Part shown: in pieces, positions 1 through 64,000 of the stretch
Layout of the letters: the number at the start of each line of letters is the position of its first letter
Numbering within the stretch: position 1 is the stretch's first letter
Source of the DNA: Acuticoccus yangtzensis
GTDB taxonomy: Bacteria; Pseudomonadota; Alphaproteobacteria; Rhizobiales; Amorphaceae
Direction: 5' to 3'
Length of the DNA stretch: 64,000 nucleotides
Assembly: GCF_001927245.1 (NCBI RefSeq)
Contig: NZ_MJUX01000003.1
Span: 372,001 to 436,000 of the forward strand
Notes under the pieces: generated by a model
What the model saw: the letters and a program-made list of their open reading frames with translations, nothing else
What the model was told of the DNA's origin: nothing
The model's database searches: none
Program-made: the position numbers and the translations under genes

Positions 1-306
1 GATGCGCTGCAAGGTGCGTTCGGCGGCGATGAACTGGCCCTTCACGCCCCAGCCGTCGGCCATGAACTGGCGCGGCTTGCCATCCGACCAGCGCGCCATC
101 AACGTGTCGTGGATCTTGGCGTAGGCGGATGGGCGCAGCATCATCAGCCGGTTGCCGATGCGGGTGACCGGGCGCGCCTCGAACGCCTCCTGCCTCAGCA
201 TCCAGTTGGCGAAGCGCATTTCGATCCGGTCGATGCCGGTCGGGCCGCCGAAGAATTCATAGCGCCGCACCAGGCGGGACACGTCGAGGAAGAGGATCGG
301 TCGCAT
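1..306 (-). CDS. Glycosyltransferase-like protein, N-terminal part (runs off the window)
   Basis: Read on the minus strand from an ATG at 306, this gives 102 codons with no stop before the window edge. The protein begins MRPILFLDVSRLVRRY and then carries GGPTGIDRIE, which resembles the N-terminus of family 1 type glycosyltransferases from alphaproteobacterial polysaccharide loci (D-x-S-x-L followed by a GIDR-type loop). No catalytic domain is visible because the rest lies outside the window. Its ATG shares the CATG palindrome at 304-307 with the ATG of the divergent protease gene. The family call is tentative; the reading frame itself is convincing. Confidence 0.5.
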   Translation of the reverse strand, partial: MRPILFLDVSRLVRRYEFFGGPTGIDRIEMRFANWMLRQEAFEARPVTRIGNRLMMLRPSAYAKIHDTLMARWSDGKPRQFMADGWGVKGQFIAAERTLQRI

Positions 307-988
307 GGACGGGCAGTGCCGCCACGCCGCGCGGGCGTCAAGATGGGCGGGACGCCAATTCGCGGCGGTGGTGCTTGCGGCGATGCTGCTGGTCGGCGGC
401 GGTGTCGCGGCGCAGGAGGGGGCGCCGGCCCCTGCCGCCGCAGCGCCCTCCGCCGCCATCGGCCGCCTCAACTTCGCGGGGTTCCGCGACACGCGGCACT
501 GCACCATGTTCGCCATCGGCCCGCGCACCGTCGTGACAGCAGCCCACTGCCTCAGGGGCCAGGACCCCGCCGAAGGGCACCTCCTGTTCGGCTATGCGGC
601 GATGGCGTGGGCCGCCCACCTCGCGCCCCTATCGGCCCACGACCTCGGCAACGACGTCGCCGTCCTCTGCCTCTCCGAACCCGCCCCCGCCGTGCTGCCG
701 CTGGGGCCGGACGCCGATCCCGCCCCCGGCACACCTCTCGCCGCCATCGGCTACGGCATGCCCGTGCGGCACCGCCAGACCCGCAGCGACTGCCCGCTCG
801 CCCGCACCGGCCGGACCGGGGAGGGCCGGGCGATGGTTCTCGCCTGCCCGCAGGCCCCCGGCGCCTCGGGCGGCCCTGTTCTGGGGCCGGACGGTGGCGC
901 GATCGCCGTCATCAGCGCCACCACCCGCACCGAGGTCGTCGCCATGCGCATCCCGCCGGAGGCCGCGGCCGCCTGCACCGGCGGCTGA
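305..988 (+). CDS. Secreted trypsin-like (S1) serine protease
   Basis: This 227-residue protein has an N-terminal hydrophobic segment (about residues 18-36, ending AAQ) that looks like a signal peptide after a basic, somewhat long n-region, so export to the periplasm is expected. The chymotrypsin-fold triad is visible: His81 in TAAHC, Asp117 in GNDVAVL and Ser188 in GASGGP. The residue before the catalytic serine pair is Ala rather than the common Asp (GDSGGP). A Cys66-Cys82 pair brackets the histidine as in S1 enzymes. The start codon overlaps that of the divergent upstream gene by two bases, so a later start is possible. The substrate is unknown. glyS follows after 167 bp. Confidence 0.75.
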   Translation: MDGQCRHAARASRWAGRQFAAVVLAAMLLVGGGVAAQEGAPAPAAAAPSAAIGRLNFAGFRDTRHCTMFAIGPRTVVTAAHCLRGQDPAEGHLLFGYAAMAWAAHLAPLSAHDLGNDVAVLCLSEPAPAVLPLGPDADPAPGTPLAAIGYGMPVRHRQTRSDCPLARTGRTGEGRAMVLACPQAPGASGGPVLGPDGGAIAVISATTRTEVVAMRIPPEAAAACTGG

Positions 989-1155
989 GCGCGGGGCAGC
1001 GACGGCGGCGCTACGAAGCCGCCCCACCGCGGGGACGGGCAGGCCGCGCACGCCCGTAGGGGCTTTCGCCGCGCCGGTCCTGGTGGTAGGCGACCCGGAC
1101 CGGTAGCGCTGAGCGCCACCGGCATGCGCCCGCAGACCCCAACAACGCCCGGCCG

Positions 1156-3345
1156 ATGCCCGAACTTTTCGTCGAACTCCTGTCCGAAGAGATCCCCGCC
1201 CGCATGCAGCGCCGTGCGGCCGAGGATCTTCAGCGCCTCGTCACCAACGCCCTGGTGGATGCCGGCCTCACCTACGAAGGCGCCTACGCCACGGCGACCC
1301 CGCGCCGGCTGGTGCTCGCCGTCACCGGCCTTCCCGCCCAGTCGGCCGACAAGCGCGAGGAGCGCAAGGGCCCCCGCGTCGGCGCGCCCCAGAAGGCGCT
1401 CGACGGCTTCCTGCGCGCCGCCGGCCTCGCCTCGATCGACGAAGCCACAATCGAGTCCGACCCCAAGAAGGGCGACTTCTACGTCGCCAAGACGCTGGTG
1501 CCCGGCCGCCCGGCCATCGCCATCTGCGCGGAAGCCATCGCCGACGCGGTGAAGAAATTCCCGTGGCCCGTCACCATGCGCTGGGGCGAGGCCGAGCCCG
1601 GCGCCATCCGCTGGGTGCGCCCGCTCACCTCCATCCTCGCCACCTTCGGCACCGAGAACGAGGACCCGGACATCGTCCCGGTGGAGCTTCCGGGCGTCCC
1701 GGTCGGCGACACCACGGTCGGCCACCGCTTCCACGCCCCGGACCGTTTCCGCGTCCGCCGGCTGGAGGACTACAAGGCCAACCTGGAAAAGGCCTTCGTC
1801 GTCGTCGACCAGGACCGGCGGCGCGACCAGATCCTGCACGACGCCAAGGACGCCGTCTTCGCCCTCGGCCTGGAGCTCGTCGAGGACGACGCGCTTCTGA
1901 CCGAGGTTGCGGGGCTGGTGGAATGGCCCGTCGTCCTCGTCGGCCGCTTCGAGGAGGCCGCGCTGGCGCTGCCCGACGAGGTGATCCGCCTGACGATCCG
2001 CGAGAATCAGAAGTGCTCCGTCACGCGCGATCCGGCCACCGGCCGCCTCGCCAACGCCTTCATCATCACCTCCAACCTGGTGGCGGACGACGGCGGCACG
2101 GCGATCATCGCCGGAAACGAGCGCGTGGTCCGCGCCCGCCTCGCCGACGCGCGGTTCTTCTGGGACGAGGACATGAAGAAGCGCCTCGCCGTCCATGCCG
2201 AGAAGCTGGCCACCGTCACCTTCCACGAGAAGCTGGGCACGCAGGCCGACCGGGTGGAGCGTATCAAGGCGCTCGCGATGGAGATCGCGCCGGTTCTGGG
2301 CATCGACCCGCATTATGCGGCCGACGCCGCCGCCGTCATCAAGGCCGACCTCGTGACGGGCATGGTGGGCGAGTTTCCTGAGCTTCAGGGCTACATGGGC
2401 CGGCACTATGCCGCCGCCCACGGTGCGCCCGAGGACCTGTGCGCCGCCATCGAGGAGCATTATCAGCCGCAGGGGCCGAACGATGCCGTTCCGACGGCGC
2501 GCCTCTCCGTGGTGCTGGCGCTCGCCGACAAGGTGGACCAGCTCGTCTCCCTCTGGGCCGCAGGCGAGAAGCCGACCGGCTCCGGCGACGCCTTCGGCCT
2601 GCGCCGTGCCGCACTCGGCATCATTCGACTGGTGCTCGACAATCAGATCCGCCTGCCGCTCGACGACGGTGCATTCAAAGGCGTTCTCAACGATGCGTGG
2701 AAGCTTTGGGGCGGCTCGGACCTCGACAACGCGTGGCAGGCGATTGCGGCGAGAGACAATGATCCGGCCACTCCCCGGGGGGCGTCGGAACGAGGAATTG
2801 ACAAGGCGCGCGGCCCCGTGGGCGAACTCGCCGACTTCATCGTCGACCGCCTCATCGTCCAGCAGCGCGACGCGGGTGTGGCGGCAGACACCGTGCGCGC
2901 CGTCCGCTCCGTCGCGACCACCGTCGATCTCGTCGACCTCGTCAACCGCATCGCCGCGCTGAGCGACTTTCTCGCGACCGACGACGGCGCCAACCTGATG
3001 GCCGGATACCGCCGCGCCACCAACATCCTGAAGGCCGAGGAGAAGAAGGACGGCGTCGCCGAGACCGCTGCCCCCGACCGCGCCGCCCTCGTCGAGCCGC
3101 AGGAAATCGCCCTGTTCGACGCCGTGGCCGAGGCCCGCACCGCCGTCGCCGCCAAGGTCGCCGCCGAGGACTATGCGGGCGCGATGTCCGCCATCGCCGC
3201 ACTGCGCGCCCCCGTCGACGCCTTCTTCGAGGCGGTGCTGGTCAACGCCGACGACCCGACCTTGCGCGCCAACCGACTGCGCCTTCTGGCCGCGCTGCGC
3301 GACACCACCCGCGAGGTGGCGGACTTCTCCGCAATCTCCGGCTAA
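1156..3345 (+). CDS. glyS: Glycyl-tRNA synthetase beta subunit
   Basis: This 729-residue protein has the family's usual length and its hallmark start [18 protein letters not shown]. The beta subunit of the bacterial alpha2beta2 enzyme binds tRNA-Gly and is needed with GlyQ to charge glycine in the cytoplasm. The HD-like segment around [19 protein letters not shown] and the C-terminal anticodon-binding DALR-like part (residues about 600-720) are present. The alpha subunit gene glyQ is not adjacent inside the window; the gene immediately upstream is a protease. It may lie beyond the left edge. The frame is open throughout and shows no sign of damage. Confidence 0.97.
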
Positions 3346-3380
3346 GCTCGCGCCGCCACGAGACCGAGAGATGACCCGAG

Positions 3381-3665
3381 ATGACCTATCCCGCCGCGAC
3401 CGCTGAGGTGCAGATCGACGAGCCTCATGTCCGCGTCACCCGGTGGACCTTCGCCCCCGGCACCGCCACCGGCGCCCACGTCCACGAATATCCCTACGTC
3501 GTCGTGCCGGTGATCCCCGGAACGCTGACCATGGTGGACGACAAGGGCGAGCACCCGGCCGAGATGAAGCTCGGCGTCAGCTATTCACGTCCCAAGGGCG
3601 TCTCCCACGATGTCGTCAACACGTCCGACGGCGTCGTCGCGTTCATCGAAATCGAGATGAAATAA
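3381..3665 (+). CDS. Small single-domain cupin protein
   Basis: A 94-residue protein consisting of one cupin barrel. The first cupin motif is visible as G-x5-HVHEYPYVVVPVIPGTL (His34 and His36, Glu37), and the second as the later SRPKGVSHDVVN with a single His. These residues normally bind one divalent metal. The stop codon TAA overlaps the ATG of lpdA by one base (TAATG at 3663-3667), so the two genes are probably translationally coupled. The function cannot be deduced; small cupins of this kind can be isomerases, dioxygenases or ligand sensors. Confidence 0.8.
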   Translation: MTYPAATAEVQIDEPHVRVTRWTFAPGTATGAHVHEYPYVVVPVIPGTLTMVDDKGEHPAEMKLGVSYSRPKGVSHDVVNTSDGVVAFIEIEMK

Positions 3666-5074
3666 TGGCCGACACTTACGACGTTCTCATCATCGGCTCC
3701 GGCCCCGGCGGCTACGTCACCGCCATCCGCGCCGCCCAGCTCGGCCTCAAGACGGCGGTGGTGGAAAAGTCCCACCTCGGCGGTATCTGCCTCAACTGGG
3801 GCTGCATCCCCACCAAGGCGCTGCTGCGCTCCGCCGAAGTCTACGACCACTTCAAGCACGCCAAGAACTACGGGCTGGAAGCGAAGGACTTCACCTTCGA
3901 CATCGCCAAGGTGGTGGAACGCTCGCGGGGCGTCTCCAAGCAGCTCAACACCGGCGTCGGCTTCCTCTTGAAGAAGAACAAGGTCGACGTCATCTGGGGC
4001 ACGGCGAAGATCGCCGCCGCCGGTAAGGTCGAGGTGAAGGCCGCCGACGGTGCGCCGAAGGGCGCCAAGGGTGCGGGCACCTACGCCGCCAAACACATCA
4101 TCGTCGCCACCGGGGCACGCCCCCGCGTCCTGCCGGGCCTGGAGCCCGACAAAGACGCCATCTGGACCTATTTCGAGGCGATGGTTCCGAAGGAGGTGCC
4201 CAAACGCCTCCTCGTGGTCGGCTCCGGCGCCATCGGCATCGAGTTCGCGTCCTTCTTCAACTCCATGGGGTCCGAGGTCACCGTGGTCGAGGTGATGGAC
4301 CAGATCCTTCCCGTCGAAGACGCCGAGATCTCGAAGATCGCCCAGAAGCAGCTCGAAAAGCAGGGCCTCAAAATCCGCCTCAACGCCAAGGTGGCGAAGG
4401 TGGAGAAGGGCAAGACCCTGAAGGCCACCATCGAGGCGGGCGGCAAGTCCGAGGTGGTCGAGGTCGACAAGGTGATTTCCGCCGTCGGCGTGGTCGGCAA
4501 CATCGAGGGGCTGGGGCTGGAAGAGCTGGGCGTGAAGACGGAGCGCGGCTGCGTCGTCATTGACCCCTTCGGCAAGACCAACGTTCCGGGCATCTACGCC
4601 ATCGGCGACGTCGCCGGCCCGCCGATGCTGGCCCACAAGGCCGAGCACGAGGGGGTGATCTGCGTCGAGGCGATTGCCGGCAAGCACCCTCACGTGATGG
4701 ACAAGGCCAAGATCCCCGGCTGCACCTATTGCCACCCGCAGGTCGCCTCGGTCGGGCTGACCGAGAAGAAGGCCAAGGAGGCGGGGCGCGCCGTCAAGGT
4801 CGGCCGCTTCCCCTTCATCGGCAACGGCAAGGCGATCGCGCTCGGCGAGCCGGACGGCCTGGTGAAGACCATCTTCGACGCCACGACGGGCGAGCTTCTG
4901 GGCGCCCACATGGTCGGCGCGGAAGTGACCGAGCTCATCCAGGGCTTCGTGATCGCCATGAACCTCGAGACCACCGAGGAAGAGCTGATCAACGCCGTCT
5001 TCCCGCACCCGACCCTGTCGGAGATGATGCACGAGAGCGTGATGGACGCCTACGGGCGCGTCATCCACAGCTAG
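3665..5074 (+). CDS. lpdA: Dihydrolipoyl dehydrogenase (E3)
   Basis: This flavoprotein of 469 residues oxidises dihydrolipoamide with NAD+ in 2-oxo acid dehydrogenase complexes. The N-terminal FAD-binding motif IIGSGPGGY (about 9-17), the redox disulfide in GGICLNWGCIPTKAL (Cys42, Cys47), the NAD-binding motif VVGSGAIGIEF (about 181-191) and the C-terminal HPTLSE active-site motif are all seen. I chose the ATG at 3665, which overlaps the cupin stop codon, because the frame upstream of it has no homology to the family. A perfect 12-bp inverted repeat lies 10 bp after the stop. No E1 or E2 gene is nearby, which leaves the partner complex open. Confidence 0.97.
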   Translation: MADTYDVLIIGSGPGGYVTAIRAAQLGLKTAVVEKSHLGGICLNWGCIPTKALLRSAEVYDHFKHAKNYGLEAKDFTFDIAKVVERSRGVSKQLNTGVGFLLKKNKVDVIWGTAKIAAAGKVEVKAADGAPKGAKGAGTYAAKHIIVATGARPRVLPGLEPDKDAIWTYFEAMVPKEVPKRLLVVGSGAIGIEFASFFNSMGSEVTVVEVMDQILPVEDAEISKIAQKQLEKQGLKIRLNAKVAKVEKGKTLKATIEAGGKSEVVEVDKVISAVGVVGNIEGLGLEELGVKTERGCVVIDPFGKTNVPGIYAIGDVAGPPMLAHKAEHEGVICVEAIAGKHPHVMDKAKIPGCTYCHPQVASVGLTEKKAKEAGRAVKVGRFPFIGNGKAIALGEPDGLVKTIFDATTGELLGAHMVGAEVTELIQGFVIAMNLETTEEELINAVFPHPTLSEMMHESVMDAYGRVIHS

Positions 5075-5084
5075 AGCGAGCGAG

Positions 5085-5119
5085 AGGTTGCCCGGCGCCG
5101 CTTATATGCCGGGCAACCT
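5085..5119. other. Perfect 12-bp inverted repeat downstream of lpdA
   Basis: AGGTTGCCCGGC (5085-5096) is the exact reverse complement of GCCGGGCAACCT (5108-5119), with an 11-nt loop. No T-run follows on either strand, so it is not a standard intrinsic terminator. It may stabilise the 3' end of lpdA mRNA or act in the leader of the next gene. Confidence 0.6.
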
Positions 5120-5179
5120 GTGCACAAACGCCATTCAAGACTGAACTCCGCAGCGCTCCCATGCGTTCAGGCTCCATAC

Positions 5180-5204
5180 ACGCCCCGTCATCTATCCGGG
5201 GCGT
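5180..5204 (+). promoter_or_regulatory. Leader hairpin upstream of the OmpA-family gene
   Basis: ACGCCCCG (5180-5187) and CGGGGCGT (5197-5204) form a perfect 8-bp stem with a 9-nt loop, ending about 10 bp before the ribosome binding site AGAAGGAAGG of the gene that starts at 5228. Its position suggests an mRNA leader structure; any regulatory role is inferred. Confidence 0.4.
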
Positions 5205-5227
5205 CATTCAGCCAGAAGGAAGGCAGT

Positions 5228-7669
5228 ATGCGTAAGGTCACAGGCTGGGCAATCGCCGCCGTCATGGCAGCGACCGTCCCGGCTTCGGCGCAGGTGGGGG
5301 TGAGAGCGCCCGCTGTCGACGCCGAACCGAGCATCAGCACCGTTCAGAACGCCCAGGAGCTTCAGAACGAGCGCCAGGAGTTCCGCCGGGAAAACCGGCA
5401 GGCGGAGCAGGAGATCCAGAACGAGCGCCAGGAGCGGGCCCGCGAAACCCGGCAGATGGACAACGAGCTGCGCAACGAGCGGCTCGAGTTCCGCGCCGAG
5501 GATCACACCCCGGCCGAGCGCCGCGCCGGTCAGGCGGAGATCCAGAACGAGCGCCGCGAACGGGCCGCAGAACAGCGCGCCGAGGACAACGAGCGCGCCA
5601 ACGAGCGCCAGGAGTTTCGCGGCGAGCAGCGCGCGACGCAGCAGGAAATGACAAACGAGCGTCGTGAGGCGGCCCGCGAGGACCGTGCGACGACGAACGA
5701 GCGGCGCAACGACGCCGCCGAGCAGCGCCAGCGCACCAACGAGCGGCGGGAGAAGGCACGCGACCAGCGCAGCAGCCTCCCGACCCGCTCCCCCGTCGAC
5801 CTTGCCCGGCTTTCGCCGGGCATTCTTCTGGCGCAGGCCCCCGTGGACCAGCGCCAGGAGGAGCGCCGCGCCAAGGCCCGCGAAGAGCGTCGCCAGCGCA
5901 ATGAGGCCCAGGGGAACCAAGGCAAGCAGGGGAACCAGGGCAAGCAGGGTAACCAGGGCAATCAGGGCAAGCCGCAGCGCGAGGCTCAGCAGCAGCAGCA
6001 GCGCCAGCAGAACCAGCAGCGCCAGGCGCAGGAACAGCGCCGCCAGGAGCAGCGCCAGCAGCAACAGCGCGACGCCCAGCAGCAGCGCCAGCAACAACAG
6101 CGTGAAGCGCAACAGCAGCGCCAGCGCGAGCAGCGTCAGGCCCAGGAACAGCGCCAACAGCGTCAGCGCGAGGCCCAGCGGCAGAACCAGGCTCAGCAGC
6201 AGGGCGAGCCGAGCCGCGACGCCCGCCGCGAGGAGTTGCTCCGCAACCGTCAAGAACGCGCCCGCGATGCGCAGGCCGATGGCCAGGAGCGCCGCCGCGA
6301 CGCGCAGGCCGCCCAGCAGCGCCGCCGCGAAGAGGCCCTTCGTGACCGTCAGAACGCCCGCCAGGACCCCGGCCCGAACGGGCGTGAGCGCCAGGACGCG
6401 CGTCAGGATCGCCGTCAGGATGCCGCCGACGATCGCCGTGACATTGTGCGGGACCGCCGCGATGACCGTCAGGACCGCCGTCAGGACGCGCGCTTCGACC
6501 GTCAGGAGGACCGTCAACGCCTGCGCCGCGAGCGCCGCGAGGACATCGCCCGCGCCCAGCGCCAGGAAAACCGGGACGACCTGCGCCAGCGCGCCGAGCG
6601 GGCCGAGCGCCGCGCCGACCGCCTGCGCGATCGCCGTGACGACCTGCGCCGCGAGCTGCGCCAGGAGCAGCGCGACGACCGCCGCGACTGGGTCCGCCGC
6701 GAGGAGCAGCGCCGCGACCGCTACCGCGATTGGGAGCGCAGCCGCCGCAACGAGACGCTGGAGCGCGCCGCCTGGGCCGGTCTCGGCGCCTTCGCCGGTG
6801 CCGCCATCGTCGCCTCCACCCAGGGCCGCACCACCTACGTGGTCGAAGGCCAGCCGCTGATCGTCGACGAATACCCGAGCCGCTTCGGCTGGCGCGCCGA
6901 CGCCTACGACGTGCGTGACCTCAACAACGGCTGGACAGAATCTGTGGTCGTTCGCGGCGACGGCTCGCGCATCGTCACTATCGTCGACAACAACGGCGTT
7001 CCGATCCGTCGCTACCGCGTCCTGCCGAACGGGCAGACGGTCACGCTGTTCAACAACCTGCCGACCTGGTGGGACGATCGCTCGAGCCTTGAGGTCAACA
7101 TCGGCCAGGTGAACGTCGGGATGCCCTATGACCGCTACGTGGTCGAGCCGTCGCGCGCGCCCGTCGAAGTGGTTTACGAGACGGTGACCGCCGAGCCGGT
7201 CCAGGAGCTCGACCGCGCCTATACGCTGAACCAGGTCCTCTACAACGAAGATCTGCGCGCTCTGATGCCGCGGATCGACGTCGACACGATCAACTTCCAG
7301 TCCGGCTCGGCCTACGTGGACGATTCGGAGATCGGCAACCTGGAGACGCTCGGCGTCGCGATGGAAGAGGCGATCTACGCGAACCCGTCCGAGGTCTTCC
7401 TCATCGAGGGCCATACGGATGCGGTCGGCTCGCCCGAATCGAACCTCGTCCTGTCCGACGCCCGCGCCGAGAGCGTGGCCGAGATCCTGACCGAGTACTT
7501 CGAGATCCCCCCGGAGAACATCGTCACCCAGGGCTTCGGCGAGCAGTACCTGAAGGAGCAGACGATGGGCGACAGCCGCACGAACCGCCGCGTCACGGTC
7601 CGCCGCATCACCCCGCTCCTCGCCACCGATGATCAGATCGCCGGCCTCGAAGACCAGAATTTCGACTGA
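5228..7669 (+). CDS. OmpA-family protein with long Arg/Gln-rich charged repeat region
   Basis: An 813-residue envelope protein. The ATG at 5228 follows a good ribosome binding site and opens a signal peptide MRKVTGWAIAAVMAATVPASAQ. Residues about 35-190 are degenerate NERxE/Q repeats, then comes a GNQGKQ stretch, then about 300 residues made almost only of Q, R, D, E and A (QQQR, DRRQD), likely helical or coiled-coil. A short hydrophobic segment (AAWAGLGAFAGAAIVAS) precedes a middle domain. The C-terminal about 120 residues are an OmpA-like peptidoglycan-binding domain, with INFQSGSAYV, IEGHTDAVGSPESNLVLSDARAESV and GFGEQYL. It probably tethers the envelope to peptidoglycan with the charged part spanning the periplasm. 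A strong terminator follows. Confidence 0.85.
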   Translation: MRKVTGWAIAAVMAATVPASAQVGVRAPAVDAEPSISTVQNAQELQNERQEFRRENRQAEQEIQNERQERARETRQMDNELRNERLEFRAEDHTPAERRAGQAEIQNERRERAAEQRAEDNERANERQEFRGEQRATQQEMTNERREAAREDRATTNERRNDAAEQRQRTNERREKARDQRSSLPTRSPVDLARLSPGILLAQAPVDQRQEERRAKAREERRQRNEAQGNQGKQGNQGKQGNQGNQGKPQREAQQQQQRQQNQQRQAQEQRRQEQRQQQQRDAQQQRQQQQREAQQQRQREQRQAQEQRQQRQREAQRQNQAQQQGEPSRDARREELLRNRQERARDAQADGQERRRDAQAAQQRRREEALRDRQNARQDPGPNGRERQDARQDRRQDAADDRRDIVRDRRDDRQDRRQDARFDRQEDRQRLRRERREDIARAQRQENRDDLRQRAERAERRADRLRDRRDDLRRELRQEQRDDRRDWVRREEQRRDRYRDWERSRRNETLERAAWAGLGAFAGAAIVASTQGRTTYVVEGQPLIVDEYPSRFGWRADAYDVRDLNNGWTESVVVRGDGSRIVTIVDNNGVPIRRYRVLPNGQTVTLFNNLPTWWDDRSSLEVNIGQVNVGMPYDRYVVEPSRAPVEVVYETVTAEPVQELDRAYTLNQVLYNEDLRALMPRIDVDTINFQSGSAYVDDSEIGNLETLGVAMEEAIYANPSEVFLIEGHTDAVGSPESNLVLSDARAESVAEILTEYFEIPPENIVTQGFGEQYLKEQTMGDSRTNRRVTVRRITPLLATDDQIAGLEDQNFD

Positions 7670-7687
7670 TCCCGATCCAGAGACCAG

Positions 7688-7716
7688 AAAAGGCCGCCCT
7701 CCGGGGCGGCCTTTTT
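7688..7716 (+). terminator. Rho-independent terminator of the OmpA-family gene
   Basis: A GC-rich stem, GGCCGCC (7692-7698) with GGCGGCC (7705-7711), extended by A-T pairs, has the 6-nt loop CTCCGG and is followed by TTTTTG. It lies about 20 bp after the stop codon. Confidence 0.9.
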
Positions 7717-8064
7717 GTTTGTGCCCACGGGCCAAGCTGTGGCGGCGGGCTCTGGTGACGGGTTGCGGCGGCGTTTTGGGTGACGGCGCCGGGTCTTCAT
7801 CCGCGGCAGCGCCCCGCGAGGCGTTCCCCCTCGCGCTCCCCCGGTTCGCCACCCGGCAGGGGTTCAGTGTGAGGGTGCGAAGAGCACCCTCCCTCTGAAA
7901 CCCCTGATCCAAGCGTGTCGAGGGCCGCAACGGCGTCAAGCGTCCGTCCTCGCCATGCTCGCACCCTCGAAGTCGAGGGCGCTGCGCGTGTCTCCGGGCG
8001 AACGCTTGACCCCGCCGCAGCCCTCCCAGCAGGGGTGCCGCGCCGGCTGCGCCGGAAACGGGGT
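7717..8064. other. Gene-free gap holding structured element copy A
   Basis: No credible coding frame is present between the OmpA-gene terminator and the 3' end of the minus-strand amidase. Most of the gap (7815-8025) is the structured element described separately. The flanks 7717-7814 and 8026-8064 are GC-rich, and I see nothing else recognisable in them. Confidence 0.6.
7815..8025 (-). ncRNA. Structured intergenic element, copy A (putative structured RNA or hairpin repeat)
   Basis: Read on the minus strand, this stretch folds into a nested stem (P1: 8025-8017 with 7928-7920; P2: 8010-8002 with 7943-7935; apical hairpin 7979-7964), then a two-part hairpin (7905-7895 with 7867-7858, enclosing 7891-7884 with 7878-7871 and loop UCUUC), a small hairpin with loop GUGGCGAA (7856-7841) and a hairpin with loop GGGAACG (7835-7815). 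The same architecture and the same conserved blocks occur at 29775-29976, with stems changed by compensation. G-U pairs that fit only the minus-strand transcript support this orientation. It lies 40 nt after the amidase stop codon on the same strand. Transcription is inferred, and the family is not recognised. Confidence 0.6.
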
Positions 8065-9435
8065 TCAGTCGCCGCGGACGATCGCCTCGATTGCCAGTGC
8101 CGCCGATAGAAGACGTTCGTCGTCGTTGCTCTTCGCGCTGATGAGGAAGCTCACCGGCAGCGGCGACGGGCTCGCCATCGGCATCGCCACACCCGGCAGG
8201 TTGAGGAAGTTGCCCGTCATCGTGTTGCGCAGCATCAGGAGATTGACCCGGCCGAACTCGTCCGGGTCCGCATCGAGCGGCGCGATCTCAGGTGCCACAC
8301 GAGGCACCGTCGGGCCGATGAGGAAGGCGTCCTCCATGTCGGCCGCGATCTGCGCCGAGAGCTTGGCGCGCATCCGCTGGTTCATCAGAACGTCCTGCGC
8401 GGTCATGGTCTTGCCGCGAAGGATGCGGGCGACCACCCGGCCGTCCATCTCCTCCGCGTCGGCGCTCTCCATCCGCTCCTGGTGGTAGAAGTAGGACTCC
8501 GCGTTGGCGAGCGTGCCGTGGTCCGCCATCACCCGCGCCGCCTCGCCGATCTGCGGCACCGTGCGCGTTTCCACCGTCACGCCCGCCTTCTCCAGCCGCT
8601 TCACCGCCTGTTCGAAGGCGTCCGTTACCGCGTCCTCGCAGTCGTCCAGCCACAGCGTTTCGGAGAGGATGAGGCGCATCCCGGCGATGTGGCCGCGGGC
8701 GACCGTGGGCGCCGTGCCGCGCAGCGCCGCGTCGAGGTGGACGCAGTCCTCCACCGTGCGGGCGAGGGGACCCACCGTGTCGAGGGTGAAGGAAAGCGGC
8801 GTCGCGCCCTCGGTCGAGATGCGGCCCTCCGACGATTTGTAGCCGACGATGCCGTTCACCGCCGCAGGGATGCGCACCGAGCCGCCGGTGTCGGACCCGA
8901 TTGCCGCCGTCGCGAGGCCGGACGCCACCGCAACCGCCGAGCCGGACGACGACCCGCCCGGAATGCGCGGCGTCTCCTTGTCGTGCGGATTGGCGGGGGT
9001 GCCATAATGGGGGTTGAGGCCGAGGCCGGAGAAGGCGAACTCCGTCATGTTCACCTTGCCGAGCGCCACCATGCCCGCCGCGGCGAGGTGGGCGACGACG
9101 GGGCAATCGTCCTCCGCGGGGCTGGCGTTCCGCCACAGGGCGGACCCCGCGGTCGTCACCTCGCCCGACATGTCGAACAGGTCCTTCCAGGCGATCGACA
9201 CGCCGTCGAGGCCGGAGGCGGGGCGGCCGGCATCGTAGCGGGCCTTGGCGGAGCGGGCCTCGCGGCGGGCGCGCTCTGCGGTCACCGTCAGATAAACCGC
9301 GTCGCTCTGGGCGGCGGCGATGCGGTCCAGCAGGACCTCCGTCACCGCGATGGGGTCGGCCTCACCGGCGAGGTAGGCACGGGCGAGGGGGACGGCCGCG
9401 AGATCGGCGGCGCGTTCGGGGGCGAGGTCTGTCAT
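8065..9435 (-). CDS. Amidase (amidase signature family)
   Basis: A 456-residue member of the GatA/AtzF-type amidase signature family, hydrolysing a carboxamide to acid and ammonia in the cytoplasm. The Ser-cisSer-Lys triad is visible as Lys84 in SIAWKDLFD and the serines in GGSSSGSA and GSDTGGSVRIP. It lies 86 bp downstream of the M20 hydrolase on the same strand, so the two probably form a transcript. No gatC or gatB is nearby, which argues against a role in tRNA amidation. The substrate is unknown; together with the carbamoylase-type neighbour a ureide, hydantoin or N-carbamoyl catabolic role is plausible. Confidence 0.88.
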   Translation of the reverse strand: MTDLAPERAADLAAVPLARAYLAGEADPIAVTEVLLDRIAAAQSDAVYLTVTAERARREARSAKARYDAGRPASGLDGVSIAWKDLFDMSGEVTTAGSALWRNASPAEDDCPVVAHLAAAGMVALGKVNMTEFAFSGLGLNPHYGTPANPHDKETPRIPGGSSSGSAVAVASGLATAAIGSDTGGSVRIPAAVNGIVGYKSSEGRISTEGATPLSFTLDTVGPLARTVEDCVHLDAALRGTAPTVARGHIAGMRLILSETLWLDDCEDAVTDAFEQAVKRLEKAGVTVETRTVPQIGEAARVMADHGTLANAESYFYHQERMESADAEEMDGRVVARILRGKTMTAQDVLMNQRMRAKLSAQIAADMEDAFLIGPTVPRVAPEIAPLDADPDEFGRVNLLMLRNTMTGNFLNLPGVAMPMASPSPLPVSFLISAKSNDDERLLSAALAIEAIVRGD

Positions 9436-9521
9436 TCGTCACCTGGCATGATCGCCATCGGACCTACCGCCCGCGAGCGCGTCTTTCAACGCCTGCGGGT
9501 GAGGGGCCGACGGCTGGCGCG

Positions 9522-10757
9522 TCAGAGCGTCTGGTCGAGGGCGATGATGGTGTCGAGGATCACCTGCGTCCCGGCGGCGCAGTCCTCCTTGGTGGCGCTC
9601 TCTTCCTCGTTGTGGCTGATCCCCTCCCAGCAGGGGACGAAGATCATCGCCGTGGGGCAGGTGGTGGCGACGAAGTAGGAATCGTGCCCCGCGCCCGAAA
9701 TCATGCGCTTGGAGGTGAAGCCATGCTTCTCCACCGCGCCGGCGATCGCCTCCACCACGCGGGCGTCGAACTTCACCGGGTCCTTGCGCCAGCGCATCGT
9801 GAATTCGATCTTCACCGGGCGCTTGGCCTCGATTTCGGCCACCTTGGCGTCCAGCGCCGCGGTCATCGCCGTCAGCGTGTCACCGTCCGGGTGGCGCAGC
9901 TCGGCCGACATGGTGCAAAGCCCCGGCACCGTGTTGCGCGAGCCCGGCAGCACCGCCGTCACGCCCACCGTGCCGACTCCCGGCGGGTTGGCGAGCGCGA
10001 TCTCCTCGATGGCGAGCGCCAGCTCGGCCTGCGCCATCTGCGCGTCGCGGCGATAGTCCATCGGCGTGGTGCCGGCGTGGCTGTCGCGCCCGGTGATCGT
10101 GACGTCGAACCAGAAGAGGCCCTGTCCCCCCTCGACGATGCCGATCTGCAGCTCTTCCTTCTCCAGGATCGGCCCCTGCTCGATGTGGAGTTCCACGAAG
10201 GCGGCGAACTTGCGCGCGCCGGTCGGCTCGGTGCCCTTGTAGCCGATCTTCTCCAGCTCCTCGCCGAACACCCCGCCGATGGGGTCGGCGAGGGCCAGCA
10301 TGTCCGCCTCTTGCATTTCGTTGGAGTAGACGCCGGAGCCGGTCATGCCGGGGGCGAAACGGGCGCCTTCCTCGTTGGTCCAGTTGACGAGGGTGATGGG
10401 GTGGCGCGTCTCGTAGCCGGCGTCGACGAGGGTGCGCAGGGCTTCGAGGCCCGCCAGAACGCCGAGGATGCCGTCGAACTTGCCGCCTGTCGGCTGGGTG
10501 TCGAGGTGGGAGCCAAGCGCGATGGGCGTGGCGTTCGGGTCGGTGCCGGGTCGGGTGGCGTACATGTTGCCCATGGTGTCGAGGCCGAGGGTGAAGCCGG
10601 CGTCCTCGCAGGCGGCCTTGAACCAGTCACGCACCTGTTTGTCTTCGGCGCTGAGGGCGAGCCGCCTGACGCCGCCTTTGGGCGTGGCGCCGAATTTCGC
10701 GGTGTCCATCAAGGTGTCCCAGAGCCGCTCCGGGTTGATGGTGAGGTTGGTCTTCAT
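9522..10757 (-). CDS. M20-family Zn-dependent hydrolase (N-carbamoyl-amino-acid hydrolase / allantoate amidohydrolase type)
   Basis: This 411-residue protein has the metal-ligand pattern of the hydantoinase/carbamoylase branch of family M20: GSHLDTQPTGGKFDG (first His and bridging Asp), NWTNEEGARF, ELHIEQGP and, near the C-terminus, GISHNEEE. The dimerisation segment GRDSHAGTTPMDYRRDA is also typical. Such enzymes release ammonia and CO2 from N-carbamoyl amino acids, ureidopropionate or allantoate, and the sequence alone does not separate these. It starts at an ATG at 10757, is followed by the amidase gene, and faces away from the potassium channel gene across a gap of about 130 bp. Confidence 0.88.
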   Translation of the reverse strand: MKTNLTINPERLWDTLMDTAKFGATPKGGVRRLALSAEDKQVRDWFKAACEDAGFTLGLDTMGNMYATRPGTDPNATPIALGSHLDTQPTGGKFDGILGVLAGLEALRTLVDAGYETRHPITLVNWTNEEGARFAPGMTGSGVYSNEMQEADMLALADPIGGVFGEELEKIGYKGTEPTGARKFAAFVELHIEQGPILEKEELQIGIVEGGQGLFWFDVTITGRDSHAGTTPMDYRRDAQMAQAELALAIEEIALANPPGVGTVGVTAVLPGSRNTVPGLCTMSAELRHPDGDTLTAMTAALDAKVAEIEAKRPVKIEFTMRWRKDPVKFDARVVEAIAGAVEKHGFTSKRMISGAGHDSYFVATTCPTAMIFVPCWEGISHNEEESATKEDCAAGTQVILDTIIALDQTL

Positions 10758-10884
10758 TCCGTGTCTCCTCCGGCATCACCATTCCTTTCCGCAAGAGGGA
10801 AGGGAACCGGTGGGCCGCCATATTGGTTGGGGAGCATCCTACACATCCGGTGCCACGCGCACCCACTTGTTGGAAGTTCCCCCT

Positions 10885-12258
10885 TTGCCACCCATCAAAC
10901 CGATCCATCGTCGCGCGGCGAAGGCCGTCCTGTCGCGCCTCAACAGGCTGTCGACGGCCCGTCTGCTGCTGGTGGGCTATGTCAGCTACATGGCGCTCGG
11001 CTTCGCGCTCCTGTCGCTGCCCTTCGCGCAGGCCGTCCCTGTCGCGCCGCTGGACAACCTGTTCATCGCCACCTCGGCCGTGTCGACGACCGGCCTCGTC
11101 ACCGTCGATCCCGGCACCAGCTACACCTTCGCCGGCGAGATCGTCATCCTGGCGCTCTTCCAGGTCGGCGGCCTCGGCTACATGACGCTGTCGTCTTTTT
11201 TCGTGCTGGCGCTCAGGCACCGGCTGAGCCGCGGCCGCCAGCGCACCGTGCGCGCCGCCTTCGACCTGCCGGACGAGATCTCCGTGCCCGGCTTCCTGCG
11301 TGCCGTCGTCGTCTTCACGCTTCTGGTGGAGACGGCGGGCGCTGCGGCGCTCTACCTTCTGTTCGCCGAGGCCGGTCGGCCGGACGCGCTGTGGAGCGCG
11401 ATCTTCCACGCCGTGTCCGCCTTCTGCACCGCAGGCTTCAGCCTCAACGCCAACGGGCTCGAGGACTATGTGGCGAACCCCGGCGTCAACGCCGTCGTCG
11501 CCGTCCTGTCGCTCCTGGGTGCCATCGGGTTCATCGTCGTGTCCGACACGTGGCGTACCCTGACCCGCCAGGAGCGCCGCCTGGGCGAAACCAGCCGCAC
11601 CATTCTCCTGGTGACGCTCGCGATCATCTCCACCGCCTTCCTGACGATCATGCTGACCGACGAGACGCTGGCCGCCTTGCCGATCGCCGATCGGGCGCTC
11701 GGCGCCTTCTTCCAGGCGATGTCGGCCTCGACCACGGTGGGCTTCAACACCATGTCGATCGGCACGCTGGGCATGGGCACCATCGTGGTGCTGATGGTGC
11801 TGATGATCGTCGGCGCGTCGCCTGCCGGGACCGGCGGCGGGTTGAAGACGACCACCTTCGCCGTTTTGTGGGGCATCGTCGCGGCGGTGCTGGGGCGGCG
11901 GGACGAGGTCTTCGTCGTCGGCCGCGAGGTGCCTTTGCGGACAGTGCGCTCCGCGGCGGCGGCGATGGTCTTCTATGGCGGCGTGCTACTCGCCGGGCTT
12001 CTGGTGCTGGCCCATTCCGAGGGCGGACCGTCCTTCGAGGCGCTTCTGTTCGAGGCGATCTCGGCGCTCGGCACCGTCGGCCTGTCGCTCGGCATCACCG
12101 GCGACCTGTCGAGCGTCGGCAAGGTGGTGATCGTGGTTCTGATGGCGGCCGGACGGCTCGGCATCCTCACCTTCGGCCTCGCTCTGGCGCTGCCGAACAG
12201 CCAGTCCTCGTCGGCCCGGCGCCGTCTGCTCGCCGACGCGGAACCGCCGCTCGACTGA
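10885..12258 (+). CDS. Trk/Ktr-type potassium uptake channel subunit (TrkH/KtrB family)
   Basis: This polytopic inner-membrane protein carries the four pore repeats of the superfamily, each with its selectivity-filter glycine: SAVSTTGLV, SAFCTAGFSL, SASTTVGFNT and ISALGTVGLSLG. About eight to ten membrane segments are evident. The start is uncertain because no ATG precedes the first helix. I chose TTG at 10885 (about 457 residues), which has GGAAG eight bases upstream; GTG at 10810 behind GAGGGAAGGG is an alternative. No ktrA/trkA gating subunit gene is adjacent. The gene is convergent with pyrG. Confidence 0.9.
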   Translation: MPPIKPIHRRAAKAVLSRLNRLSTARLLLVGYVSYMALGFALLSLPFAQAVPVAPLDNLFIATSAVSTTGLVTVDPGTSYTFAGEIVILALFQVGGLGYMTLSSFFVLALRHRLSRGRQRTVRAAFDLPDEISVPGFLRAVVVFTLLVETAGAAALYLLFAEAGRPDALWSAIFHAVSAFCTAGFSLNANGLEDYVANPGVNAVVAVLSLLGAIGFIVVSDTWRTLTRQERRLGETSRTILLVTLAIISTAFLTIMLTDETLAALPIADRALGAFFQAMSASTTVGFNTMSIGTLGMGTIVVLMVLMIVGASPAGTGGGLKTTTFAVLWGIVAAVLGRRDEVFVVGREVPLRTVRSAAAAMVFYGGVLLAGLLVLAHSEGGPSFEALLFEAISALGTVGLSLGITGDLSSVGKVVIVVLMAAGRLGILTFGLALALPNSQSSSARRRLLADAEPPLD

Positions 12259-12293
12259 GCGGCCGAGGACCGACGAAAGGCGGAGCCGGCTGC

Positions 12294-14307
<2,014 letters not shown>

Positions 14308-14799
14308 TCAGGCGTCCGAATAGAGCCAGGCGCGCAGCAGCGCGGCAACGCGCCGGGCGATGATGTCGAGGTCGCTCTCCTCCACGCCCGCCCAGGGGTC
14401 ACCGTCGCTGGAATCGGACCGTTTGGTGCCGGAGATGCGGTGCACCCGCCGTCCCGACACGTCCTTCACGTCGAACACGTAGAAGACCAGCGAGTTGGTG
14501 TCCTCCGACACGGCAGTCAGCGTGCCTTCGACGCGGAACAGAGCCCGGCCGCCGGGGCGCTTCACCACCGTCAGCCCCTCCTGCTCGGCGCTGCGCCACA
14601 GCCGGCGGGTCAGCTCGTCGGCCATGTTGCCGGGGGCGCCGGGGAAGGGCTCGAACGCGAAGGAGGCCTCCTCGGGCGTTCCCACCGGCTCCACCGGGGA
14701 ATAGACGTTGGCGGCGACGCCGGTGGCGACGCCGGTCAGGCGCGGCGCATCGCATCCGGCGAGGCCCACGACGAGGAGGAGGGCGAGTGCGGCTCTCAT
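14308..14799 (-). CDS. Small lipoprotein of unknown function
   Basis: A 163-residue protein that starts MRAALALLLVVGLAGCDAP, a signal peptide with the lipobox VGLAGC, so lipidation of the Cys and anchoring in an envelope membrane are expected. I chose the ATG at 14799 because it overlaps the upstream M24 stop codon (ATGA) and opens the lipobox; the open frame extends further upstream without homology. The mature part has no motif that I recognise. It is the last gene of the lgt-led operon. Confidence 0.8.
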   Translation of the reverse strand: MRAALALLLVVGLAGCDAPRLTGVATGVAANVYSPVEPVGTPEEASFAFEPFPGAPGNMADELTRRLWRSAEQEGLTVVKRPGGRALFRVEGTLTAVSEDTNSLVFYVFDVKDVSGRRVHRISGTKRSDSSDGDPWAGVEESDLDIIARRVAALLRAWLYSDA

Positions 14800-15953
14800 G
14801 CCGTCAGGAGGCGCGGTGCGAGGGCGGACAAGGGTTCGGGCGCGTCGTCGGTGGTGAGGAAGGTGCGGCCGAGGGTCATCGCCGTCCCGCTCTCGGAATC
14901 GAGCAGGATCATGTGGGCGAACAGAACCATGTTCGGCACGATCTTGGCGGGGTTGGCGGCGTAGAACATCGGCCAGTCCATCCAGGACGGAGTGAAGGCG
15001 GCGCCCAAGGAATAGCCGCACGCGTTGAGTCGGAAGGAACCCATACCACGGTCCTGCAGGGTGCGGGCATGGGCCTCGTAAACATCGCCGAAGGTGTTGC
15101 CCGGACGCATCGTCGCCGCCACCTCGGTGAGCGCCGCCTCGGCCGTATCGAACATCTCACGGTGGCGCGGGCGCGGCGTGCCGATCACCACCGTCTCCAT
15201 CATGGCGACGTGGTAGTGGCGGTAGGCGCCGGCGAATTCCAGCGTGAGCTGGTCGTCCGCGTCGAGCTTACGGCGGCCGGAGGCGTAGCGCACCAGCAGC
15301 GCCTTCTCGCCGGAGCCGATGATGAACTCGTTGGCTGGATAGTCGCCCCCGCCGGCGAAGATCGCCCCTTGCATCGCGGCCAGGATCTCGCCCTCGTCGG
15401 CGCCGGGTTTGATGCGCTCAAGCCCCGCAGTCAGCGCCGCGTCGGCCAGCTGGCCCGCCTTGCGCACATAGGCGATCTCCGCGTCGCTCTTCACGCTGCG
15501 CAGTTGCGGCACGATGGACGACGCCTCGATCAAGGTGCCGAAGCGCTCCAGATGCTCCTCGAGTCGCTTGCCGTTCTTGGCGGTCAGGCCGTGCGTGTCG
15601 GTCTCGATGCCGATGCGTGCGCCCAGAAGGTCCATCTCGAACAGGTGGTCCTTCAGCGCTTTGGCGGGGTCGGCGCCGGCCCTGTCGGTCCAGATGACGA
15701 TCTCGTCGATGATCGAGGTCTGGCGGGCCTGCCTCAGATCCGCCGAGCGGGTGAGCAGCGCCATCCGCCGCTCCTTGGTGACGATGAGGCACTGGAAGAA
15801 GACGAAGCCGAAGGTGTCGTAGCCGGTCAGCCAGTACATGCTTTCCTGGGCGAACAGGAGCATGGCGTCGAGCTTGTTCTCGGCCATCTCGGCCTGAAGG
15901 CGGTCCATCCGCGCGTCGTATTCATCGCGGCTGAAGTGAAGAGCCATCGTCAA
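14796..15953 (-). CDS. Creatinase-like M24-fold protein (Xaa-Pro aminopeptidase homologue lacking metal ligands)
   Basis: This 385-residue protein has the two-domain pita-bread layout: an N-terminal creatinase domain (MALHFSRDEYDARMDRLQ, YWLTGYDTFGFVFFQ) and a C-terminal M24 domain (VKSDAEIAYVRKAGQLAD, LEFAGAYRHYHVAMMETVVIG, PNMVLFAHMILLDSESG). The five M24 metal ligands (D, D, H, E, E) appear replaced: the usual IDAG is EFAG and the second Asp is Ala. That pattern fits metal-independent creatinase-type hydrolases rather than aminopeptidases. Its ends overlap both neighbours by four bases, showing a tight operon. The substrate is unknown. Confidence 0.8.
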   Translation of the reverse strand: MTMALHFSRDEYDARMDRLQAEMAENKLDAMLLFAQESMYWLTGYDTFGFVFFQCLIVTKERRMALLTRSADLRQARQTSIIDEIVIWTDRAGADPAKALKDHLFEMDLLGARIGIETDTHGLTAKNGKRLEEHLERFGTLIEASSIVPQLRSVKSDAEIAYVRKAGQLADAALTAGLERIKPGADEGEILAAMQGAIFAGGGDYPANEFIIGSGEKALLVRYASGRRKLDADDQLTLEFAGAYRHYHVAMMETVVIGTPRPRHREMFDTAEAALTEVAATMRPGNTFGDVYEAHARTLQDRGMGSFRLNACGYSLGAAFTPSWMDWPMFYAANPAKIVPNMVLFAHMILLDSESGTAMTLGRTFLTTDDAPEPLSALAPRLLTA

Positions 15954-16735
15954 GCCTCCAGGCTGATGGTCGCGATCAGGCTGCCTTGCCCTGCCTCGCC
16001 GCGGTGGGTGCGGCGCCTGTAGGAGTAGAAGCGTTCCTCATCGCCGTACGTGTCGCAAGCCATATCGTCGACCGTGCCGACGCCTGCCGCGCCGAGCCGT
16101 GCGGCGACGAAAGCGGGGAGGTCGAACATCAGCCGTCCCGCATTGGCGGAGGGGGTGAAGAAGGCCGCGGTGTCGACCCCGGCGGGCGCCGCCTCGGCAA
16201 CGGCGTCGGCGAGTTCCTGGCCCACCTCGTAGGACGTCTGCGCGATCGTCGGGCCGATGACGGCGACGGTGCGTTCCATGCGCGCCCCGGAGGCGGTCAT
16301 CGCCGCCAACGTCGCCTCCAGGACGCCGCCGACCGCGCCGCGCCACCCGGCATGGGCGGCACCGACGACACCGGCTTCGGCGTCCGCGAACAACACCGGC
16401 GCGCAGTCCGCCGTGCGCACGCCGAGGACGATGCCGGGGACGGCGGTCACCAGCGCGTCGCCCTCGGGCCGGTCGGCGGTCGGCGCGGTCACGGTGTGGC
16501 AGATCGCCGAGTGGGTCTGGAACAGCGTTACCAGCCGGTCGGCGGGGGCGCCCATGTGGGCCGCCACACGGGCGAGGTTCTCGGCGACGAGGGTCTGGTC
16601 GTCGGCCGATCCTGTGCCGGTGTTGAGCGAGGCATAGAGGCCGGTCGATACGCCGCCCTGTCGGGTGAAGAAGGCGTGGCGCACGCCGGGAAGGGCGAGG
16701 CTGGCGGAGGTGAGCGGCTGCGGCGAAGAGGTCAC
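15950..16735 (-). CDS. pgeF: Polyphenol oxidase / laccase-domain protein (YfiH family), peptidoglycan editing factor PgeF
   Basis: About 261 residues, the usual length for the family. The Cys-His metal site is visible: His in FQTHSAICH, Cys in GVRTADCAPVLFAD and His in GAAHAGWRGAVGG. YfiH of E. coli (PgeF) removes misincorporated amino acids from peptidoglycan precursors; other members bind purine nucleosides. No ATG is suitable. I chose GTG at 16735, which has AAGG eight bases upstream, and the frame upstream of it is Pro/Ser/Arg-rich without homology. The stop overlaps the M24 start (ATGA). Confidence 0.9.
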   Translation of the reverse strand: MTSSPQPLTSASLALPGVRHAFFTRQGGVSTGLYASLNTGTGSADDQTLVAENLARVAAHMGAPADRLVTLFQTHSAICHTVTAPTADRPEGDALVTAVPGIVLGVRTADCAPVLFADAEAGVVGAAHAGWRGAVGGVLEATLAAMTASGARMERTVAVIGPTIAQTSYEVGQELADAVAEAAPAGVDTAAFFTPSANAGRLMFDLPAFVAARLGAAGVGTVDDMACDTYGDEERFYSYRRRTHRGEAGQGSLIATISLEA

Positions 16736-16805
16736 GGGCAGCACCTTATCTGTACGGGCGACGGTGGGAGAGGGAGGGGAAGAGGGGGGCGAGCGGGGGC
16801 AGGGA

Positions 16806-17960
16806 TCACGCGGCGGATCCCTTCGGCGGTTGAAATCCGGGCGGCGGCGCGGCGCGGGCGGTGACGGCGAGAGCGCGGAAGAGGGTGCCCATCTCGCCCT
16901 CGCCATCCCCGGCGAGGCGGTGGACGGCGGCCTCGATGGCGGCGCGCCCGTCGGCATCGGCGCCCGCGCCCAGGCGCCCGGCGCGCTCCAGAAGGCCGAG
17001 TTGCAGAAGCATCGCCCCCTGGCCGACAGGGCCGTGGGCGAAGGCGCCGGCCGCCACGCTCGCCGCCGCCAGCGCCGAGAAGTCGACATGGGCCGACAGG
17101 TCCGATTCGCCCGGCCGGTCGAGCACGTCGACGCTCTGGTGGGCGCGCACCGCCTGCAGCGTCTCCCCGTCGCCGGGGCTGTCGTAGCCGTAGTCGATGA
17201 CAAGCGCCGCGCCGACACCGTGCGTCGCGATCGCCCGCGCGATGTCGGCCATCATGATGTCGGCGGCGGGGCGCAGCTCGCGCACGGCGCCTTCGGGAGA
17301 GGGTGGGACCTCGCGAAGCGCCCCCTCCGCACCACCCACCGGCGCCCGGAACGTGACGGGGAAGGGGGAGAGGCCGAAGGCGAGTTCCCCATCGGTGAGG
17401 CCCACCACGCGCTCGAACCAGCGCCCGCCGCGGCTGACGATCTGGCGCACCGGCAGCGCGTCGAAGAACTCGTTGGCGACGAGGTAGAAGGGCCGGTCCA
17501 AGGGCGGCGCGTCGGCCCAGGCGATGTTGGGGTGGAGCGGGGCGAGGCGGTGGCGCTGGGCCTGCTTGAGCCGCTCCGACGCTTCCACCAGCACCACCCG
17601 GCTGGAGCGCACGAAGCGCGGGTCGCGTCCCATCACGCGCAGAACGTCGTGCATCAAGGTGCCGCGACCGGGGCCGAGCTCGACGAGGTCGAACGGAGCC
17701 GGCCGCCCGTCGCTGATCCAACGGTCGAGCAGGAAGGCGCCGATCAGCTCGCCGAACATCTGGCTGATCTCCGGTGCGGTGACGAAGTCGCCCTCGGTCC
17801 CGAACGGCTCCTGGCTGGCATAATAGCCGTCAGGGTCGGTCAGGCACGCGCTCATGAAGTCGGCCACCGAGATCGGCCCGTTGAGGCCGATGCGCCGGAT
17901 CAGCCGCTCGGCGACCGGCGTTGGCGTCGGCGGGGACGGGGAGCGCGCGTCCTTGCTCAT
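16806..17960 (-). CDS. SAM-dependent methyltransferase, NDUFAF7/MidA family (COG1565)
   Basis: A 384-residue protein with the family start LIRRIGLNGPISVADFMSAC, then GYYASQEPFGTEGDFVTAPEISQMFGEL, the SAM-binding motif LVELGPGRGTLMHDVLR and the ANEFFDALPVRQ segment. The eukaryotic member NDUFAF7 methylates an arginine of complex I during assembly; bacterial roles are less clear. The ATG at 17960 overlaps the lgt stop by four bases, so the pair is translationally coupled, as is common for lgt in alphaproteobacteria. Confidence 0.92.
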   Translation of the reverse strand: MSKDARSPSPPTPTPVAERLIRRIGLNGPISVADFMSACLTDPDGYYASQEPFGTEGDFVTAPEISQMFGELIGAFLLDRWISDGRPAPFDLVELGPGRGTLMHDVLRVMGRDPRFVRSSRVVLVEASERLKQAQRHRLAPLHPNIAWADAPPLDRPFYLVANEFFDALPVRQIVSRGGRWFERVVGLTDGELAFGLSPFPVTFRAPVGGAEGALREVPPSPEGAVRELRPAADIMMADIARAIATHGVGAALVIDYGYDSPGDGETLQAVRAHQSVDVLDRPGESDLSAHVDFSALAAASVAAGAFAHGPVGQGAMLLQLGLLERAGRLGAGADADGRAAIEAAVHRLAGDGEGEMGTLFRALAVTARAAPPPGFQPPKGSAA

Positions 17961-18829
17961 CGCGCGTCCATCGCGGTGGACGGGCTGGCGGGCGGGTAAG
18001 CGGGGCGCACCAGCGCCCGCGCGATCACCGCCGCGCCGATGGCGATCATCGGCACCGAGAGGAGCATCCCCATCGTCACCGGGCCGAACAGGAAGCCGAG
18101 CTGCTGGTCCGGCATGCGGAAGGTCTCGCCGACGATGCGCACCAGACCGTAGCCCGCCCCGAAGAGCCCCAGCGTCAGCCCCGGCCGCCTGAGCGATCCC
18201 ATGCGAACCGCGATCGCAAGCACCACGAAGAGGAGAAGCCCCTCCATCGCCGCCTGATAGAGCTGGCTCGGGTGGCGCGGCACGCCGCCTGCGCGCGGGT
18301 CGGGGAAGATCATCGCCCAAGCGACCTCGCTCGGCCGGCCCCACAACTCGCCGTTCACGAAATTGGCGATCCGCCCGAAAAAGAGGCCGATGGGCACGAC
18401 CGCGGCAATCACGTCGAACAGCGCCACGAACGAGATGCGGCGGGACCACGCGAAGGCGAGCACGGCGACGATCACGCCGATCAGCCCGCCGTGAAAGGCC
18501 ATGCCGCCGTCGTTGATGCGAATGATTCTGACCGGGTCGGCCAGATACACGCTAAGGTCGTAGAAGAGGACGTAGCCGAGCCTCCCGCCGAGGACGATGC
18601 CGAGTGTGACCCAGGTGACGAGGTCGCCGATTTCCTCTCCGGTCGGCCGCGGGCGCGTGCCCCACAGGGCCGGTCTGTTCACCAGCCGCCGCGCATAGGC
18701 CCAGCCCAGCAGGATGCCGGCGATATAGGCGAGCGCATACCAGCGGATTGGAATTGTTACGTCGGCAAAGGGGATCGGAATGACAATTGCATTCGGATCG
18801 AGTGCCGGAAACGGAATGACAGGCAGCAT
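17957..18829 (-). CDS. lgt: Prolipoprotein diacylglyceryl transferase
   Basis: This 290-residue integral membrane enzyme transfers a diacylglyceryl group from phosphatidylglycerol to the lipobox cysteine of prolipoproteins. It shows about seven membrane segments and the Lgt signature FFGRIANFVNGELWGRP, with HPSQLYQAAMEG further on and the N-terminal RWYALAYIAGILLGW. I chose the ATG at 18829 (MLPVIPFPALDPNAIVI); the open frame continues upstream without homology. It heads the operon that ends in a lipoprotein gene, one of its likely substrates. Confidence 0.97.
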   Translation of the reverse strand: MLPVIPFPALDPNAIVIPIPFADVTIPIRWYALAYIAGILLGWAYARRLVNRPALWGTRPRPTGEEIGDLVTWVTLGIVLGGRLGYVLFYDLSVYLADPVRIIRINDGGMAFHGGLIGVIVAVLAFAWSRRISFVALFDVIAAVVPIGLFFGRIANFVNGELWGRPSEVAWAMIFPDPRAGGVPRHPSQLYQAAMEGLLLFVVLAIAVRMGSLRRPGLTLGLFGAGYGLVRIVGETFRMPDQQLGFLFGPVTMGMLLSVPMIAIGAAVIARALVRPAYPPASPSTAMDAR

Positions 18830-18966
18830 AGAGCGACTCGCGAACGGACCACATATAGAGTATCGCGAACGAGCGCGATGTGTTGTTGAACTGGCCGTCT
18901 TGTCCGGTCGACATGTGGGAACCAAATCCCCATACGCGACAGACGACGCCTTGATTGGAGAGCGCC

Positions 18967-19272
18967 ATGACCCAGACCAACAACCGCCTCATCGACGAGA
19001 TCGCCCGTCTCGCGACGGACGCGGCCGCCGTGGCCCAGGGTGCGCGCCGCGAAGTGGAAGGCGCCATGCGCAGCCAGGTCGAGCGGCTTCTGTCTGATGC
19101 GAACGTCGTCCACCGGGACGATTTCGAGGCCATGAAAGCCATCGCGATCCGTGCAGCCGACGAGGTCGACGCGCTGAAAGCCCGTGTCGAGGCGCTGGAG
19201 GCCCGCATGGCCCCGCCGCTCGCCCCCGCCCCGGCGGATGACGCCGGGCTTGCCGGGCAAGGCCCGCAGTAG
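18967..19272 (+). CDS. ubiK: UbiK-family accessory factor (BMFP/YqiC-like)
   Basis: A 101-residue protein: an N-terminal amphipathic segment (TNNRLIDEIARLATDAAAVAQGAR) followed by a C-terminal coiled coil (EVDALKARVEALEARM), the layout of the membrane-fusogenic BMFP/UbiK family. UbiK assists the ubiquinone biosynthesis complex in proteobacteria under aerobic growth. The ATG at 18967 has GGAGAG just upstream and was preferred to a TTG four codons earlier. It is divergent from lgt across 137 bp. The gene symbol is by family only. Confidence 0.8.
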   Translation: MTQTNNRLIDEIARLATDAAAVAQGARREVEGAMRSQVERLLSDANVVHRDDFEAMKAIAIRAADEVDALKARVEALEARMAPPLAPAPADDAGLAGQGPQ

Positions 19273-19427
19273 GCCCGGCCGTGGACCAGCGCCGCCGCGC
19301 CCTTTCCATGCCGCACGTTATTTGATCTCCTATCGGCGGTCTTGCGGGATTCGACCCACCCGCTTCCACCGTCGGCCCAAGCGCGGACCCCCATCGGGGC
19401 CGGGTCTGCGTGCTGAAAGGATCAGCG

Positions 19428-19931
19428 ATGAGCTTGATCGACTACGACGAATTCACCGTCACTGCCAATCCCATCGACCGTATCGAAGAGGTGGCCAACG
19501 GCAACGATTGGACCTACGAGCGCGTCGGCGACGACGAGATCACCATTTCCGTGTCCGGCCGGTGGAGCGCCTACCACGTCGCCTTCACCCATATGGAAGA
19601 GTTCGACTCGCTCCACATCGCCGTCGCCTTCGACCTCAAGGTGACCGAGCCCCGCTATACCGAGGTCTGCCGCCTGCTCGCCCTCGTCAACGAGCGCATG
19701 TGGATGGGCCACTTCGACCTGTGGAGCAAGGAAGGTGTCGTCATCTTCCGCCACACCCAGCTTCTGGCCGGGGACGAGCTTCCGGCGACGGGCCACATCC
19801 AGGCGCTTCTGTCCCACGCCGTGGAGACCTGCGACAGCCACTACCAGGCGTTCCAATTCGTCGTCTGGGCCGGTAAGAGTGCGGCCGAGGCGCTGGAAAG
19901 TGCGCTGTTCGAAACGGTGGGTGAGGCGTGA
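19428..19931 (+). CDS. YbjN domain-containing protein
   Basis: This 167-residue protein has the YbjN pattern: an N-terminal part NPIDRIEEVANGNDWTYERVGDDEITISVSGRW followed by FDSLHIAVAFDLKV and a helix with LLALVNERMWMGHFDLW. The fold resembles type III secretion chaperones, and the cellular role is not established. The ATG at 19428 lies behind AAAGGATCAG. Its final codons overlap the GTG start of proC (GTGA), a pairing often seen in alphaproteobacteria. Confidence 0.87.
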   Translation: MSLIDYDEFTVTANPIDRIEEVANGNDWTYERVGDDEITISVSGRWSAYHVAFTHMEEFDSLHIAVAFDLKVTEPRYTEVCRLLALVNERMWMGHFDLWSKEGVVIFRHTQLLAGDELPATGHIQALLSHAVETCDSHYQAFQFVVWAGKSAAEALESALFETVGEA

Positions 19932-20767
19932 CATCGGACTTTGTGCGTGAGGCGGAGGCCGTCGGCCGCCGCATCACTGCTGAGCGGCCGCTCTTGTTGA
20001 TCGGCGCCGGCAATATGGGCGGGGCCATGCTGGAAGGCTGGCTCAACGGCGGAATGGACCCCCAGGCGGTGATCGTCGTCGACCCGACGGCGGATCTCGA
20101 CGCGCTGCGCCGCCCCGGCCTGCGCATCCTGAAGGAGCCGCCGGCAATCGTCGCCCACACCATCCTCCTCGCCGTGAAGCCGCAGATCATGGGCGAGGTG
20201 CTGCCCCAGCTCACGGCCAACGTGGACGACGAGACGGTGCTCGTCTCGATCGCCGCCGGCATCACCGTCGCCAAGCTGAAGGAGCTGGGCCGCGGGCCGA
20301 TCGTGCGTTCCATCCCCAACACCCCGTCGTCCATCGGCCAGGGGATGACCGCCGCCGTCGCTATCGATGCGTCGGACGAGGTGGTCGCCACCGCCGACGA
20401 GCTGCTCGGTGCGCTCGGCAAGGTCGCCTGGGTGGACGACGAAGCGCTGATCGACGCCGCCACCGCCGTCTCCGGCTCCGGCCCCGCCTACGTCTTCCAC
20501 ATGGTGGAGGCGATGACCGCGGCCGGGATCAAGGCCGGCCTCCCGGCGGACGTGTCGGAGACCCTGGCGCGCCAGACCGTCATCGGCGCCGGTGCGCTTC
20601 TTGCGCGCAGTCCGCTTGACCCGGCCACCTTGCGCCGCAATGTGACGTCACCGGGGGGCACCACCGCCGCCGCGCTCTCCGTCCTCGCCGACACCGGCGC
20701 GCTGACGGAGCTGATGACGAAGGCCGTGGACGCTGCGGCCAAGCGCTCGCGCGAGCTCGGCAGCTAA
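19928..20767 (+). CDS. proC: Pyrroline-5-carboxylate reductase
   Basis: This 279-residue enzyme reduces pyrroline-5-carboxylate to proline with NAD(P)H, the last step of proline synthesis. The N-terminal Rossmann motif LLLIGAGNMGGAMLEGW and the family signature near the C-terminus (ETLARQTVIGAGALL and NVTSPGGTTAAAL) are present. The start is GTG at 19928, overlapping the ybjN-like stop codon by four bases. The length and motifs are normal for the family. Confidence 0.97.
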   Translation: MTSDFVREAEAVGRRITAERPLLLIGAGNMGGAMLEGWLNGGMDPQAVIVVDPTADLDALRRPGLRILKEPPAIVAHTILLAVKPQIMGEVLPQLTANVDDETVLVSIAAGITVAKLKELGRGPIVRSIPNTPSSIGQGMTAAVAIDASDEVVATADELLGALGKVAWVDDEALIDAATAVSGSGPAYVFHMVEAMTAAGIKAGLPADVSETLARQTVIGAGALLARSPLDPATLRRNVTSPGGTTAAALSVLADTGALTELMTKAVDAAAKRSRELGS

Positions 20768-20830
20768 GCCCCGCCACGACTGGGACGGCGCCGGGCTTCG
20801 CGCTGGCGCCCCCGCTACGGGGAGGGTGTG

Positions 20831-21781
20831 ATGCTGAGTTCGAGTGAGACCGCGCGCGACCGCGTGATCGACGCGGCGATGGCCCTTCTGGCCGCCCAAC
20901 CCTACGAGACGCTCACCCTCAGCGCCATCGCCGAGGCGGCCGGCGTCTCGCTGGGCGAGCTGAACGCCGCCTTTCCGAGCCGCATCGCCATCATCGAAGG
21001 CTTCGTCCGCCGGGTGGACGCTGAGGTGCTGTCCGGCACCTTCGACGATATGGCCGACGAGCCGCCGCGCGAACGCCTGTTCGACGTGCTGATGGCCCGG
21101 CTCGACGCTCTCGCTCCCCACCGCCCCGCGCTCGCCTCGCTGATGCGCTCCGCCCGTCGCGACCCCGCCCTCGGCCTCGCCCTCAACGCCTTCGCCGTGC
21201 GCTCTCAGGTGTGGATGCTCGCCGCCGCGGGAGTGGATGCCACCGGCCTGCGCGGCGCCGTAGCGGCCCAGGCGCTGGCGGCGGCCTACATGCAGGTGCT
21301 GCGCGTCTTCGTGAAGGAGGACGATCCCGGCATGCCGCGCACCATGGCCGCGCTCGATCAGGCTCTTCGCCGGACCGAGGGGCGCCACAACCGCCTCGCC
21401 CGGTTTCTGGGACCTGCCGTGCGTGTCCGCCCCGCCGACGCGCGGCCGCAGGATACTACCGATCATCCCTCTCCATCGACCGGCGACCCTGCGGACGAGG
21501 GGGACCTTCCGCCCAGCGCGATGCCTTTCGACGACGCGGCTCCCGTCTCGATGTCGACCGGCGACGGCGCCACCGCGCCGGGCGACCTGCCGGACGATCC
21601 GCTGTCCCACCCCGCCGCACCGGTGGAGGCGGGGATGCCGTTCGACGATGCCGCGCCGGAGATCACGACGTTGAACACGGAACCGGAACGTCCTGCGCCC
21701 GCCGCCAACGAGACCCGCCCGGACGGTGCGAGCGCTGACGCTTCAAGCACTGACGAGGATCCGGCGGGGGCGCGAACATAG
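20831..21781 (+). CDS. TetR-family transcriptional regulator with long disordered acidic tail
   Basis: A 316-residue protein. Residues about 8-55 form a TetR-type helix-turn-helix (RDRVIDAAMALLAAQPYE, LSAIAEAAGVSLGELNAAF), followed by a helical ligand or dimer domain to about residue 195. The last 115 residues are Pro/Asp/Ala-rich, with the octapeptide MPFDDAAP present twice (near residues 231 and 271). TetR proteins are normally near 200 residues, so the tail is unusual. The ATG at 20831 was preferred to GTG at 20828 because the GGAGG at 20821-20825 is better spaced. The target is unknown. Confidence 0.8.
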   Translation: MLSSSETARDRVIDAAMALLAAQPYETLTLSAIAEAAGVSLGELNAAFPSRIAIIEGFVRRVDAEVLSGTFDDMADEPPRERLFDVLMARLDALAPHRPALASLMRSARRDPALGLALNAFAVRSQVWMLAAAGVDATGLRGAVAAQALAAAYMQVLRVFVKEDDPGMPRTMAALDQALRRTEGRHNRLARFLGPAVRVRPADARPQDTTDHPSPSTGDPADEGDLPPSAMPFDDAAPVSMSTGDGATAPGDLPDDPLSHPAAPVEAGMPFDDAAPEITTLNTEPERPAPAANETRPDGASADASSTDEDPAGART

Positions 21782-21944
21782 AAGACCGCGGGCAGCGCCG
21801 AAGAGCCTCCCGCGCGGCTTGCCTCTCACGGCTCGTCACTGGTGGGCCACGGCCCGCAACGGCCGGTGAGACGGTTCGATATCACCGAGCGCCCGGTGTG
21901 ACGGACCCACTGGCGGGCCGGGTCCGGCATGCTAAAAGGCGACC

Positions 21945-22295
21945 ATGACCGAACCCGCTTCCCCCATCGTCTTCGCCGACTTCCTCAAGGTCGATGTGCG
22001 CATCGGCACCATCATCGCCGCCGAGCCGTTTCCCGAGGCGCGCAAACCGGCCATCAAGATGCGCATCGACTTCGGGCCGGATGTCGGCGAGAAGAAGTCC
22101 TCCGCCCAAATCACGGTGCACTACACGCCGGACAGCCTGGTGGGACGCAAGATCATGGCGGTGGTCAACTTCCCCCCGCGGCAGATCGGCAAGTTCATGT
22201 CCGAGGTGCTGGTGCTCGGCTATGAGGACGAGGCCGGCGCCATCGTCCTCGCCGTCCCCGACAAGGACGTCCCCAACGGCGCGAGGCTGATGTGA
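21945..22295 (+). CDS. csaA: CsaA-type tRNA-binding OB-fold protein
   Basis: A 116-residue protein made of one tRNA-binding (EMAP/Trbp111-like) OB-fold domain: [26 protein letters not shown], then [30 protein letters not shown] and a terminal VPNGARLM. CsaA homodimers bind tRNA and were described as having secretion-chaperone activity in Bacillus. The length is standard. The stop codon overlaps the GTG of pncA (ATGTGA), suggesting coupled translation. Confidence 0.93.
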
Positions 22296-22891
22296 CGGCG
22301 GCGGCGCTTCTCGTCGTCGACATCCAGAACGATTTCTGCCCCGGCGGCGCGCTTGCGGTAGAGGACGGGGACGCCGTCGTCCCCGGCCTGAACGCGGCGA
22401 TGCGCGCGGCCGACGCGGTCATCCTCACCCAGGACTGGCATACCGCCTGCCACTCGTCCTTCGCCTCGCAGCACCCCGGAAAGGCGCCCTTCTCGGTGGT
22501 GGACATGCCCTATGGGCCGCAGGTGCTCTGGCCCAACCACTGCGTCGGCGGGTCCTACGGCGCCGCCTTCCATGCCGACCTCGAGACCGAGCGGGCCGAC
22601 CTCATCATCCGCAAAGGCATCCACCGCGACGTCGACAGCTACTCGGCCTTCTTCGAGAACGACCGGACCACGGCAACCGGGCTCGACGGCTACCTCAGGA
22701 CGCGTGGCATCACAGCCCTCACCATCGCCGGTCTCGCCACCGATTTCTGCGTCGCCTATTCGGCGCTGGACGCCGCGCGCCTCGGTTACGCGGTCACCGT
22801 CGATCTCAAGCTCAGCCGCGCCATCGACCTCGACGGATCGCTGGCCGCTGCGATCGAACGCATGAGCGCTGCCGGCGTCGTCTTCGCCTGA
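22292..22891 (+). CDS. pncA: Nicotinamidase / pyrazinamidase
   Basis: This 199-residue cysteine hydrolase of the isochorismatase fold converts nicotinamide to nicotinate for NAD salvage. The catalytic Asp is in [16 protein letters not shown], metal ligands are in [12 protein letters not shown], Lys is in IIRKGIH and the nucleophilic Cys is in [15 protein letters not shown]. The start is GTG at 22292, inside the end of csaA. The length and motif order match the bacterial PncA family. Confidence 0.95.
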
Positions 22892-23004
22892 GCGCGGGCC
22901 GGAAAGTACGGCCAACACGGCGGTTTCGGTTATTTTTCGCTGCTGTTATGAGACGAAAATGCGGCGAGCGCGTTCCTTGACCACAATTCAAGGAGACGTC
23001 GCCC

Positions 23005-23697
23005 ATGCGCCATACCCTCACTTTGAAGAGCAAGGACCAGGTGACTCACGACACCGTTCATCTGGTCTTCGACCGGCCGGACGGCTACGAGTTCCACCCC
23101 GGCCAAGCGAACCATTGGGGGCTGGACATTCCGGGTTTCGAGCACGCCAGCAAGCCGTTCACCATGATCTCGCTGCCCGAGGAAGACCGGCTCGATTTCA
23201 TCATCAAGGTGTACGACACCGCCGCCAATCCGGACCATGACGGCGTGACGGAACGCATCGGCGCGATGGAGCCGGGAGACCGCGTGTTCGTGGACGAGCC
23301 GAGCGGTGACATTCGCGACGAGGGGCCGGGCGTCTTCATCGCCGGCGGGGCGGGGATCACACCGTTCGTGCCGCTGCTGCGGGCGCGCCAGGCGGCCGGA
23401 ACGCTGGACGGATGCACGCTGATCTATGCCAACAAGGCCGAGCGCGACATCATCCTGCGCGACACGTGGGAGGCGATGGAAGAGCTGCGGTCCATCTTCG
23501 TCACGAGCGAGGAGAAAGACCAACCGAACGGCCGGATCGATGCCGGCTTCATCGACGAGATGACCGGGTTCGACAACCGCTTCTACGTCTGCGGTCCGCC
23601 GCCAATGATGCGCTCCGTCATCGCCGACCTGCGCGCCTATGGCGTGGGTGACGCGAACATCATCGTCGAGAAGAAGTGGTTGAACGGCGACGCCTGA
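23005..23697 (+). CDS. FNR-type flavin reductase (ferredoxin/flavodoxin reductase-like, no 2Fe-2S domain)
   Basis: This 230-residue two-domain oxidoreductase has an N-terminal FAD barrel (YEFHPGQANHWGLD; KPFTMISLP takes the place of RxYS) and a C-terminal NAD(P) domain with GVFIAGGAGITPFVPLL and FYVCGPPPMM. No iron-sulfur cysteines are present, so an external electron partner is expected. The partner is not encoded nearby. A strong ribosome binding site (AAGGAG) precedes the ATG. A bidirectional terminator separates it from the convergent SDR gene. Confidence 0.85.
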   Translation: MRHTLTLKSKDQVTHDTVHLVFDRPDGYEFHPGQANHWGLDIPGFEHASKPFTMISLPEEDRLDFIIKVYDTAANPDHDGVTERIGAMEPGDRVFVDEPSGDIRDEGPGVFIAGGAGITPFVPLLRARQAAGTLDGCTLIYANKAERDIILRDTWEAMEELRSIFVTSEEKDQPNGRIDAGFIDEMTGFDNRFYVCGPPPMMRSVIADLRAYGVGDANIIVEKKWLNGDA

Positions 23698-23724
23698 CGA
23701 GGCGGCAGTTTCGGCCGTGCCAAC

Positions 23725-23760
23725 AAAAAAGCCCCGCCGGATGATCGGACAGGGCGTTTT
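23725..23760. terminator. Bidirectional rho-independent terminator
   Basis: GCCCCGCCG (23731-23739) pairs with CGGACAGGGC (23746-23755) through a stem with one bulge. A-run at 23725-23730 and GTTTT at 23756-23760 flank it, so it can terminate both the FNR gene (plus) and the SDR gene (minus). The minus-strand U-run is the stronger one. Confidence 0.8.
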
Positions 23761-23793
23761 CGCTGTTACGGACGGTGTGCCGGGCGCCGCGGC

Positions 23794-24561
23794 TCAGAGG
23801 AAGGCTTTCTCGCTGAACGACCATGTCGCGGCGCTCCGGTCGAAGGTCGGCGCGCACATGGCGGCGATGTAGGGGGCGACTTCGTCCGGGGTCGGCAGCG
23901 TCTCGGGATCCTCACCCGGGACGGCGGCGGCGCGCATCGCCGTGCGGATCGGGCCGGGGGAGAAGAGGTTGGAGCGCACGTTGGCGGTGCCGAGTTCTGC
24001 CGCGTAGGTGACGATCATGGCGTTCAGCGCCGCCTTGGAGATCGCGTAGGCGCCCCAGTTGGCCCTCAACTTGGTGGCCGCGCCCGATGTGATGAAGACG
24101 CAGCGCGCCGCTTCGGAGCGCCGCAACACCGGGTCCAGCGTGCGAATCAGCCGCCAGTTGGCGGTCACGTTCACGTCGAACGTTTCCTGCCACACCTTGG
24201 CGGGGATGTGGGCGAGCGGCGCGATCCGTCCCAGAACGCCCGCATTGCCGACAAGGATGTCGAGTTTGCCCCAGCGCTCGAAGATCGATTCGCCCAAGCG
24301 GTCGACGCCGGGCCCGTCGGTCAGGTCCAGCGGCACCAGGGTCGACGCCCCGCCCGCGGACTTGATGCGGTCGTCCAACGCCTCCAGCGCATCCACCTTG
24401 CGGCCGACTGCGATCACATGGGCGCCGCGTGCCGCGAGGTCGATCGCCACCGCCGCTCCGATGCCGCGCGTGGCGCCGGTGACGACGGCGAGGCGGCCGT
24501 CCATCCGGCCGGGGTCGGCAAGGCCGCCGCCCAGGGCGACAGGGTCGGAAAGCTCAGTCAC
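23794..24561 (-). CDS. Short-chain dehydrogenase/reductase
   Basis: This 255-residue classical SDR shows the NAD(P)-binding motif VVTGATRGIGAAVA (about residues 26-39), NNAG-equivalent VGNAGVLG and the catalytic YAISK motif after the Ser in FITSGAAT. The substrate is not deducible; it resembles YciK-type and FabG-type SDRs. It begins 10 bp after the purF stop codon and on the same strand, so it probably ends the purF transcript. A terminator follows. Confidence 0.9.
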   Translation of the reverse strand: MTELSDPVALGGGLADPGRMDGRLAVVTGATRGIGAAVAIDLAARGAHVIAVGRKVDALEALDDRIKSAGGASTLVPLDLTDGPGVDRLGESIFERWGKLDILVGNAGVLGRIAPLAHIPAKVWQETFDVNVTANWRLIRTLDPVLRRSEAARCVFITSGAATKLRANWGAYAISKAALNAMIVTYAAELGTANVRSNLFSPGPIRTAMRAAAVPGEDPETLPTPDEVAPYIAAMCAPTFDRSAATWSFSEKAFL

Positions 24562-24571
24562 GGAAAGTCCT

Positions 24572-26020
24572 TCAGGCCCGTTCGAGAAAGGCCAGGTGGT
24601 CCTGCGGAAGACGGTCGGCCCGGTCGGTCAACTGCGTCGGATATTCGCCGGTGAAGCAGGCGTCGCAATATTGCGGGACCTCGTGGCGGTGATCCTCGCC
24701 GGTCGCCCTGTAGAGGCCGTCGATGGAGAGGTAGGCGAGGCTGTCGACGCGGATGTGGCGCGCCAGCTCCTCGACCGACATGCGGGACGCGATCAGCTTC
24801 GACTTCTCCGGGGTGTCGACGCCGTAGAAGCAGGAGTCGGTGGTCGGCGGGGAGGCGATGCGCATGTGGACCTCGGCGGCCCCGGCGTCGCGCACCATCT
24901 CGACGATCTTCATGGAGGTGGTCCCGCGGACGATGGAATCGTCCACCAGAACGACGCGCTTCCCCTTCAGCATGTAGCGGTTGGCGTTGTGCTTCAGCTT
25001 CACGCCCATGTGCCGGATCTGGTCCGACGGCTCGATGAAGGTGCGCCCCACATAGTGGTTGCGGATGATGCCGAGCTCGAACGGCAGGCCCGACTGTTCC
25101 GCGTAGCCGATGGCCGCCGGCACGCCGGAGTCCGGCACAGGCACGACGATGTCGGCGTCCGCCGGCCCTTCCTTGGCCAGCTCACGGCCGATCCGTTTGC
25201 GGACCTCGTACACATTGAGGCCGCTCAGCATGGAATCGGGGCGGGCGAAGTAGACGTACTCGAAGATGCAGAAGCGGTTGGGCGGCGTGTCGGGGAAGGG
25301 GCGCACGCTCTCGAGGCCACGGTCGGAGATGACGACGAGTTCGCCCGGCTCGACCTCGCGCACGAAGCGCGCGCCGATGATGTCGAGCGCGCAGGTCTCG
25401 GAGGCGAGGATGAAGGAACCCTCGAAGTCGCCGATGACGAGCGGGCGGATGCCCAGCGCGTCGCGGCAGCCGACCATCAGATTGTCGGTCATCGCGACGA
25501 GGGCGAAGGCGCCCTCGATCTGCCGGATCGCGTCCACGAACCGCTCGATGAAGGTGGCCTTCGCGGAGGTGGCGAGGAGGTGGATGAGCACCTCCGTATC
25601 CGACGAGGATTGGAAGATGGACCCGGACGCGCGCAGCGTATGCCGCAGCTTGCGCGCGTTGGTCAGGTTGCCGTTGTGGGCAACGGCAAAGCCGCCGATC
25701 GCGGTTTCGGCGAACAGCGGCTGTACGTTGTGGAGCGCAGGCTCGCCCGTGGTCGAGTACCGGTTGTGGCCGATCGCACAGTCACCCCTCAGCCGGTCGA
25801 TGACGTCCTGGCTGGTGAAGTTGTCGTCGACCAGGCCCATGTGGCGCTCCTGGCGGAATGTGCCCCTGTCACAGGACACGATTCCCGCCGCCTCCTGCCC
25901 GCGATGCTGCAGGGCGTGGAGGCCGAGCGCCGTCAGGGCGCTTGCACCGGGGTTCCGGAAAACCCCGAAGACACCGCATTCGTCGTTGAAGCGGTCACCG
26001 GTATCGATGAGGCGAGTCAA
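24572..26020 (-). CDS. purF: Amidophosphoribosyltransferase
   Basis: This 482-residue enzyme makes 5-phosphoribosylamine from PRPP and glutamine, the first step of purine synthesis. The N-terminal Ntn glutaminase has the nucleophile at Cys15 in FNDECGVFGVF, so a 14-residue propeptide would be removed to expose it, as in the Bacillus-type enzyme. The PRPP-binding loop VVLVDDSIVRGTTS is near residue 355. Cysteines for a structural cluster occur later (CYSC-like, CFYGVD and CDACFTG). It follows cvpA by two bases, a classic gene pairing. Confidence 0.97.
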   Translation of the reverse strand: MTRLIDTGDRFNDECGVFGVFRNPGASALTALGLHALQHRGQEAAGIVSCDRGTFRQERHMGLVDDNFTSQDVIDRLRGDCAIGHNRYSTTGEPALHNVQPLFAETAIGGFAVAHNGNLTNARKLRHTLRASGSIFQSSSDTEVLIHLLATSAKATFIERFVDAIRQIEGAFALVAMTDNLMVGCRDALGIRPLVIGDFEGSFILASETCALDIIGARFVREVEPGELVVISDRGLESVRPFPDTPPNRFCIFEYVYFARPDSMLSGLNVYEVRKRIGRELAKEGPADADIVVPVPDSGVPAAIGYAEQSGLPFELGIIRNHYVGRTFIEPSDQIRHMGVKLKHNANRYMLKGKRVVLVDDSIVRGTTSMKIVEMVRDAGAAEVHMRIASPPTTDSCFYGVDTPEKSKLIASRMSVEELARHIRVDSLAYLSIDGLYRATGEDHRHEVPQYCDACFTGEYPTQLTDRADRLPQDHLAFLERA

Positions 26021-26022
26021 TG

Positions 26023-26706
26023 TCAGTTTGCGCTCTCGTTGCCGCCCAGCGGCTGGGGTTGAATGACGGTATTGTCGGTCGTTCCGGCGGCGGGATCGGT
26101 CGCCGCGTCGATCGTCTGGTCGAGCTGCTGCTGCTGGGTCGGATCATAAGTCTGACCAGCAGGGGCGGGCGTTGCGGCCGGAGCCGCGTCGTCACCCTCG
26201 AAGGCGCCGCGGATCGCCTGCTCCGGATCGTCCGGGATGGCGGCGAGGAGCTGGTCGCCGAGCTCGGACAGCTTCGGATAGGACGCGGCGGTGGTCACCC
26301 AGGCCGGACGATCGGGCGCAGCCACGAGCCAGTTGAAGAAGATCACCGCGACGACGACGAGAAGGAGGCCGCGCGCGGCGCCGAACACGAAGCCGACCAG
26401 ACGGTCGATCGCGCCGACGGGGGAGTCCATCACGAAATCGGAGATCTTCATGGTGATCAGCGACACGACGATGAGCGAAGCAAGAAAGATGCCCGCAGCC
26501 GAAAGGCCGACGGCGATGGTGCGGTTGTCCACATATTCGAGAACGTAGGGCAGAGCCTGCTCGTAGAACATGTAGGCCATCACGGCGGCGGCGACCCAGG
26601 CGGCAATGCTGAGCACTTCACGCACGAAGCCCCTGAACATGGCAAGGACTGCCGAAATGAACACCACGGCAATGACAACGCCGTCGAGGATCGCGATATT
26701 CATCAA
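26023..26706 (-). CDS. cvpA: CvpA-family inner-membrane protein
   Basis: A 227-residue protein with four N-terminal membrane segments (residues about 1-125: AILDGVVIAVVFISAVLAMF, IAAWVAAAVMAYMF and others) containing the family's GFVREVL motif, followed by a soluble Asp/Ala/Gln-rich tail of about 80 residues. CvpA was named for colicin V production and affects envelope stress tolerance. It overlaps the radA stop by four bases and precedes purF, a conserved order. Confidence 0.93.
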   Translation of the reverse strand: MMNIAILDGVVIAVVFISAVLAMFRGFVREVLSIAAWVAAAVMAYMFYEQALPYVLEYVDNRTIAVGLSAAGIFLASLIVVSLITMKISDFVMDSPVGAIDRLVGFVFGAARGLLLVVVAVIFFNWLVAAPDRPAWVTTAASYPKLSELGDQLLAAIPDDPEQAIRGAFEGDDAAPAATPAPAGQTYDPTQQQQLDQTIDAATDPAAGTTDNTVIQPQPLGGNESAN

Positions 26707-28115
26707 TCGTCTCCGAAAGAGGAAGCCTGCCGCTCGTCGGCAAAGCCATTTGGTGCGATGCGGTGAACCAAATCGCTTAGCAATGCAACCTCACTGGTTG
26801 CGCAACCCTCGCTATCCGCAGCCCCTTGGCCGGGGACGATGGCTCCGCGAAACCCGAGCTTCGCCGCTTCCTTCAGCCTCCCATTGGCGTGGGGGACCGG
26901 GCGGACCCGGCCCGAAAGGCTGACTTCACCGAAATAGACCACGTCCGGCGGAAGGGCGATCCCCGCGCGGGAAGAAATCAGCGCTGCAGCCACGGCAAGG
27001 TCCGCCGCCGGCTCGGCAATGCGAAGACCCCCCGCGACTGCCAGATAAATGTCATAGCTCGATAATACAAGCGCACAGCGTGCCTCCAGCACCGCGAGCA
27101 CCATGGAAAGGCGCGAGGAATCCCAGCCGATGACCGCCCGGCGCGGGGTGCCGAGGCGCGACGGGGCGACCAGCGCCTGAACCTCGACGAGGAGCGGGCG
27201 CGTCCCCTCCATGCCCGCGAACACCGCCGCGCCGGGCGAGGACACGTCCCGCTCGCCGAGGAAGAGCTCGGACGGATTGTCCACTTCACGCAGGCCGCCC
27301 CCCGTCATTTCAAAGACTCCCAGCTCGTCGGTGGGGCCGAAACGGTTCTTGGAGCCGCGCAGCAGGCGGAAGGCGTGGGACGGGTCGCCCTCGAAGGTCA
27401 GCACCGCGTCCACCATGTGCTCGACCACGCGCGGCCCTGCGAGCTGGCCGTCCTTGGTGACGTGGCCGACGAGGATCACCGCCGCCCCCGACAATTTGGC
27501 ATAGCGGATCAGCGCCTGGGCGGAGGCTCGCACCTGCGTCACCGTGCCGGGGGAGGCCTCGGCGATGGAGGTCTGCAGCGTCTGGATGGAATCGATCACG
27601 ACGAGCGCCGGGGGAGGGCCCGCCGACAGGGTTTCGAGGATCGTCTCCACCTCGGTCTCGGCGGCGAGGGCGACGGCGGACTTGTCGGCCCCCAGGCGCC
27701 GGGCGCGCAGCTGCACCTGCGCCGTCGCCTCCTCGCCGGTGACGTAGACGACCCGGTTGCCCCGATCCGCCAGCGTGGCCGCGACCTGAAGCAGCAGCGT
27801 CGATTTGCCGATGCCGGGATCCCCGCCGATCAAGACCGCCGATCCGGGGACGAGGCCGCCGCCCGTCACCCGGTCGAACTCGCCGATGCCGGTGACGATG
27901 CGCGGCGCCTCGGGGATCGGCGCGTCGAGCGAGGAGAGGGTGAGGCGGCGGCCCTTGGAGCGCGACGTCTTGCCGGTGGCGGCCGCCATGATATCGGCGG
28001 TTCCGGCCTCCTCGATGATGCTGTTCCAGGCCCCGCAGGCGTCGCACTTGCCGGACCAACGGTTGTGGACCGCGCCGCAGTCCTGGCACACGAAGCGGGA
28101 GGCGCGTTTGGCCAA
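26703..28115 (-). CDS. radA: DNA repair protein RadA
   Basis: This 470-residue RecA-like ATPase promotes branch migration during recombination. The N-terminal zinc finger is CQDCGAVHNRWSGKCDACGAW, the Walker A loop is IGGDPGIGKSTLLL (about residue 95), the RadA-specific KNRFG motif (about 252) is followed by GPTDELGVFEM, and the C-terminal part is the Lon-like domain. All elements are intact and the length is standard. It forms a transcription unit with cvpA and purF. Confidence 0.97.
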   Translation of the reverse strand: MAKRASRFVCQDCGAVHNRWSGKCDACGAWNSIIEEAGTADIMAAATGKTSRSKGRRLTLSSLDAPIPEAPRIVTGIGEFDRVTGGGLVPGSAVLIGGDPGIGKSTLLLQVAATLADRGNRVVYVTGEEATAQVQLRARRLGADKSAVALAAETEVETILETLSAGPPPALVVIDSIQTLQTSIAEASPGTVTQVRASAQALIRYAKLSGAAVILVGHVTKDGQLAGPRVVEHMVDAVLTFEGDPSHAFRLLRGSKNRFGPTDELGVFEMTGGGLREVDNPSELFLGERDVSSPGAAVFAGMEGTRPLLVEVQALVAPSRLGTPRRAVIGWDSSRLSMVLAVLEARCALVLSSYDIYLAVAGGLRIAEPAADLAVAAALISSRAGIALPPDVVYFGEVSLSGRVRPVPHANGRLKEAAKLGFRGAIVPGQGAADSEGCATSEVALLSDLVHRIAPNGFADERQASSFGDD

Positions 28116-28159
28116 TCGGCTCTCCTTGCCCGGCGCCTTGGTGGGCGCTGCGGGATCTA

Positions 28160-28561
28160 TTAGGGATCGGTCGCGAACACGGCGACGCCGTCCGGCAACC
28201 GCACCCAGGGATGGCGGCGACAGTCGTAGACCGAGGCGGTGGGGGCGGGGAAGGCCGGGTCGGCGAATCCCCCAACCGCGACGCTGACGCCGTCCTCTCC
28301 CGCCTCGGTGTGGAACAGCGTGGTGCCGCAGGAGGGGCAGAAGTGGAAGGTGAAGCGGGCGCCGCCGTCGCCGCGCCGCTCGTAGCGGGTCGACGCGCCG
28401 CGGACGGTGAACGGTGGTTCAAAGTAGGCGAGCGCGGCGAACACGCTGCCGGTGCGCCGCTGACAGGCGAGGCAGTGGCACAGGCCCGTGCCGAGATGGC
28501 GCGCGTCGTCGACGGTGATGGTGAGCGCGCCGCAGGAGCAGGTTGCGGTGCGCGGCGCCAT
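28160..28561 (-). CDS. GFA/CENP-V-domain protein
   Basis: A 133-residue single-domain protein with the zinc-binding cysteine pattern of the GFA family (glutathione-dependent formaldehyde-activating enzyme-like): ATCSCGALTITV, GLCHCLACQRRTGSVF and HFCPSCGTTLFH. The natural substrate of most members is unknown, and a role in formaldehyde metabolism should not be assumed. The ATG at 28561 lies three bases after the alr stop codon, so it is probably cotranscribed with alr. Confidence 0.88.
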   Translation of the reverse strand: MAPRTATCSCGALTITVDDARHLGTGLCHCLACQRRTGSVFAALAYFEPPFTVRGASTRYERRGDGGARFTFHFCPSCGTTLFHTEAGEDGVSVAVGGFADPAFPAPTASVYDCRRHPWVRLPDGVAVFATDP

Positions 28562-28563
28562 CC

Positions 28564-29640
28564 TCAGAGCGGCCCGGCGATGCGCTCGGCCCGCCGCGAA
28601 AGGCCAGTCAGAAGTTCGTAGCCGATGGTGCCCGCGTGGGCCGCGACCCGGTCCACCGGAACGTTGGGGCCGATCACCTCCACGAAGTCGCCGCGCCGGG
28701 CGCCTGTGCCGGTCACGTCCACGGCGATGAGGTCCATGGAGACGCGGCCGAGGAGGTGGGCGGGCTGGCCGTTCACGAAGGCCGGGGCGCCCTTCACCAT
28801 GTCCGAGCCGCCGGATTGGCGGATATAGCCGTCCGCATAGCCGAGCGAGATGATGGCGATCTCGGTCGGGCGCTTCACCGTCTCGGCGGCGCCGTAGCCT
28901 ACGGTCTCGCCCGGCACGACCTTGCGCACCTGGATGATCCTCGCCTCCAGCCGCGCCGCCGGCTCCAAGGTGCCCGCCCCCTCGGCCGATGCGCCGCCAT
29001 AAAGGGCGATTCCGGGGCGCACCAGGTCGTAGTGGGCCTGAGGGCGGGTGAGGATCGCGGCGGAGTTGGCGAACGTGGCCGGGACGTCCGCGAAGGCGCG
29101 GCGCACGGTGGCGAAGGCGGCCTCCTGGGCGGTGTTGAGCGAATGGTCCGGCACATCGGCACAGGCGAAGTGGCTGGCGAGGAGGCACGGGCGCGGACCG
29201 TCATAGGCAAGCGCCTCGGTGACATCGAGGCCGAGCCTGTTCATGCCGGTGTCGACGTTGAGGGCGAAGGGCGCATCGGCGGGCCAGTCCGCCACCGCCT
29301 CCAGCGAGGAGTGGAAGGGGCGCAGGTTGGCGGCGAGCGCCGCGGCCGTGTCGAACACGCCGTTCAGGATGTAGATGTCCACGTCCGGCAGCAGCGCGCG
29401 GAGCCTCTGCCCCTCGCCGAGCAGCGCGACGAAGAAGGTGCGGCAGCCCGCGGCGGCGAGCTTGGGGGCGACCACGTCGATCCCATGCCCATAGGCGTCG
29501 GCCTTGACCACTGCGCCGGCGGTGGCGCCGGTGCGGCTCTTGATCGTTTCCCAGTTGCGCACGATGGCGGCGGGGTCGATCGTCAAGCGCGCGGCTGCGG
29601 TGGTCGAAGCAGAGACGGTGGTGGCGAGACTGGCTGACAT
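28564..29640 (-). CDS. alr: Alanine racemase
   Basis: This 358-residue PLP enzyme makes D-alanine for peptidoglycan. The PLP lysine is Lys46 in AVVKADAYGHG, and the second catalytic base Tyr is within ETVGYGAAETV; the fold-III signature VDTGMNRLGL and RPGIALYGG are also present. I chose the ATG at 29640 (MSASLATTVSAS), since the frame upstream is Arg-rich and lacks homology. The upstream gap holds element copy B, read in the opposite direction. Confidence 0.96.
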   Translation of the reverse strand: MSASLATTVSASTTAAARLTIDPAAIVRNWETIKSRTGATAGAVVKADAYGHGIDVVAPKLAAAGCRTFFVALLGEGQRLRALLPDVDIYILNGVFDTAAALAANLRPFHSSLEAVADWPADAPFALNVDTGMNRLGLDVTEALAYDGPRPCLLASHFACADVPDHSLNTAQEAAFATVRRAFADVPATFANSAAILTRPQAHYDLVRPGIALYGGASAEGAGTLEPAARLEARIIQVRKVVPGETVGYGAAETVKRPTEIAIISLGYADGYIRQSGGSDMVKGAPAFVNGQPAHLLGRVSMDLIAVDVTGTGARRGDFVEVIGPNVPVDRVAAHAGTIGYELLTGLSRRAERIAGPL

Positions 29641-30024
29641 GCCGATTAAGCTAACCGAGCCTGCGCCTGCGGAGAACCGCCGCCGACGCATCAATGGCGT
29701 GCAGCGATGAGAGGACGCGTGCCGACTACGCGGGCGCCCTTCACCGCTTCTTGTTCCGACCATCCAAAGTCTTGGAGGATCGTGGCGGGGTCAAGCGATC
29801 GCCCGGACCCACGCGCAGGCGCCCCCTCTTGAGGGGGCGGCGAGCATGGGGAGGACGGTCGCTTGATGCCGTCACGATCCTTCTGAGCCTTGGTGCAGCC
29901 TTCAATCCTCTTCCGGATTGAAGGCCTGCCCGCTGGCGAAGCGGAGAGGAGCGCGAGGAGGGGAACTCCTCCTCGCTGCAGCGGTCCCGCACGGGATGCG
30001 CCGCCGCTCCCACTTGGCGGTGCC
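29641..30024. other. Gene-free gap between alr and the gene at 30025, holding structured element copy B
   Basis: Both flanking genes lie on the minus strand. No credible coding frame is present. The middle (29775-29976) is the structured element; 29641-29774 should contain the alr promoter, but I see no clear -35/-10 pair; 29977-30024 is GC-rich with nothing recognisable. Confidence 0.6.
29775..29976 (+). ncRNA. Structured intergenic element, copy B (putative structured RNA or hairpin repeat)
   Basis: On the plus strand the element folds as P1 (29776-29784 with 29873-29881), P2 (29791-29798 with 29859-29866), an apical hairpin (29820-29839), a perfect 11-bp hairpin with loop UCUUCC (29898-29925), a CCGC/GCGG hairpin with loop UGGCGAA (29930-29944) and a perfect 9-bp hairpin with loop GGAACU (29953-29976). 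Blocks identical to copy A (7815-8025) include GGCGGGGTCAAGCG, TCGCCCGGA, CACGCGCAG, GCGAGCATGG and GAGGACGG. P1 differs from copy A at five of nine pairs, yet pairing is kept. The element runs antisense to the neighbouring genes. Expression is unproven and the family is unknown to me. Confidence 0.6.
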
Positions 30025-30345
30025 TCAATCGTTGGTGATCGCCTCGAAGCGGCGGATCATCTCGGCCAGGAAGGCCAGCTCCTTGGCACCGAGCCGCTTC
30101 TCGATCGTCGGAATATCGCCCTCGGTCTCCGGCGTCTCGCCGCGCTTCATCGGCGGCAGGCGCTTCAACTCCGGCGTTTCGTCCAGCTTGGAGCGCTGCA
30201 CCACGACTTCGAGGTTGGCGCGCTCCACGAGGCCGGTGACGCGCAGCCGCTCCAATTCGGCCGCGAGCAGCTTCGCCTCGCCCGACAGGGTGACGGTGGC
30301 GTGGACGTAGCCGACGGGAACGGCGTCTTTGTCGTAATCGGCCAT
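30025..30345 (-). CDS. Conserved-looking hypothetical protein
   Basis: A 106-residue soluble protein beginning MADYDKDAVPVGYVHATVTLSGEA, with a central helix-rich charged part (KLLAAELERLRVTGLVERANLEVV) and a C-terminal LGAKELAFLAEMIRRFEAI. I do not recognise the family. The ATG at 30345 lies seven bases after the dnaB stop codon, so it is probably cotranscribed with dnaB. No signal peptide or membrane segment is present. Strong codon bias like its neighbours supports it as a real gene. Confidence 0.65.
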   Translation of the reverse strand: MADYDKDAVPVGYVHATVTLSGEAKLLAAELERLRVTGLVERANLEVVVQRSKLDETPELKRLPPMKRGETPETEGDIPTIEKRLGAKELAFLAEMIRRFEAITND

Positions 30346-30352
30346 GTGCCTC

Positions 30353-31825
30353 CTACTCGTAGCTGACTGCGGTCCCGTGCTCGGGCGCAAGGTTGCCGAA
30401 GCGGGTCAACTCCGCCTCGAACTGGAGCTTCACCGTGCCGGTCGGACCGTGACGCTGCTTGGCCACGATCACCTCGGCAACGCCGTGGCACGCCTCCATC
30501 TTGGCCTCCCACTCGAAGAATTCCTGACTGCCTTCCGGCGGCTTGCGGGCCTGCAGGTAATATTCCTCGCGGTAGACGAAGAGGACGACGTCGGCGTCCT
30601 GCTCGATGGAGCCCGATTCGCGAAGGTCCGCAAGTTGCGGGCGCTTGTCGTCGCGGTTTTCCACCTGCCGCGAGAGCTGGGAGAGGGCGATGATCGGCAC
30701 CTCGAGCTCCTTCGCCAGCGCCTTCAGCCCGGTGGTGATCTCGGTGATCTCGTTCACGCGCGACGCGCCCGGTTTGCCCGAGCCGGACAGGAGCTGCAGA
30801 TAGTCGACGATGAGGAGGTCGAGCCCCTTCTGCCGCTTCAGCCGCCGCGCGCGGGCCGCCAGCGCGCCGATGGAGATGCCGCCGGTCTGGTCGATGAAGA
30901 AGGGCAGCGTCTGCATCGCCGTCGCGGCGCCCACGAGGTCCTGGAACTGGTGTTCCTCGAATGCGCCGCGGCGGATCAGCGAGGACGAGATACCCGACTG
31001 CTCGGCGAGGATACGGGTGGCGAGCTGCTCGGCACTCATTTCCAGGCTGAAGAAGCCGACGATGCCGCCGTCCAGCGTCTTGTTCACCCCGTTCTCGAGG
31101 CCCGCCCGGTAGGCCCGCGCGACCGCGAAGCCGATGTTGGTGACGAGCGAGGTCTTGCCCATGGCCGGACGCCCGGCAAGCACCACGAGGTCGGAGCGCT
31201 GCAGGCCGCCCATCAGCCTGTCGAGGTCGGTGAGGTGGGTGGCGATGCCGGACAAGGCGCCGGCGCGGTGGAAGGCGGCGTCCGCCATCTCGACCGATGC
31301 GGTCAGCGCGTCCGAGAAGGTGACGAAGCCCTGGCTCGCCGCGCCGCCTTCCGCGAGACCGTAAAGCCGCCGCTCGACACCCTCGATCTGCGCGCGCGGC
31401 GTCATGTCAGGCGTCGCGTCGTAGGACTCGTTGACGAGGTCTTCGCCGATGGTGATCAGCTCGCGCCTCATCGCGAGGTCGAAGAGGTTCCGCCCGTAGT
31501 CCTCGGCGTTGATGATCGTCGTCGCGTTGGCGGCGAGGCGCGTGAGGTACTCCACCGGGGCGAGATCGGCGAGCGGCTGGTCGGCGGGCAGGAAGGTCTT
31601 CACCGTCGACGGCGTCGCCACCTTGCCGGAGCGGATCAGCTTGGTGATCAGGTCGTAGATGCGCCGGTGCGGCTCGATGAAGAAGTGGTCCGTCTTCAGA
31701 AAGTCCGAGACGCGGTAGAAGGCCTCGTTGTTGACGAGGATCAGCCCGAGCAATTGCTGCTCGATCTCGATGTTGTGGGGCGCTTGCCGAATTTCGAGCG
31801 CGGTGTGATCGAGCGGCTGGTTCAT
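30353..31825 (-). CDS. dnaB: Replicative DNA helicase
   Basis: This 490-residue hexameric 5'-3' helicase unwinds DNA at the replication fork. The N-terminal domain starts NIEIEQQLLGLILVNNEAFYRV; the RecA-like domain carries Walker A LAGRPAMGKTSLVTNIG, Walker B LLIVDYLQLL and the arginine-finger segment LSQLSRQVENRDDKRPQLADLRESGSIEQ in three blocks. I chose the ATG at 31825 because GGGAG precedes it; the frame extends 26 codons upstream without homology. No intein is present. Confidence 0.97.
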   Translation of the reverse strand: MNQPLDHTALEIRQAPHNIEIEQQLLGLILVNNEAFYRVSDFLKTDHFFIEPHRRIYDLITKLIRSGKVATPSTVKTFLPADQPLADLAPVEYLTRLAANATTIINAEDYGRNLFDLAMRRELITIGEDLVNESYDATPDMTPRAQIEGVERRLYGLAEGGAASQGFVTFSDALTASVEMADAAFHRAGALSGIATHLTDLDRLMGGLQRSDLVVLAGRPAMGKTSLVTNIGFAVARAYRAGLENGVNKTLDGGIVGFFSLEMSAEQLATRILAEQSGISSSLIRRGAFEEHQFQDLVGAATAMQTLPFFIDQTGGISIGALAARARRLKRQKGLDLLIVDYLQLLSGSGKPGASRVNEITEITTGLKALAKELEVPIIALSQLSRQVENRDDKRPQLADLRESGSIEQDADVVLFVYREEYYLQARKPPEGSQEFFEWEAKMEACHGVAEVIVAKQRHGPTGTVKLQFEAELTRFGNLAPEHGTAVSYE

Positions 31826-32141
31826 CGGAGCTCCCGTGGGTTGGACGGCTGGTGTACGCCGCCCCGCGGTCCGCTTCATGGGAACAGATGCGAACCCTGC
31901 CATTCTCCACTCACTGTGGACGGGTTAAGAGCGAATTAAGCTCTTCCTAAATGATTCGCTTGACCCGTGCGACGGAGCCGCATCGCCGGTCCCCGGTGCG
32001 TTGCGTGAGCGGGTCGGCGGCGTGGTCTTGCGCGGCGATAGGCCGGCGCTGGCCCCGGCCCGTGCGCCGCGCACAGCCTCGCACCATCCACCCCGTGCAA
32101 ACCAGAATTCTCATCTCGACGTGCCACCAGGAGGTGACGGC
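31826..32141. other. Divergent intergenic region between dnaB and fliI
   Basis: This 316-bp gap carries the promoters of two divergent genes. It contains the CtrA-type site at 31925-31939, which lies about 200 bp upstream of fliI and 100 bp upstream of dnaB. An overlapping inverted repeat AAGAGC-N7-GCTCTT spans 31927-31945. I could not place -35/-10 elements with confidence. Confidence 0.5.
31925..31939 (+). promoter_or_regulatory. CtrA-type binding site (TTAA-N7-TTAA)
   Basis: TTAA at 31925-31928 and TTAA at 31936-31939 are separated by exactly seven bases, the full consensus for the alphaproteobacterial cell-cycle regulator CtrA, which controls flagellar genes in this class. In such GC-rich DNA two TTAA words at this spacing are unlikely by chance. 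It could serve fliI, dnaB or both. Confidence 0.6.
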
Positions 32142-33488
32142 ATGGGTGCGCTTGAAAAGCTCGCCGAGGCGTTGGCCGGCCATACACATCCGGCGGTGAT
32201 GCTGTCCGGCGTGGTGTCGGAGGCGACGCCGACGGACCGTTATGTCCGCGGGCTGTCCGCCCACGCGGCGCTCGGCGACCAGCTCCTCATCAACCATCAC
32301 GACGGCACCGCGCTTGCCGAGGTCGTGCGGATCGACCGCTCGCTCGTCGTCGCCTCGCCTTATGAAAGGCGCGCGTCCGCCTTCCTCGGTGCCAAGGCCT
32401 CGCTCGTGGGCCGGTTCGAGATCCGCCCGTCGGAGGCGTGGCTCGGCCGGGTGGTGGATGCGCTCGGCCGTCCGCTCGACGACGAGGAGCCGCCGCTGCC
32501 CGGCCCCGTGCGCCGGGTGGACGCCGACCCGCCCAAGGCGCTGAAACGAGCCCCGCTCAACAAGGCGATGAAGACCGGGGTGAAGGTGCTCGACATCTTC
32601 GCCCCTCTGGTGGAGGGCCAGCGCGTCGGCATCTTCGCGGGGTCCGGCGTCGGCAAGTCCACGCTGCTCGGCATGATCGGCGTGGCGGCGTCGTTCGATG
32701 TCGTCGTGGCGGCGCTGGTCGGCGAGCGCGGCCGCGAGGTGATGGAGCTGCTCGACGGCCCGCTCGCCACCCATCGCGACCGCACCGTCGCCGTCGTCTC
32801 CACCGGCGACGAAACGCCGATGATGCGCCGCCTCTGCCCGATGAGCGCGATGGCGATCGCCGAATATTTCCGCGACCAAGGCAAGCGCGTCCTCCTCGTG
32901 GTCGACAGCCTGACCCGCTACGCCCACGCCTCGCGCGATGTGGCGCTGGCGGCGGGGGAGCCTCCCGTGTCGCGCGGCTATCCTCCCTCCGTCTTCGCCG
33001 ATATGACGCGGCTCGTGGAGCGGGCGGGGAGGGCGCAGGGCTTCGGCTCCATCACAGGCGTCTTCGCCGTCCTGGTGGACGGTGACGACATGGACGAGCC
33101 CGTGGCCGACACCGCGCGCGGCACTCTGGACGGCCACATCATCCTCTCGCGCGCGATCTCGGAGCAGGGGCGCCTTCCCGCGGTGGACCCGCTCTCGTCC
33201 CTCTCACGCCTCGCCGACAAGGCGTTCCGGCCGGACGAGTGGGAGCTGTCACGCCGCCTGCGCGCGCTCATCTCCCGCTTCGAGGACACGCGCGATCTGC
33301 GGCTTCTGGGCGGCTACAAGCCAGGGTCCGATCCCGAGCTCGACAAGGCGGTGAAGCTCGTCCCGCAGATCTACGAGGCGCTGGTCCAGATCCCGACCGA
33401 TCCGCCGTCCACGGACGCTTTCGCTGAGCTTGCCCAACTTCTGACCTTACGGGGCGAGGCCGGCAAGGGAGCCGAACCCTCAGCCTGA
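32142..33488 (+). CDS. fliI: Flagellum-specific ATPase FliI
   Basis: This 448-residue ATPase powers or regulates export through the flagellar type III secretion apparatus. It shares the F1-beta fold: Walker A GIFAGSGVGKSTLLGMIG (about residue 165), the GERGREVMELL and VVDSLTRYAHASRDVALAAGEPP segments, and RGYPPSVFADMTRLVERAG. The ATG at 32142 follows the strong ribosome binding site CAGGAGGTG; the open frame upstream is not homologous. It stands 121 bp before flgE, so it may be transcribed separately from a CtrA-regulated promoter. Confidence 0.95.
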   Translation: MGALEKLAEALAGHTHPAVMLSGVVSEATPTDRYVRGLSAHAALGDQLLINHHDGTALAEVVRIDRSLVVASPYERRASAFLGAKASLVGRFEIRPSEAWLGRVVDALGRPLDDEEPPLPGPVRRVDADPPKALKRAPLNKAMKTGVKVLDIFAPLVEGQRVGIFAGSGVGKSTLLGMIGVAASFDVVVAALVGERGREVMELLDGPLATHRDRTVAVVSTGDETPMMRRLCPMSAMAIAEYFRDQGKRVLLVVDSLTRYAHASRDVALAAGEPPVSRGYPPSVFADMTRLVERAGRAQGFGSITGVFAVLVDGDDMDEPVADTARGTLDGHIILSRAISEQGRLPAVDPLSSLSRLADKAFRPDEWELSRRLRALISRFEDTRDLRLLGGYKPGSDPELDKAVKLVPQIYEALVQIPTDPPSTDAFAELAQLLTLRGEAGKGAEPSA

Positions 33489-33609
33489 CACAAGCAGGAA
33501 CACGCAAAACAGAATGCGTGTCGAGTGGACGGGCATGTCGGCCCGCGAGCGCTAATCGGATCGGCGTGGCGCCCTGACGGTCAGTCCGGCGCCGATAAAA
33601 GGAAAGTCC

Positions 33610-35043
33610 ATGAGCCTCTACAATATTCTTCGGACCGGCGTGTCCGGCATGAACGCGCAATCCACGAAGTTGGCGACCGTCGCGGACAACATCGCGAACG
33701 CCAATACTGTCGGCTACAAGCGAGCCGATGCCGAGTTTTCGACCCTGGTCCTGAAGTCCGGTCCTGCCAACTATCAGCCGGGCGCTGTTCAGGCCAACAT
33801 CACGCACGAAATCTCCCGCCAGGGCGCGCTGTCCTACACGCTGTCCAAGACCGATGTCGCCGTGCAGGGCGCCGGCTTCTTCGTGGTGCAGGACCAGAAC
33901 GGCGGCCACTACCTGACCCGTGCCGGCTCCTTCGTCATCGACGGCCAGTCGGGCGACATGGTCAACGCCGCCGGCTTCGCGCTGATGGGCTTCCCCTCGA
34001 TCGACGGTCAGGAGCCGTCCATCACGCTGAACGACACGGCCGGCCTTCAGGTCGTGAACCTCGACTACATGAACATGCGGGCGACCCCATCCACCGTCGG
34101 CACCTTCCGCGCCAACTTCGACGAAGGCGCCGAGGTGATCGACCCCGGCACCAACAACACGCCCGGCAACACCGCGGCCGGTGCCACCACGAGCGATCCC
34201 GTCGTCGACGTGAACTACACCGTGAAGTCCTCGGTCATCGCCTACGACGATCTTGGCCGCGCCAAGACGATCGACATCTACATGACGAAGATACAGGACT
34301 ACGACCCGCTGGCGCCGACCGACCCGCAGTGGGAAATCGTGATGTACGACCAGTCGACGCGCAACACCGCGTTCGAGGGCGACTTCCCCTACGCCGTGCC
34401 CAATCCGCCGCTGGGTGAGGCCGCCGCCACCGAAGCCTGGATCGGCAAGGCCACCGTGACCTTCGATCCGACCAACGGCTCCATCTCGGCGATCGAGACC
34501 TTCGACGAGAAGACGGGCGCTTCCAACGGCGTGACGCTCGTCGACCCGAACAATCCGGATCAGCAGGCGCTCATCCAGGTCGCCCTGCCGGACGCCGAAG
34601 ACCGCCTGGTGATGAACTTCTCCGGCACCACCCAGCTCGCCGCCGACTACGAGCCGCTCGAAGTCGAGATCAACGGCAACGCTCCGGCGACGGTGCAGGA
34701 GGTCGGCATCTCCGACGACGGCCGCGTCTACGCCGTCTACGAGGACGGCTCGGAGGTCGAGTTCTACCGCCTGCCGCTCGCCAATGTCCCGGCGCCGGAT
34801 CAGATGGAGCCGCTTCCCGGCAACGTCTATCGCATCACGCCCCAGTCGGGTGCCGTTCGGATCGGCCTGCCGAACGATGCCGGCAACGGGTCGCTGGTCG
34901 TCGGCGCGGTGGAGCAGTCCAACGTCGACCTCGCCTCCGAGCTGACCGACATGATCATCGCGCAGCGCGGCTACACCGCCAATTCCAAGAGCTTCCAGAC
35001 GGGCAACGAGCTTCTCGACGTCCTGATGAACCTCAAGCGCTAA
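33610..35043 (+). CDS. flgE: Flagellar hook protein FlgE
   Basis: This 477-residue axial protein polymerises into the flagellar hook. The N-terminal rod/hook signature SLYNILRTGVSGMNAQSTKLATVADNIANANTVGYK appears in two blocks, and the C-terminal helix SNVDLASELTDMIIAQRGYTANSKSF is typical of FlgE/F/G proteins. The central about 300 residues are the variable outer domains. The ribosome binding site AAAGGAAAG precedes the ATG. It opens the flgE-flgK-flgL-flaF-flbT-flgD-fliQ series. Confidence 0.95.
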   Translation: MSLYNILRTGVSGMNAQSTKLATVADNIANANTVGYKRADAEFSTLVLKSGPANYQPGAVQANITHEISRQGALSYTLSKTDVAVQGAGFFVVQDQNGGHYLTRAGSFVIDGQSGDMVNAAGFALMGFPSIDGQEPSITLNDTAGLQVVNLDYMNMRATPSTVGTFRANFDEGAEVIDPGTNNTPGNTAAGATTSDPVVDVNYTVKSSVIAYDDLGRAKTIDIYMTKIQDYDPLAPTDPQWEIVMYDQSTRNTAFEGDFPYAVPNPPLGEAAATEAWIGKATVTFDPTNGSISAIETFDEKTGASNGVTLVDPNNPDQQALIQVALPDAEDRLVMNFSGTTQLAADYEPLEVEINGNAPATVQEVGISDDGRVYAVYEDGSEVEFYRLPLANVPAPDQMEPLPGNVYRITPQSGAVRIGLPNDAGNGSLVVGAVEQSNVDLASELTDMIIAQRGYTANSKSFQTGNELLDVLMNLKR

Positions 35044-35053
35044 GGATCACACG

Positions 35054-36439
35054 ATGAGTCTCGACGTTGCAGCCAACGTCGCGCGACAAGCGCTGATTGT
35101 CGCGCAGCAGCAGATCGCGCTCTCCGGCCGCAACGTCGCGGCCGCCGGCGATCCGACGCGCAGCCGCACCTACGCCACCCTCTCCACCACCATCGACGGT
35201 GGCGTCCACGTCTCCTCGGTCCGCCGGGCCGAGGATCTGGCCCTCTTCACCCGCATGATCGCCGCCACCTCCGCTTCGGCCGAGGCGGACGTCGTGCTCG
35301 CCCATCTCCAGGTTCTGGAAGACACGATCGGCGACCCGGAGGACGGCACCTCGATCGCCTCCATGATCGGCGATCTGGAAGCGGCGATCGCCGACTATGC
35401 CAACGCGCCGGACGACCCGCTCTTCGGCCAGACCGTCATCGAAGAGGCGCGTCAGCTCGCCGAGGCGCTGAACAATGCGGCGACCGAGCTCAACATGCTG
35501 CGTGAGCGCGCCGACCAGGAAATGGCCGACTCGGTCCAGGAGGTGAACCGCCTGCTGGAAGACTTCCACGCCGCCAACAACGCGGTGAAGAAGGCGATCT
35601 CCACCGGCGCAGATCCGACGATGGACCAAGACCGGCGCGATGCGATCATCGCCGAACTGTCGATCTATATGGGCGTGTCGGTGCTGCAGCGGGACGGGGG
35701 CGACATCGCCCTCTTCACCGACAGCGGCATCACCCTCTACGACAAGTCCCCGCGCGAAGTCGCCTTCGTGCGCACCCCGGTCTACACCGTCGACACCCAG
35801 GGCGGCACCGTCATGATCGACGGGATGCCCGTGACCGGCCCGGACGCGCCGATGCCGCTGCGCTCCGGCCTCATCGTCGGCCAGGCGACGGTGCGCGACA
35901 CCATCGCGCCCACCTACCGCCTGCAGATCGACGAGATCGCCCGCGAGCTGGAAACGATGTTCGCCGATGGCACCGGCACCCTCTTCGTCACCAATGGCGG
36001 GCCGGACTATGCCGGCACCATCGCGGTGGCCGCCGCCGTCGACCCCTTCCAAGGGGGTGCGGTGGAGAATTTCCGCGACGGCTCGGGCAATCCGTCCGGC
36101 TATGCGGCCTATCCGGACCGCCTTCTGGCGCTCGGCATGGCGTTCGAGGACATCCGCCCCTGGGACGTCGATGCCGAGCTGTCCGGCGCCACGACCCTGC
36201 GCGATTTCGCGACCGAATCCGTGGGGTGGCTCGAGAAGATCCGCGTGACCGCCTACGACAAGGCCACGCGCGAACGCTCGATCCTCGCAGGCGCGTCGGA
36301 CGCGTTGTCCCGCTCCACCGGCGTCAACATGGATGACGAGTATGCCCTGCAGCTCGCTATCGAGCGCAACTATGCCGCGTCCGCGCGGCTGATCACCCTC
36401 ATCGACGAAATGTTCGACGAGCTTCTGAGGATCTTCTGA
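35054..36439 (+). CDS. flgK: Flagellar hook-associated protein 1 (FlgK)
   Basis: This 461-residue hook-filament junction protein starts LDVAANVARQALIVAQQQIALSGRNVAAAGDP, a variant of the flagellar axial N-terminus, and ends with the long helix GVNMDDEYALQLAIERNYAASARLITLIDEMFDELLRIF in two blocks. FlgK proteins are usually longer (about 480-650), so the central domain is compact, as in other Hyphomicrobiales. It starts 10 bp after flgE, and its stop overlaps the flgL start (TGATG). Confidence 0.9.
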   Translation: MSLDVAANVARQALIVAQQQIALSGRNVAAAGDPTRSRTYATLSTTIDGGVHVSSVRRAEDLALFTRMIAATSASAEADVVLAHLQVLEDTIGDPEDGTSIASMIGDLEAAIADYANAPDDPLFGQTVIEEARQLAEALNNAATELNMLRERADQEMADSVQEVNRLLEDFHAANNAVKKAISTGADPTMDQDRRDAIIAELSIYMGVSVLQRDGGDIALFTDSGITLYDKSPREVAFVRTPVYTVDTQGGTVMIDGMPVTGPDAPMPLRSGLIVGQATVRDTIAPTYRLQIDEIARELETMFADGTGTLFVTNGGPDYAGTIAVAAAVDPFQGGAVENFRDGSGNPSGYAAYPDRLLALGMAFEDIRPWDVDAELSGATTLRDFATESVGWLEKIRVTAYDKATRERSILAGASDALSRSTGVNMDDEYALQLAIERNYAASARLITLIDEMFDELLRIF

Positions 36440-37476
36440 TGCATACAGCCTACGTGTCGACGGCGGCGCTTCGCAACGCGCCGCGCTCGGAGATCGTTCG
36501 CCTGCAGGCCGAACTGACGGACCGCACGGTCGAGATCGCCACACAGCGCCACGCCGACGTCGGGCTGGCGCTGGGCTCGGACACCGGCCGCACCGTCGGG
36601 ACGCGCATGGACCTCGGCCTGGTGGAGACGCTGCTCATCTCGAACGGGTCCGCCACCGCGCGGATGGAGCAGACGCAGACCGCGCTCGCCGACCTCGAGA
36701 CCATCGCCTCGGAGATGCTCGCCTCGATGGTGGCGCTGCCCCCCGGCAACGCCGCGGCGACGACGCTCAGCATCCAGGCCTTCTCGTCCCTGGACCGCTT
36801 CTCGGACCGGCTCAACGCATCGGACGGCGGGTCCTACCTGTTCGGCGGCCAGAAGAGCGACACGCGGCCCGTGGAGCGCTTCGACAACGGGCCGCAGGCC
36901 GCCATCGAGGCCGCCTTCACCACCAAGTTCGGCTTCCCGCCCAGCGATCCCTTGGCGGAGACGATCACCGTCACCGACATGCAGGACTTCCTCGCCAACG
37001 AGTTCGCCGATCTCTTCACCCTGGCGAACTATACCGGCACCTGGTCGCACGCCTCCTCGGACCGGATGGTGAGCCGCATCTCCCCGTCCGAGCGCATCCC
37101 GACCAGCGTGACGGCCAACGAGGAGGCCATGCGCACGATCGCCATGAGCTTCTCGATGATTGCCGGCCTCAACTTCGAGGGCCTCAATCAGGAAGTGCGC
37201 AACGCGGTGGTCGCCGAGGCGCGGATCGTCATGGGCACCGGCATCACCCAGGTCGTCAGCCTGAAGTCGATGCTGGGCTTTGCCGAAAACGCCGTCGCAA
37301 AGGCGAACGACCGGATGAGCCTGTCGCGGGACATCCTGCGGACCAAGATCGCCGATCTGGAAGGCGCCGATCCGGTGGAGGCGAAGGTGCGAATCGACCT
37401 GATCACCACCCAGATCGAGATGAGCTACGCGCTCACCAACCAGCTCTCACGCATGTCTATCCTCAACTACGCCTAA
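36439..37476 (+). CDS. flgL: Flagellar hook-associated protein 3 / FlgL-like flagellin-family protein
   Basis: This 345-residue flagellin-superfamily protein has conserved helical ends: an N-terminal part with SEIVRLQAELTDRTVEIATQRHADVGLALG and a C-terminal part ending IDLITTQIEMSYALTNQLSRMSILNY. Position directly after flgK indicates FlgL, the second hook-filament junction protein. The ATG at 36439 overlaps the flgK stop by one base. The sequence is diverged from enteric FlgL, so the call rests partly on gene order. Confidence 0.87.
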   Translation: MHTAYVSTAALRNAPRSEIVRLQAELTDRTVEIATQRHADVGLALGSDTGRTVGTRMDLGLVETLLISNGSATARMEQTQTALADLETIASEMLASMVALPPGNAAATTLSIQAFSSLDRFSDRLNASDGGSYLFGGQKSDTRPVERFDNGPQAAIEAAFTTKFGFPPSDPLAETITVTDMQDFLANEFADLFTLANYTGTWSHASSDRMVSRISPSERIPTSVTANEEAMRTIAMSFSMIAGLNFEGLNQEVRNAVVAEARIVMGTGITQVVSLKSMLGFAENAVAKANDRMSLSRDILRTKIADLEGADPVEAKVRIDLITTQIEMSYALTNQLSRMSILNYA

Positions 37477-37488
37477 GGAGAGCGACCT

Positions 37489-37839
37489 TTGACGGCGAGT
37501 ATCTATGCGGACGTTATCCAGGGCGGCAGCGAAATGGGCCGCGAACAGGAGAAAGAGGCCTTCGACCGGGGCATCTCTCTCATGGAAGCTGCCCAGGCCC
37601 GCCCCGACGATTTCGAACGCAAGCGAGACGCCGCCCGACACGTTCAGACCCTGTGGGGCTACCTGATCAAAGATCTGTCGCACCCCGCGAACGACCTTTC
37701 CGATGAACTGAAGGGCAACCTGATCTCCATCGGCCTGTGGGTCATCCGCGACATCGACGCGATCATCAGCGGGTCGAAGACCGACTGGGCCCCCCTCATC
37801 GAGATCAACAAAACCGTGCGCGAAGGACTGGCCACATGA
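37489..37839 (+). CDS. flaF: Flagellar biosynthesis regulator FlaF
   Basis: This 116-residue FlaF protein promotes flagellin synthesis in alphaproteobacteria, acting against FlbT. Family features are EKEAFDRGISLMEAAQ near the start and the later DLSHPANDLSDELKGNLISIGLWVIRDID in two blocks. The start is TTG at 37489 behind AAGGAGA. The stop codon overlaps the flbT ATG (ATGA), so the antagonistic pair is translationally coupled. Confidence 0.93.
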   Translation: MTASIYADVIQGGSEMGREQEKEAFDRGISLMEAAQARPDDFERKRDAARHVQTLWGYLIKDLSHPANDLSDELKGNLISIGLWVIRDIDAIISGSKTDWAPLIEINKTVREGLAT

Positions 37840-38486
37840 CTGCCTCGACCAACCGACGCTCCCCGCAGCCCGACGAGGGCCGGCGCGAGAGCCCCCGTCC
37901 GATGCACATCTCGCTTCGTGCAGGTGAGCGACTGTTCTTGAATGGTGCCGTCCTGCGCGTCGACCGCAAGGTGACGCTGGAGCTGCTCAACGACGCGACC
38001 TTCCTCCTGGAAAACCACGTCCTCCAGGTGGAAGACACCAAGACGCCGATGCGCCAGCTCTACTTCGCCGTGCAGGCGATGCTGATGGATCCGGCCAACG
38101 CCCCCGCCAGCCGCGCTCTGTTCGAGGCGATGGCCCACGACGTCACCCAGATCTACCGCTCGCAGACACTGCGCGGCGGCATTCTGGAGGCGGTGCGCCA
38201 GGTGCTGTCCGACCGGCCCTTCCATGCGCTGAAGACCCTGCGCGGCCTGTTCGCGGAGGAGACCGAGGTGCTGGCCGGACTGGAGGCGAGCCGGGTGCAG
38301 AACGCCGCGGCCCAGTCGTCCGCTCCGGTGTCGGAGCTGCCGAAGGCTCCGGCCAAGGCGGCGGCTCCGACGGGCGGCGAAATCCCCAAGCCGATCGCCG
38401 CCGGCAGTGGCACCGAGACGATGGACGAGGCCGCGTTCGCAGCGGTCGGCCAGCCGCGCCGCGCATCCGCCGGTCTCTCCCATTGA
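37836..38486 (+). CDS. flbT: Flagellar biosynthesis repressor FlbT
   Basis: A 216-residue protein. Residues about 24-145 match FlbT (MHISLRAGERLFLNGAVLRV, LELLNDATFLLENHVL, RQLYFAVQAMLMDP), a post-transcriptional regulator that binds flagellin mRNA leaders in Caulobacter. The last about 60 residues are a Pro/Ala-rich tail. I chose the ATG at 37836, which overlaps the flaF stop codon; the Met of MHISLRAGER (about residue 23) is an alternative that would give the common family start. Confidence 0.92.
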   Translation: MTASTNRRSPQPDEGRRESPRPMHISLRAGERLFLNGAVLRVDRKVTLELLNDATFLLENHVLQVEDTKTPMRQLYFAVQAMLMDPANAPASRALFEAMAHDVTQIYRSQTLRGGILEAVRQVLSDRPFHALKTLRGLFAEETEVLAGLEASRVQNAAAQSSAPVSELPKAPAKAAAPTGGEIPKPIAAGSGTETMDEAAFAAVGQPRRASAGLSH

Positions 38487-38576
38487 CGCAGCCCCATTCC
38501 CGCAGCGCCGGGCCGGCCGGGCCTGTCCCCCGCTGTCCCTGATCGCCCGCACTTTCCGCATTGAAGGAGCAAGGCC

Positions 38577-38981
38577 ATGTCCGTCTCTCCCATCAGCGCC
38601 GTCGGCACCAACACGGCAAACCAGACCTCGGCGCTGCAGCCCTCCGGCCCGTCGTCGCTCGACTACGACGCCTTCCTGCAGCTCCTGGTGACGCAGATGC
38701 AGAACCAGGACCCGCTGAACCCGATGAACGACACCGAGTATGTGGCCCAGCTCGCCACCTTCTCGAACGTCGAGCAGAACATCATCACCAACGAGAACCT
38801 GCAGGCCATGCTGACGGCCCAGTCGCTGGGTGATGCGGGATCGCTGATCGGCCGGACCGTGACGAGCGGTGACGGGACCAGCGGCGTCGTTACCGAGGTG
38901 CAGATCACCTCTCAGGGCAACATCGCCATCCTGGACAACGGGGCGGTGATCACGCTCGGCCAGGGCATGACGATCCGCTGA
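38577..38981 (+). CDS. flgD: Flagellar hook-cap scaffold protein FlgD (short form)
   Basis: This 134-residue protein has the FlgD core DYDAFLQLLVTQMQNQDPLNPMNDTEYVAQLATFSNVEQ in two blocks and a small C-terminal piece (LIGRTVTSGDGTSGVV). Enteric FlgD is about 230 residues with extra Tudor/FNIII domains; the short form is typical of rhizobia. It acts as the cap for hook polymerisation. The ribosome binding site AAGGAG precedes the ATG at 38577. Confidence 0.93.
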   Translation: MSVSPISAVGTNTANQTSALQPSGPSSLDYDAFLQLLVTQMQNQDPLNPMNDTEYVAQLATFSNVEQNIITNENLQAMLTAQSLGDAGSLIGRTVTSGDGTSGVVTEVQITSQGNIAILDNGAVITLGQGMTIR

Positions 38982-38983
38982 TC

Positions 38984-39250
38984 ATGACGGAAGTTGATGC
39001 CATCGACCTCGTTCAGTCGGCGATCTTCACCGTCCTCATCGCCTCGTCCCCGGTGGTGGGCGTGGCGATGCTGGTCGGCGTGACGATCTCACTGATGCAG
39101 GCGCTGACGCAGATCCAGGAAATGACGCTGACCTTCATCCCGAAGATCATCGCCATTCTGGTGGTGGCGGCGCTGACGGCCAGCTTCGTCGGCGGGCACA
39201 TCTATGCCATGACCGAAGAGATCTACGGCAAGATCGAAACCGGCTTCTGA
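38984..39250 (+). CDS. fliQ: Flagellar export gate protein FliQ
   Basis: This 88-residue membrane protein of the flagellar type III export gate has two membrane helices: AIFTVLIASSPVVGVAMLVG and IIAILVVAALTASFVGG, joined by the conserved SLMQALTQIQEMTLTFIPKI loop. It starts two bases after the flgD stop. In related genomes flhA and fliR often follow; here the next gene is on the other strand. Confidence 0.95.
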   Translation: MTEVDAIDLVQSAIFTVLIASSPVVGVAMLVGVTISLMQALTQIQEMTLTFIPKIIAILVVAALTASFVGGHIYAMTEEIYGKIETGF

Positions 39251-39252
39251 CC

Positions 39253-39268
39253 GGCGGCGCCGGCCGCC
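39253..39268. other. GC-only inverted repeat between convergent fliQ and the methyltransferase gene
   Basis: GGCGGC (39253-39258) and GCCGCC (39263-39268) flank a 4-nt loop in the 26-bp gap between two convergent stop codons. There is no T-run, so termination activity is uncertain. Confidence 0.3.
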
Positions 39269-39276
39269 GCCGTTAC

Positions 39277-40062
39277 TCAGTCGCGCCGCAGGACGAACAC
39301 GTCGCCCGGCACCGGCTCGCCTTCCTCCATGCGCACGGTGACGGGCTCGCTGGCAACCAGCGTCAGCCCCGCGGCGCCGAAGGTGTCGGCGATATAAGCC
39401 GGGGCGTGGGCGAAGCGCTGCGTGTCGGTCACGCGCCAGCCGCTTTCGGCGCGCTCGGTGGAGGCGACCAGCAGGCCGCCCGGTGTGAGGCACGGCCGCG
39501 CCGCCGCGGCGAAGGGCTTCAGGTCGCCGAGATAGGGCCACACGTCGGTCGCGACGATGAGGTCGAACGGCGACTCGTCCCATTCCGCCAGGAAGTTGAC
39601 CGCCTCGCCCACGTAGAGGTCCTGGTACACGCCGCGCTCGTCGGTCATGTCCAGCATCTCTTCGGCGAGGTCGACGCCGACGATCCCGATCGCCACGTCC
39701 TTGAACGCCACGCCGGCGAGGCCCGTGCCGCAGCCGAGGTCCAGCATGCGCGCCGGCGGATTGACGTAGGGGCCCGCGAGGCGCCGGGCGATGGCGGGGA
39801 CGTCGTAGCCGAGGTCGCCGACGAGGATGTCGTCGAACTCCTCCGCGTGCTGGCCGAAGAGGGTGGCGACGTAGGAGGGCGGGGCGGCCTTGGGGGTGGC
39901 GCGGCCGTAGCGGGCGAGGCGCATCACCACGCCGCAATGGTCGTCCGGGTCGATCTCCAGGCAGCGCAGGAAATGCTGCACCGCGGTTTCGATGTCGCCT
40001 GAGTCCTCCGCTGCGCGGGCGGCGTCGTAAGCTTCGCCCAGCGCCTCTTCGTCGATGCTCAT
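39277..40062 (-). CDS. TPR-containing class I SAM-dependent methyltransferase
   Basis: A 261-residue protein. Residues about 8-45 look like one or two TPR units (ALGEAYDAARAAEDSGDIETAVQHF, CLEIDPDDH), followed by a Rossmann methyltransferase domain with motif I ARMLDLGCGTGLAGVAF, an acidic VGVDLAEEML and the motif IV region LIVATDVWPYLGDL. The substrate is unknown; the fusion of TPR and methyltransferase suggests a protein or small-molecule target recognised through the TPR. It follows cfa on the same strand after a 69-bp gap. Confidence 0.85.
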   Translation of the reverse strand: MSIDEEALGEAYDAARAAEDSGDIETAVQHFLRCLEIDPDDHCGVVMRLARYGRATPKAAPPSYVATLFGQHAEEFDDILVGDLGYDVPAIARRLAGPYVNPPARMLDLGCGTGLAGVAFKDVAIGIVGVDLAEEMLDMTDERGVYQDLYVGEAVNFLAEWDESPFDLIVATDVWPYLGDLKPFAAAARPCLTPGGLLVASTERAESGWRVTDTQRFAHAPAYIADTFGAAGLTLVASEPVTVRMEEGEPVPGDVFVLRRD

Positions 40063-40131
40063 CGGGTCCTTTTCATGCGTTGTGCGGCCGGGGCCACGCG
40101 GGTCGAAGGCCGCCGCCCGCGGCCCTCGCCG

Positions 40132-41376
40132 TCACCCCTTGCGGGCGACGAGGGCGGGCTGGGACGGCGCCACGCGGTCGCGGTTGGCGAGCGTGCGCTC
40201 GGCCGAGGTGATGTAGTCGCGTGTCAGGGGCACGGTGTCGATCGACTTGGCAAGCTGAATCTGGAACACCATCATGTCGCCTGTGCGGAAACTGGCCTCC
40301 GAGCCCGCCAGATAGAACTCCCACATGCGGGCGAAGGTCTCGCCGCGCAAGGCCACCGCCTCCGCGCGCCGCGCCGTGAAGCGCTCCAACCAGTGCTTCA
40401 GCGTCTCCGCATAGTGCAGGCGCAGGATCTCCACGTCGGTGACGATGAGGCCCGCCCGCTCCACCGCCGGCAGCACTTCCGAGAGGGACGGGATGTAGCC
40501 GCCGGGAAAAACGTAGCGCTCGATGAACGGGTTGGTGGAGCCGGGCTCGCCGGTGCGGCCGATGGAGTGGATCACCGCCACGCCATCGTCCTTCAACAGC
40601 CGCGCGCAGGTCTTGAAATATTCGTCATAGTAGCCGACGCCCACATGCTCGAACATGCCGACCGACACGATGCGGTCGAAGGTTTCGGAGACGGCGCGAT
40701 AGTCCTGGACGCGGAAGGTGGCGTTGGGCACCTCGGCCGCGCGCGCGCAGGCGTATTCGGCCTGCTTGTCGGCCAGCGTGATGCCGACCACGTCCGCCCC
40801 GGTGATCTCGGCGAGGTAGAGCCCCATGCCGCCCCAGCCGCAGCCGATGTCGAGCACTTTCTGGCCGGGCTTCAGCAGCATCTTGGCGGCGATGTGCCGC
40901 TTCTTCGCCCGCTGCGCCTCCTCCAAAGACATGTCGAAGTGCGGGAAGTAGGCGCAGGAATATTGCCAGTCCTCGTCGAGGAAGAGGCGGTAGATCTCGT
41001 TGCCGACATCGTAGTGGTAGCTGGCATTGTGGCGCGCCGCGCGGGCGGTGTTGTGCTGGTGCCAACGGCGTGTCGCCTTGCGCAGGATGTGGGCGAGGCG
41101 GGACTGGCCGGTCGCCTCGAAGTTGCGCATCAGCATCACGAGGAGCGAGGTGAGATGGCCCTCTGTGAGCGACCATTCACCGTTCATGTAGGTCTCGCCG
41201 AGGGTCAGCTCGGGATTGCCGATCAACGCCCGTTCGACCTTGGGACTGTCGAGCGTCATCGTGTGGGGCGGGCCGCTGCCGTCGCCATATCGATGCGTCA
41301 CGCCCGCGGTATCGATGACTTTGAGGTTGCCTTGGCGCACGACGCTGCGCAGAAGCCGGTTCAGAATTGGGTTCAT
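40132..41376 (-). CDS. cfa: Cyclopropane-fatty-acyl-phospholipid synthase
   Basis: This 414-residue enzyme uses SAM to cyclopropanate unsaturated acyl chains of membrane lipids. The SAM motif VLDIGCGWGGMGLYLAEI, the YSCAYFPHFDMSLEEAQ segment and the C-terminal RLHYAETLKHWLERF are typical of the family. The length is that of the short alphaproteobacterial Cfa type. The enzyme is membrane-associated without membrane helices. Its gene starts at the ATG at 41376, 227 bp from rplI on the same strand, with a terminator in between. Confidence 0.95.
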   Translation of the reverse strand: MNPILNRLLRSVVRQGNLKVIDTAGVTHRYGDGSGPPHTMTLDSPKVERALIGNPELTLGETYMNGEWSLTEGHLTSLLVMLMRNFEATGQSRLAHILRKATRRWHQHNTARAARHNASYHYDVGNEIYRLFLDEDWQYSCAYFPHFDMSLEEAQRAKKRHIAAKMLLKPGQKVLDIGCGWGGMGLYLAEITGADVVGITLADKQAEYACARAAEVPNATFRVQDYRAVSETFDRIVSVGMFEHVGVGYYDEYFKTCARLLKDDGVAVIHSIGRTGEPGSTNPFIERYVFPGGYIPSLSEVLPAVERAGLIVTDVEILRLHYAETLKHWLERFTARRAEAVALRGETFARMWEFYLAGSEASFRTGDMMVFQIQLAKSIDTVPLTRDYITSAERTLANRDRVAPSQPALVARKG

Positions 41377-41510
41377 CGCGCTTCTCCTACCCAGGCGGAA
41401 AAGGCTCCTTCACGAAGGCCGGGGACCCGCCTGCGACAGATTATCCGTGCCATTGCACATGGTGCGGCCTCCTAAACAATCCAGTCAAAAACGAACGGCC
41501 TTCAAAAACG

Positions 41511-41544
41511 AAAAAACCACCCCGGCAGCGTGTGCCGGGGTGGT
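41511..41544 (-). terminator. Rho-independent terminator of the rpsF-rpsR-rplI operon
   Basis: A perfect 12-bp stem, ACCACCCCGGCA (41516-41527) with TGCCGGGGTGGT (41533-41544) and a 5-nt loop, is followed on the minus strand by TTTTTCG. It lies 60 bp after the rplI stop codon and before cfa. Confidence 0.93.
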
Positions 41545-41603
41545 CGTGGCGATCGAATGAGGCGGCGTGGTGCGGGAAGAGCCCCGTGGCGCCGCGGCTT
41601 GGA

Positions 41604-42191
41604 TCAGACGTCGGGCTGGTCGCCGAGGCCGGGGACTTCGGCGTCCGCCTCGGGGGCGTCGGCCTCGTCCTCGTAGTCGTCGTCATCATCGTCGTCGTAA
41701 CGCTCGGCGAGGACGTCTTCGCCCTTGGCCTGGCGCTCCGCTTCGTCGGCGGAGCGGGCGACGTTGATGGTCACCGGAACGATCACCTCCGGGTGGAGGA
41801 CGAGGGTGACCTCGTGCAGGCCGATGGCCTTGATTGGGGTGCCGAGGTCGACCTGGCGGCGCTCGACGCTGAAGCCCTCGTTGGCGAGAACGTCGGCGAT
41901 GTCGCGGGTGGACACCGAGCCGTAGAGCTGGCCGGTCTGGCCGGCCTGGCGGATCGCCACGAAGGTCTTCCCGGCGACGCGCTTGCCGACGGCTTCGGCG
42001 CTGTCACGGCGTTCCGCGTTGCGCTCCTCGAGGTCCGCCTTCTGGGCCTCGAACTTGGCGCGGTTGTCGCGGTTGGCGCGCAGGGCCTTGCCCTGGGGGA
42101 GAAGGAAGTTGCGGGCGAACCCGTCCTTCACGCGCACTTCCTGGCCCATCTCGCCCAGCTTGGGGACGCGCTCCAGAAGAATGACTTGCAT
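41604..42191 (-). CDS. rplI: Ribosomal protein L9 (bL9)
   Basis: This 195-residue protein of the large subunit starts [21 protein letters not shown] and has the conserved [14 protein letters not shown] motif, then the connecting helix and the C-terminal RNA-binding domain to about residue 150. The last 45 residues form an acidic extension with seven consecutive Asp ([12 protein letters not shown]), longer than E. coli L9 (149) but common in alphaproteobacteria. It is the last gene of the operon. Confidence 0.97.
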
Positions 42192-42299
42192 CGTCTTTGT
42201 CCTATCTGTCCCGCCCCCGATCCGAGATCGTGGCGGTTAGAGGCCGGCGGTGCCGCGCCCCAGATGGTGCCGGTGGAAAGGCTCCACCGGCGGGGAAGA

Positions 42300-42548
42300 T
42301 TATTTGATGACGTAGGGCAGCAGGCCGAGGAAGCGCGCGCGCTTGATGGCCTTCGACAGCTCGCGCTGCTTCTTCGCGGAGACCGCGGTGATGCGCGAGG
42401 GGACGATCTTGCCGCGCTCGGAGATGTAGCGCTGCAGGAGCTTCACGTCCTTATAGTCGATCCGCGGCGCGTTCGGGCCCGAGAAGGGGCACGTCTTGCG
42501 GCGGCGGAAGAAGGGGCGGCGGGTCGGAAGCTGGGCGATATCAACCAT
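42300..42548 (-). CDS. rpsR: Ribosomal protein S18 (bS18)
   Basis: This 82-residue small-subunit protein carries the S18 signature: [10 protein letters not shown] near residue 15, [19 protein letters not shown] and a terminal [11 protein letters not shown]. Its ATG overlaps the rpsF stop codon by one base (TAATG), so the two proteins, which bind each other on the 16S platform, are translationally coupled. A 108-bp spacer separates it from rplI. Confidence 0.97.
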
Positions 42549-43036
42549 TATGCGTTCTCCCGGAAGCGCTCACCGCGCTCGCCACCACGTTCGCCGCGAT
42601 CACCCCGATCGCCACGATCACCACGGTCGCCGCGATCACGGTCGCCGCGGAAACCGCCGCCTTCGCCGCCCTCGTCGCGCTCACCGCGCTCGCGGCGGCG
42701 GCGATCGTCACGATCGCGCTTCTGCTTCATGACGGAGGGGCCGTCCTCGTGCTCGTCCACCTTGATGGTGAGCGTGCGCAGAACGTCTTCGTTGAGGCGC
42801 ATCTGGCGTTCCATCTCCTGCACGGCGGCGGAGGGAGCCTCGATGTCCATCAGCGCGAAGTGCGCCTTGCGGTTCTTGTTGATGCGATAGGAGAGGGTCT
42901 TGAGGCCCCAGTTCTCCACGCGGCCGACGGAGCCGCCATTCTCGCTCAGAACGGTCTTGTACTGCTCGACGAGCTCGTCGACAGCCTGACCGGACACGTC
43001 CTGGCGGACCAGGAACACGGTCTCGTATAAAGGCAT
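42548..43036 (-). CDS. rpsF: Ribosomal protein S6 (bS6) with Arg-Gly-Asp-rich tail
   Basis: A 162-residue protein. Residues 1-95 are S6 ([56 protein letters not shown]). The rest is a low-complexity tail of RGD/RGE triplets encoded by 9-bp repeats, absent from E. coli S6 (135 residues, acidic tail). The ATG at 43036 lies behind GAGGACGC; the open frame upstream is not homologous. It heads rpsF-rpsR-rplI. Confidence 0.97.
42569..42650 (-). repeat. rpsF: 9-bp tandem repeats encoding the RGD-rich tail of S6
   Basis: On the minus strand successive 9-bp units of the form GGYGAYCGN repeat about six to eight times, interrupted by a few substitutions, and encode Gly-Asp-Arg triplets. Such in-frame units can expand or shrink by whole triplets without loss of frame. 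Confidence 0.75.
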
Positions 43037-43413
43037 GTTGCGTCCTCTAATTCCCCGCCGACCATCGGCAGGGCGCATCAAGCGTTGGCGCAAAGCCTCG
43101 TCGAAGTGCCGGTGAGGGCGCCTCGACCTTCGCGAGCAGGGACACGGGCGGACGAAGACGCGGAGAATTGACGCACCGCGCTCCGAGTGCGTGAGACGCA
43201 CCCGCCGTTCAGCCCCAGGCCAACGTTGAGCGAGCGCGCATATGGGCCAGTTCGGGCGCGGAAATCAAGCGGGGACGGATAAAATCAAGGGAGAAAATGT
43301 CGTCCAACCGTCATTTCATTGTGCAGCGCATCTTGACGGGCGCGCCGCGCATGGTGTGAGTGCGCCCACTTGTCGGCCATGAGCCGCCTCAACATTGAGC
43401 AGCCAATCACACC
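43037..43413. other. Divergent intergenic region between rpsF and fabD
   Basis: This 377-bp region contains no gene. On the minus strand just before the rpsF ribosome binding site an 8-bp hairpin (CCTGCCGA with TCGGCGGG, 43057-43075) occurs in the leader where autoregulation by S6:S18 is known in other bacteria. On the plus strand TTGACG at 43333 is a candidate -35 element for fabD, but no good -10 follows at the right spacing. Confidence 0.4.
43239..43268 (-). promoter_or_regulatory. Candidate promoter of the rpsF operon
   Basis: On the minus strand TTGATT (43268-43263) and CATATG (43244-43239) are 18 bp apart, a plausible -35/-10 pair that would give an rpsF leader of about 200 nt. The evidence is only the sequence match. 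Confidence 0.3.
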
Positions 43414-44364
43414 ATGACCTTTGCGTTTACCTTTCCGGGGCAGGGCAGCCAGTCCGTCGGCATGGGCCGCTTGCTCCATGACGCCTACCCGGCAGCCGCC
43501 CGCGTGTTCGAAGAGGTGGACGACGCTCTGGGCGAAAAGCTCTCTCATCTCATCTTCGAGGGGCCGGAAGAGGCTCTGCGCCTCACCGCCAACACCCAGC
43601 CCGCACTGATGGCCGTCAGCCTCGCCGCGATGCGCGCGCTCGAGGCCGAAGGGGTCCGCGTCGCCGATGCGCGCCTCGTCGCAGGCCACTCGCTGGGCGA
43701 ATATTCCGCGCTCGCCGCCGCCGGCGCGCTCTCCATCGCCGACGCCGCGCGCCTCCTTCGCCTGCGCGGCGAGGCGATGCAGACCGCGGTTCCGGCGGGC
43801 GAGGGCGCCATGGCCGCGCTCCTCGGTCTCGACATGGAGACCGCCGAGGAGGTCGCCCGCCTCGCCGCCGAGGGCGAGGAAGTGTGCGACGTTGCCAACG
43901 ACAACGCCCCCGGCCAGGTGGTCGTCTCCGGCAGCCTCGCCGCCGTGGAGCGCGCCGTCGCCATCGCCAAGGAGAAGGGCGCGCGGCGGCCGATGCTGCT
44001 TCCGGTCAGCGCGCCGTTCCACTGCCGCCTGATGGCCCCGGCCGCCGAAGCGATGGCCGATGCGCTCTCCACCGTCGACCTCAAGGCTCCGGCAGTCCCC
44101 GTGCTCGCCAACGTTTCGCTGGAGCTCCTGAGCGACCCCGCCGCCATCAAGGCGAGCCTGGTGCGGCAGGTGACGGAGCGGGTGCGCTGGCGCGAATCGG
44201 TCGCCAAGTTCGCAAGCCTGGGCGTGACGACGCAGGCCGAGATCGGCGCAGGTAAAGTGCTTGCCGGCCTCTCCAAACGGATCGACAAAGAGCTTGTGAC
44301 CATGGTGGTGAACACCCCCGACGACGTGAAGGCGATGGCCGAGAACTGGGTGGCGGCGGCGTGA
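43414..44364 (+). CDS. fabD: Malonyl-CoA:ACP transacylase
   Basis: This 316-residue enzyme moves malonyl from CoA to acyl carrier protein to feed fatty acid elongation. The N-terminal FTFPGQGSQSVGMG, the nucleophile in VAGHSLGEYSALAAAGAL (Ser about 92), and the later His in SAPFHCRLM are present. The length is standard. Its TGA overlaps the fabG start (TGATG), so fabD and fabG are coupled. Confidence 0.97.
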   Translation: MTFAFTFPGQGSQSVGMGRLLHDAYPAAARVFEEVDDALGEKLSHLIFEGPEEALRLTANTQPALMAVSLAAMRALEAEGVRVADARLVAGHSLGEYSALAAAGALSIADAARLLRLRGEAMQTAVPAGEGAMAALLGLDMETAEEVARLAAEGEEVCDVANDNAPGQVVVSGSLAAVERAVAIAKEKGARRPMLLPVSAPFHCRLMAPAAEAMADALSTVDLKAPAVPVLANVSLELLSDPAAIKASLVRQVTERVRWRESVAKFASLGVTTQAEIGAGKVLAGLSKRIDKELVTMVVNTPDDVKAMAENWVAAA

Positions 44365-45098
44365 TGTTCGACCTTTCCGGCAAGACCGCGCTGATCACCG
44401 GCGCGACGGGCGCCATCGGCGGCGCCACCGCGGCGGCCCTGAAAGCCCAGGGCGCCGCCATCATCGTCACCGGCTCCACCCAGGAGCGGGCCGATGCCGC
44501 GGCCGAGACGCTGGGCGCCAAGGCCGCCTTCGGCTGCGACATGGCCGACCGCGCCGCCGTCGACACGCTGGCGAGCGAGGCCGAGAAGGCCGGCCCCATC
44601 GACATCCTCGTCAACAATGCCGGCATCACGCGCGACCAGCTCATGATGCGCATGAAGGACGACGACTTCGACGCCGTCATCGAGGTCAACCTCGTCTCCG
44701 CCTTCCGCCTGTCGCGCGGGTTGATGCGCGGCATGCTGAAGCGCCGCTGGGGCCGAATCGTCACCATCGGCTCCGGTGTCGGCTCCATCGGCAACATGGG
44801 GCAGGTGAACTATGCGGCCGCCAAGGCGGGCCTCACCGGCTTCACCAAGTCGATGGCGCGTGAGGTGGCCAGCCGCAATATTACGGCAAACATGGTTGCA
44901 CCCGGCCTCATCACATCCAAGATGAGCGATGCGATGAGCGAGGAGGCGCGGCAGATGATGCTCGGCGTGATCCCCATGGGCACGCTGGGTGACCCTAAGG
45001 ACATTGCCGGAGCGGTCGTCTATCTCGCCTCCGACGAAGCGCGTTATGTCACCGGCCAGACGATCCACGTCAACGGCGGCATGTTCATGGGCTTTTGA
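44364..45098 (+). CDS. fabG: 3-oxoacyl-ACP reductase
   Basis: This 244-residue SDR reduces 3-oxoacyl-ACP with NADPH. Motifs: ALITGATGAIGGATA, ILVNNAGITRDQL, the catalytic Ser in TIGSGVGS and YAAAKAGLTGFTKS, and the family C-terminus TGQTIHVNGGMFMGF. The ATG at 44364 was preferred to the GTG at 44361. The stop is in the context TTT TGA CC, followed in the +1 frame by a 31-codon open extension of pentapeptide repeats (described separately). Confidence 0.96.
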   Translation: MFDLSGKTALITGATGAIGGATAAALKAQGAAIIVTGSTQERADAAAETLGAKAAFGCDMADRAAVDTLASEAEKAGPIDILVNNAGITRDQLMMRMKDDDFDAVIEVNLVSAFRLSRGLMRGMLKRRWGRIVTIGSGVGSIGNMGQVNYAAAKAGLTGFTKSMAREVASRNITANMVAPGLITSKMSDAMSEEARQMMLGVIPMGTLGDPKDIAGAVVYLASDEARYVTGQTIHVNGGMFMGF

Positions 45099-45509
45099 CC
45101 AGGGAGCTTCTGAAGAGGGGGCTTCTGAAGAGGAGGCTCCCGAACAAGGGGCTTCTGACGCCGGTGCCATGGGGCCGATGCCGTCCGGCTGAGGCCCCAT
45201 GTTTCAACGGCGTTACGCTTTTTGAGCGTTCGGACACCAGCGGTTTGGAAACGGATGAGTTATCCACGCCGAAGACGGGCCGGACGCTTCGGGCTGGGCA
45301 TTTTCGTTGTATGGAAATTCAGGGAAAACGCTCGACCCATCCCTCGCCGGCCGGCTGGCGCTTTTCAAACGGCAAAAAGGTGTGATACCGGCACCGGCAA
45401 TTCGGGGGCGTCGGATCCGTCGCCCTCTCTCTCCCGTCACGCGCTCCGCCGCGACCGACACCATCTCAGCGGCCCGCAACACGGCCCATCAGGTTTAGAA
45501 GGACTTCCA
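45099..45509. other. fabG-acpP intergenic region
   Basis: This 411-bp region starts with a 15-bp tandem repeat (45106-45165). The remainder should carry the acpP promoter and leader. A candidate -35/-10 pair is TTTTCA (45362-45367) and GATACC (45384-45389) with 16-bp spacing, a weak match. A near-consensus DnaA box (TTATCCACG) lies at 45260-45268. No supported gene was found. Confidence 0.4.
45106..45165 (+). repeat. Four 15-bp tandem repeats directly after the fabG stop
   Basis: Units start at 45106, 45121, 45136 and 45151, each beginning GCTTCTGA or the variant GCTCCCGA. In the +1 frame relative to fabG they encode ASEEG, ASEEE, APEQG and ASDAG, and that frame stays open to a TGA at 45190-45192. 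Confidence 0.8.
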
Positions 45510-45749
45510 ATGAGCGACACGGCAGAACGTGTGAAGAAGATCGTCGTCGAGCACCTCGGCGTCGAGCGTGACAAGGTCACCGAGGATGCGAGCTTCATCG
45601 ACGATCTGGGTGCCGATTCTCTCGACACGGTCGAGCTGGTGATGGCGTTCGAAGAAGAGTTCGGCGTCGAGATTCCCGATGACGCGGCCGAGACCATCCT
45701 CACGGTCGGCGACGCGATCAAGTTCCTCGACAAGAACGCGACGGCGTAA
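45510..45749 (+). CDS. acpP: Acyl carrier protein
   Basis: This 79-residue acidic carrier for growing acyl chains has the phosphopantetheine site at the Ser of [19 protein letters not shown] (Ser37). The sequence starts [18 protein letters not shown] and ends FLDKNATA, as usual in alphaproteobacteria. The ATG at 45510 follows GAAGGAC; the open frame upstream is not homologous. It sits between fabG and fabF in the conserved cluster. Confidence 0.98.
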
Positions 45750-45788
45750 CCCGCCTCACAATTTAAGTCGGATTGGCGGAGTGGCATA

Positions 45789-47045
45789 GTGCGTCGTGTC
45801 GTTGTGACCGGGCTCGGGACGGTCAACCCCATGGGAAATGGGATTGAGGCGTCCTGGGAGAAAATCGTTGCGGGCAAGTCTGGAGCTTCGGCGATTACGA
45901 AGTTCAAGACGGACGATCTTCCTTCGAAGATCGCCTGCCAGGTGCCGCGTGGCACCGGACCGGGCGAGTTCGACCCGTCGCAGACGATGGATGCCAAGGA
46001 TCAGCGCAAGTTCGATGAATTCATCGTCTTCGCGTCCGCGGCGGCCGACGAGGCCATCGCCGATTCCGGCTGGAAGCCCACCGAAGAGGAAGACCGGGAC
46101 CGCACCGGCGTCCTGATCGGGTCCGGCATCGGCGGCCTCAACCTCATCGACGTCTGCTCCACGCAGCTCGAAGAGAAGGGGCCCCGCCGCATCTCGCCCT
46201 TCTTCATCCCCGGCGCGCTCATCAACATGGCGTCCGGCGTGGTGTCGATCCGCTACGGCTTCCGCGGCCCCAACCACGCGGTGGTCACGGCCTGCTCCAC
46301 CGGCGCCCACGCCATCGGCGACGCGGCCCGCATGATCGCCCTCGACGATGCGGACGTGATGGTCGCCGGCGGCACCGAAGCCACGGTGAACCGGCTGGCG
46401 CTCGCAGGCTTCGCCGCCTGCCGCGCATTGTCCACCAGCTTCAACGACGATCCGACCAGCGCGTCCCGGCCCTACGACAAGGACCGCGACGGCTTCGTGA
46501 TCGGCGAAGGCGCCGGCGTGGTGGTGCTCGAAGAATACGAGCACGCCAAGAAGCGCGGCGCCAAGATCTACGGTGAAGTGATCGGCTACGGCCTGTCGGG
46601 CGACGCCCACCACATCACCGCCCCGGCGGCCGACGGCAACGGCGGCTACCGCTCGATGATGGCGGCCCTGAAACGGGCCAAGATCGCACCGGGCGAGATC
46701 GACTATGTCAACGCCCACGGCACCTCGACCCCGCTCGGCGACGAGATCGAGCTGAACGCGGTGACGCGGGTGATGGGCAACGACATCGGCGGCCTCACCA
46801 TGAGCTCGACCAAGTCGGCCACCGGCCATCTTCTGGGCGCGGCCGGGGCGATGGAGGCGATCTTCTGCCTGCTCGCCATGCGCGATCAGGTGGCCCCGCC
46901 GACGATCAACCTCGACAATCCGTCCGTCGACACGGCCATCGATCTCGTTCCGCACACCGCCAAGGAAAAGAAAATCGACGTCGTCCTCTCGAACTCCTTC
47001 GGGTTCGGCGGGACCAACGCTTCGCTCGTCTTCCGCCGCGTCTGA
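45789..47045 (+). CDS. fabF: 3-oxoacyl-ACP synthase II
   Basis: This 418-residue condensing enzyme elongates acyl-ACP with malonyl-ACP. The catalytic Cys is in VTACSTGAHAIGDA (about residue 168), the two His are in NAHGTSTPLGD and SATGHLLGAAGA, and the C-terminus has NSFGFGGTNASLVF. The start is GTG at 45789 behind GGAG, eight bases upstream. It follows acpP after a 39-bp gap. Confidence 0.98.
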   Translation: MRRVVVTGLGTVNPMGNGIEASWEKIVAGKSGASAITKFKTDDLPSKIACQVPRGTGPGEFDPSQTMDAKDQRKFDEFIVFASAAADEAIADSGWKPTEEEDRDRTGVLIGSGIGGLNLIDVCSTQLEEKGPRRISPFFIPGALINMASGVVSIRYGFRGPNHAVVTACSTGAHAIGDAARMIALDDADVMVAGGTEATVNRLALAGFAACRALSTSFNDDPTSASRPYDKDRDGFVIGEGAGVVVLEEYEHAKKRGAKIYGEVIGYGLSGDAHHITAPAADGNGGYRSMMAALKRAKIAPGEIDYVNAHGTSTPLGDEIELNAVTRVMGNDIGGLTMSSTKSATGHLLGAAGAMEAIFCLLAMRDQVAPPTINLDNPSVDTAIDLVPHTAKEKKIDVVLSNSFGFGGTNASLVFRRV

Positions 47046-47059
47046 CGGGGAGTTAGTCC

Positions 47060-48235
47060 GTGTTTAAGCGAGGCCCAAAGGGCGGCAAGTCGAAGGCCGC
47101 CGATCTGCCGGAACAAGGCGGGCGCCGCTCCCGGCGTCCCGAGCCTCTGGTCCACGGCGGCAGAGGTCGCCGCAACAAGGGTGATGATGCGCCCCGCAAG
47201 CGCCGCTCACGGGCGGCGCGCCATCCCCTCGTCCTCCTCGCGAACATGGTTCTCTTCGTCCTCGTCGGCGGTGTCGCCGCGGGCATCGCCGGCCTCGTCG
47301 TGGGGCAGAAGATGTTCACCGCGCCCGGCCCGCTGGATCAGGATGTCGCCATCCTCATCGAGCGCGGGTCGGCGCTTCAGTTCATCGCCCAGGGGCTGGA
47401 GCAGCAGGGGATCATCTCCAACCAATACGTCTTCCTCGCCGCCGCCCGCGCGACCGGCGCCGCGGGCCGCATCCAGGCCGGCGAATATCTGATCCCCGCC
47501 GGCTCGACGATGCAGGAGGTCATGGCGCGCCTGGCCTCGGGCGACGTCATCCAGCACCAGATCACCTTCCCCGAGGGCCTCTCCTCGCTGCAGATCGTGC
47601 AGCGGATGCTCGATAACGACATTCTGACCGGCCCGGTCGAGGCGGTGCCGCCCGAGGGCTCGTTGATGCCCGACACCTACCGCCTCACCCGCGGCATGAC
47701 CCGCGCCCGCCTCATCGAGACCATGCAGACCGCCCAATCCCGCGCGCTCGAGCGCGTCTGGGCCGAGCGCGATCCGGACCTGCCGCTCGACACGCCTGAA
47801 GAGCTCGTCATCCTCGCGTCCATCGTCGAGAAGGAGACCGGGATGTCCGGCGAGCGTGCCCATGTCGCCGGCGTCTTCGTCAACCGGCTCAGGCAGGGCA
47901 TGCGGCTGGAGACTGACCCGACGATCCTCTACGGCCTCTATGGCGGCGAGGCGTGGACGCGCAGCCGCGTCATCACCGCCAGCGAGAAGGCCCGCCCGAA
48001 CACCTACAACACGTATCAGATCAACGGGCTGCCGCCGGGGCCGATCGCCAATCCGGGCCTTGCCGCCATGGAGGCGACGGCGCACCCGACCGAGACGAAC
48101 GACCTCTTCTTCGTCGCCGACGGCACCGGTGGCCATGTGTTCGCCGAAACCTATGCCGAGCATCAGCGCAACGTCGCGCGATGGCGGCAGATCGAAGCAG
48201 AGCGCCGGGCCGCCGGCACCGGACCGACAGAGTAG
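47060..48235 (+). CDS. mltG: Endolytic murein transglycosylase MltG
   Basis: A 391-residue inner-membrane protein: a basic cytoplasmic segment of about 55 residues, one membrane helix (LVLLANMVLFVLVGGVAAGIAGLVV in two blocks), a LysM-like segment and the YceG catalytic domain. The catalytic Glu is in ILASIVEKETGMSGER, and the substrate-binding part includes RLRQGMRLETDPTILYGL and PGPIANPG. MltG cuts nascent glycan strands. The start is GTG at 47060 behind GGGGAG. Confidence 0.96.
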   Translation: MFKRGPKGGKSKAADLPEQGGRRSRRPEPLVHGGRGRRNKGDDAPRKRRSRAARHPLVLLANMVLFVLVGGVAAGIAGLVVGQKMFTAPGPLDQDVAILIERGSALQFIAQGLEQQGIISNQYVFLAAARATGAAGRIQAGEYLIPAGSTMQEVMARLASGDVIQHQITFPEGLSSLQIVQRMLDNDILTGPVEAVPPEGSLMPDTYRLTRGMTRARLIETMQTAQSRALERVWAERDPDLPLDTPEELVILASIVEKETGMSGERAHVAGVFVNRLRQGMRLETDPTILYGLYGGEAWTRSRVITASEKARPNTYNTYQINGLPPGPIANPGLAAMEATAHPTETNDLFFVADGTGGHVFAETYAEHQRNVARWRQIEAERRAAGTGPTE

Positions 48236-48240
48236 GGATC

Positions 48241-49131
48241 ATGGCTCAGCGCGAGACGGCCCCCATCCAGTCCATGACGGGCTTTGCAAGCCGCGAAGGC
48301 GAGACGGGTGGGATCGGCTGGCAGATGGACGTCCGTTCGGTCAACGGACGTTCGCTCGATGTGCGGATCCGCCTTCCGGCCGGGCTCGACCGTCACGAGC
48401 CGGAAATCCGCCGCATGATCGCCGCCGCCTTCCGGCGCGGCAACATCGCGATGACGCTGACCTTCCGCCGCGGTGAAGCCCCGGCCCGCTACACGGTCAA
48501 CCACGAGCAGCTCGCTGCCTACATCGACGCGATCCAGTCCCTTGCCGAGTGCGGCTCCGTCGCCGCGCCCCGCGCTGATGGGCTCCTGGCGCTCAAAGGC
48601 GTGATCGAGACCGCCAGCGAGGAAGAGACCGTCCTGCCCACCGAGGTGCTGACCGAGGTCATCGGCCTTCTGATCGGCGATCTGACCGCCGAGCGGCAGG
48701 CTGAAGGCGCCCGCATCGTGCCGATGATCCTGGGCCAGCTCGACGATATGGACCGCATCCGCGGCTATATCGACGAGCATCCCGAGCGCAAGGTGGAGAC
48801 CATCAAGGCGCGCGTGGACCGGCAGATCGCGGCGCTTCTCTCCGGACAGTCACTGTCGGAGGAGCGACTACATCAGGAGGCGGCGCTGATCGCCACCCGC
48901 GCCGACGTGCGCGAGGAGTTGGACCGCCTGTCCGCCCACATCGCCGCCGCGCGCGAGCTTCTGGCCGAGGGCGGCCCCGTCGGCCGCCGGCTGGACTTCC
49001 TGGCCCAGGAGCTGAACCGCGAGACCAACACCATCTGCGCCAAGTCGCCCCACCACGCGGTCACCGCCATGGGGCTGGAGCTGAAGGCTGTGGTGGAGCA
49101 GATGCGCGAGCAGGTGCAAAACCTGGAATGA
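48241..49131 (+). CDS. YicC/YloC-family endoribonuclease
   Basis: A 296-residue protein with the family's N-terminal [14 protein letters not shown] and [16 protein letters not shown], and the C-terminal DUF1732 part [21 protein letters not shown] and later [10 protein letters not shown]. coli YicC is an RNase that affects small RNA decay. The ATG at 48241 is five bases after the mltG stop codon. Its own stop overlaps the gmk ATG (ATGA), matching the widespread yicC-gmk pairing. Confidence 0.95.
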
Positions 49132-49766
49132 CCGCACGCCAACTCCCCCGGCGCGGCCTCCTGGTCATCCTGTCCTCGCCGTCCGGCGCGGGCAAGAGCA
49201 CCCTGTCGCGCCTGCTGCTCGACAAGGACCGCAACCTGTCCCTCTCGATCTCCGTCACCACCCGCGCCAAGCGCCCGTCCGAGGTGGACGGTGTCCACTA
49301 CCACTTCGTCACCATGCGCGAGTTCGAGCGCATGCGCGAGCGCGGCGAGCTTCTGGAGTGGGCCGAGGTTCACGGCAATTGCTACGGCACCCCGCGCGAC
49401 CCGGTGGAGACCGCATTGTCGGACGGGCGGGACGTCCTGTTCGATATCGACTGGCAGGGCGCCGAGCAGATCAACGGTGCGATGCCGGACGACGTGGTGT
49501 CGATCTTCGTGCTGCCGCCGTCCGGGCCGGAGCTGCACGCCCGCCTGGTGCGCCGTGCCGAGGACAACGAGGCCACCATCCTGCGCCGCCTGACCAACGC
49601 GCGTGAGGAGCTCGTCCACTTCAGCGACTACGACTATGTGGTGGTGAACGACGAGCTCGAAACCGCGCTCGCCGGCGTCACCGCCATCCTCAACGCCGAG
49701 CGCCTGCGCCGCCGCCGGATGACGGGCGTGGAAGCGTTCGTGGACGGGATCGTCGCCGCGCTCTAG
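49128..49766 (+). CDS. gmk: Guanylate kinase
   Basis: This 212-residue enzyme phosphorylates GMP to GDP. It has the P-loop [17 protein letters not shown] (about residues 13-29), the GMP-binding [17 protein letters not shown] and the [12 protein letters not shown] segment. The length is standard. The ATG at 49128 overlaps the yicC stop codon. It ends the mltG-yicC-gmk run; the next gene starts 39 bp later but belongs to a different functional group. Confidence 0.97.
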
Positions 49767-49804
49767 ACAGTCCGTCCCGGCACGGCGCCGGCGAGGGGGA
49801 GTGC

Positions 49805-50545
49805 ATGGCGAAACGGACCGACCCCGGTGATACCGCGCCCACGCCTCGACGGGCCGGGCAGGCGCAGGACGGCCAGGCGCAACGCCTCACACGGGACGGG
49901 CCGCCAAACGCCCCACGTCCCGCGCTGGACCAGGACCCCCACGCCGTCAGCGATCCGCGCGAGCGCAACCTTGAAGTCGCCATCGGCCGCGAGGTGCGGG
50001 CCAGCCGCGGCCGCCTCGGCATCACCGCCGCGGAACTCGCCGCCAAGACCGGCATCTCGGTCGGGATGCTCTCCAAGATCGAGAACGGCCAGACCTCGCC
50101 CTCGCTCACCACGCTGCAGTCCCTCTCGCGCGCGCTGGGGGTGCCGCTGACGGCCTTCTTCCGCCGCTTCGAGGAGGCCCGCGCCGCCGTCTTCGTGAAA
50201 GCCGGGGAGGGGGTGGACGTCGACCGCCGCGGCACCCGTGCAGGGCACCAGTACAACCTCCTCGGCCACCTCGGTCAGACCTCCGCCGGCGTCACCGTCG
50301 AGCCCTATCTCATCACCCTTTCGGAAACCTCGGACGTCTTCCCCGCCTTCCAGCACGAGGGTGTGGAATTCCTGTTCATGCTTGAGGGCGAGGTCGTCTA
50401 CCGCCACGCCGACATGCTCTACCGCATGACCCCCGGCGACAGCCTGTTCTTCGACGCCGACGCCCAGCACGGCCCCGAAGAGCTGGTGAGCCTGCCCATC
50501 CGCTACCTGTCGATCATCTCCTACCGCGGCGCCGATCCCGGCTAG
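49805..50545 (+). CDS. XRE-family transcriptional regulator with C-terminal cupin domain
   Basis: A 246-residue regulator: a disordered Gln/Arg/Pro-rich N-terminus (about 1-55), an HTH of the XRE type (VRASRGRLGITAAELAAKTG, VGMLSKIENGQTSPSLTTLQ) at about 60-115, and a cupin sensor domain at about 170-240 (FQHEGVEFLFMLEGEVVYRH). Such regulators often repress adjacent amine or amino-acid catabolic operons. A long palindrome lies five bases after its stop codon and beside the promoter of the glx-like operon, suggesting that it controls that operon. Its ligand is unknown. Confidence 0.9.
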   Translation: MAKRTDPGDTAPTPRRAGQAQDGQAQRLTRDGPPNAPRPALDQDPHAVSDPRERNLEVAIGREVRASRGRLGITAAELAAKTGISVGMLSKIENGQTSPSLTTLQSLSRALGVPLTAFFRRFEEARAAVFVKAGEGVDVDRRGTRAGHQYNLLGHLGQTSAGVTVEPYLITLSETSDVFPAFQHEGVEFLFMLEGEVVYRHADMLYRMTPGDSLFFDADAQHGPEELVSLPIRYLSIISYRGADPG

Positions 50546-50549
50546 CGAG

Positions 50550-50580
50550 AACTCATAGGAAATAATGTTTCCTGTGAGTT
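50550..50580. promoter_or_regulatory. Palindromic operator upstream of the glx-like operon
   Basis: AACTCATAGGAAA (50550-50562) and TTTCCTGTGAGTT (50568-50580) are mirror halves with one T/G mismatch around the 5-nt centre TAATG. The AT-rich character stands out in this GC-rich DNA, and the palindrome abuts the -35 element. It is the likely binding site of the XRE-cupin regulator encoded next to it. Confidence 0.75.
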
Positions 50581-50607
50581 GATGGCGTCGCCGGGCGCTG
50601 CTATATC
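50579..50607 (+). promoter_or_regulatory. Promoter of the glx-like operon
   Basis: TTGATG (50579-50584), a 17-bp spacer and TATATC (50602-50607) match a housekeeping sigma-70 promoter, about 25 bp before the glxB-like start codon. The -35 element overlaps the right end of the palindrome by two bases, so a bound regulator would hinder RNA polymerase. Confidence 0.65.
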
Positions 50608-50632
50608 CTTCTCCACCATCGGAGGGGATCGC

Positions 50633-51526
50633 ATGTGCGGTGTCGTCGGACTCTTTCTTAAAAATTCCAAGCTTTCGGGCGACCTCGGCGCGATGACGGC
50701 GGCCATGCTCGCCGTCCTCACCGACCGCGGACCCGACAGCGCGGGGATCGCCATCTACGACCCCGCCAAGGCCGGGAAGGTGAAGCTCACCGTGCGCGCC
50801 GAGGCCGGGGCGGATTGGGACGCGCTTGCCGCCCGTCTTGCCGAGGCGATCGGCGCGAAGGTGAAGGTCGCCCCGCGCGACACCCACGCCGTGCTGAAGC
50901 TCGCCGAGGACGCGGCCGACGACGCGTTTCATGCGCTCGCCACCATTGCGCCGGAGGTGACGCTGATGTCCCGCGGCGAGGCGATGGAGATCTACAAGGA
51001 GGTCGGGCTCCCCGCCGACGTGACGGCGCGCTTCGGCATCGCCGGGATGAGCGGCACCCACGCCATCGGCCACACCCGCATGGCGACCGAGTCGGCCGTC
51101 ACCACCGTGGGCGCGCACCCGTTCTCCACCGGCGCCGACCAGTGCCTGATCCACAACGGCTCGCTGTCCAACCACAACAACCTGCGCCGCGTCCTGAAGC
51201 GCGAGGGCATCGCCTTCGGCAGCGAGAACGACACCGAGGTCGCCGCCGCCTACCTGACGCACAAGATGGCCGGCGGGCTCGGCCTCGGCGAAGCGCTCGA
51301 CGCCGGCATCCGCGATCTGGACGGCTTCTACACCTTCGTCGTCGCCACCAAGACCGGCTTCGGCGTGCTGCGCGACCCGATCGCCTGCAAGCCCGCCGTA
51401 CTGGCAGAGACCGACGACTACGTGGCGATCGGCTCCGAATACCGCGCCATGGTGATGCTGCCCGGCATCGACACCGCGCGCGTGTGGGAGCCGGAGCCCG
51501 CCACCAGCTATTTCTGGACGCACTGA
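50633..51526 (+). CDS. glxB: GlxB-like class II glutamine amidotransferase subunit
   Basis: This 297-residue Ntn-type glutaminase has the nucleophile Cys2 (MCGVVGLFLK) exposed after Met removal, the Arg in GHTRMATES, NGSLSNHNNLRR and the Asp in SENDTEVAAAYL. Homologues form the glutaminase subunit of GlxBCD or N-methylglutamate synthase (MgsABC). The ATG at 50633 follows GGAGG and places Cys at position 2. The stop overlaps the ATG of the next gene (TGATG). Confidence 0.85.
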   Translation: MCGVVGLFLKNSKLSGDLGAMTAAMLAVLTDRGPDSAGIAIYDPAKAGKVKLTVRAEAGADWDALAARLAEAIGAKVKVAPRDTHAVLKLAEDAADDAFHALATIAPEVTLMSRGEAMEIYKEVGLPADVTARFGIAGMSGTHAIGHTRMATESAVTTVGAHPFSTGADQCLIHNGSLSNHNNLRRVLKREGIAFGSENDTEVAAAYLTHKMAGGLGLGEALDAGIRDLDGFYTFVVATKTGFGVLRDPIACKPAVLAETDDYVAIGSEYRAMVMLPGIDTARVWEPEPATSYFWTH

Positions 51527-52209
51527 TGACCAGCTTCGACCTGGCGGCCCAGCCGCTGCGGGATCTCAACCGCGCCCTCCACGGCATCGCGGACGGCGAC
51601 AACCGCACCGCCTGGGAGATCCTCAACCCGCGCGGCGCCCACGCCGTCGCGGTCGGCGTCAACCAACCGGTGGACATCACGGTGAAGGGCAATGTCGGCT
51701 ACTACTGCGCCGGCATGAACGAGGCGGCGACGATCACCATCGAGGGATCGGCCGGGCCGGGACTTGCCGAAAACATCATGTCCGGCACCGTTCGCGTGAA
51801 GGGCGACGCCAGCCAATATGCCGCCGCCACCGGGCACGGCGGGCTGGTGGTGATCGAGGGCAACGCGTCATCCCGCTGCGGCATCTCCATGAAGGGCGTC
51901 GACATCGTGGTCGGTGGCAATGTCGGCCACATGAGCGCCTTCATGGGCCAGGCGGGGCACCTCGTCGTGCTCGGCGACGCGGGCGACGGGCTGGGCGATT
52001 CCATCTACGAGGCCGAGCTTTTCGTGCGCGGCACCGTGAAGAGTCTGGGCGCCGACTGCATCCGGAAGGAGATGGACGAGGCGCACATCGCGACCCTCGC
52101 CGGCCTTCTCGCAAAGGCTGGCTTCGATGCCGACCCGGCGAGCTTCAAGCGCTACGGCTCGGCCCGCAAGCTCTACCATTTCAACGTCGATCACGCCGAC
52201 GCCTACTGA
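51526..52209 (+). CDS. glxC: GlxC-like protein (GltB C-terminal GXGXG domain)
   Basis: This 227-residue protein is a right-handed beta-helix of the glutamate synthase GXGXG type, shown by repeated blocks ITVKGNVGYYCAGM, ITIEGSAGPGLAENIMSG, VRVKGDASQYAAATGHGG and VVIEGNASSRCGISMKG. In glutamate synthase this domain links the active sites; here it is a separate subunit, as in GlxC and MgsB. The ATG at 51526 overlaps the upstream stop by one base. Confidence 0.85.
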   Translation: MTSFDLAAQPLRDLNRALHGIADGDNRTAWEILNPRGAHAVAVGVNQPVDITVKGNVGYYCAGMNEAATITIEGSAGPGLAENIMSGTVRVKGDASQYAAATGHGGLVVIEGNASSRCGISMKGVDIVVGGNVGHMSAFMGQAGHLVVLGDAGDGLGDSIYEAELFVRGTVKSLGADCIRKEMDEAHIATLAGLLAKAGFDADPASFKRYGSARKLYHFNVDHADAY

Positions 52210-52216
52210 GGCCGCC

Positions 52217-53536
52217 ATGACCACGAAAACGCCGCCGCAGTTCTCGGCCACCTTCGACGACTATACCCAAGCCGAAATCCGCCGCGCCGCCGCCACCGGC
52301 ATCTACGACATTCGCGGCGGCGGGGCGAAGCGCAAGGTCCCGCATTTCGACGACCTTCTGGTGCTGGGCGCCTCCATGTCGCGCTATCCCTTGGAGGGCT
52401 ACCGCGAGCGCTGCGACACGGACGTGATGCTCGGCAGCCGCTACGCCGAAAAGCCGATACACCTGAAGATCCCGATCACCATCGCCGGGATGAGCTTCGG
52501 CTCGCTGTCCGGCCCCGCGAAAGAGGCGCTGGGGCGCGGCGCCACCTTGGCGGGAACCTCCACCACCACCGGCGACGGCGGCATGACGGACGAGGAGCGC
52601 GGCCACTCCGAGCGCCTCGTCTACCAGCTCCTCCCGTCGCGCTACGGCATGAACCCGCGCGACCTTCGCCGGGCCGACGCCATCGAGGTCGTGGTCGGGC
52701 AGGGCGCAAAGCCCGGCGGCGGCGGCATGCTGCTGGGCCAGAAGATTTCTGCCCGCGTCGCTTCCATGCGCACGCTTCCCGAGGGGATCGACCAGCGGTC
52801 CGCCTGCCGCCACCCGGACTGGACCGGGCCGGACGACCTCGCCATCAAGATCACCGAGCTGCGCGAGATCACCGACTGGCAGGTGCCGATCTTCATCAAG
52901 GTCGGCGCGTCGCGGCCCTATTATGACACCGCGCTGGCGGTGAAGGCGGGCGCCGACGTCGTGGTGCTCGACGGCATGCAGGGCGGCACCGCGGCGACGC
53001 AGGCGGTGTTCATCGAGAACGTGGGCCTGCCGACATTGGCGGCGATCCGCCCCGCGGTGCAGGCGCTGCAGGACCTCGGCGTCCACCGCGAGGTGCAGCT
53101 CGTCATATCCGGCGGCATCCGCTCCGGCGCCGATGTGGCCAAAGCGCTGGCACTGGGCGCGGACGCCGTTTCTATCGGCTCGGCCGCGCTGACCGCGATC
53201 GGCGACAACGACCCGAAGTGGGAGGCCGACTATCAGGCGCTCGGCACCACCGCCGGCGCCTATGACGACTGGCACGAGGGCCGCGATCCGGCCGGCATCA
53301 CCACGCAGGATCCGGAGCTTGCCGCGCGGCTGGACCCCGTCGCGGCTGGGCGGCGCCTCGCCAACTATCTCAGCGTGATGACCATGGAGGCGCAGACCAT
53401 CGCCCGCGCCTGTGGCCACAACCACGTCCACAACATGGAGCCGGAAGACCTCGTGGCGCTGACCATCGAGGCGGCGGCCATGGCTGGCGTGCCTCTTGCT
53501 GGCACGGACTGGATCCCCGGGAAGACCCGCTTCTGA
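52217..53536 (+). CDS. glxD: GlxD-like FMN-dependent glutamate synthase-type subunit
   Basis: This 439-residue protein contains the FMN/2-oxoglutarate barrel of glutamate synthase: ITIAGMSFGSLSGPAKEALGRGA, VGQGAKPGGGGMLLGQKI, VDVVVLDGMQGGTAATQ-type residues and SGGIRSGADVAKALALGADAV. The three-cysteine 3Fe-4S motif of GltB is not obvious, as in the GlxD/MgsC branch. I chose the ATG at 52217 seven bases after the glxC-like stop codon. With GlxB and GlxC it should form a three-part amino-transfer enzyme. Confidence 0.87.
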   Translation: MTTKTPPQFSATFDDYTQAEIRRAAATGIYDIRGGGAKRKVPHFDDLLVLGASMSRYPLEGYRERCDTDVMLGSRYAEKPIHLKIPITIAGMSFGSLSGPAKEALGRGATLAGTSTTTGDGGMTDEERGHSERLVYQLLPSRYGMNPRDLRRADAIEVVVGQGAKPGGGGMLLGQKISARVASMRTLPEGIDQRSACRHPDWTGPDDLAIKITELREITDWQVPIFIKVGASRPYYDTALAVKAGADVVVLDGMQGGTAATQAVFIENVGLPTLAAIRPAVQALQDLGVHREVQLVISGGIRSGADVAKALALGADAVSIGSAALTAIGDNDPKWEADYQALGTTAGAYDDWHEGRDPAGITTQDPELAARLDPVAAGRRLANYLSVMTMEAQTIARACGHNHVHNMEPEDLVALTIEAAAMAGVPLAGTDWIPGKTRF

Positions 53537-53578
53537 GGCCGTCCCGCCGCGCAATCCCCCGCCCGACTGGAGAGACAT

Positions 53579-54892
53579 GTGACGAAGCCTGACGCCGTGG
53601 ACCTTGCCGCCTACGCCGCGGACAACAAGGTCAAGTACTTCATGATCTCCTACACGGACCTCTTCGGCGGGCAGCGCGCCAAACTGGTCCCGGCGGCGGC
53701 GATCGGTGACATGCAGGCGGACGGCGCCGGCTTCGCGGGCTTCGCGAGCTGGCTCGACATGACCCCGGCGGACGCGGACATGCTGGCCGTGCCCGATCCC
53801 GCCGCGGTGTTCCAATTGCCGTGGAAGCCCGAGGTCGCCTGGGTGGCGGCCAACCCGGTGATGAACGATGCCGAGGTGGCCCAGGCGCCGCGCAACGTGC
53901 TGCGCAAGGTGCTCGCCAAGGCCGCCGCCGAGGGGCTGACGGTGAAGACCGGCATCGAGGCCGAATTCTTCCTCGTCACGCCGGACGGCAAGGCGATCTC
54001 CGACCCTGCCGACACCGCGTCCAAACCCTGTTACGACGCGCAGGCGCTGATGCGGCGCTACGACATCATCGCCGAGATCTGCGACGGGATGCTGGCGCTC
54101 GGCTGGGGGCCGTACCAGAACGACCACGAGGACGCCAACGGCCAGTTCGAGATGAACTGGGAGTTCGCCGACGCGCTGGTCACAGCGGACCGCCATTCCT
54201 TTTTCAAGTTCATGGTCAAGTCGATCGCCGAGAAGCACGGCCTGCGCGCGACCTTCATGCCGAAACCGTTCCAGGGCCTCACCGGCAACGGATGCCACAT
54301 GCACGTCTCGGTGTGGGACGAGGCGGGCGCCAACCGCTTCGCCGATCCTGCGGCGGATCTGGGGCTGTCGGCGGACGGCAAGCATTTTCTCGGCGGCATC
54401 ACGGCCCACGCCAAGGGGCTGACAGCGATCACCAATCCGGTGGTGAACTCCTACAAGCGCATCAACGCCCCGGTTACCGTCTCGGGCGCCACATGGTCGC
54501 CGAACACGGTGACGTGGACCGGCAACAACCGCACCCACATGGTGCGCGTTCCCGGGCCGGGCCGGTTCGAGCTGCGCCTGCCGGACGGTGCGGCGAACCC
54601 GTACCTTTTCCAGGCGGTCGCCATTGCCGCAGGGCTTTCGGGCCTTGCCGCGAAGGCCGATCCGGGTCCCCGCAGCGACATCAACATGTACACAGAAGGC
54701 CATCTGGCGGACGGCGTGAAGCTGCCGCTCAACCTCCTCGACGCGCTGCGGGCGTTCGAGGCGGACACCGCGCTGCAGGAGGCGCTCGGCACCGAGGTCT
54801 CGACCGCCTACCTGAAGCTGAAGCATCAGGAGTGGAACGATTATTCGCGCCACTTCACCGAGTGGGAACGGGCGACCTCCCTCGACATCTGA
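53579..54892 (+). CDS. Glutamine synthetase family ligase (type III / gamma-glutamylmethylamide synthetase-like)
   Basis: A 437-residue member of the glutamine synthetase superfamily. Metal-ligand Glu residues are in KTGIEAEFFLV and ANGQFEMNWEFAD, the His is in GNGCHMHVSVWD, and the substrate Arg/Glu is in GRFELRLPDGAANPY. In glx and N-methylglutamate loci such enzymes make glutamine (GlnT) or gamma-glutamylmethylamide (GmaS); the sequence alone does not decide which. The start is GTG at 53579 behind GGAGAG. It is the fourth gene of the operon. Confidence 0.85.
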   Translation: MTKPDAVDLAAYAADNKVKYFMISYTDLFGGQRAKLVPAAAIGDMQADGAGFAGFASWLDMTPADADMLAVPDPAAVFQLPWKPEVAWVAANPVMNDAEVAQAPRNVLRKVLAKAAAEGLTVKTGIEAEFFLVTPDGKAISDPADTASKPCYDAQALMRRYDIIAEICDGMLALGWGPYQNDHEDANGQFEMNWEFADALVTADRHSFFKFMVKSIAEKHGLRATFMPKPFQGLTGNGCHMHVSVWDEAGANRFADPAADLGLSADGKHFLGGITAHAKGLTAITNPVVNSYKRINAPVTVSGATWSPNTVTWTGNNRTHMVRVPGPGRFELRLPDGAANPYLFQAVAIAAGLSGLAAKADPGPRSDINMYTEGHLADGVKLPLNLLDALRAFEADTALQEALGTEVSTAYLKLKHQEWNDYSRHFTEWERATSLDI

Positions 54893-54941
54893 CGCTCGAC
54901 AACCGGCCGCACACCGGCGACGGTGACGCGCGGACTTGAAA

Positions 54942-54969
54942 GGGCGGCGCCCCCGGTGGAGCGCCGCCC
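54942..54969 (+). other. Intercistronic stem-loop inside the glx-like operon
   Basis: GGGCGGCGC (54942-54950) and GCGCCGCCC (54961-54969) form a perfect 9-bp stem with a 10-nt loop in the 136-bp gap between the ligase and oxidoreductase genes. No T-run follows. It could attenuate transcription or protect the upstream mRNA. Confidence 0.5.
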
Positions 54970-55028
54970 GATGCCGTTGAACTGGCCGCCAATCGCGGCC
55001 CGCGCAGACCGCGCGAAGGAGGCCATAC

Positions 55029-56360
55029 GTGCCAGGACCCACACCCGACCCCGTCACCAGCGCCACCAGTCTGCCATCCGAGGCGGATGTGGTCGTCGTC
55101 GGCGGCGGCATCATCGGCACCACCACCGCGCTGGAGCTGGCCGAGCGGGGCCACAAGGTGGTGCTGTGCGAGAAGGGGATCATCGCCGGCGAACAGTCGA
55201 GCCGCAATTGGGGCTGGGTGCGCCTCGCCCGCCGCGACCCGCGCGAGATCGAGCTGATGATGGCCTCGATCAAAATCTGGGAGGGGCTGTCCGAGCGCGT
55301 CGGAGCGGACACCGGCTACACCCAGTGCGGCGTGGTCGTGCCGTTCTACAGCGCCGCCAACGAGGCGGCGGACACCGCCTGGCTGGAGAATGTCGAAGGC
55401 CGCCAGACCCGCATCGAGCGCGTCGACCGGGAGACCGTGGACCGTCTGCTGCCGGGGCTGAACTTTTCCCACAATGGCGGCATCTACGCTCCGCACGACG
55501 GGCGGGCCGAGCCGCAGAAGGCCGCCCCCGCCGTTGCCCGCGCCGTCACCGCCAAGGGCGGCACGGTGATGACCGGCTGCGCGGTGCGCGCGCTCGACAT
55601 CGAGGGCGGCGTGGTCAAGGGCGTCATCACCGAGCACGGGCAGGTGCGTGCGTCGTCCGTCGTGGTGGCCGGCGGGGCGTGGTCGCGCCTCCTGCTGCAT
55701 CAGGCGGGCGTGACGCTGCCGCAGCTCAAGGTCACCAACTCCGTCATGCGCACGACGCCGGTGGATGACGGGCCTGAGGTGACGATCCGCGGCCCCAACT
55801 TCTCGGTCCGCAAGCGCGCGGACGGCGGCTACACGATCTCCACCCTCGTCGCCAACGACTTCGACCTGACGCCCGATTCCTTCCGCTTCTTCGGCAAGTT
55901 CCTGCCCGTTGCGAAGATGGAGTGGCGGCAGCTCCGCCCGCGCCTCGGCCCGCGCTTCTGGCGCGAGCTGAAGGAGTTCGCCCCGTGGGACCCGAACACG
56001 GAAAGCCCGTTCGAGGAGATCCGCATTCTGGACCCCAAGCCCAACAGGCGCATGACCGACCGCGCCTTCGCCGCCGCGAAAGAGGCGATCCCGGCCCTGC
56101 ACAAGGCCGAGGTGGCGCAGCGCTGGGCCGGAATGATCGACGCGACACCCGATGCGGTGCCGGTCATCTCCACCGTGGAGAGCCGGCCGGGCCTCACCAT
56201 CGCCACCGGCTTCTCCGGCCACGGCTTCGGCCTCGGCCCGGCGGGCGGGCGGCTGGCGGCGGACCTTGCAACAGGCGCGAAGCCGTTCGTCGACCCGGCC
56301 GCCTTCCGCCTCTCGCGCTTCTTCGACGGCTCGCCGATCGTCCCGCTCACCGGCGTCTGA
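55029..56360 (+). CDS. FAD-dependent amino acid/amine oxidoreductase (DadA-like)
   Basis: This 443-residue flavoprotein of the D-amino acid oxidase superfamily has the dinucleotide-binding motif VVVGGGIIGTTTALELAERGH and, after it, SSRNWGWVRLARRDPRE, with GGAWSRLLL and the C-terminal FAD segment GFSGHGFGLGPAGGRLAADL. It would oxidise a secondary or alpha-amine. The start is GTG at 55029 behind GAAGGAGG. As the last gene of the glx-like operon it may oxidise the amino-acid intermediate made by the upstream enzymes; the actual substrate is not known. Confidence 0.85.
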   Translation: MPGPTPDPVTSATSLPSEADVVVVGGGIIGTTTALELAERGHKVVLCEKGIIAGEQSSRNWGWVRLARRDPREIELMMASIKIWEGLSERVGADTGYTQCGVVVPFYSAANEAADTAWLENVEGRQTRIERVDRETVDRLLPGLNFSHNGGIYAPHDGRAEPQKAAPAVARAVTAKGGTVMTGCAVRALDIEGGVVKGVITEHGQVRASSVVVAGGAWSRLLLHQAGVTLPQLKVTNSVMRTTPVDDGPEVTIRGPNFSVRKRADGGYTISTLVANDFDLTPDSFRFFGKFLPVAKMEWRQLRPRLGPRFWRELKEFAPWDPNTESPFEEIRILDPKPNRRMTDRAFAAAKEAIPALHKAEVAQRWAGMIDATPDAVPVISTVESRPGLTIATGFSGHGFGLGPAGGRLAADLATGAKPFVDPAAFRLSRFFDGSPIVPLTGV

Positions 56361-56533
56361 CACTCCGATAAGCGCTCCGGCCGCGCCGGGCAGGGGGCGG
56401 GGTGCGGCGCGGCACCGCATGGGCGTTTGACCCTGGTCGCTGCGCATCCTGCACGAACCCTGCATCGTGCGGTCCGGCGGGCGGTCGGGCGTCCGCCCGC
56501 ACCGGCACGCGATGCCGGCGGAAGGGGGACACG

Positions 56534-59266
56534 ATGCAGCGCCAGATCGGCCGGCCGGACAGCGGCGAGGGGCCCGCACCATGTCACGTCAGCGCCGCGG
56601 AGGTCGCCGCCGCGCTGAAGAGTGACCTTGCGGAAGGGCTGAGCGAGGACGAAGCGGCCCGCCGCCTCGTCGCCACCGGCCCCAACGCGCTGGCGGAGGC
56701 GAAGGCGGTTCCCCCACTCGTCCTCTTCCTGCGCCAGTTCCGCAGCCCGCTCCTCGTCATCCTCCTCGTCGGCGCGGCGATCTCCGCCTACACCGGCCAT
56801 ATGGTCGACGCTGCGGCGATCTTCGTCATCGTCATCCTCAATGCGCTGATCAGCTTTTGGCAGGAGTGGAAGGCGGAACGGTCCATCGCCGCGCTGAAGG
56901 GCATGGCCGCCCCGCGCGCCACCGTGCGCCGCGGCGGGGCGTGGCACGAGGTGCCCGCGCGCACCCTGGTGCCGGGCGACGTGGTGCGCCTCAAGGCGGG
57001 CGACATCGTGCCGGCCGACCTGCGCTTCACCGCCGCCAACCGCCTCGCCATCGACGAGGCGGCGCTGACCGGCGAGAGTGAGCCCGCCGACAAGGACGCG
57101 GACGCCCTCTGCTCGGCGGACACCGTCCTCGCGGAGCGGGTCAACATGGGCTTCATGTCCACCCTGGTCGCGAGCGGCACGGGGACCGGCCTCGTCACCG
57201 CCACGGGCATGGCGACGGAGGTGGGCGCCATCGCCGGGCTGATGGCGGCGGCCAAGGAGCCGAAAACGCCGCTGCAGACGCGCATCGAGAGCCTGTCGCG
57301 CATGCTCATGTTCGCCGCACTCGTGGTGGTCGCCATCGTCATCGCCATCGGCCTCAGAAACGGCATGAACGCGCTGGAGATGCTGAACACGGCGATTTCG
57401 CTCTCCGTGGCGGCGATCCCGGAGGGGCTGCCCACCATCGTCACCATCGTGCTGACCTTGGGCTCGCAGGCGATGGCCTCGCGCCATGCCCTGGTGCGGC
57501 GCCTCTCCTCGGTGGAGACGCTGGGCACCACATCCGTCATCTGCACGGACAAGACCGGCACGCTGACGCAGAACCAGATGCAGGTGATGCGCCTGTGGGC
57601 GGGCGGGACCACCTACACGGTGACCGGCGAAGGCTTCGACCCGCACGGCGACTTTCTGAACCCCGCCGGGACACCGTGCGCCGTGGAGGACGGGTCCGAC
57701 CTCTGCCGCATGCTGATGATCTCCGCCTACTGCAACGAGGCGCGGCTCACGGCGGCGGACGGGCGCCCAGCCGTGGAGGGCAATCCGACAGAGGGGGCGC
57801 TAGTGGTCGCCGCCGCCAAGGCCGGCATCAGCCGCGCGGCGCTGAAGGCCGCACGGCACGACACCGTCCACGCCTTCCCGTTCGACTCCTCGCGCAAAAT
57901 GATGAGCGTCCTCATGCGGATGCCGTCAGGCGCGCGGGTGCTGGTCGCGAAGGGCGCGCCGGACGTGATCCTGAAGCGCGCCACCCGCGTGCGGATCGGC
58001 GGCGAGGAGGTGGAGTTGACGGACGCCCGGCGTGACGAGATCGAGGCGGTGGTGGCGGGCTTCGGCGCCGATGCGCTGCGCACTCTCGCCGTCGCCTACC
58101 GCCCGGTTGACGACACCGCCCCACACGACGCCGACCACGAGCACGACGTCGTCCTCGCCGGGATCCACGGCATCATGGATCCGCCGCGTCCGCAGGTGGC
58201 GGCCGCGGTGGCCGAGGCCCGCAGCGCCGGTGTGCGCACGGTGATGATCACCGGCGACCACGCGGCGACGGCGGAGGCCATTGCCCGGCAGATCGGCATC
58301 ATCGGCGGGCAGGGCGAGACCGTCCACACCGGCGCCGACCTCGACGCGATGAGCGACGAGGCGCTCGCCGCCATCGTCCCCCACGCGGCCGTGTTCGCGC
58401 GGGTGACGCCGGAGCACAAGCTCAGGATCGTCAAGGCGATGCAGGCGCGCGGCGAGGTGGCAGCGATGACCGGCGACGGGGTCAACGACGCCCCGGCGCT
58501 GAAGAGCGCGGACATCGGCATCGCCATGGGCATCACCGGCACCTCGGTCGCCAAGGATTCCGCCGCGCTGATCCTGCTGGACGACGACTTCTCCACCATC
58601 GTCGGCGCGGTGCGCGAGGGGCGGCGGATCTACGACAATCTGAGGAAGTTCATCCGCCAGGCGCTGACGGCCAACGTGGCCGAGGTGTCGACGATCCTGT
58701 TCGCCTTCGTGCTGATGGGGGCAGCGCCGCTGCTGCCACTGACGCCGCTGATGATCCTGTGGGTCAACCTGGTGTCGGACGGCATCCCGGCGCTCGCGCT
58801 CGGCGTGGAGCCGGCCGAGCCCGACGTGATGCGCCGCAAGCCGCGCGGGCGGGGCGAGAACATCTTCGCCGGCGGGCTGAAGGAGCGCATCCTCATCCGC
58901 GGCCTTGTGCTGGGGGCGGTGACCTTCTGGGTGTTCCAGACCGCGCTGTGGCAGGGGCACGCGGTGGACTATGCGCAGACGATGGCCTTCGCCACGCTCA
59001 TCTTCGCCCAGCTCTGGCACATCTTCGACGCGCGCTCACTGACGACGCTGTTCGGCAAGAACCCGCTGACCAATCCGGTTCTGCTCGGCGCGGTGGCGCT
59101 GTCTTCCGCGCTCTCCATCGGCACCATCTACGCCGCGCCCGCCCAACTCGTCCTGGGCACTGTGGCGATCGACGCCTCACACTTGGCGCAGGCCTTCCTG
59201 TTCGCCGCGCTGCCGACCCTGGTGCTGTCGGGCCTGAAGGAGCTGTTCGGCATCCGCGTTCTTTAG
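56534..59266 (+). CDS. P-type cation-transporting ATPase (type II, Ca2+-ATPase-like)
   Basis: This 910-residue membrane pump has the full P-type set: an N-terminal cation-ATPase domain (GLSEDEAARRLVATGPNAL), LTGESEPADKD in the actuator domain, AAIPEGLP in membrane helix 4, the phosphorylation site ICTDKTGTLTQNQM (Asp about 341), and the hinge MTGDGVNDAPALK. The C-terminal cation-ATPase domain with several helices is present. The order and PEGLP motif place it in the type II (SERCA/PMR1-like) group; Ca2+ or Mn2+ is the likely ion. The ATG at 56534 follows AAGGGGGA. Confidence 0.92.
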   Translation: MQRQIGRPDSGEGPAPCHVSAAEVAAALKSDLAEGLSEDEAARRLVATGPNALAEAKAVPPLVLFLRQFRSPLLVILLVGAAISAYTGHMVDAAAIFVIVILNALISFWQEWKAERSIAALKGMAAPRATVRRGGAWHEVPARTLVPGDVVRLKAGDIVPADLRFTAANRLAIDEAALTGESEPADKDADALCSADTVLAERVNMGFMSTLVASGTGTGLVTATGMATEVGAIAGLMAAAKEPKTPLQTRIESLSRMLMFAALVVVAIVIAIGLRNGMNALEMLNTAISLSVAAIPEGLPTIVTIVLTLGSQAMASRHALVRRLSSVETLGTTSVICTDKTGTLTQNQMQVMRLWAGGTTYTVTGEGFDPHGDFLNPAGTPCAVEDGSDLCRMLMISAYCNEARLTAADGRPAVEGNPTEGALVVAAAKAGISRAALKAARHDTVHAFPFDSSRKMMSVLMRMPSGARVLVAKGAPDVILKRATRVRIGGEEVELTDARRDEIEAVVAGFGADALRTLAVAYRPVDDTAPHDADHEHDVVLAGIHGIMDPPRPQVAAAVAEARSAGVRTVMITGDHAATAEAIARQIGIIGGQGETVHTGADLDAMSDEALAAIVPHAAVFARVTPEHKLRIVKAMQARGEVAAMTGDGVNDAPALKSADIGIAMGITGTSVAKDSAALILLDDDFSTIVGAVREGRRIYDNLRKFIRQALTANVAEVSTILFAFVLMGAAPLLPLTPLMILWVNLVSDGIPALALGVEPAEPDVMRRKPRGRGENIFAGGLKERILIRGLVLGAVTFWVFQTALWQGHAVDYAQTMAFATLIFAQLWHIFDARSLTTLFGKNPLTNPVLLGAVALSSALSIGTIYAAPAQLVLGTVAIDASHLAQAFLFAALPTLVLSGLKELFGIRVL

Positions 59267-59298
59267 AAGCGCGGCCGGGTCACGGCCGCGCCGTTCCG

Positions 59299-60519
59299 TC
59301 AGGCGGCGGCGATCGCCTCGGCGAGCGTCAGAAGCGCACGGTCGGTGCCACGCGGGCCGATGATGGAAAGGCCGAGCGGCTTTCCCTCGTGGCTGGCGAG
59401 CGGCATCGAGATTTGCGGCAGGCCGGCGAGACCGGCGACGCACAGGAGGTTCATCGCCGCGTGGCGGTAGGCGACTTCCACGTCGGCCACCTCGCCGCCC
59501 TTGGGCGGGGCGGTGCGCGGCACGGTCGGCATCACCAGAACGGTGCCCGGCGTGACCACCTCGCAGATGCGCTTCACGATCGCGGCGCGCTCGCCCTTCG
59601 CCTTGGCTATGGCGTCGGCGGGGATCGCCGCGGCGGTGGCGAAACGGTCGGCGACGCCGGGGCCGAATTGCGGTGCGTTGGCCTCCACCCACGGCCCGCA
59701 ATTCACCCAGATCTCGCCGCCCTGGACCACGCGGAAGGTGGCCGACCATGAGGCGAGGCCGTCGCCCGCCACCGTCACGCTCTCGCCGGAGCCGAGTACA
59801 GCGTGGACGCGGGCGAGGGCGGGGGCGAGCGCCTCGGCCACGGCAGGCTCCAGCGCGGCGAAGGCGTCGTCCGCCACGACGAGGCGGGTGAGCGGGACGG
59901 CGGGAGCGTCGTCGCCCATCAGCACCGCGCCGACGAGGGCGAGGGTCGCCGCATCGCGCGCGAACCAGCCTGCGGTGTCGAAGCTCGGCGCGAAGGGGAC
60001 GATGCCGGTCAGCGGGATGCGGTCGTGGGTCGGCCGCATGCCCCAGATGCCGCAATAGCTCGCCGGGGTGCGGATGGAGCCGCCGCAGTCGGTGCCGAGG
60101 GCGAAGTCGACCACGCCGCCCGCCACCGCCGAGGCGGACCCGGAGGACGAGCCGCCCGGCACACAGTCCGGCGCGGCGGGGTTGAGCGGCGTCCCATAAT
60201 GCACGTTCTCGCCGGTCAGCGAGTAGCACATCTCGTCACAGATGGTGCGCCCCTCGCAGGACGCGCCCGCGGCGAGGAGGCGCGCCACGGCGGGCGCGGT
60301 CGTCGTCGCCGGGCCGTGCGTCGTCAGCCACAGGGGCTGGCCGTTGGCGCAGGTGGTGCCTTCGATGTCGTAGACGTCCTTCACCGCGAAGGTGAGGCCG
60401 GAAAGCGGGCCATCGCCGGTCGGGGCGAGGGTCACGTCATTGTCCTGGCAGAACGCGCCGAGGGCGGCCTTGTCGGCGCCCGATGCGGGCGGGCGGGCGG
60501 TGGTCACGGTCGAATTCAT
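59299..60519 (-). CDS. Amidase (amidase signature family)
   Basis: This 406-residue enzyme has the Ser-Ser-Lys triad in LTFAVKDVYDIEG, PGGSSSGSASAVAGG and LGTDCGGSIRTPASY. It is shorter than GatA and lacks GatB/C partners nearby, so a catabolic amidase is likely. The ATG at 60519 is two bases after the amidohydrolase stop codon. It is the last gene of the transporter-amidohydrolase-amidase unit. The substrate is unknown. Confidence 0.88.
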   Translation of the reverse strand: MNSTVTTARPPASGADKAALGAFCQDNDVTLAPTGDGPLSGLTFAVKDVYDIEGTTCANGQPLWLTTHGPATTTAPAVARLLAAGASCEGRTICDEMCYSLTGENVHYGTPLNPAAPDCVPGGSSSGSASAVAGGVVDFALGTDCGGSIRTPASYCGIWGMRPTHDRIPLTGIVPFAPSFDTAGWFARDAATLALVGAVLMGDDAPAVPLTRLVVADDAFAALEPAVAEALAPALARVHAVLGSGESVTVAGDGLASWSATFRVVQGGEIWVNCGPWVEANAPQFGPGVADRFATAAAIPADAIAKAKGERAAIVKRICEVVTPGTVLVMPTVPRTAPPKGGEVADVEVAYRHAAMNLLCVAGLAGLPQISMPLASHEGKPLGLSIIGPRGTDRALLTLAEAIAAA

Positions 60520-60521
60520 CC

Positions 60522-61751
60522 TCAGGCGGCCGGGCGGTGGATTTCGGCGACAGGGCGCGTCAACGTGCGCCTGCCGCGCTTGAAGGCATAAAGCACCGGT
60601 GCGAGCTCGGACACCGCAGTGTGCTGGCTGGCGCAGTCGATCACCGCGAGGTCGGCCGATTTGCCCGGCTCCAGCCCATAATCGGCGATGTTCATCAGCT
60701 TGGCCGACCGGCTCGTCACCATGTTGAAGCACTCCACGATGTCGCCCGCCGCGCCCACGTGACAGATGTTGGCGTTGAGGTTGGCCATGCGGATCAGCGA
60801 GCAGTCGCCGAACGGGGTGAACGGGTTGAGCACGTTGTTGGTGGAGAGCGAGCAGTTCACCCCGTGGTGCAGCAGCTCGTGGGCGTGGGCGACGCCGCGG
60901 GTGCGCCCCTCGGTCCGGTCGCGGCCCATCAGAAAGAGGTCGGTGGCCGGAAGCACGGTGAGCGCCACGCCCGCGTCCGCCATGCGCTTGCCGACGGCGG
61001 CCATCATGGCGGGATCGGCATAGGCGAGCTTGGTCACGTGGCCGATGGCGACGCGCCCGCCGCGCCCGAACTCCTCGGTCTTCCTGCACACATAGTCGAG
61101 GTCGAGCACCGAGGTGTCGGTGCCGAAGTCGAGGTGCATGTCGATGTCGGCGTCGAACTCGCGGGCGATGGCGAAAACGCGGTCGATCTGGCCGTTCGGA
61201 TCCGTGTCCGTATAAGGCGCGGCGCCGACGACCTTGGCGCCCTTCTTCATCGCCTCCACCATCAGCTCTTCGGTGCCGGGATTGTTGGTCATCCCCTCCT
61301 GCGGGAAGACGCAGATCTCGATGTCGATGGCCCACTTGTAGTCGGCGATGAGCGCCATCACGCCCTCGAAGCCGCGGAGGCCGATGCCGGGGTCCACCTC
61401 GAGCTGGGTGCGCATGTGGGTGGTGCCCTGGAGGATGCACTTCTCCAGCGTCTTGGAGCCGCGGGCGTAGACGTCCTCGGGCGTGAACCCCGCCTTGGCC
61501 TTGGCAACCTCGCTGATCGCCTCGGGCAGATCGCCCTTCTTGGAGGCGCAGCGGTCGAGGATGCACGACTTGTCGAGGTGGATGTGGGTTTCGACGAAGC
61601 CTGGCGTGACGAGGCGGCCGGAGAGGTCCAGCGTCTCACCGTCGGCGGCAAGGCCCGTCTCGATCGCGGCGATCTTGCCGCCGTCGATGCCGATGTCCAC
61701 GCTGGTGGCGGGGTCGCCCGGCAGGCGGGCATCCTTCAGGATCAGGTCCAT
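60522..61751 (-). CDS. Amidohydrolase-superfamily deaminase (cytosine deaminase-like)
   Basis: This 409-residue protein of the amidohydrolase superfamily has the first metal-binding part FVETHIHLDKSCILDRC (HxH with LDKS typical of the cytosine deaminase branch), a second His in RVAIGHVTKLAY, and the later LSTNNVLNPFTPFGDCS in place of the usual SDN/Asp site. It probably hydrolyses a cyclic amide, pyrimidine or triazine-like ring. It starts 15 bp after the transporter gene's stop, so the three genes form one transcript. Confidence 0.85.
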   Translation of the reverse strand: MDLILKDARLPGDPATSVDIGIDGGKIAAIETGLAADGETLDLSGRLVTPGFVETHIHLDKSCILDRCASKKGDLPEAISEVAKAKAGFTPEDVYARGSKTLEKCILQGTTHMRTQLEVDPGIGLRGFEGVMALIADYKWAIDIEICVFPQEGMTNNPGTEELMVEAMKKGAKVVGAAPYTDTDPNGQIDRVFAIAREFDADIDMHLDFGTDTSVLDLDYVCRKTEEFGRGGRVAIGHVTKLAYADPAMMAAVGKRMADAGVALTVLPATDLFLMGRDRTEGRTRGVAHAHELLHHGVNCSLSTNNVLNPFTPFGDCSLIRMANLNANICHVGAAGDIVECFNMVTSRSAKLMNIADYGLEPGKSADLAVIDCASQHTAVSELAPVLYAFKRGRRTLTRPVAEIHRPAA

Positions 61752-61766
61752 GATGGTCTCGCGGGT

Positions 61767-64000
61767 TCAGGAGGCGGCGCCGAGATAGGCGTCCTCGAGG
61801 GTGTGGCTGGCGCGCACGGCGTCCGGCGTGCCGGAGGCCACGAACACGCCGCCCGACAGCACGTAGGCACGGTCGGCGATGGAGAGGGCCATGTCGGCCA
61901 TCTGGTCGACGAGGAGAATGGTGGCGCCGTCGTCGCGCAGCGCGGCGAGGATGGCGTAGAGCTCCTCGATGAGCTTCGGGGCGAGGCCGAGCGACGGCTC
62001 GTCGAGGAGGAGCACGGTGGGCCGGGCGATGAGGCCTCTGGCGATGGCGAGCATCTGCTGCTCGCCGCCCGACAACAGCCCCGCCGGCTGGTTCTGCCGC
62101 TCGCGCAGGCGCGGGAAGCGGGTCAGCATCTCGTCCACGGCGGCGGACAGGTCGGCGGGCGGGCGGCCATAGGCGCCGAGCTTGATGTTCTGCACCACAC
62201 TGAGCTGGCCGAACACCTGCCGCCCCTCCGGGACGAGCACCAAGCCCCGCCGTGCGATGCGGTCGGCGCTCTCGCCTTCCAGATGGTCGCCCGCGAGCTG
62301 GATCTGTCCGCCGACGGGGCGGTGCAGGCCCGACAGCGCACGCATGAGGGTAGACTTGCCCGCCCCGTTGGCGCCGAGCACCGCGACGAGCTCGCCCTTC
62401 GACACCTTGAGGTCGATGCCGCGCAGCACCTCGCTCGCCCCGTAGGAGGCGGAGAGGTTCGCCACCATCAGAGTGACGTCGCCGGGCACCTTGGCGGGCG
62501 CGGCCCGGCGGACGGCGGACGCGCCCTCACCGAGATAGGCTTTCAGCACCGCCGGGTTCTCGCGGATCGCGGCGGGCGTGCCCTCGGCGATCTTCACGCC
62601 CTGGTCGAGCACCAGGATGTGGTCAGAAATGCCCATCACCAGCGGCATGTCGTGCTCGATGAGGACGATGGTGAGCCCCTCGTCCGCCAGCCGCTTCAAC
62701 AGGGTGCCGACGCGCTGGGTGTCATCCTCCGAAAGCCCCGCGGCGGGTTCGTCGAGCAGCACCACGTCGGGCCGAAAGGCGAGGGCGCGGGCGATCTCGA
62801 CAAGGCGCTTGTCGACGTGTGGGAGGGTGCCCGCGGTGCGCTCCACGTCGCCGCTATAGCCGGTGAAGGCGAGCAGCGCCTCGGCCCGGCGGCGGCGGGC
62901 GGTGGTGGCCAGAGGCAGCACCGTCTCGACCCCGCCGACGCGCCCGTGCTTCATGGCGATCATCAGATTGTCGATCACGCTCATGTGCTCGAAAAGCTGC
63001 GTCGTCTGGTAGGTGCGGGCGATGCCGGCGCGGGCGACGCGGTGAGAACGCCGCCCGGTCAGGTCCGTGTCGCCGAGGCGCACGTTGCCCTTGTCGGGGC
63101 TGTAGTAGCCGGCGACGATGTTGAGCGCCGTCGTCTTGCCCGCGCCGTTGGGGCCGATGATCGACGTCACCTTGCCGGGCTCGGCCCTGAAGGAGACGCC
63201 CTGAACCGCCTTCACGCCGCCGAAGGTGATGGCGATGGCGTCCACCACCAGCGGCCGGGCGGAAGACGGCGCGACCTCCACGGCGGCGGCCGTCGCGGTG
63301 CGGGCCTTGGCGGCGGGGAGGAGGCCCGTCACCGCGCCGACGATGCCGCCGGGGGCTAGCCGCAGCACCACGAGGAGCAGCGCCGCCACCAGCAGGAGCC
63401 GGTATTCGGCGAGCCACGAGAAGGCTTCGGGCAGAAGCACGATGAGGAAGGCGCCGATGACGGGGCCGAGGATGGTGTCCGCCCCGCCGATCATCACCAC
63501 CAGCAGGAACATGATGGATTCGAAGAAGGGGAAGCTTTCCGGGCTGATGAACCCGCTCATCGCCGCATAGACGCCGCCCGCGAGGCCCGCGAAGACGGCC
63601 GACACCGCGAACGCGGCGCAGCGCAGAAGCACCGGGTTGAAGCCGATCGACTGGGCCGCGACCTCCGAATCGCGCAGCGCCCTGAGCGCCTTGCCCCACG
63701 GGCTGGCGCTGAAGAGGGTGTAGAATGCGAGCGCCGCCAGCATCAGGACGAGGACGAGATAGGCGATCTCGGTCGGCCCGAACATCGTGCCGAACAGCAC
63801 CGGCGGCATGATGCCGAGGATGCCGTTCCAGCCGCCGGTGAGGCCCTCCATCTCCGCCGCGCCCTGCTCGACGATGAACCCGAAGGCGATCGTCACCATG
63901 GCGAGATAAGGCCCGCGCACCCGTAGCGCCGGGATGGAGACGAGCGCCCCCGTCAGCCCCGCCAGCACGCCGCCCAGCGGCAAGGCGAGCCAAAAGCTGA
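61767..64000 (-). CDS. LivM-LivG-LivF triple fusion of a branched-chain-amino-acid-type ABC transporter (5' end outside the window)
   Basis: At least 744 codons form one open frame that enters from the right edge. The visible order is a LivM-type permease (several helices, YLAMVTIAFGFIVEQ, to about residue 225 of the visible part), a LivG ATPase (Walker A GPNGAGKTTALN; signature region LPHVDKRLVEIARAL, Walker B VVLLDEPAAGLS) and a LivF ATPase (GANGAGKSTLMRAL, LLSGGEQQMLAIARGL, LLLDEPSLGLAP). All three are normally separate subunits. The HAAT family imports branched-chain amino acids, amides or urea. The amidohydrolase and amidase downstream suggest a related substrate. Confidence 0.9.
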   Translation of the reverse strand, partial: SFWLALPLGGVLAGLTGALVSIPALRVRGPYLAMVTIAFGFIVEQGAAEMEGLTGGWNGILGIMPPVLFGTMFGPTEIAYLVLVLMLAALAFYTLFSASPWGKALRALRDSEVAAQSIGFNPVLLRCAAFAVSAVFAGLAGGVYAAMSGFISPESFPFFESIMFLLVVMIGGADTILGPVIGAFLIVLLPEAFSWLAEYRLLLVAALLLVVLRLAPGGIVGAVTGLLPAAKARTATAAAVEVAPSSARPLVVDAIAITFGGVKAVQGVSFRAEPGKVTSIIGPNGAGKTTALNIVAGYYSPDKGNVRLGDTDLTGRRSHRVARAGIARTYQTTQLFEHMSVIDNLMIAMKHGRVGGVETVLPLATTARRRRAEALLAFTGYSGDVERTAGTLPHVDKRLVEIARALAFRPDVVLLDEPAAGLSEDDTQRVGTLLKRLADEGLTIVLIEHDMPLVMGISDHILVLDQGVKIAEGTPAAIRENPAVLKAYLGEGASAVRRAAPAKVPGDVTLMVANLSASYGASEVLRGIDLKVSKGELVAVLGANGAGKSTLMRALSGLHRPVGGQIQLAGDHLEGESADRIARRGLVLVPEGRQVFGQLSVVQNIKLGAYGRPPADLSAAVDEMLTRFPRLRERQNQPAGLLSGGEQQMLAIARGLIARPTVLLLDEPSLGLAPKLIEELYAILAALRDDGATILLVDQMADMALSIADRAYVLSGGVFVASGTPDAVRASHTLEDAYLGAAS

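Follow-up and report, generated by a model that had tools for sequence, protein, structure and literature searches.

Two stretches of a 64,000-nucleotide window of Acuticoccus yangtzensis DNA (contig NZ_MJUX01000003.1, positions 372,001 to 436,000; referred to below as the window), copies A and B, are members of a dispersed family of non-coding folded repeats. The element is 190–280 nt long, is without a protein of its own and occurs in about forty copies in the genome, mostly between convergent gene ends. It has the appearance of a family of small mobile repeats that has not been recorded before, with shape conserved more than sequence. Sequence is what usually identifies small interspersed repeats; the old copies of this element keep 97% of a 41-pair stem, which makes it an unusually clear case in which selection sees the shape of one strand. 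With about forty natural copies per genome, the family also offers a test bed for movement without a Y1 transposase or reverse transcriptase and lets one ask about effects at convergent gene ends.

A dispersed family in one genome

With copy A as the query, blastn returned 41 matches, itself included, in the A. yangtzensis assembly (5.04 Mb in 29 contigs). A covariance model of the first stem-loop, R1, gave 63 rows, which fall at 37 places. Of these places, 36 score E ≤ 5.3e-9 and one is weak (E 0.004); the remaining 26 rows are opposite-strand matches at places already counted. The exact pattern of the 3' domain has 39 matches in the genome, and iterated nhmmer on the window and 34 loci gave 35 at E ≤ 1e-4, leaving out a row at E 7.7e-4 that is the reverse strand of a copy. 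A preliminary description of the window had presented A and B as a pair of covarying structured elements. Both copies are real, their identity blocks are present in register and their coordinates were correct within ~10 bases, but the pair is two of about forty copies. It had also allowed that the covariation would be chance if further copies lost the pairings, or if there were none and the identity blocks disappeared on proper alignment; the 41 blastn matches and the 97.0% of pair cells kept across copies speak for a structured, hairpin-forming repeat whose stems covary, as do the covariance model hits.

The comparison with Rfam that had been proposed yielded no family, with 0 matches at the gathering cut-off over the whole window. 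Searching five loci down to E 1 brought up only sub-threshold microRNA and STnc320 matches, far below their cut-offs, and a known RNA family was accordingly rejected as the identity of the element. Exact strings of the core were found in no paper of the open-access library searched, and the literature matches listed include related repeat families but not this one.

Anatomy of the fold

In the aligned copies, the first long stem-loop (P1) opens with about GAAGGAnnGnGGCGGGGTCAAG and ends with CTTGACGCCGTCnCGnTCCTTC. The first stem drawn in the preliminary description is real but longer than stated there, with 29 pairs below two inner helices. P1 contains two conserved internal loops and is capped by a tip hairpin that is one of several unrelated sequences; in three copies (L026, L036 and L038) it is shorter. 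Read on the sequences, the internal loops are of one type, with C-GNA-G on the 5' side opposite C-GA-G on the 3' side, and the two loop units lie ~6 bp apart with a C.A mismatch. GNA/GA arrangements form sheared G.A pairs. P1 is followed by a linker and then by hairpins P3, P4 and P5, in that order. P3 sits between CAGG and CCTG, and its entire sequence differs from type to type. P4 is a 4-bp hairpin with the loop GGCGA, replaced by GCCGA or CCCGA in some relatives, and P5 is a GC-rich hairpin with the loop GGAAC that lies 3' of a constant GGAGCGCGAGG. The unpaired blocks CACGCGCAG, GCGAGCATGG, GGCGA and GGAAC are conserved in nearly all copies.

Table 1. Features of copies A and B in window coordinates, and loci carrying the nested insert
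Feature	Position	Strand	Remarks
Copy A, whole element	7806..8028	-	5' end at 8028
Copy A, flanking convergent ORFs	5120-7669 and 8065-9435	+ and -	
Copy A, P1, first long stem-loop	7915..8028	-	R1 103.6 bits; arms 7997-8026 and 7920-7954
Copy A, conserved 5' internal-loop block CACGCGCAG	7982..7990	-	
Copy A, variable P1 tip hairpin	7964..7981	-	
Copy A, conserved 3' internal-loop block GCGAGCATGG	7953..7962	-	
Copy A, exchangeable hairpin P3	7857..7906	-	between CAGG and CCTG
Copy A, hairpin P4	7841..7856	-	loop GGCGA
Copy A, hairpin P5	7816..7834	-	loop sequence GGAAC
Copy B, whole element	29772..29982	+	
Copy B, two flanking genes	28564-29637 and 30025-30366	-	start of the first behind, stop of the second ahead
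Copy B, P1, first long stem-loop	29772..29887	+	R1 117.2 bits; arms 29774-29803 and 29848-29883
Copy B, conserved 5' internal-loop block CACGCGCAG	29810..29818	+	
Copy B, variable P1 tip hairpin	29819..29839	+	
Copy B, conserved 3' internal-loop block GCGAGCATGG	29840..29849	+	
Copy B, exchangeable hairpin P3	29896..29928	+	sequence type unrelated to P3 of copy A
Copy B, hairpin P4	29929..29944	+	loop GGCGA; copy B absent from alignment A6
Copy B, hairpin P5	29953..29976	+	loop sequence GGAAC; 3'-domain pattern match
Nested insert inside P4	L016, L024, L029, L034, L036, L041		

Compensatory change and strand asymmetry

The covariation noticed between A and B holds and extends to 32 copies. Across the 41 pairs of P1, 97.0% of 1312 cells are paired, as opposed to 81.7% in shuffles, which leave the relatedness of the copies in. 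Changes on both sides affect 26 of the 41 pairs (16.3 in shuffles) and 184 cells (48.9 in shuffles), and the covariation score is 0.438 compared with 0.145; none of 500 shuffles reaches any of these values. When the partners are slid by one to three columns, a control that is somewhat favoured by the derivation of the structure from the same copies, at most 44.1% of cells are paired and the score does not exceed 0.083. For P4, aligned over 47 sequences from this genome and the genus, 92.0% of 188 cells are paired (68.7% shuffled), with 52 changed cells (14.1 shuffled) and a score of 0.784 (0.289 shuffled, at most 0.147 slid); the number of P4 pairs with changes on both sides, 3 versus 3.1 in shuffles, shows no excess. 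P3 folds below the mean of letter shuffles in 32 of 32 copies.

The P1 cells comprise 928 G-C, 261 A-U, 84 G-U and 4 A-C combinations, and the excess of G-U over A-C indicates that one strand folds. The mean folding energy of P1 is −84.2 kcal/mol on the element strand versus −73.9 kcal/mol on the complement, and the element strand is the lower in 30 of 32 copies. A cruciform would leave the strands indistinguishable, whereas an RNA or one strand of DNA would make them distinguishable. The element is thus a structured single strand, RNA or single-stranded DNA, with compensatory change beyond both the shuffle and the slide controls and a clear strand asymmetry. The strand-specific folding read earlier from the G-U pairs is supported; they may point to an RNA, but the same signature is expected from one strand of single-stranded DNA, and an RNA role is possible.

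Genomic position and possible RNA roles

The copies are distributed very unevenly among kinds of intergenic gap: the 3' pattern occurs in 27 of 91 gaps between convergent genes, in 11 of 436 tandem gaps and in none of 90 divergent ones (Fisher p 3e-16). These counts cover 0.78 Mb of A. yangtzensis sequence around copies, the window included, with genes called by a home-made codon-usage caller; the choice of sample inflates the rate per gap and does not explain the contrast among gap kinds. Relative to their neighbours, 26 of 35 copies have a same-strand gene upstream and an opposite-strand gene downstream, five lie between two opposite-strand and four between two same-strand genes, and none is in a divergent arrangement. 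Of the 35, 30 stand downstream of a same-strand gene, a median of 31.5 nt past its stop, and the stop of the opposite gene downstream lies a median of 57 nt from the end of the model (31 copies). Among the neighbouring proteins, surveyed for the two window copies and 33 further loci of this genome against 18 loci of relatives (two of which are one place repeated), no family recurs except ABC transporters.

One explanation for this placement is a functional RNA at the 3' end of transcripts: every copy would be transcribed as the tail of the gene upstream and would stop or process transcripts and insulate converging genes, with its stems under selection for that purpose. The 27 of 38 element-bearing gaps that are convergent, the position just past same-strand stops, the G-U asymmetry and the intactness of the stems despite the age of the copies all agree with such a role. 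Against it, simple scans found no T-tailed terminator around A and B, orientation in tandem gaps is unbiased (four same/same, five opposite/opposite), the 3' pattern is missing from 64 of the 91 convergent gaps, and some copies (L421, L422 and L425) are decayed. Convergent gaps also gather small parasitic repeats: in Streptococcus pneumoniae an excess in such gaps is taken to indicate that the elements are mobile and parasitic (PMC3049150). As the identity of the element we regard a 3'-end RNA as rather unlikely; a 3'-end role on top of mobility is possible.

The conserved unpaired blocks might instead belong to a multi-copy small RNA acting in trans or to an RNA sponge. We consider this very unlikely, given the dozens of divergent copies, the lack of an Rfam family at gathering and the absence of a sigma-70-like promoter at A or B in a simple scan, other promoter types being outside its reach.

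A T-tailed inverted repeat at 7688–7718, behind the 5120–7669 ORF, was spotted by eye and is missing from the list of the simple scan.

Mosaic structure and age

Modules are exchanged among the copies, with at least four P3 types and several P1 tips occurring in different combinations. Among 25 insert-free copies no pair exceeds a full-length identity of 0.872 (median 0.671, gaps counted), and therefore no recent burst of the element is seen. For P1 by itself, three of 496 pairs in 32 copies exceed 0.9. A nested insert of two hairpins interrupts P4 in six copies, and a related insert does so in two others. The nested repeat has 16 matches in the genome, several of them 91–100% identical, and a single weak match in the seven other genus genomes; it is younger than the element that it interrupts.

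The nested two-hairpin repeat is ~74 nt long and is also present in standalone or decayed form in L421–L428. The nearly alike loci L427 (C12:18650-19300) and L428 (C22:558850-559500) of the same genome, as well as L424, hold a related mosaic with a different P1 (GTCAAGGA...TCCTTGAC), in which the two-hairpin module is present and the GGAGCGCGAGG domain absent.

Probable mobility and the enzymes searched for

Orthologous regions of relatives contain empty sites. The genes flanking copy A were found together in one stretch in G002–G005, and those flanking copy B in G002, G003, G005 and G007. Copy B is absent from the aligned gap of G003 and G005, and copy A from that of G004, where there is only a T-tailed hairpin. 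On ten stretches of the two regions, R1 had no hit below E 0.1, and the 3' pattern did not occur. At the 3' end of one gene, whose proteins are 80.6% identical, both G006 and G007 carry the element in opposite orientations, which therefore represent independent insertions. At least one site, in turn, looks inherited, since L047 of G005 and the decayed remnant L425 of the A. yangtzensis genome lie downstream of the same ABC-transporter gene.

The usual marks of a transposed unit were searched for at the ends. No offset pair stands out as a target-site duplication in 32 copies (k = 3, 4, 5, 6 and 8), which are old and have an uncertain 3' boundary. By reading, no terminal inverted repeats were seen in the flank alignment, the 5' end being the foot of P1 and the 3' end P5 followed by a weakly conserved tail. 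A reverse transcriptase (PF00078) was found in none of the eight genus genomes at E ≤ 0.001, with the control positive in 3 of 14 genomes, and mobilisation of a retroelement or group II intron derivative was rejected on these grounds. The only recurrent neighbours being ABC transporters, a hidden transposase among the adjacent genes was likewise dismissed.

Hairpins, a one-strand fold and intergenic dispersal are also what would be expected of paired palindromes moved through single-stranded DNA by a Y1 tyrosine transposase, as in the REPIN/RAYT system. The transposase domain PF01797, however, is absent from the A. yangtzensis genome and from 8 of 8 genus genomes (89–98% complete) at E ≤ 0.01, with the control positive in 6 of 14. 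The element is ~10 times the size of a REP and is not two inverted REPs, and its replication-strand bias is not significant (23 of 38 copies, p 0.26; skew difference p 0.053). REPIN/RAYT mobilisation is highly improbable.

The element is dispersed and non-coding, exchanges modules, has empty sites in relatives and avoids promoter gaps. All of this fits a small mobile repeat, and we favour the view that it is probably a non-autonomous mosaic one, resembling BOX, MITE and REPIN elements in its working and failing those of their defining features that were tested. An enzyme acting in trans would recognise the folded strand and copy the element to new places. The copies may settle 3' of genes because insertion is tolerated there, and selection may keep the stems because the element has to be recognised, or because the transcribed fold has a role at the 3' end. 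Stems that have stayed whole in old copies speak against a mobile repeat, being more than a purely parasitic one requires. So do the missing terminal repeats, the lack of a recent burst, the site that looks inherited and the non-significant replication-strand bias, such a bias being expected of single-strand transposition. This fidelity of the fold, along with the absence of the usual ends and the usual enzymes, is what sets the element apart.

Relation to known repeat families

One close likeness is to BOX, RUP and SPRITE of S. pneumoniae, described as having folded transcripts and being over-represented between convergent genes, with BOX being modular and having exchangeable inner units (PMC3049150). 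These are likewise small non-coding interspersed repeats, and the modularity of BOX and the convergent-gap excess are shared with the element. Compared by description, BOX and RUP differ in having IS-like terminal repeats (PMC3049150), of which none was seen here; the host of the element is a GC-rich alphaproteobacterium, and compensatory change among its copies has been measured. MITEs are similarly short, non-coding and dispersed, and the element is missing at orthologous sites of relatives as they are, but it lacks terminal inverted repeats. REPINs, described as paired short palindromes linked to a Y1 transposase (PMC3116915), resemble it as dispersed extragenic non-autonomous hairpins and differ in the enzyme that is absent from the genus.

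Among repeats described from bacteria of the same class, the CIR repeats of Caulobacter and Brucella are also intergenic, fold into arms and are without typical terminal inverted repeats. One loop of the CIRs contains a conserved methylation motif, GANTC (PMC2229807), whereas GANTC occurs in none of the element copies (35 nhmmer rows, E ≤ 1e-4). ERIC elements, treated in the same source, are reported to have an orientation-dependent effect on mRNA stability (PMC2229807). RIME, the Rhizobium-specific intergenic mosaic element named in PMC2245857, is an alphaproteobacterial intergenic mosaic repeat too, a likeness drawn from its name.

Distribution beyond the genome

Among 61 relatives, R1 matches all eight Acuticoccus genomes but no other member of the order (53 genomes). 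The 3' pattern has between 2 and 39 matches per genus genome and at most one, with chance-like letters, in any other. A search of 385 genomes of the class with R1, which scored nine candidates per genome, is a weak negative, since the A. yangtzensis genome itself gave only nine; the exact core pattern was found in one of the 385, A. yangtzensis. Over 84,980 species the core pattern occurs in at least 108 stretches, and R1 applied to 80 of these scored at least 32 loci at E ≤ 1e-4, at least 24 of them outside the genus. These loci had been pre-selected by their core, and the pairing of the outer arms served as an extra test. Outside the genus, 7 of 93 loci scored above every one of 40 shuffles and of 40 swapped pairings, so that many of the 93, above all the actinobacterial ones, look like chance; the test also fails loci held to be real, namely the Gluconobacter loci and L134 of Paramagnetospirillum marisnigri, in which core and 3' domain are both present. 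Loci in Polyangium, Sorangium and Sandaracinaceae score with R1, some of them with two or three stacked loop units, and are either homologous or convergent.

In viral collections the core pattern occurs in seven stretches, none of which scores below E 0.03 with R1; the 3' pattern occurs in at least 120, its variable gap letting in chance matches. Phage records gave no blastn match. Copy B matched one of 72,556 plasmid records by blastn, an Agrobacterium fabrum plasmid, over 36% of the query. A Gluconobacter query found 34 places in 28 of the 72,556 records, from Gluconobacter, Komagataeibacter, Kozakia, Acetobacter, Neokomagataea, Novacetimonas and one Agrobacterium. Related cores thus occur sporadically elsewhere, including on plasmids of acetic acid bacteria.

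In three of six plasmid regions viewed, one of them an array of five 440-bp tandem units, the related core adjoins a partition gene of ParA, ParB or RepA type. This neighbourhood would suit a DNA-binding or segregation site, similar to a centromere or partition site, that has spread on the chromosome. Such an origin is nevertheless highly improbable: the fold is strand-specific, which binding to a duplex does not need, the chromosomal copies are scattered, and the other three plasmid regions have no adjacent partition gene, a ParA gene standing ~2 kb off in one.

Returning to the mobile repeat, a bolder formulation, which we think unlikely, would define it by a strand-specific multi-helix fold instead of terminal repeats. 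A protein would read the stacked C-GNA-G/C-GA-G loops on a single strand of RNA or DNA, copying would be based on neither a Y1 enzyme nor a reverse transcriptase, and the same fold would have been taken up beside partition genes of alphaproteobacterial plasmids and would recur in some Polyangia, there with its loop units stacked in twos or threes.

Several of these distant loci have features of their own. In L143 and L085 of Polyangium, the stems contain repeated 10-nt/9-nt loop units in equal number on both arms. The tandem units of L231 (1168–3371; Gluconobacter oxydans H24 plasmid, CP003927.1) are 99% alike, each has a core-like hairpin, and the array lies directly before the ParA-type gene; the small hypothetical proteins annotated in the units may be spurious. 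On plasmids pGOX1 and pGOX2 of G. oxydans 621H (L229 and L230), the hairpin is preceded by a common cassette of genes for a MucR-type regulator, a PAPS-reductase-family protein and a hypothetical protein.
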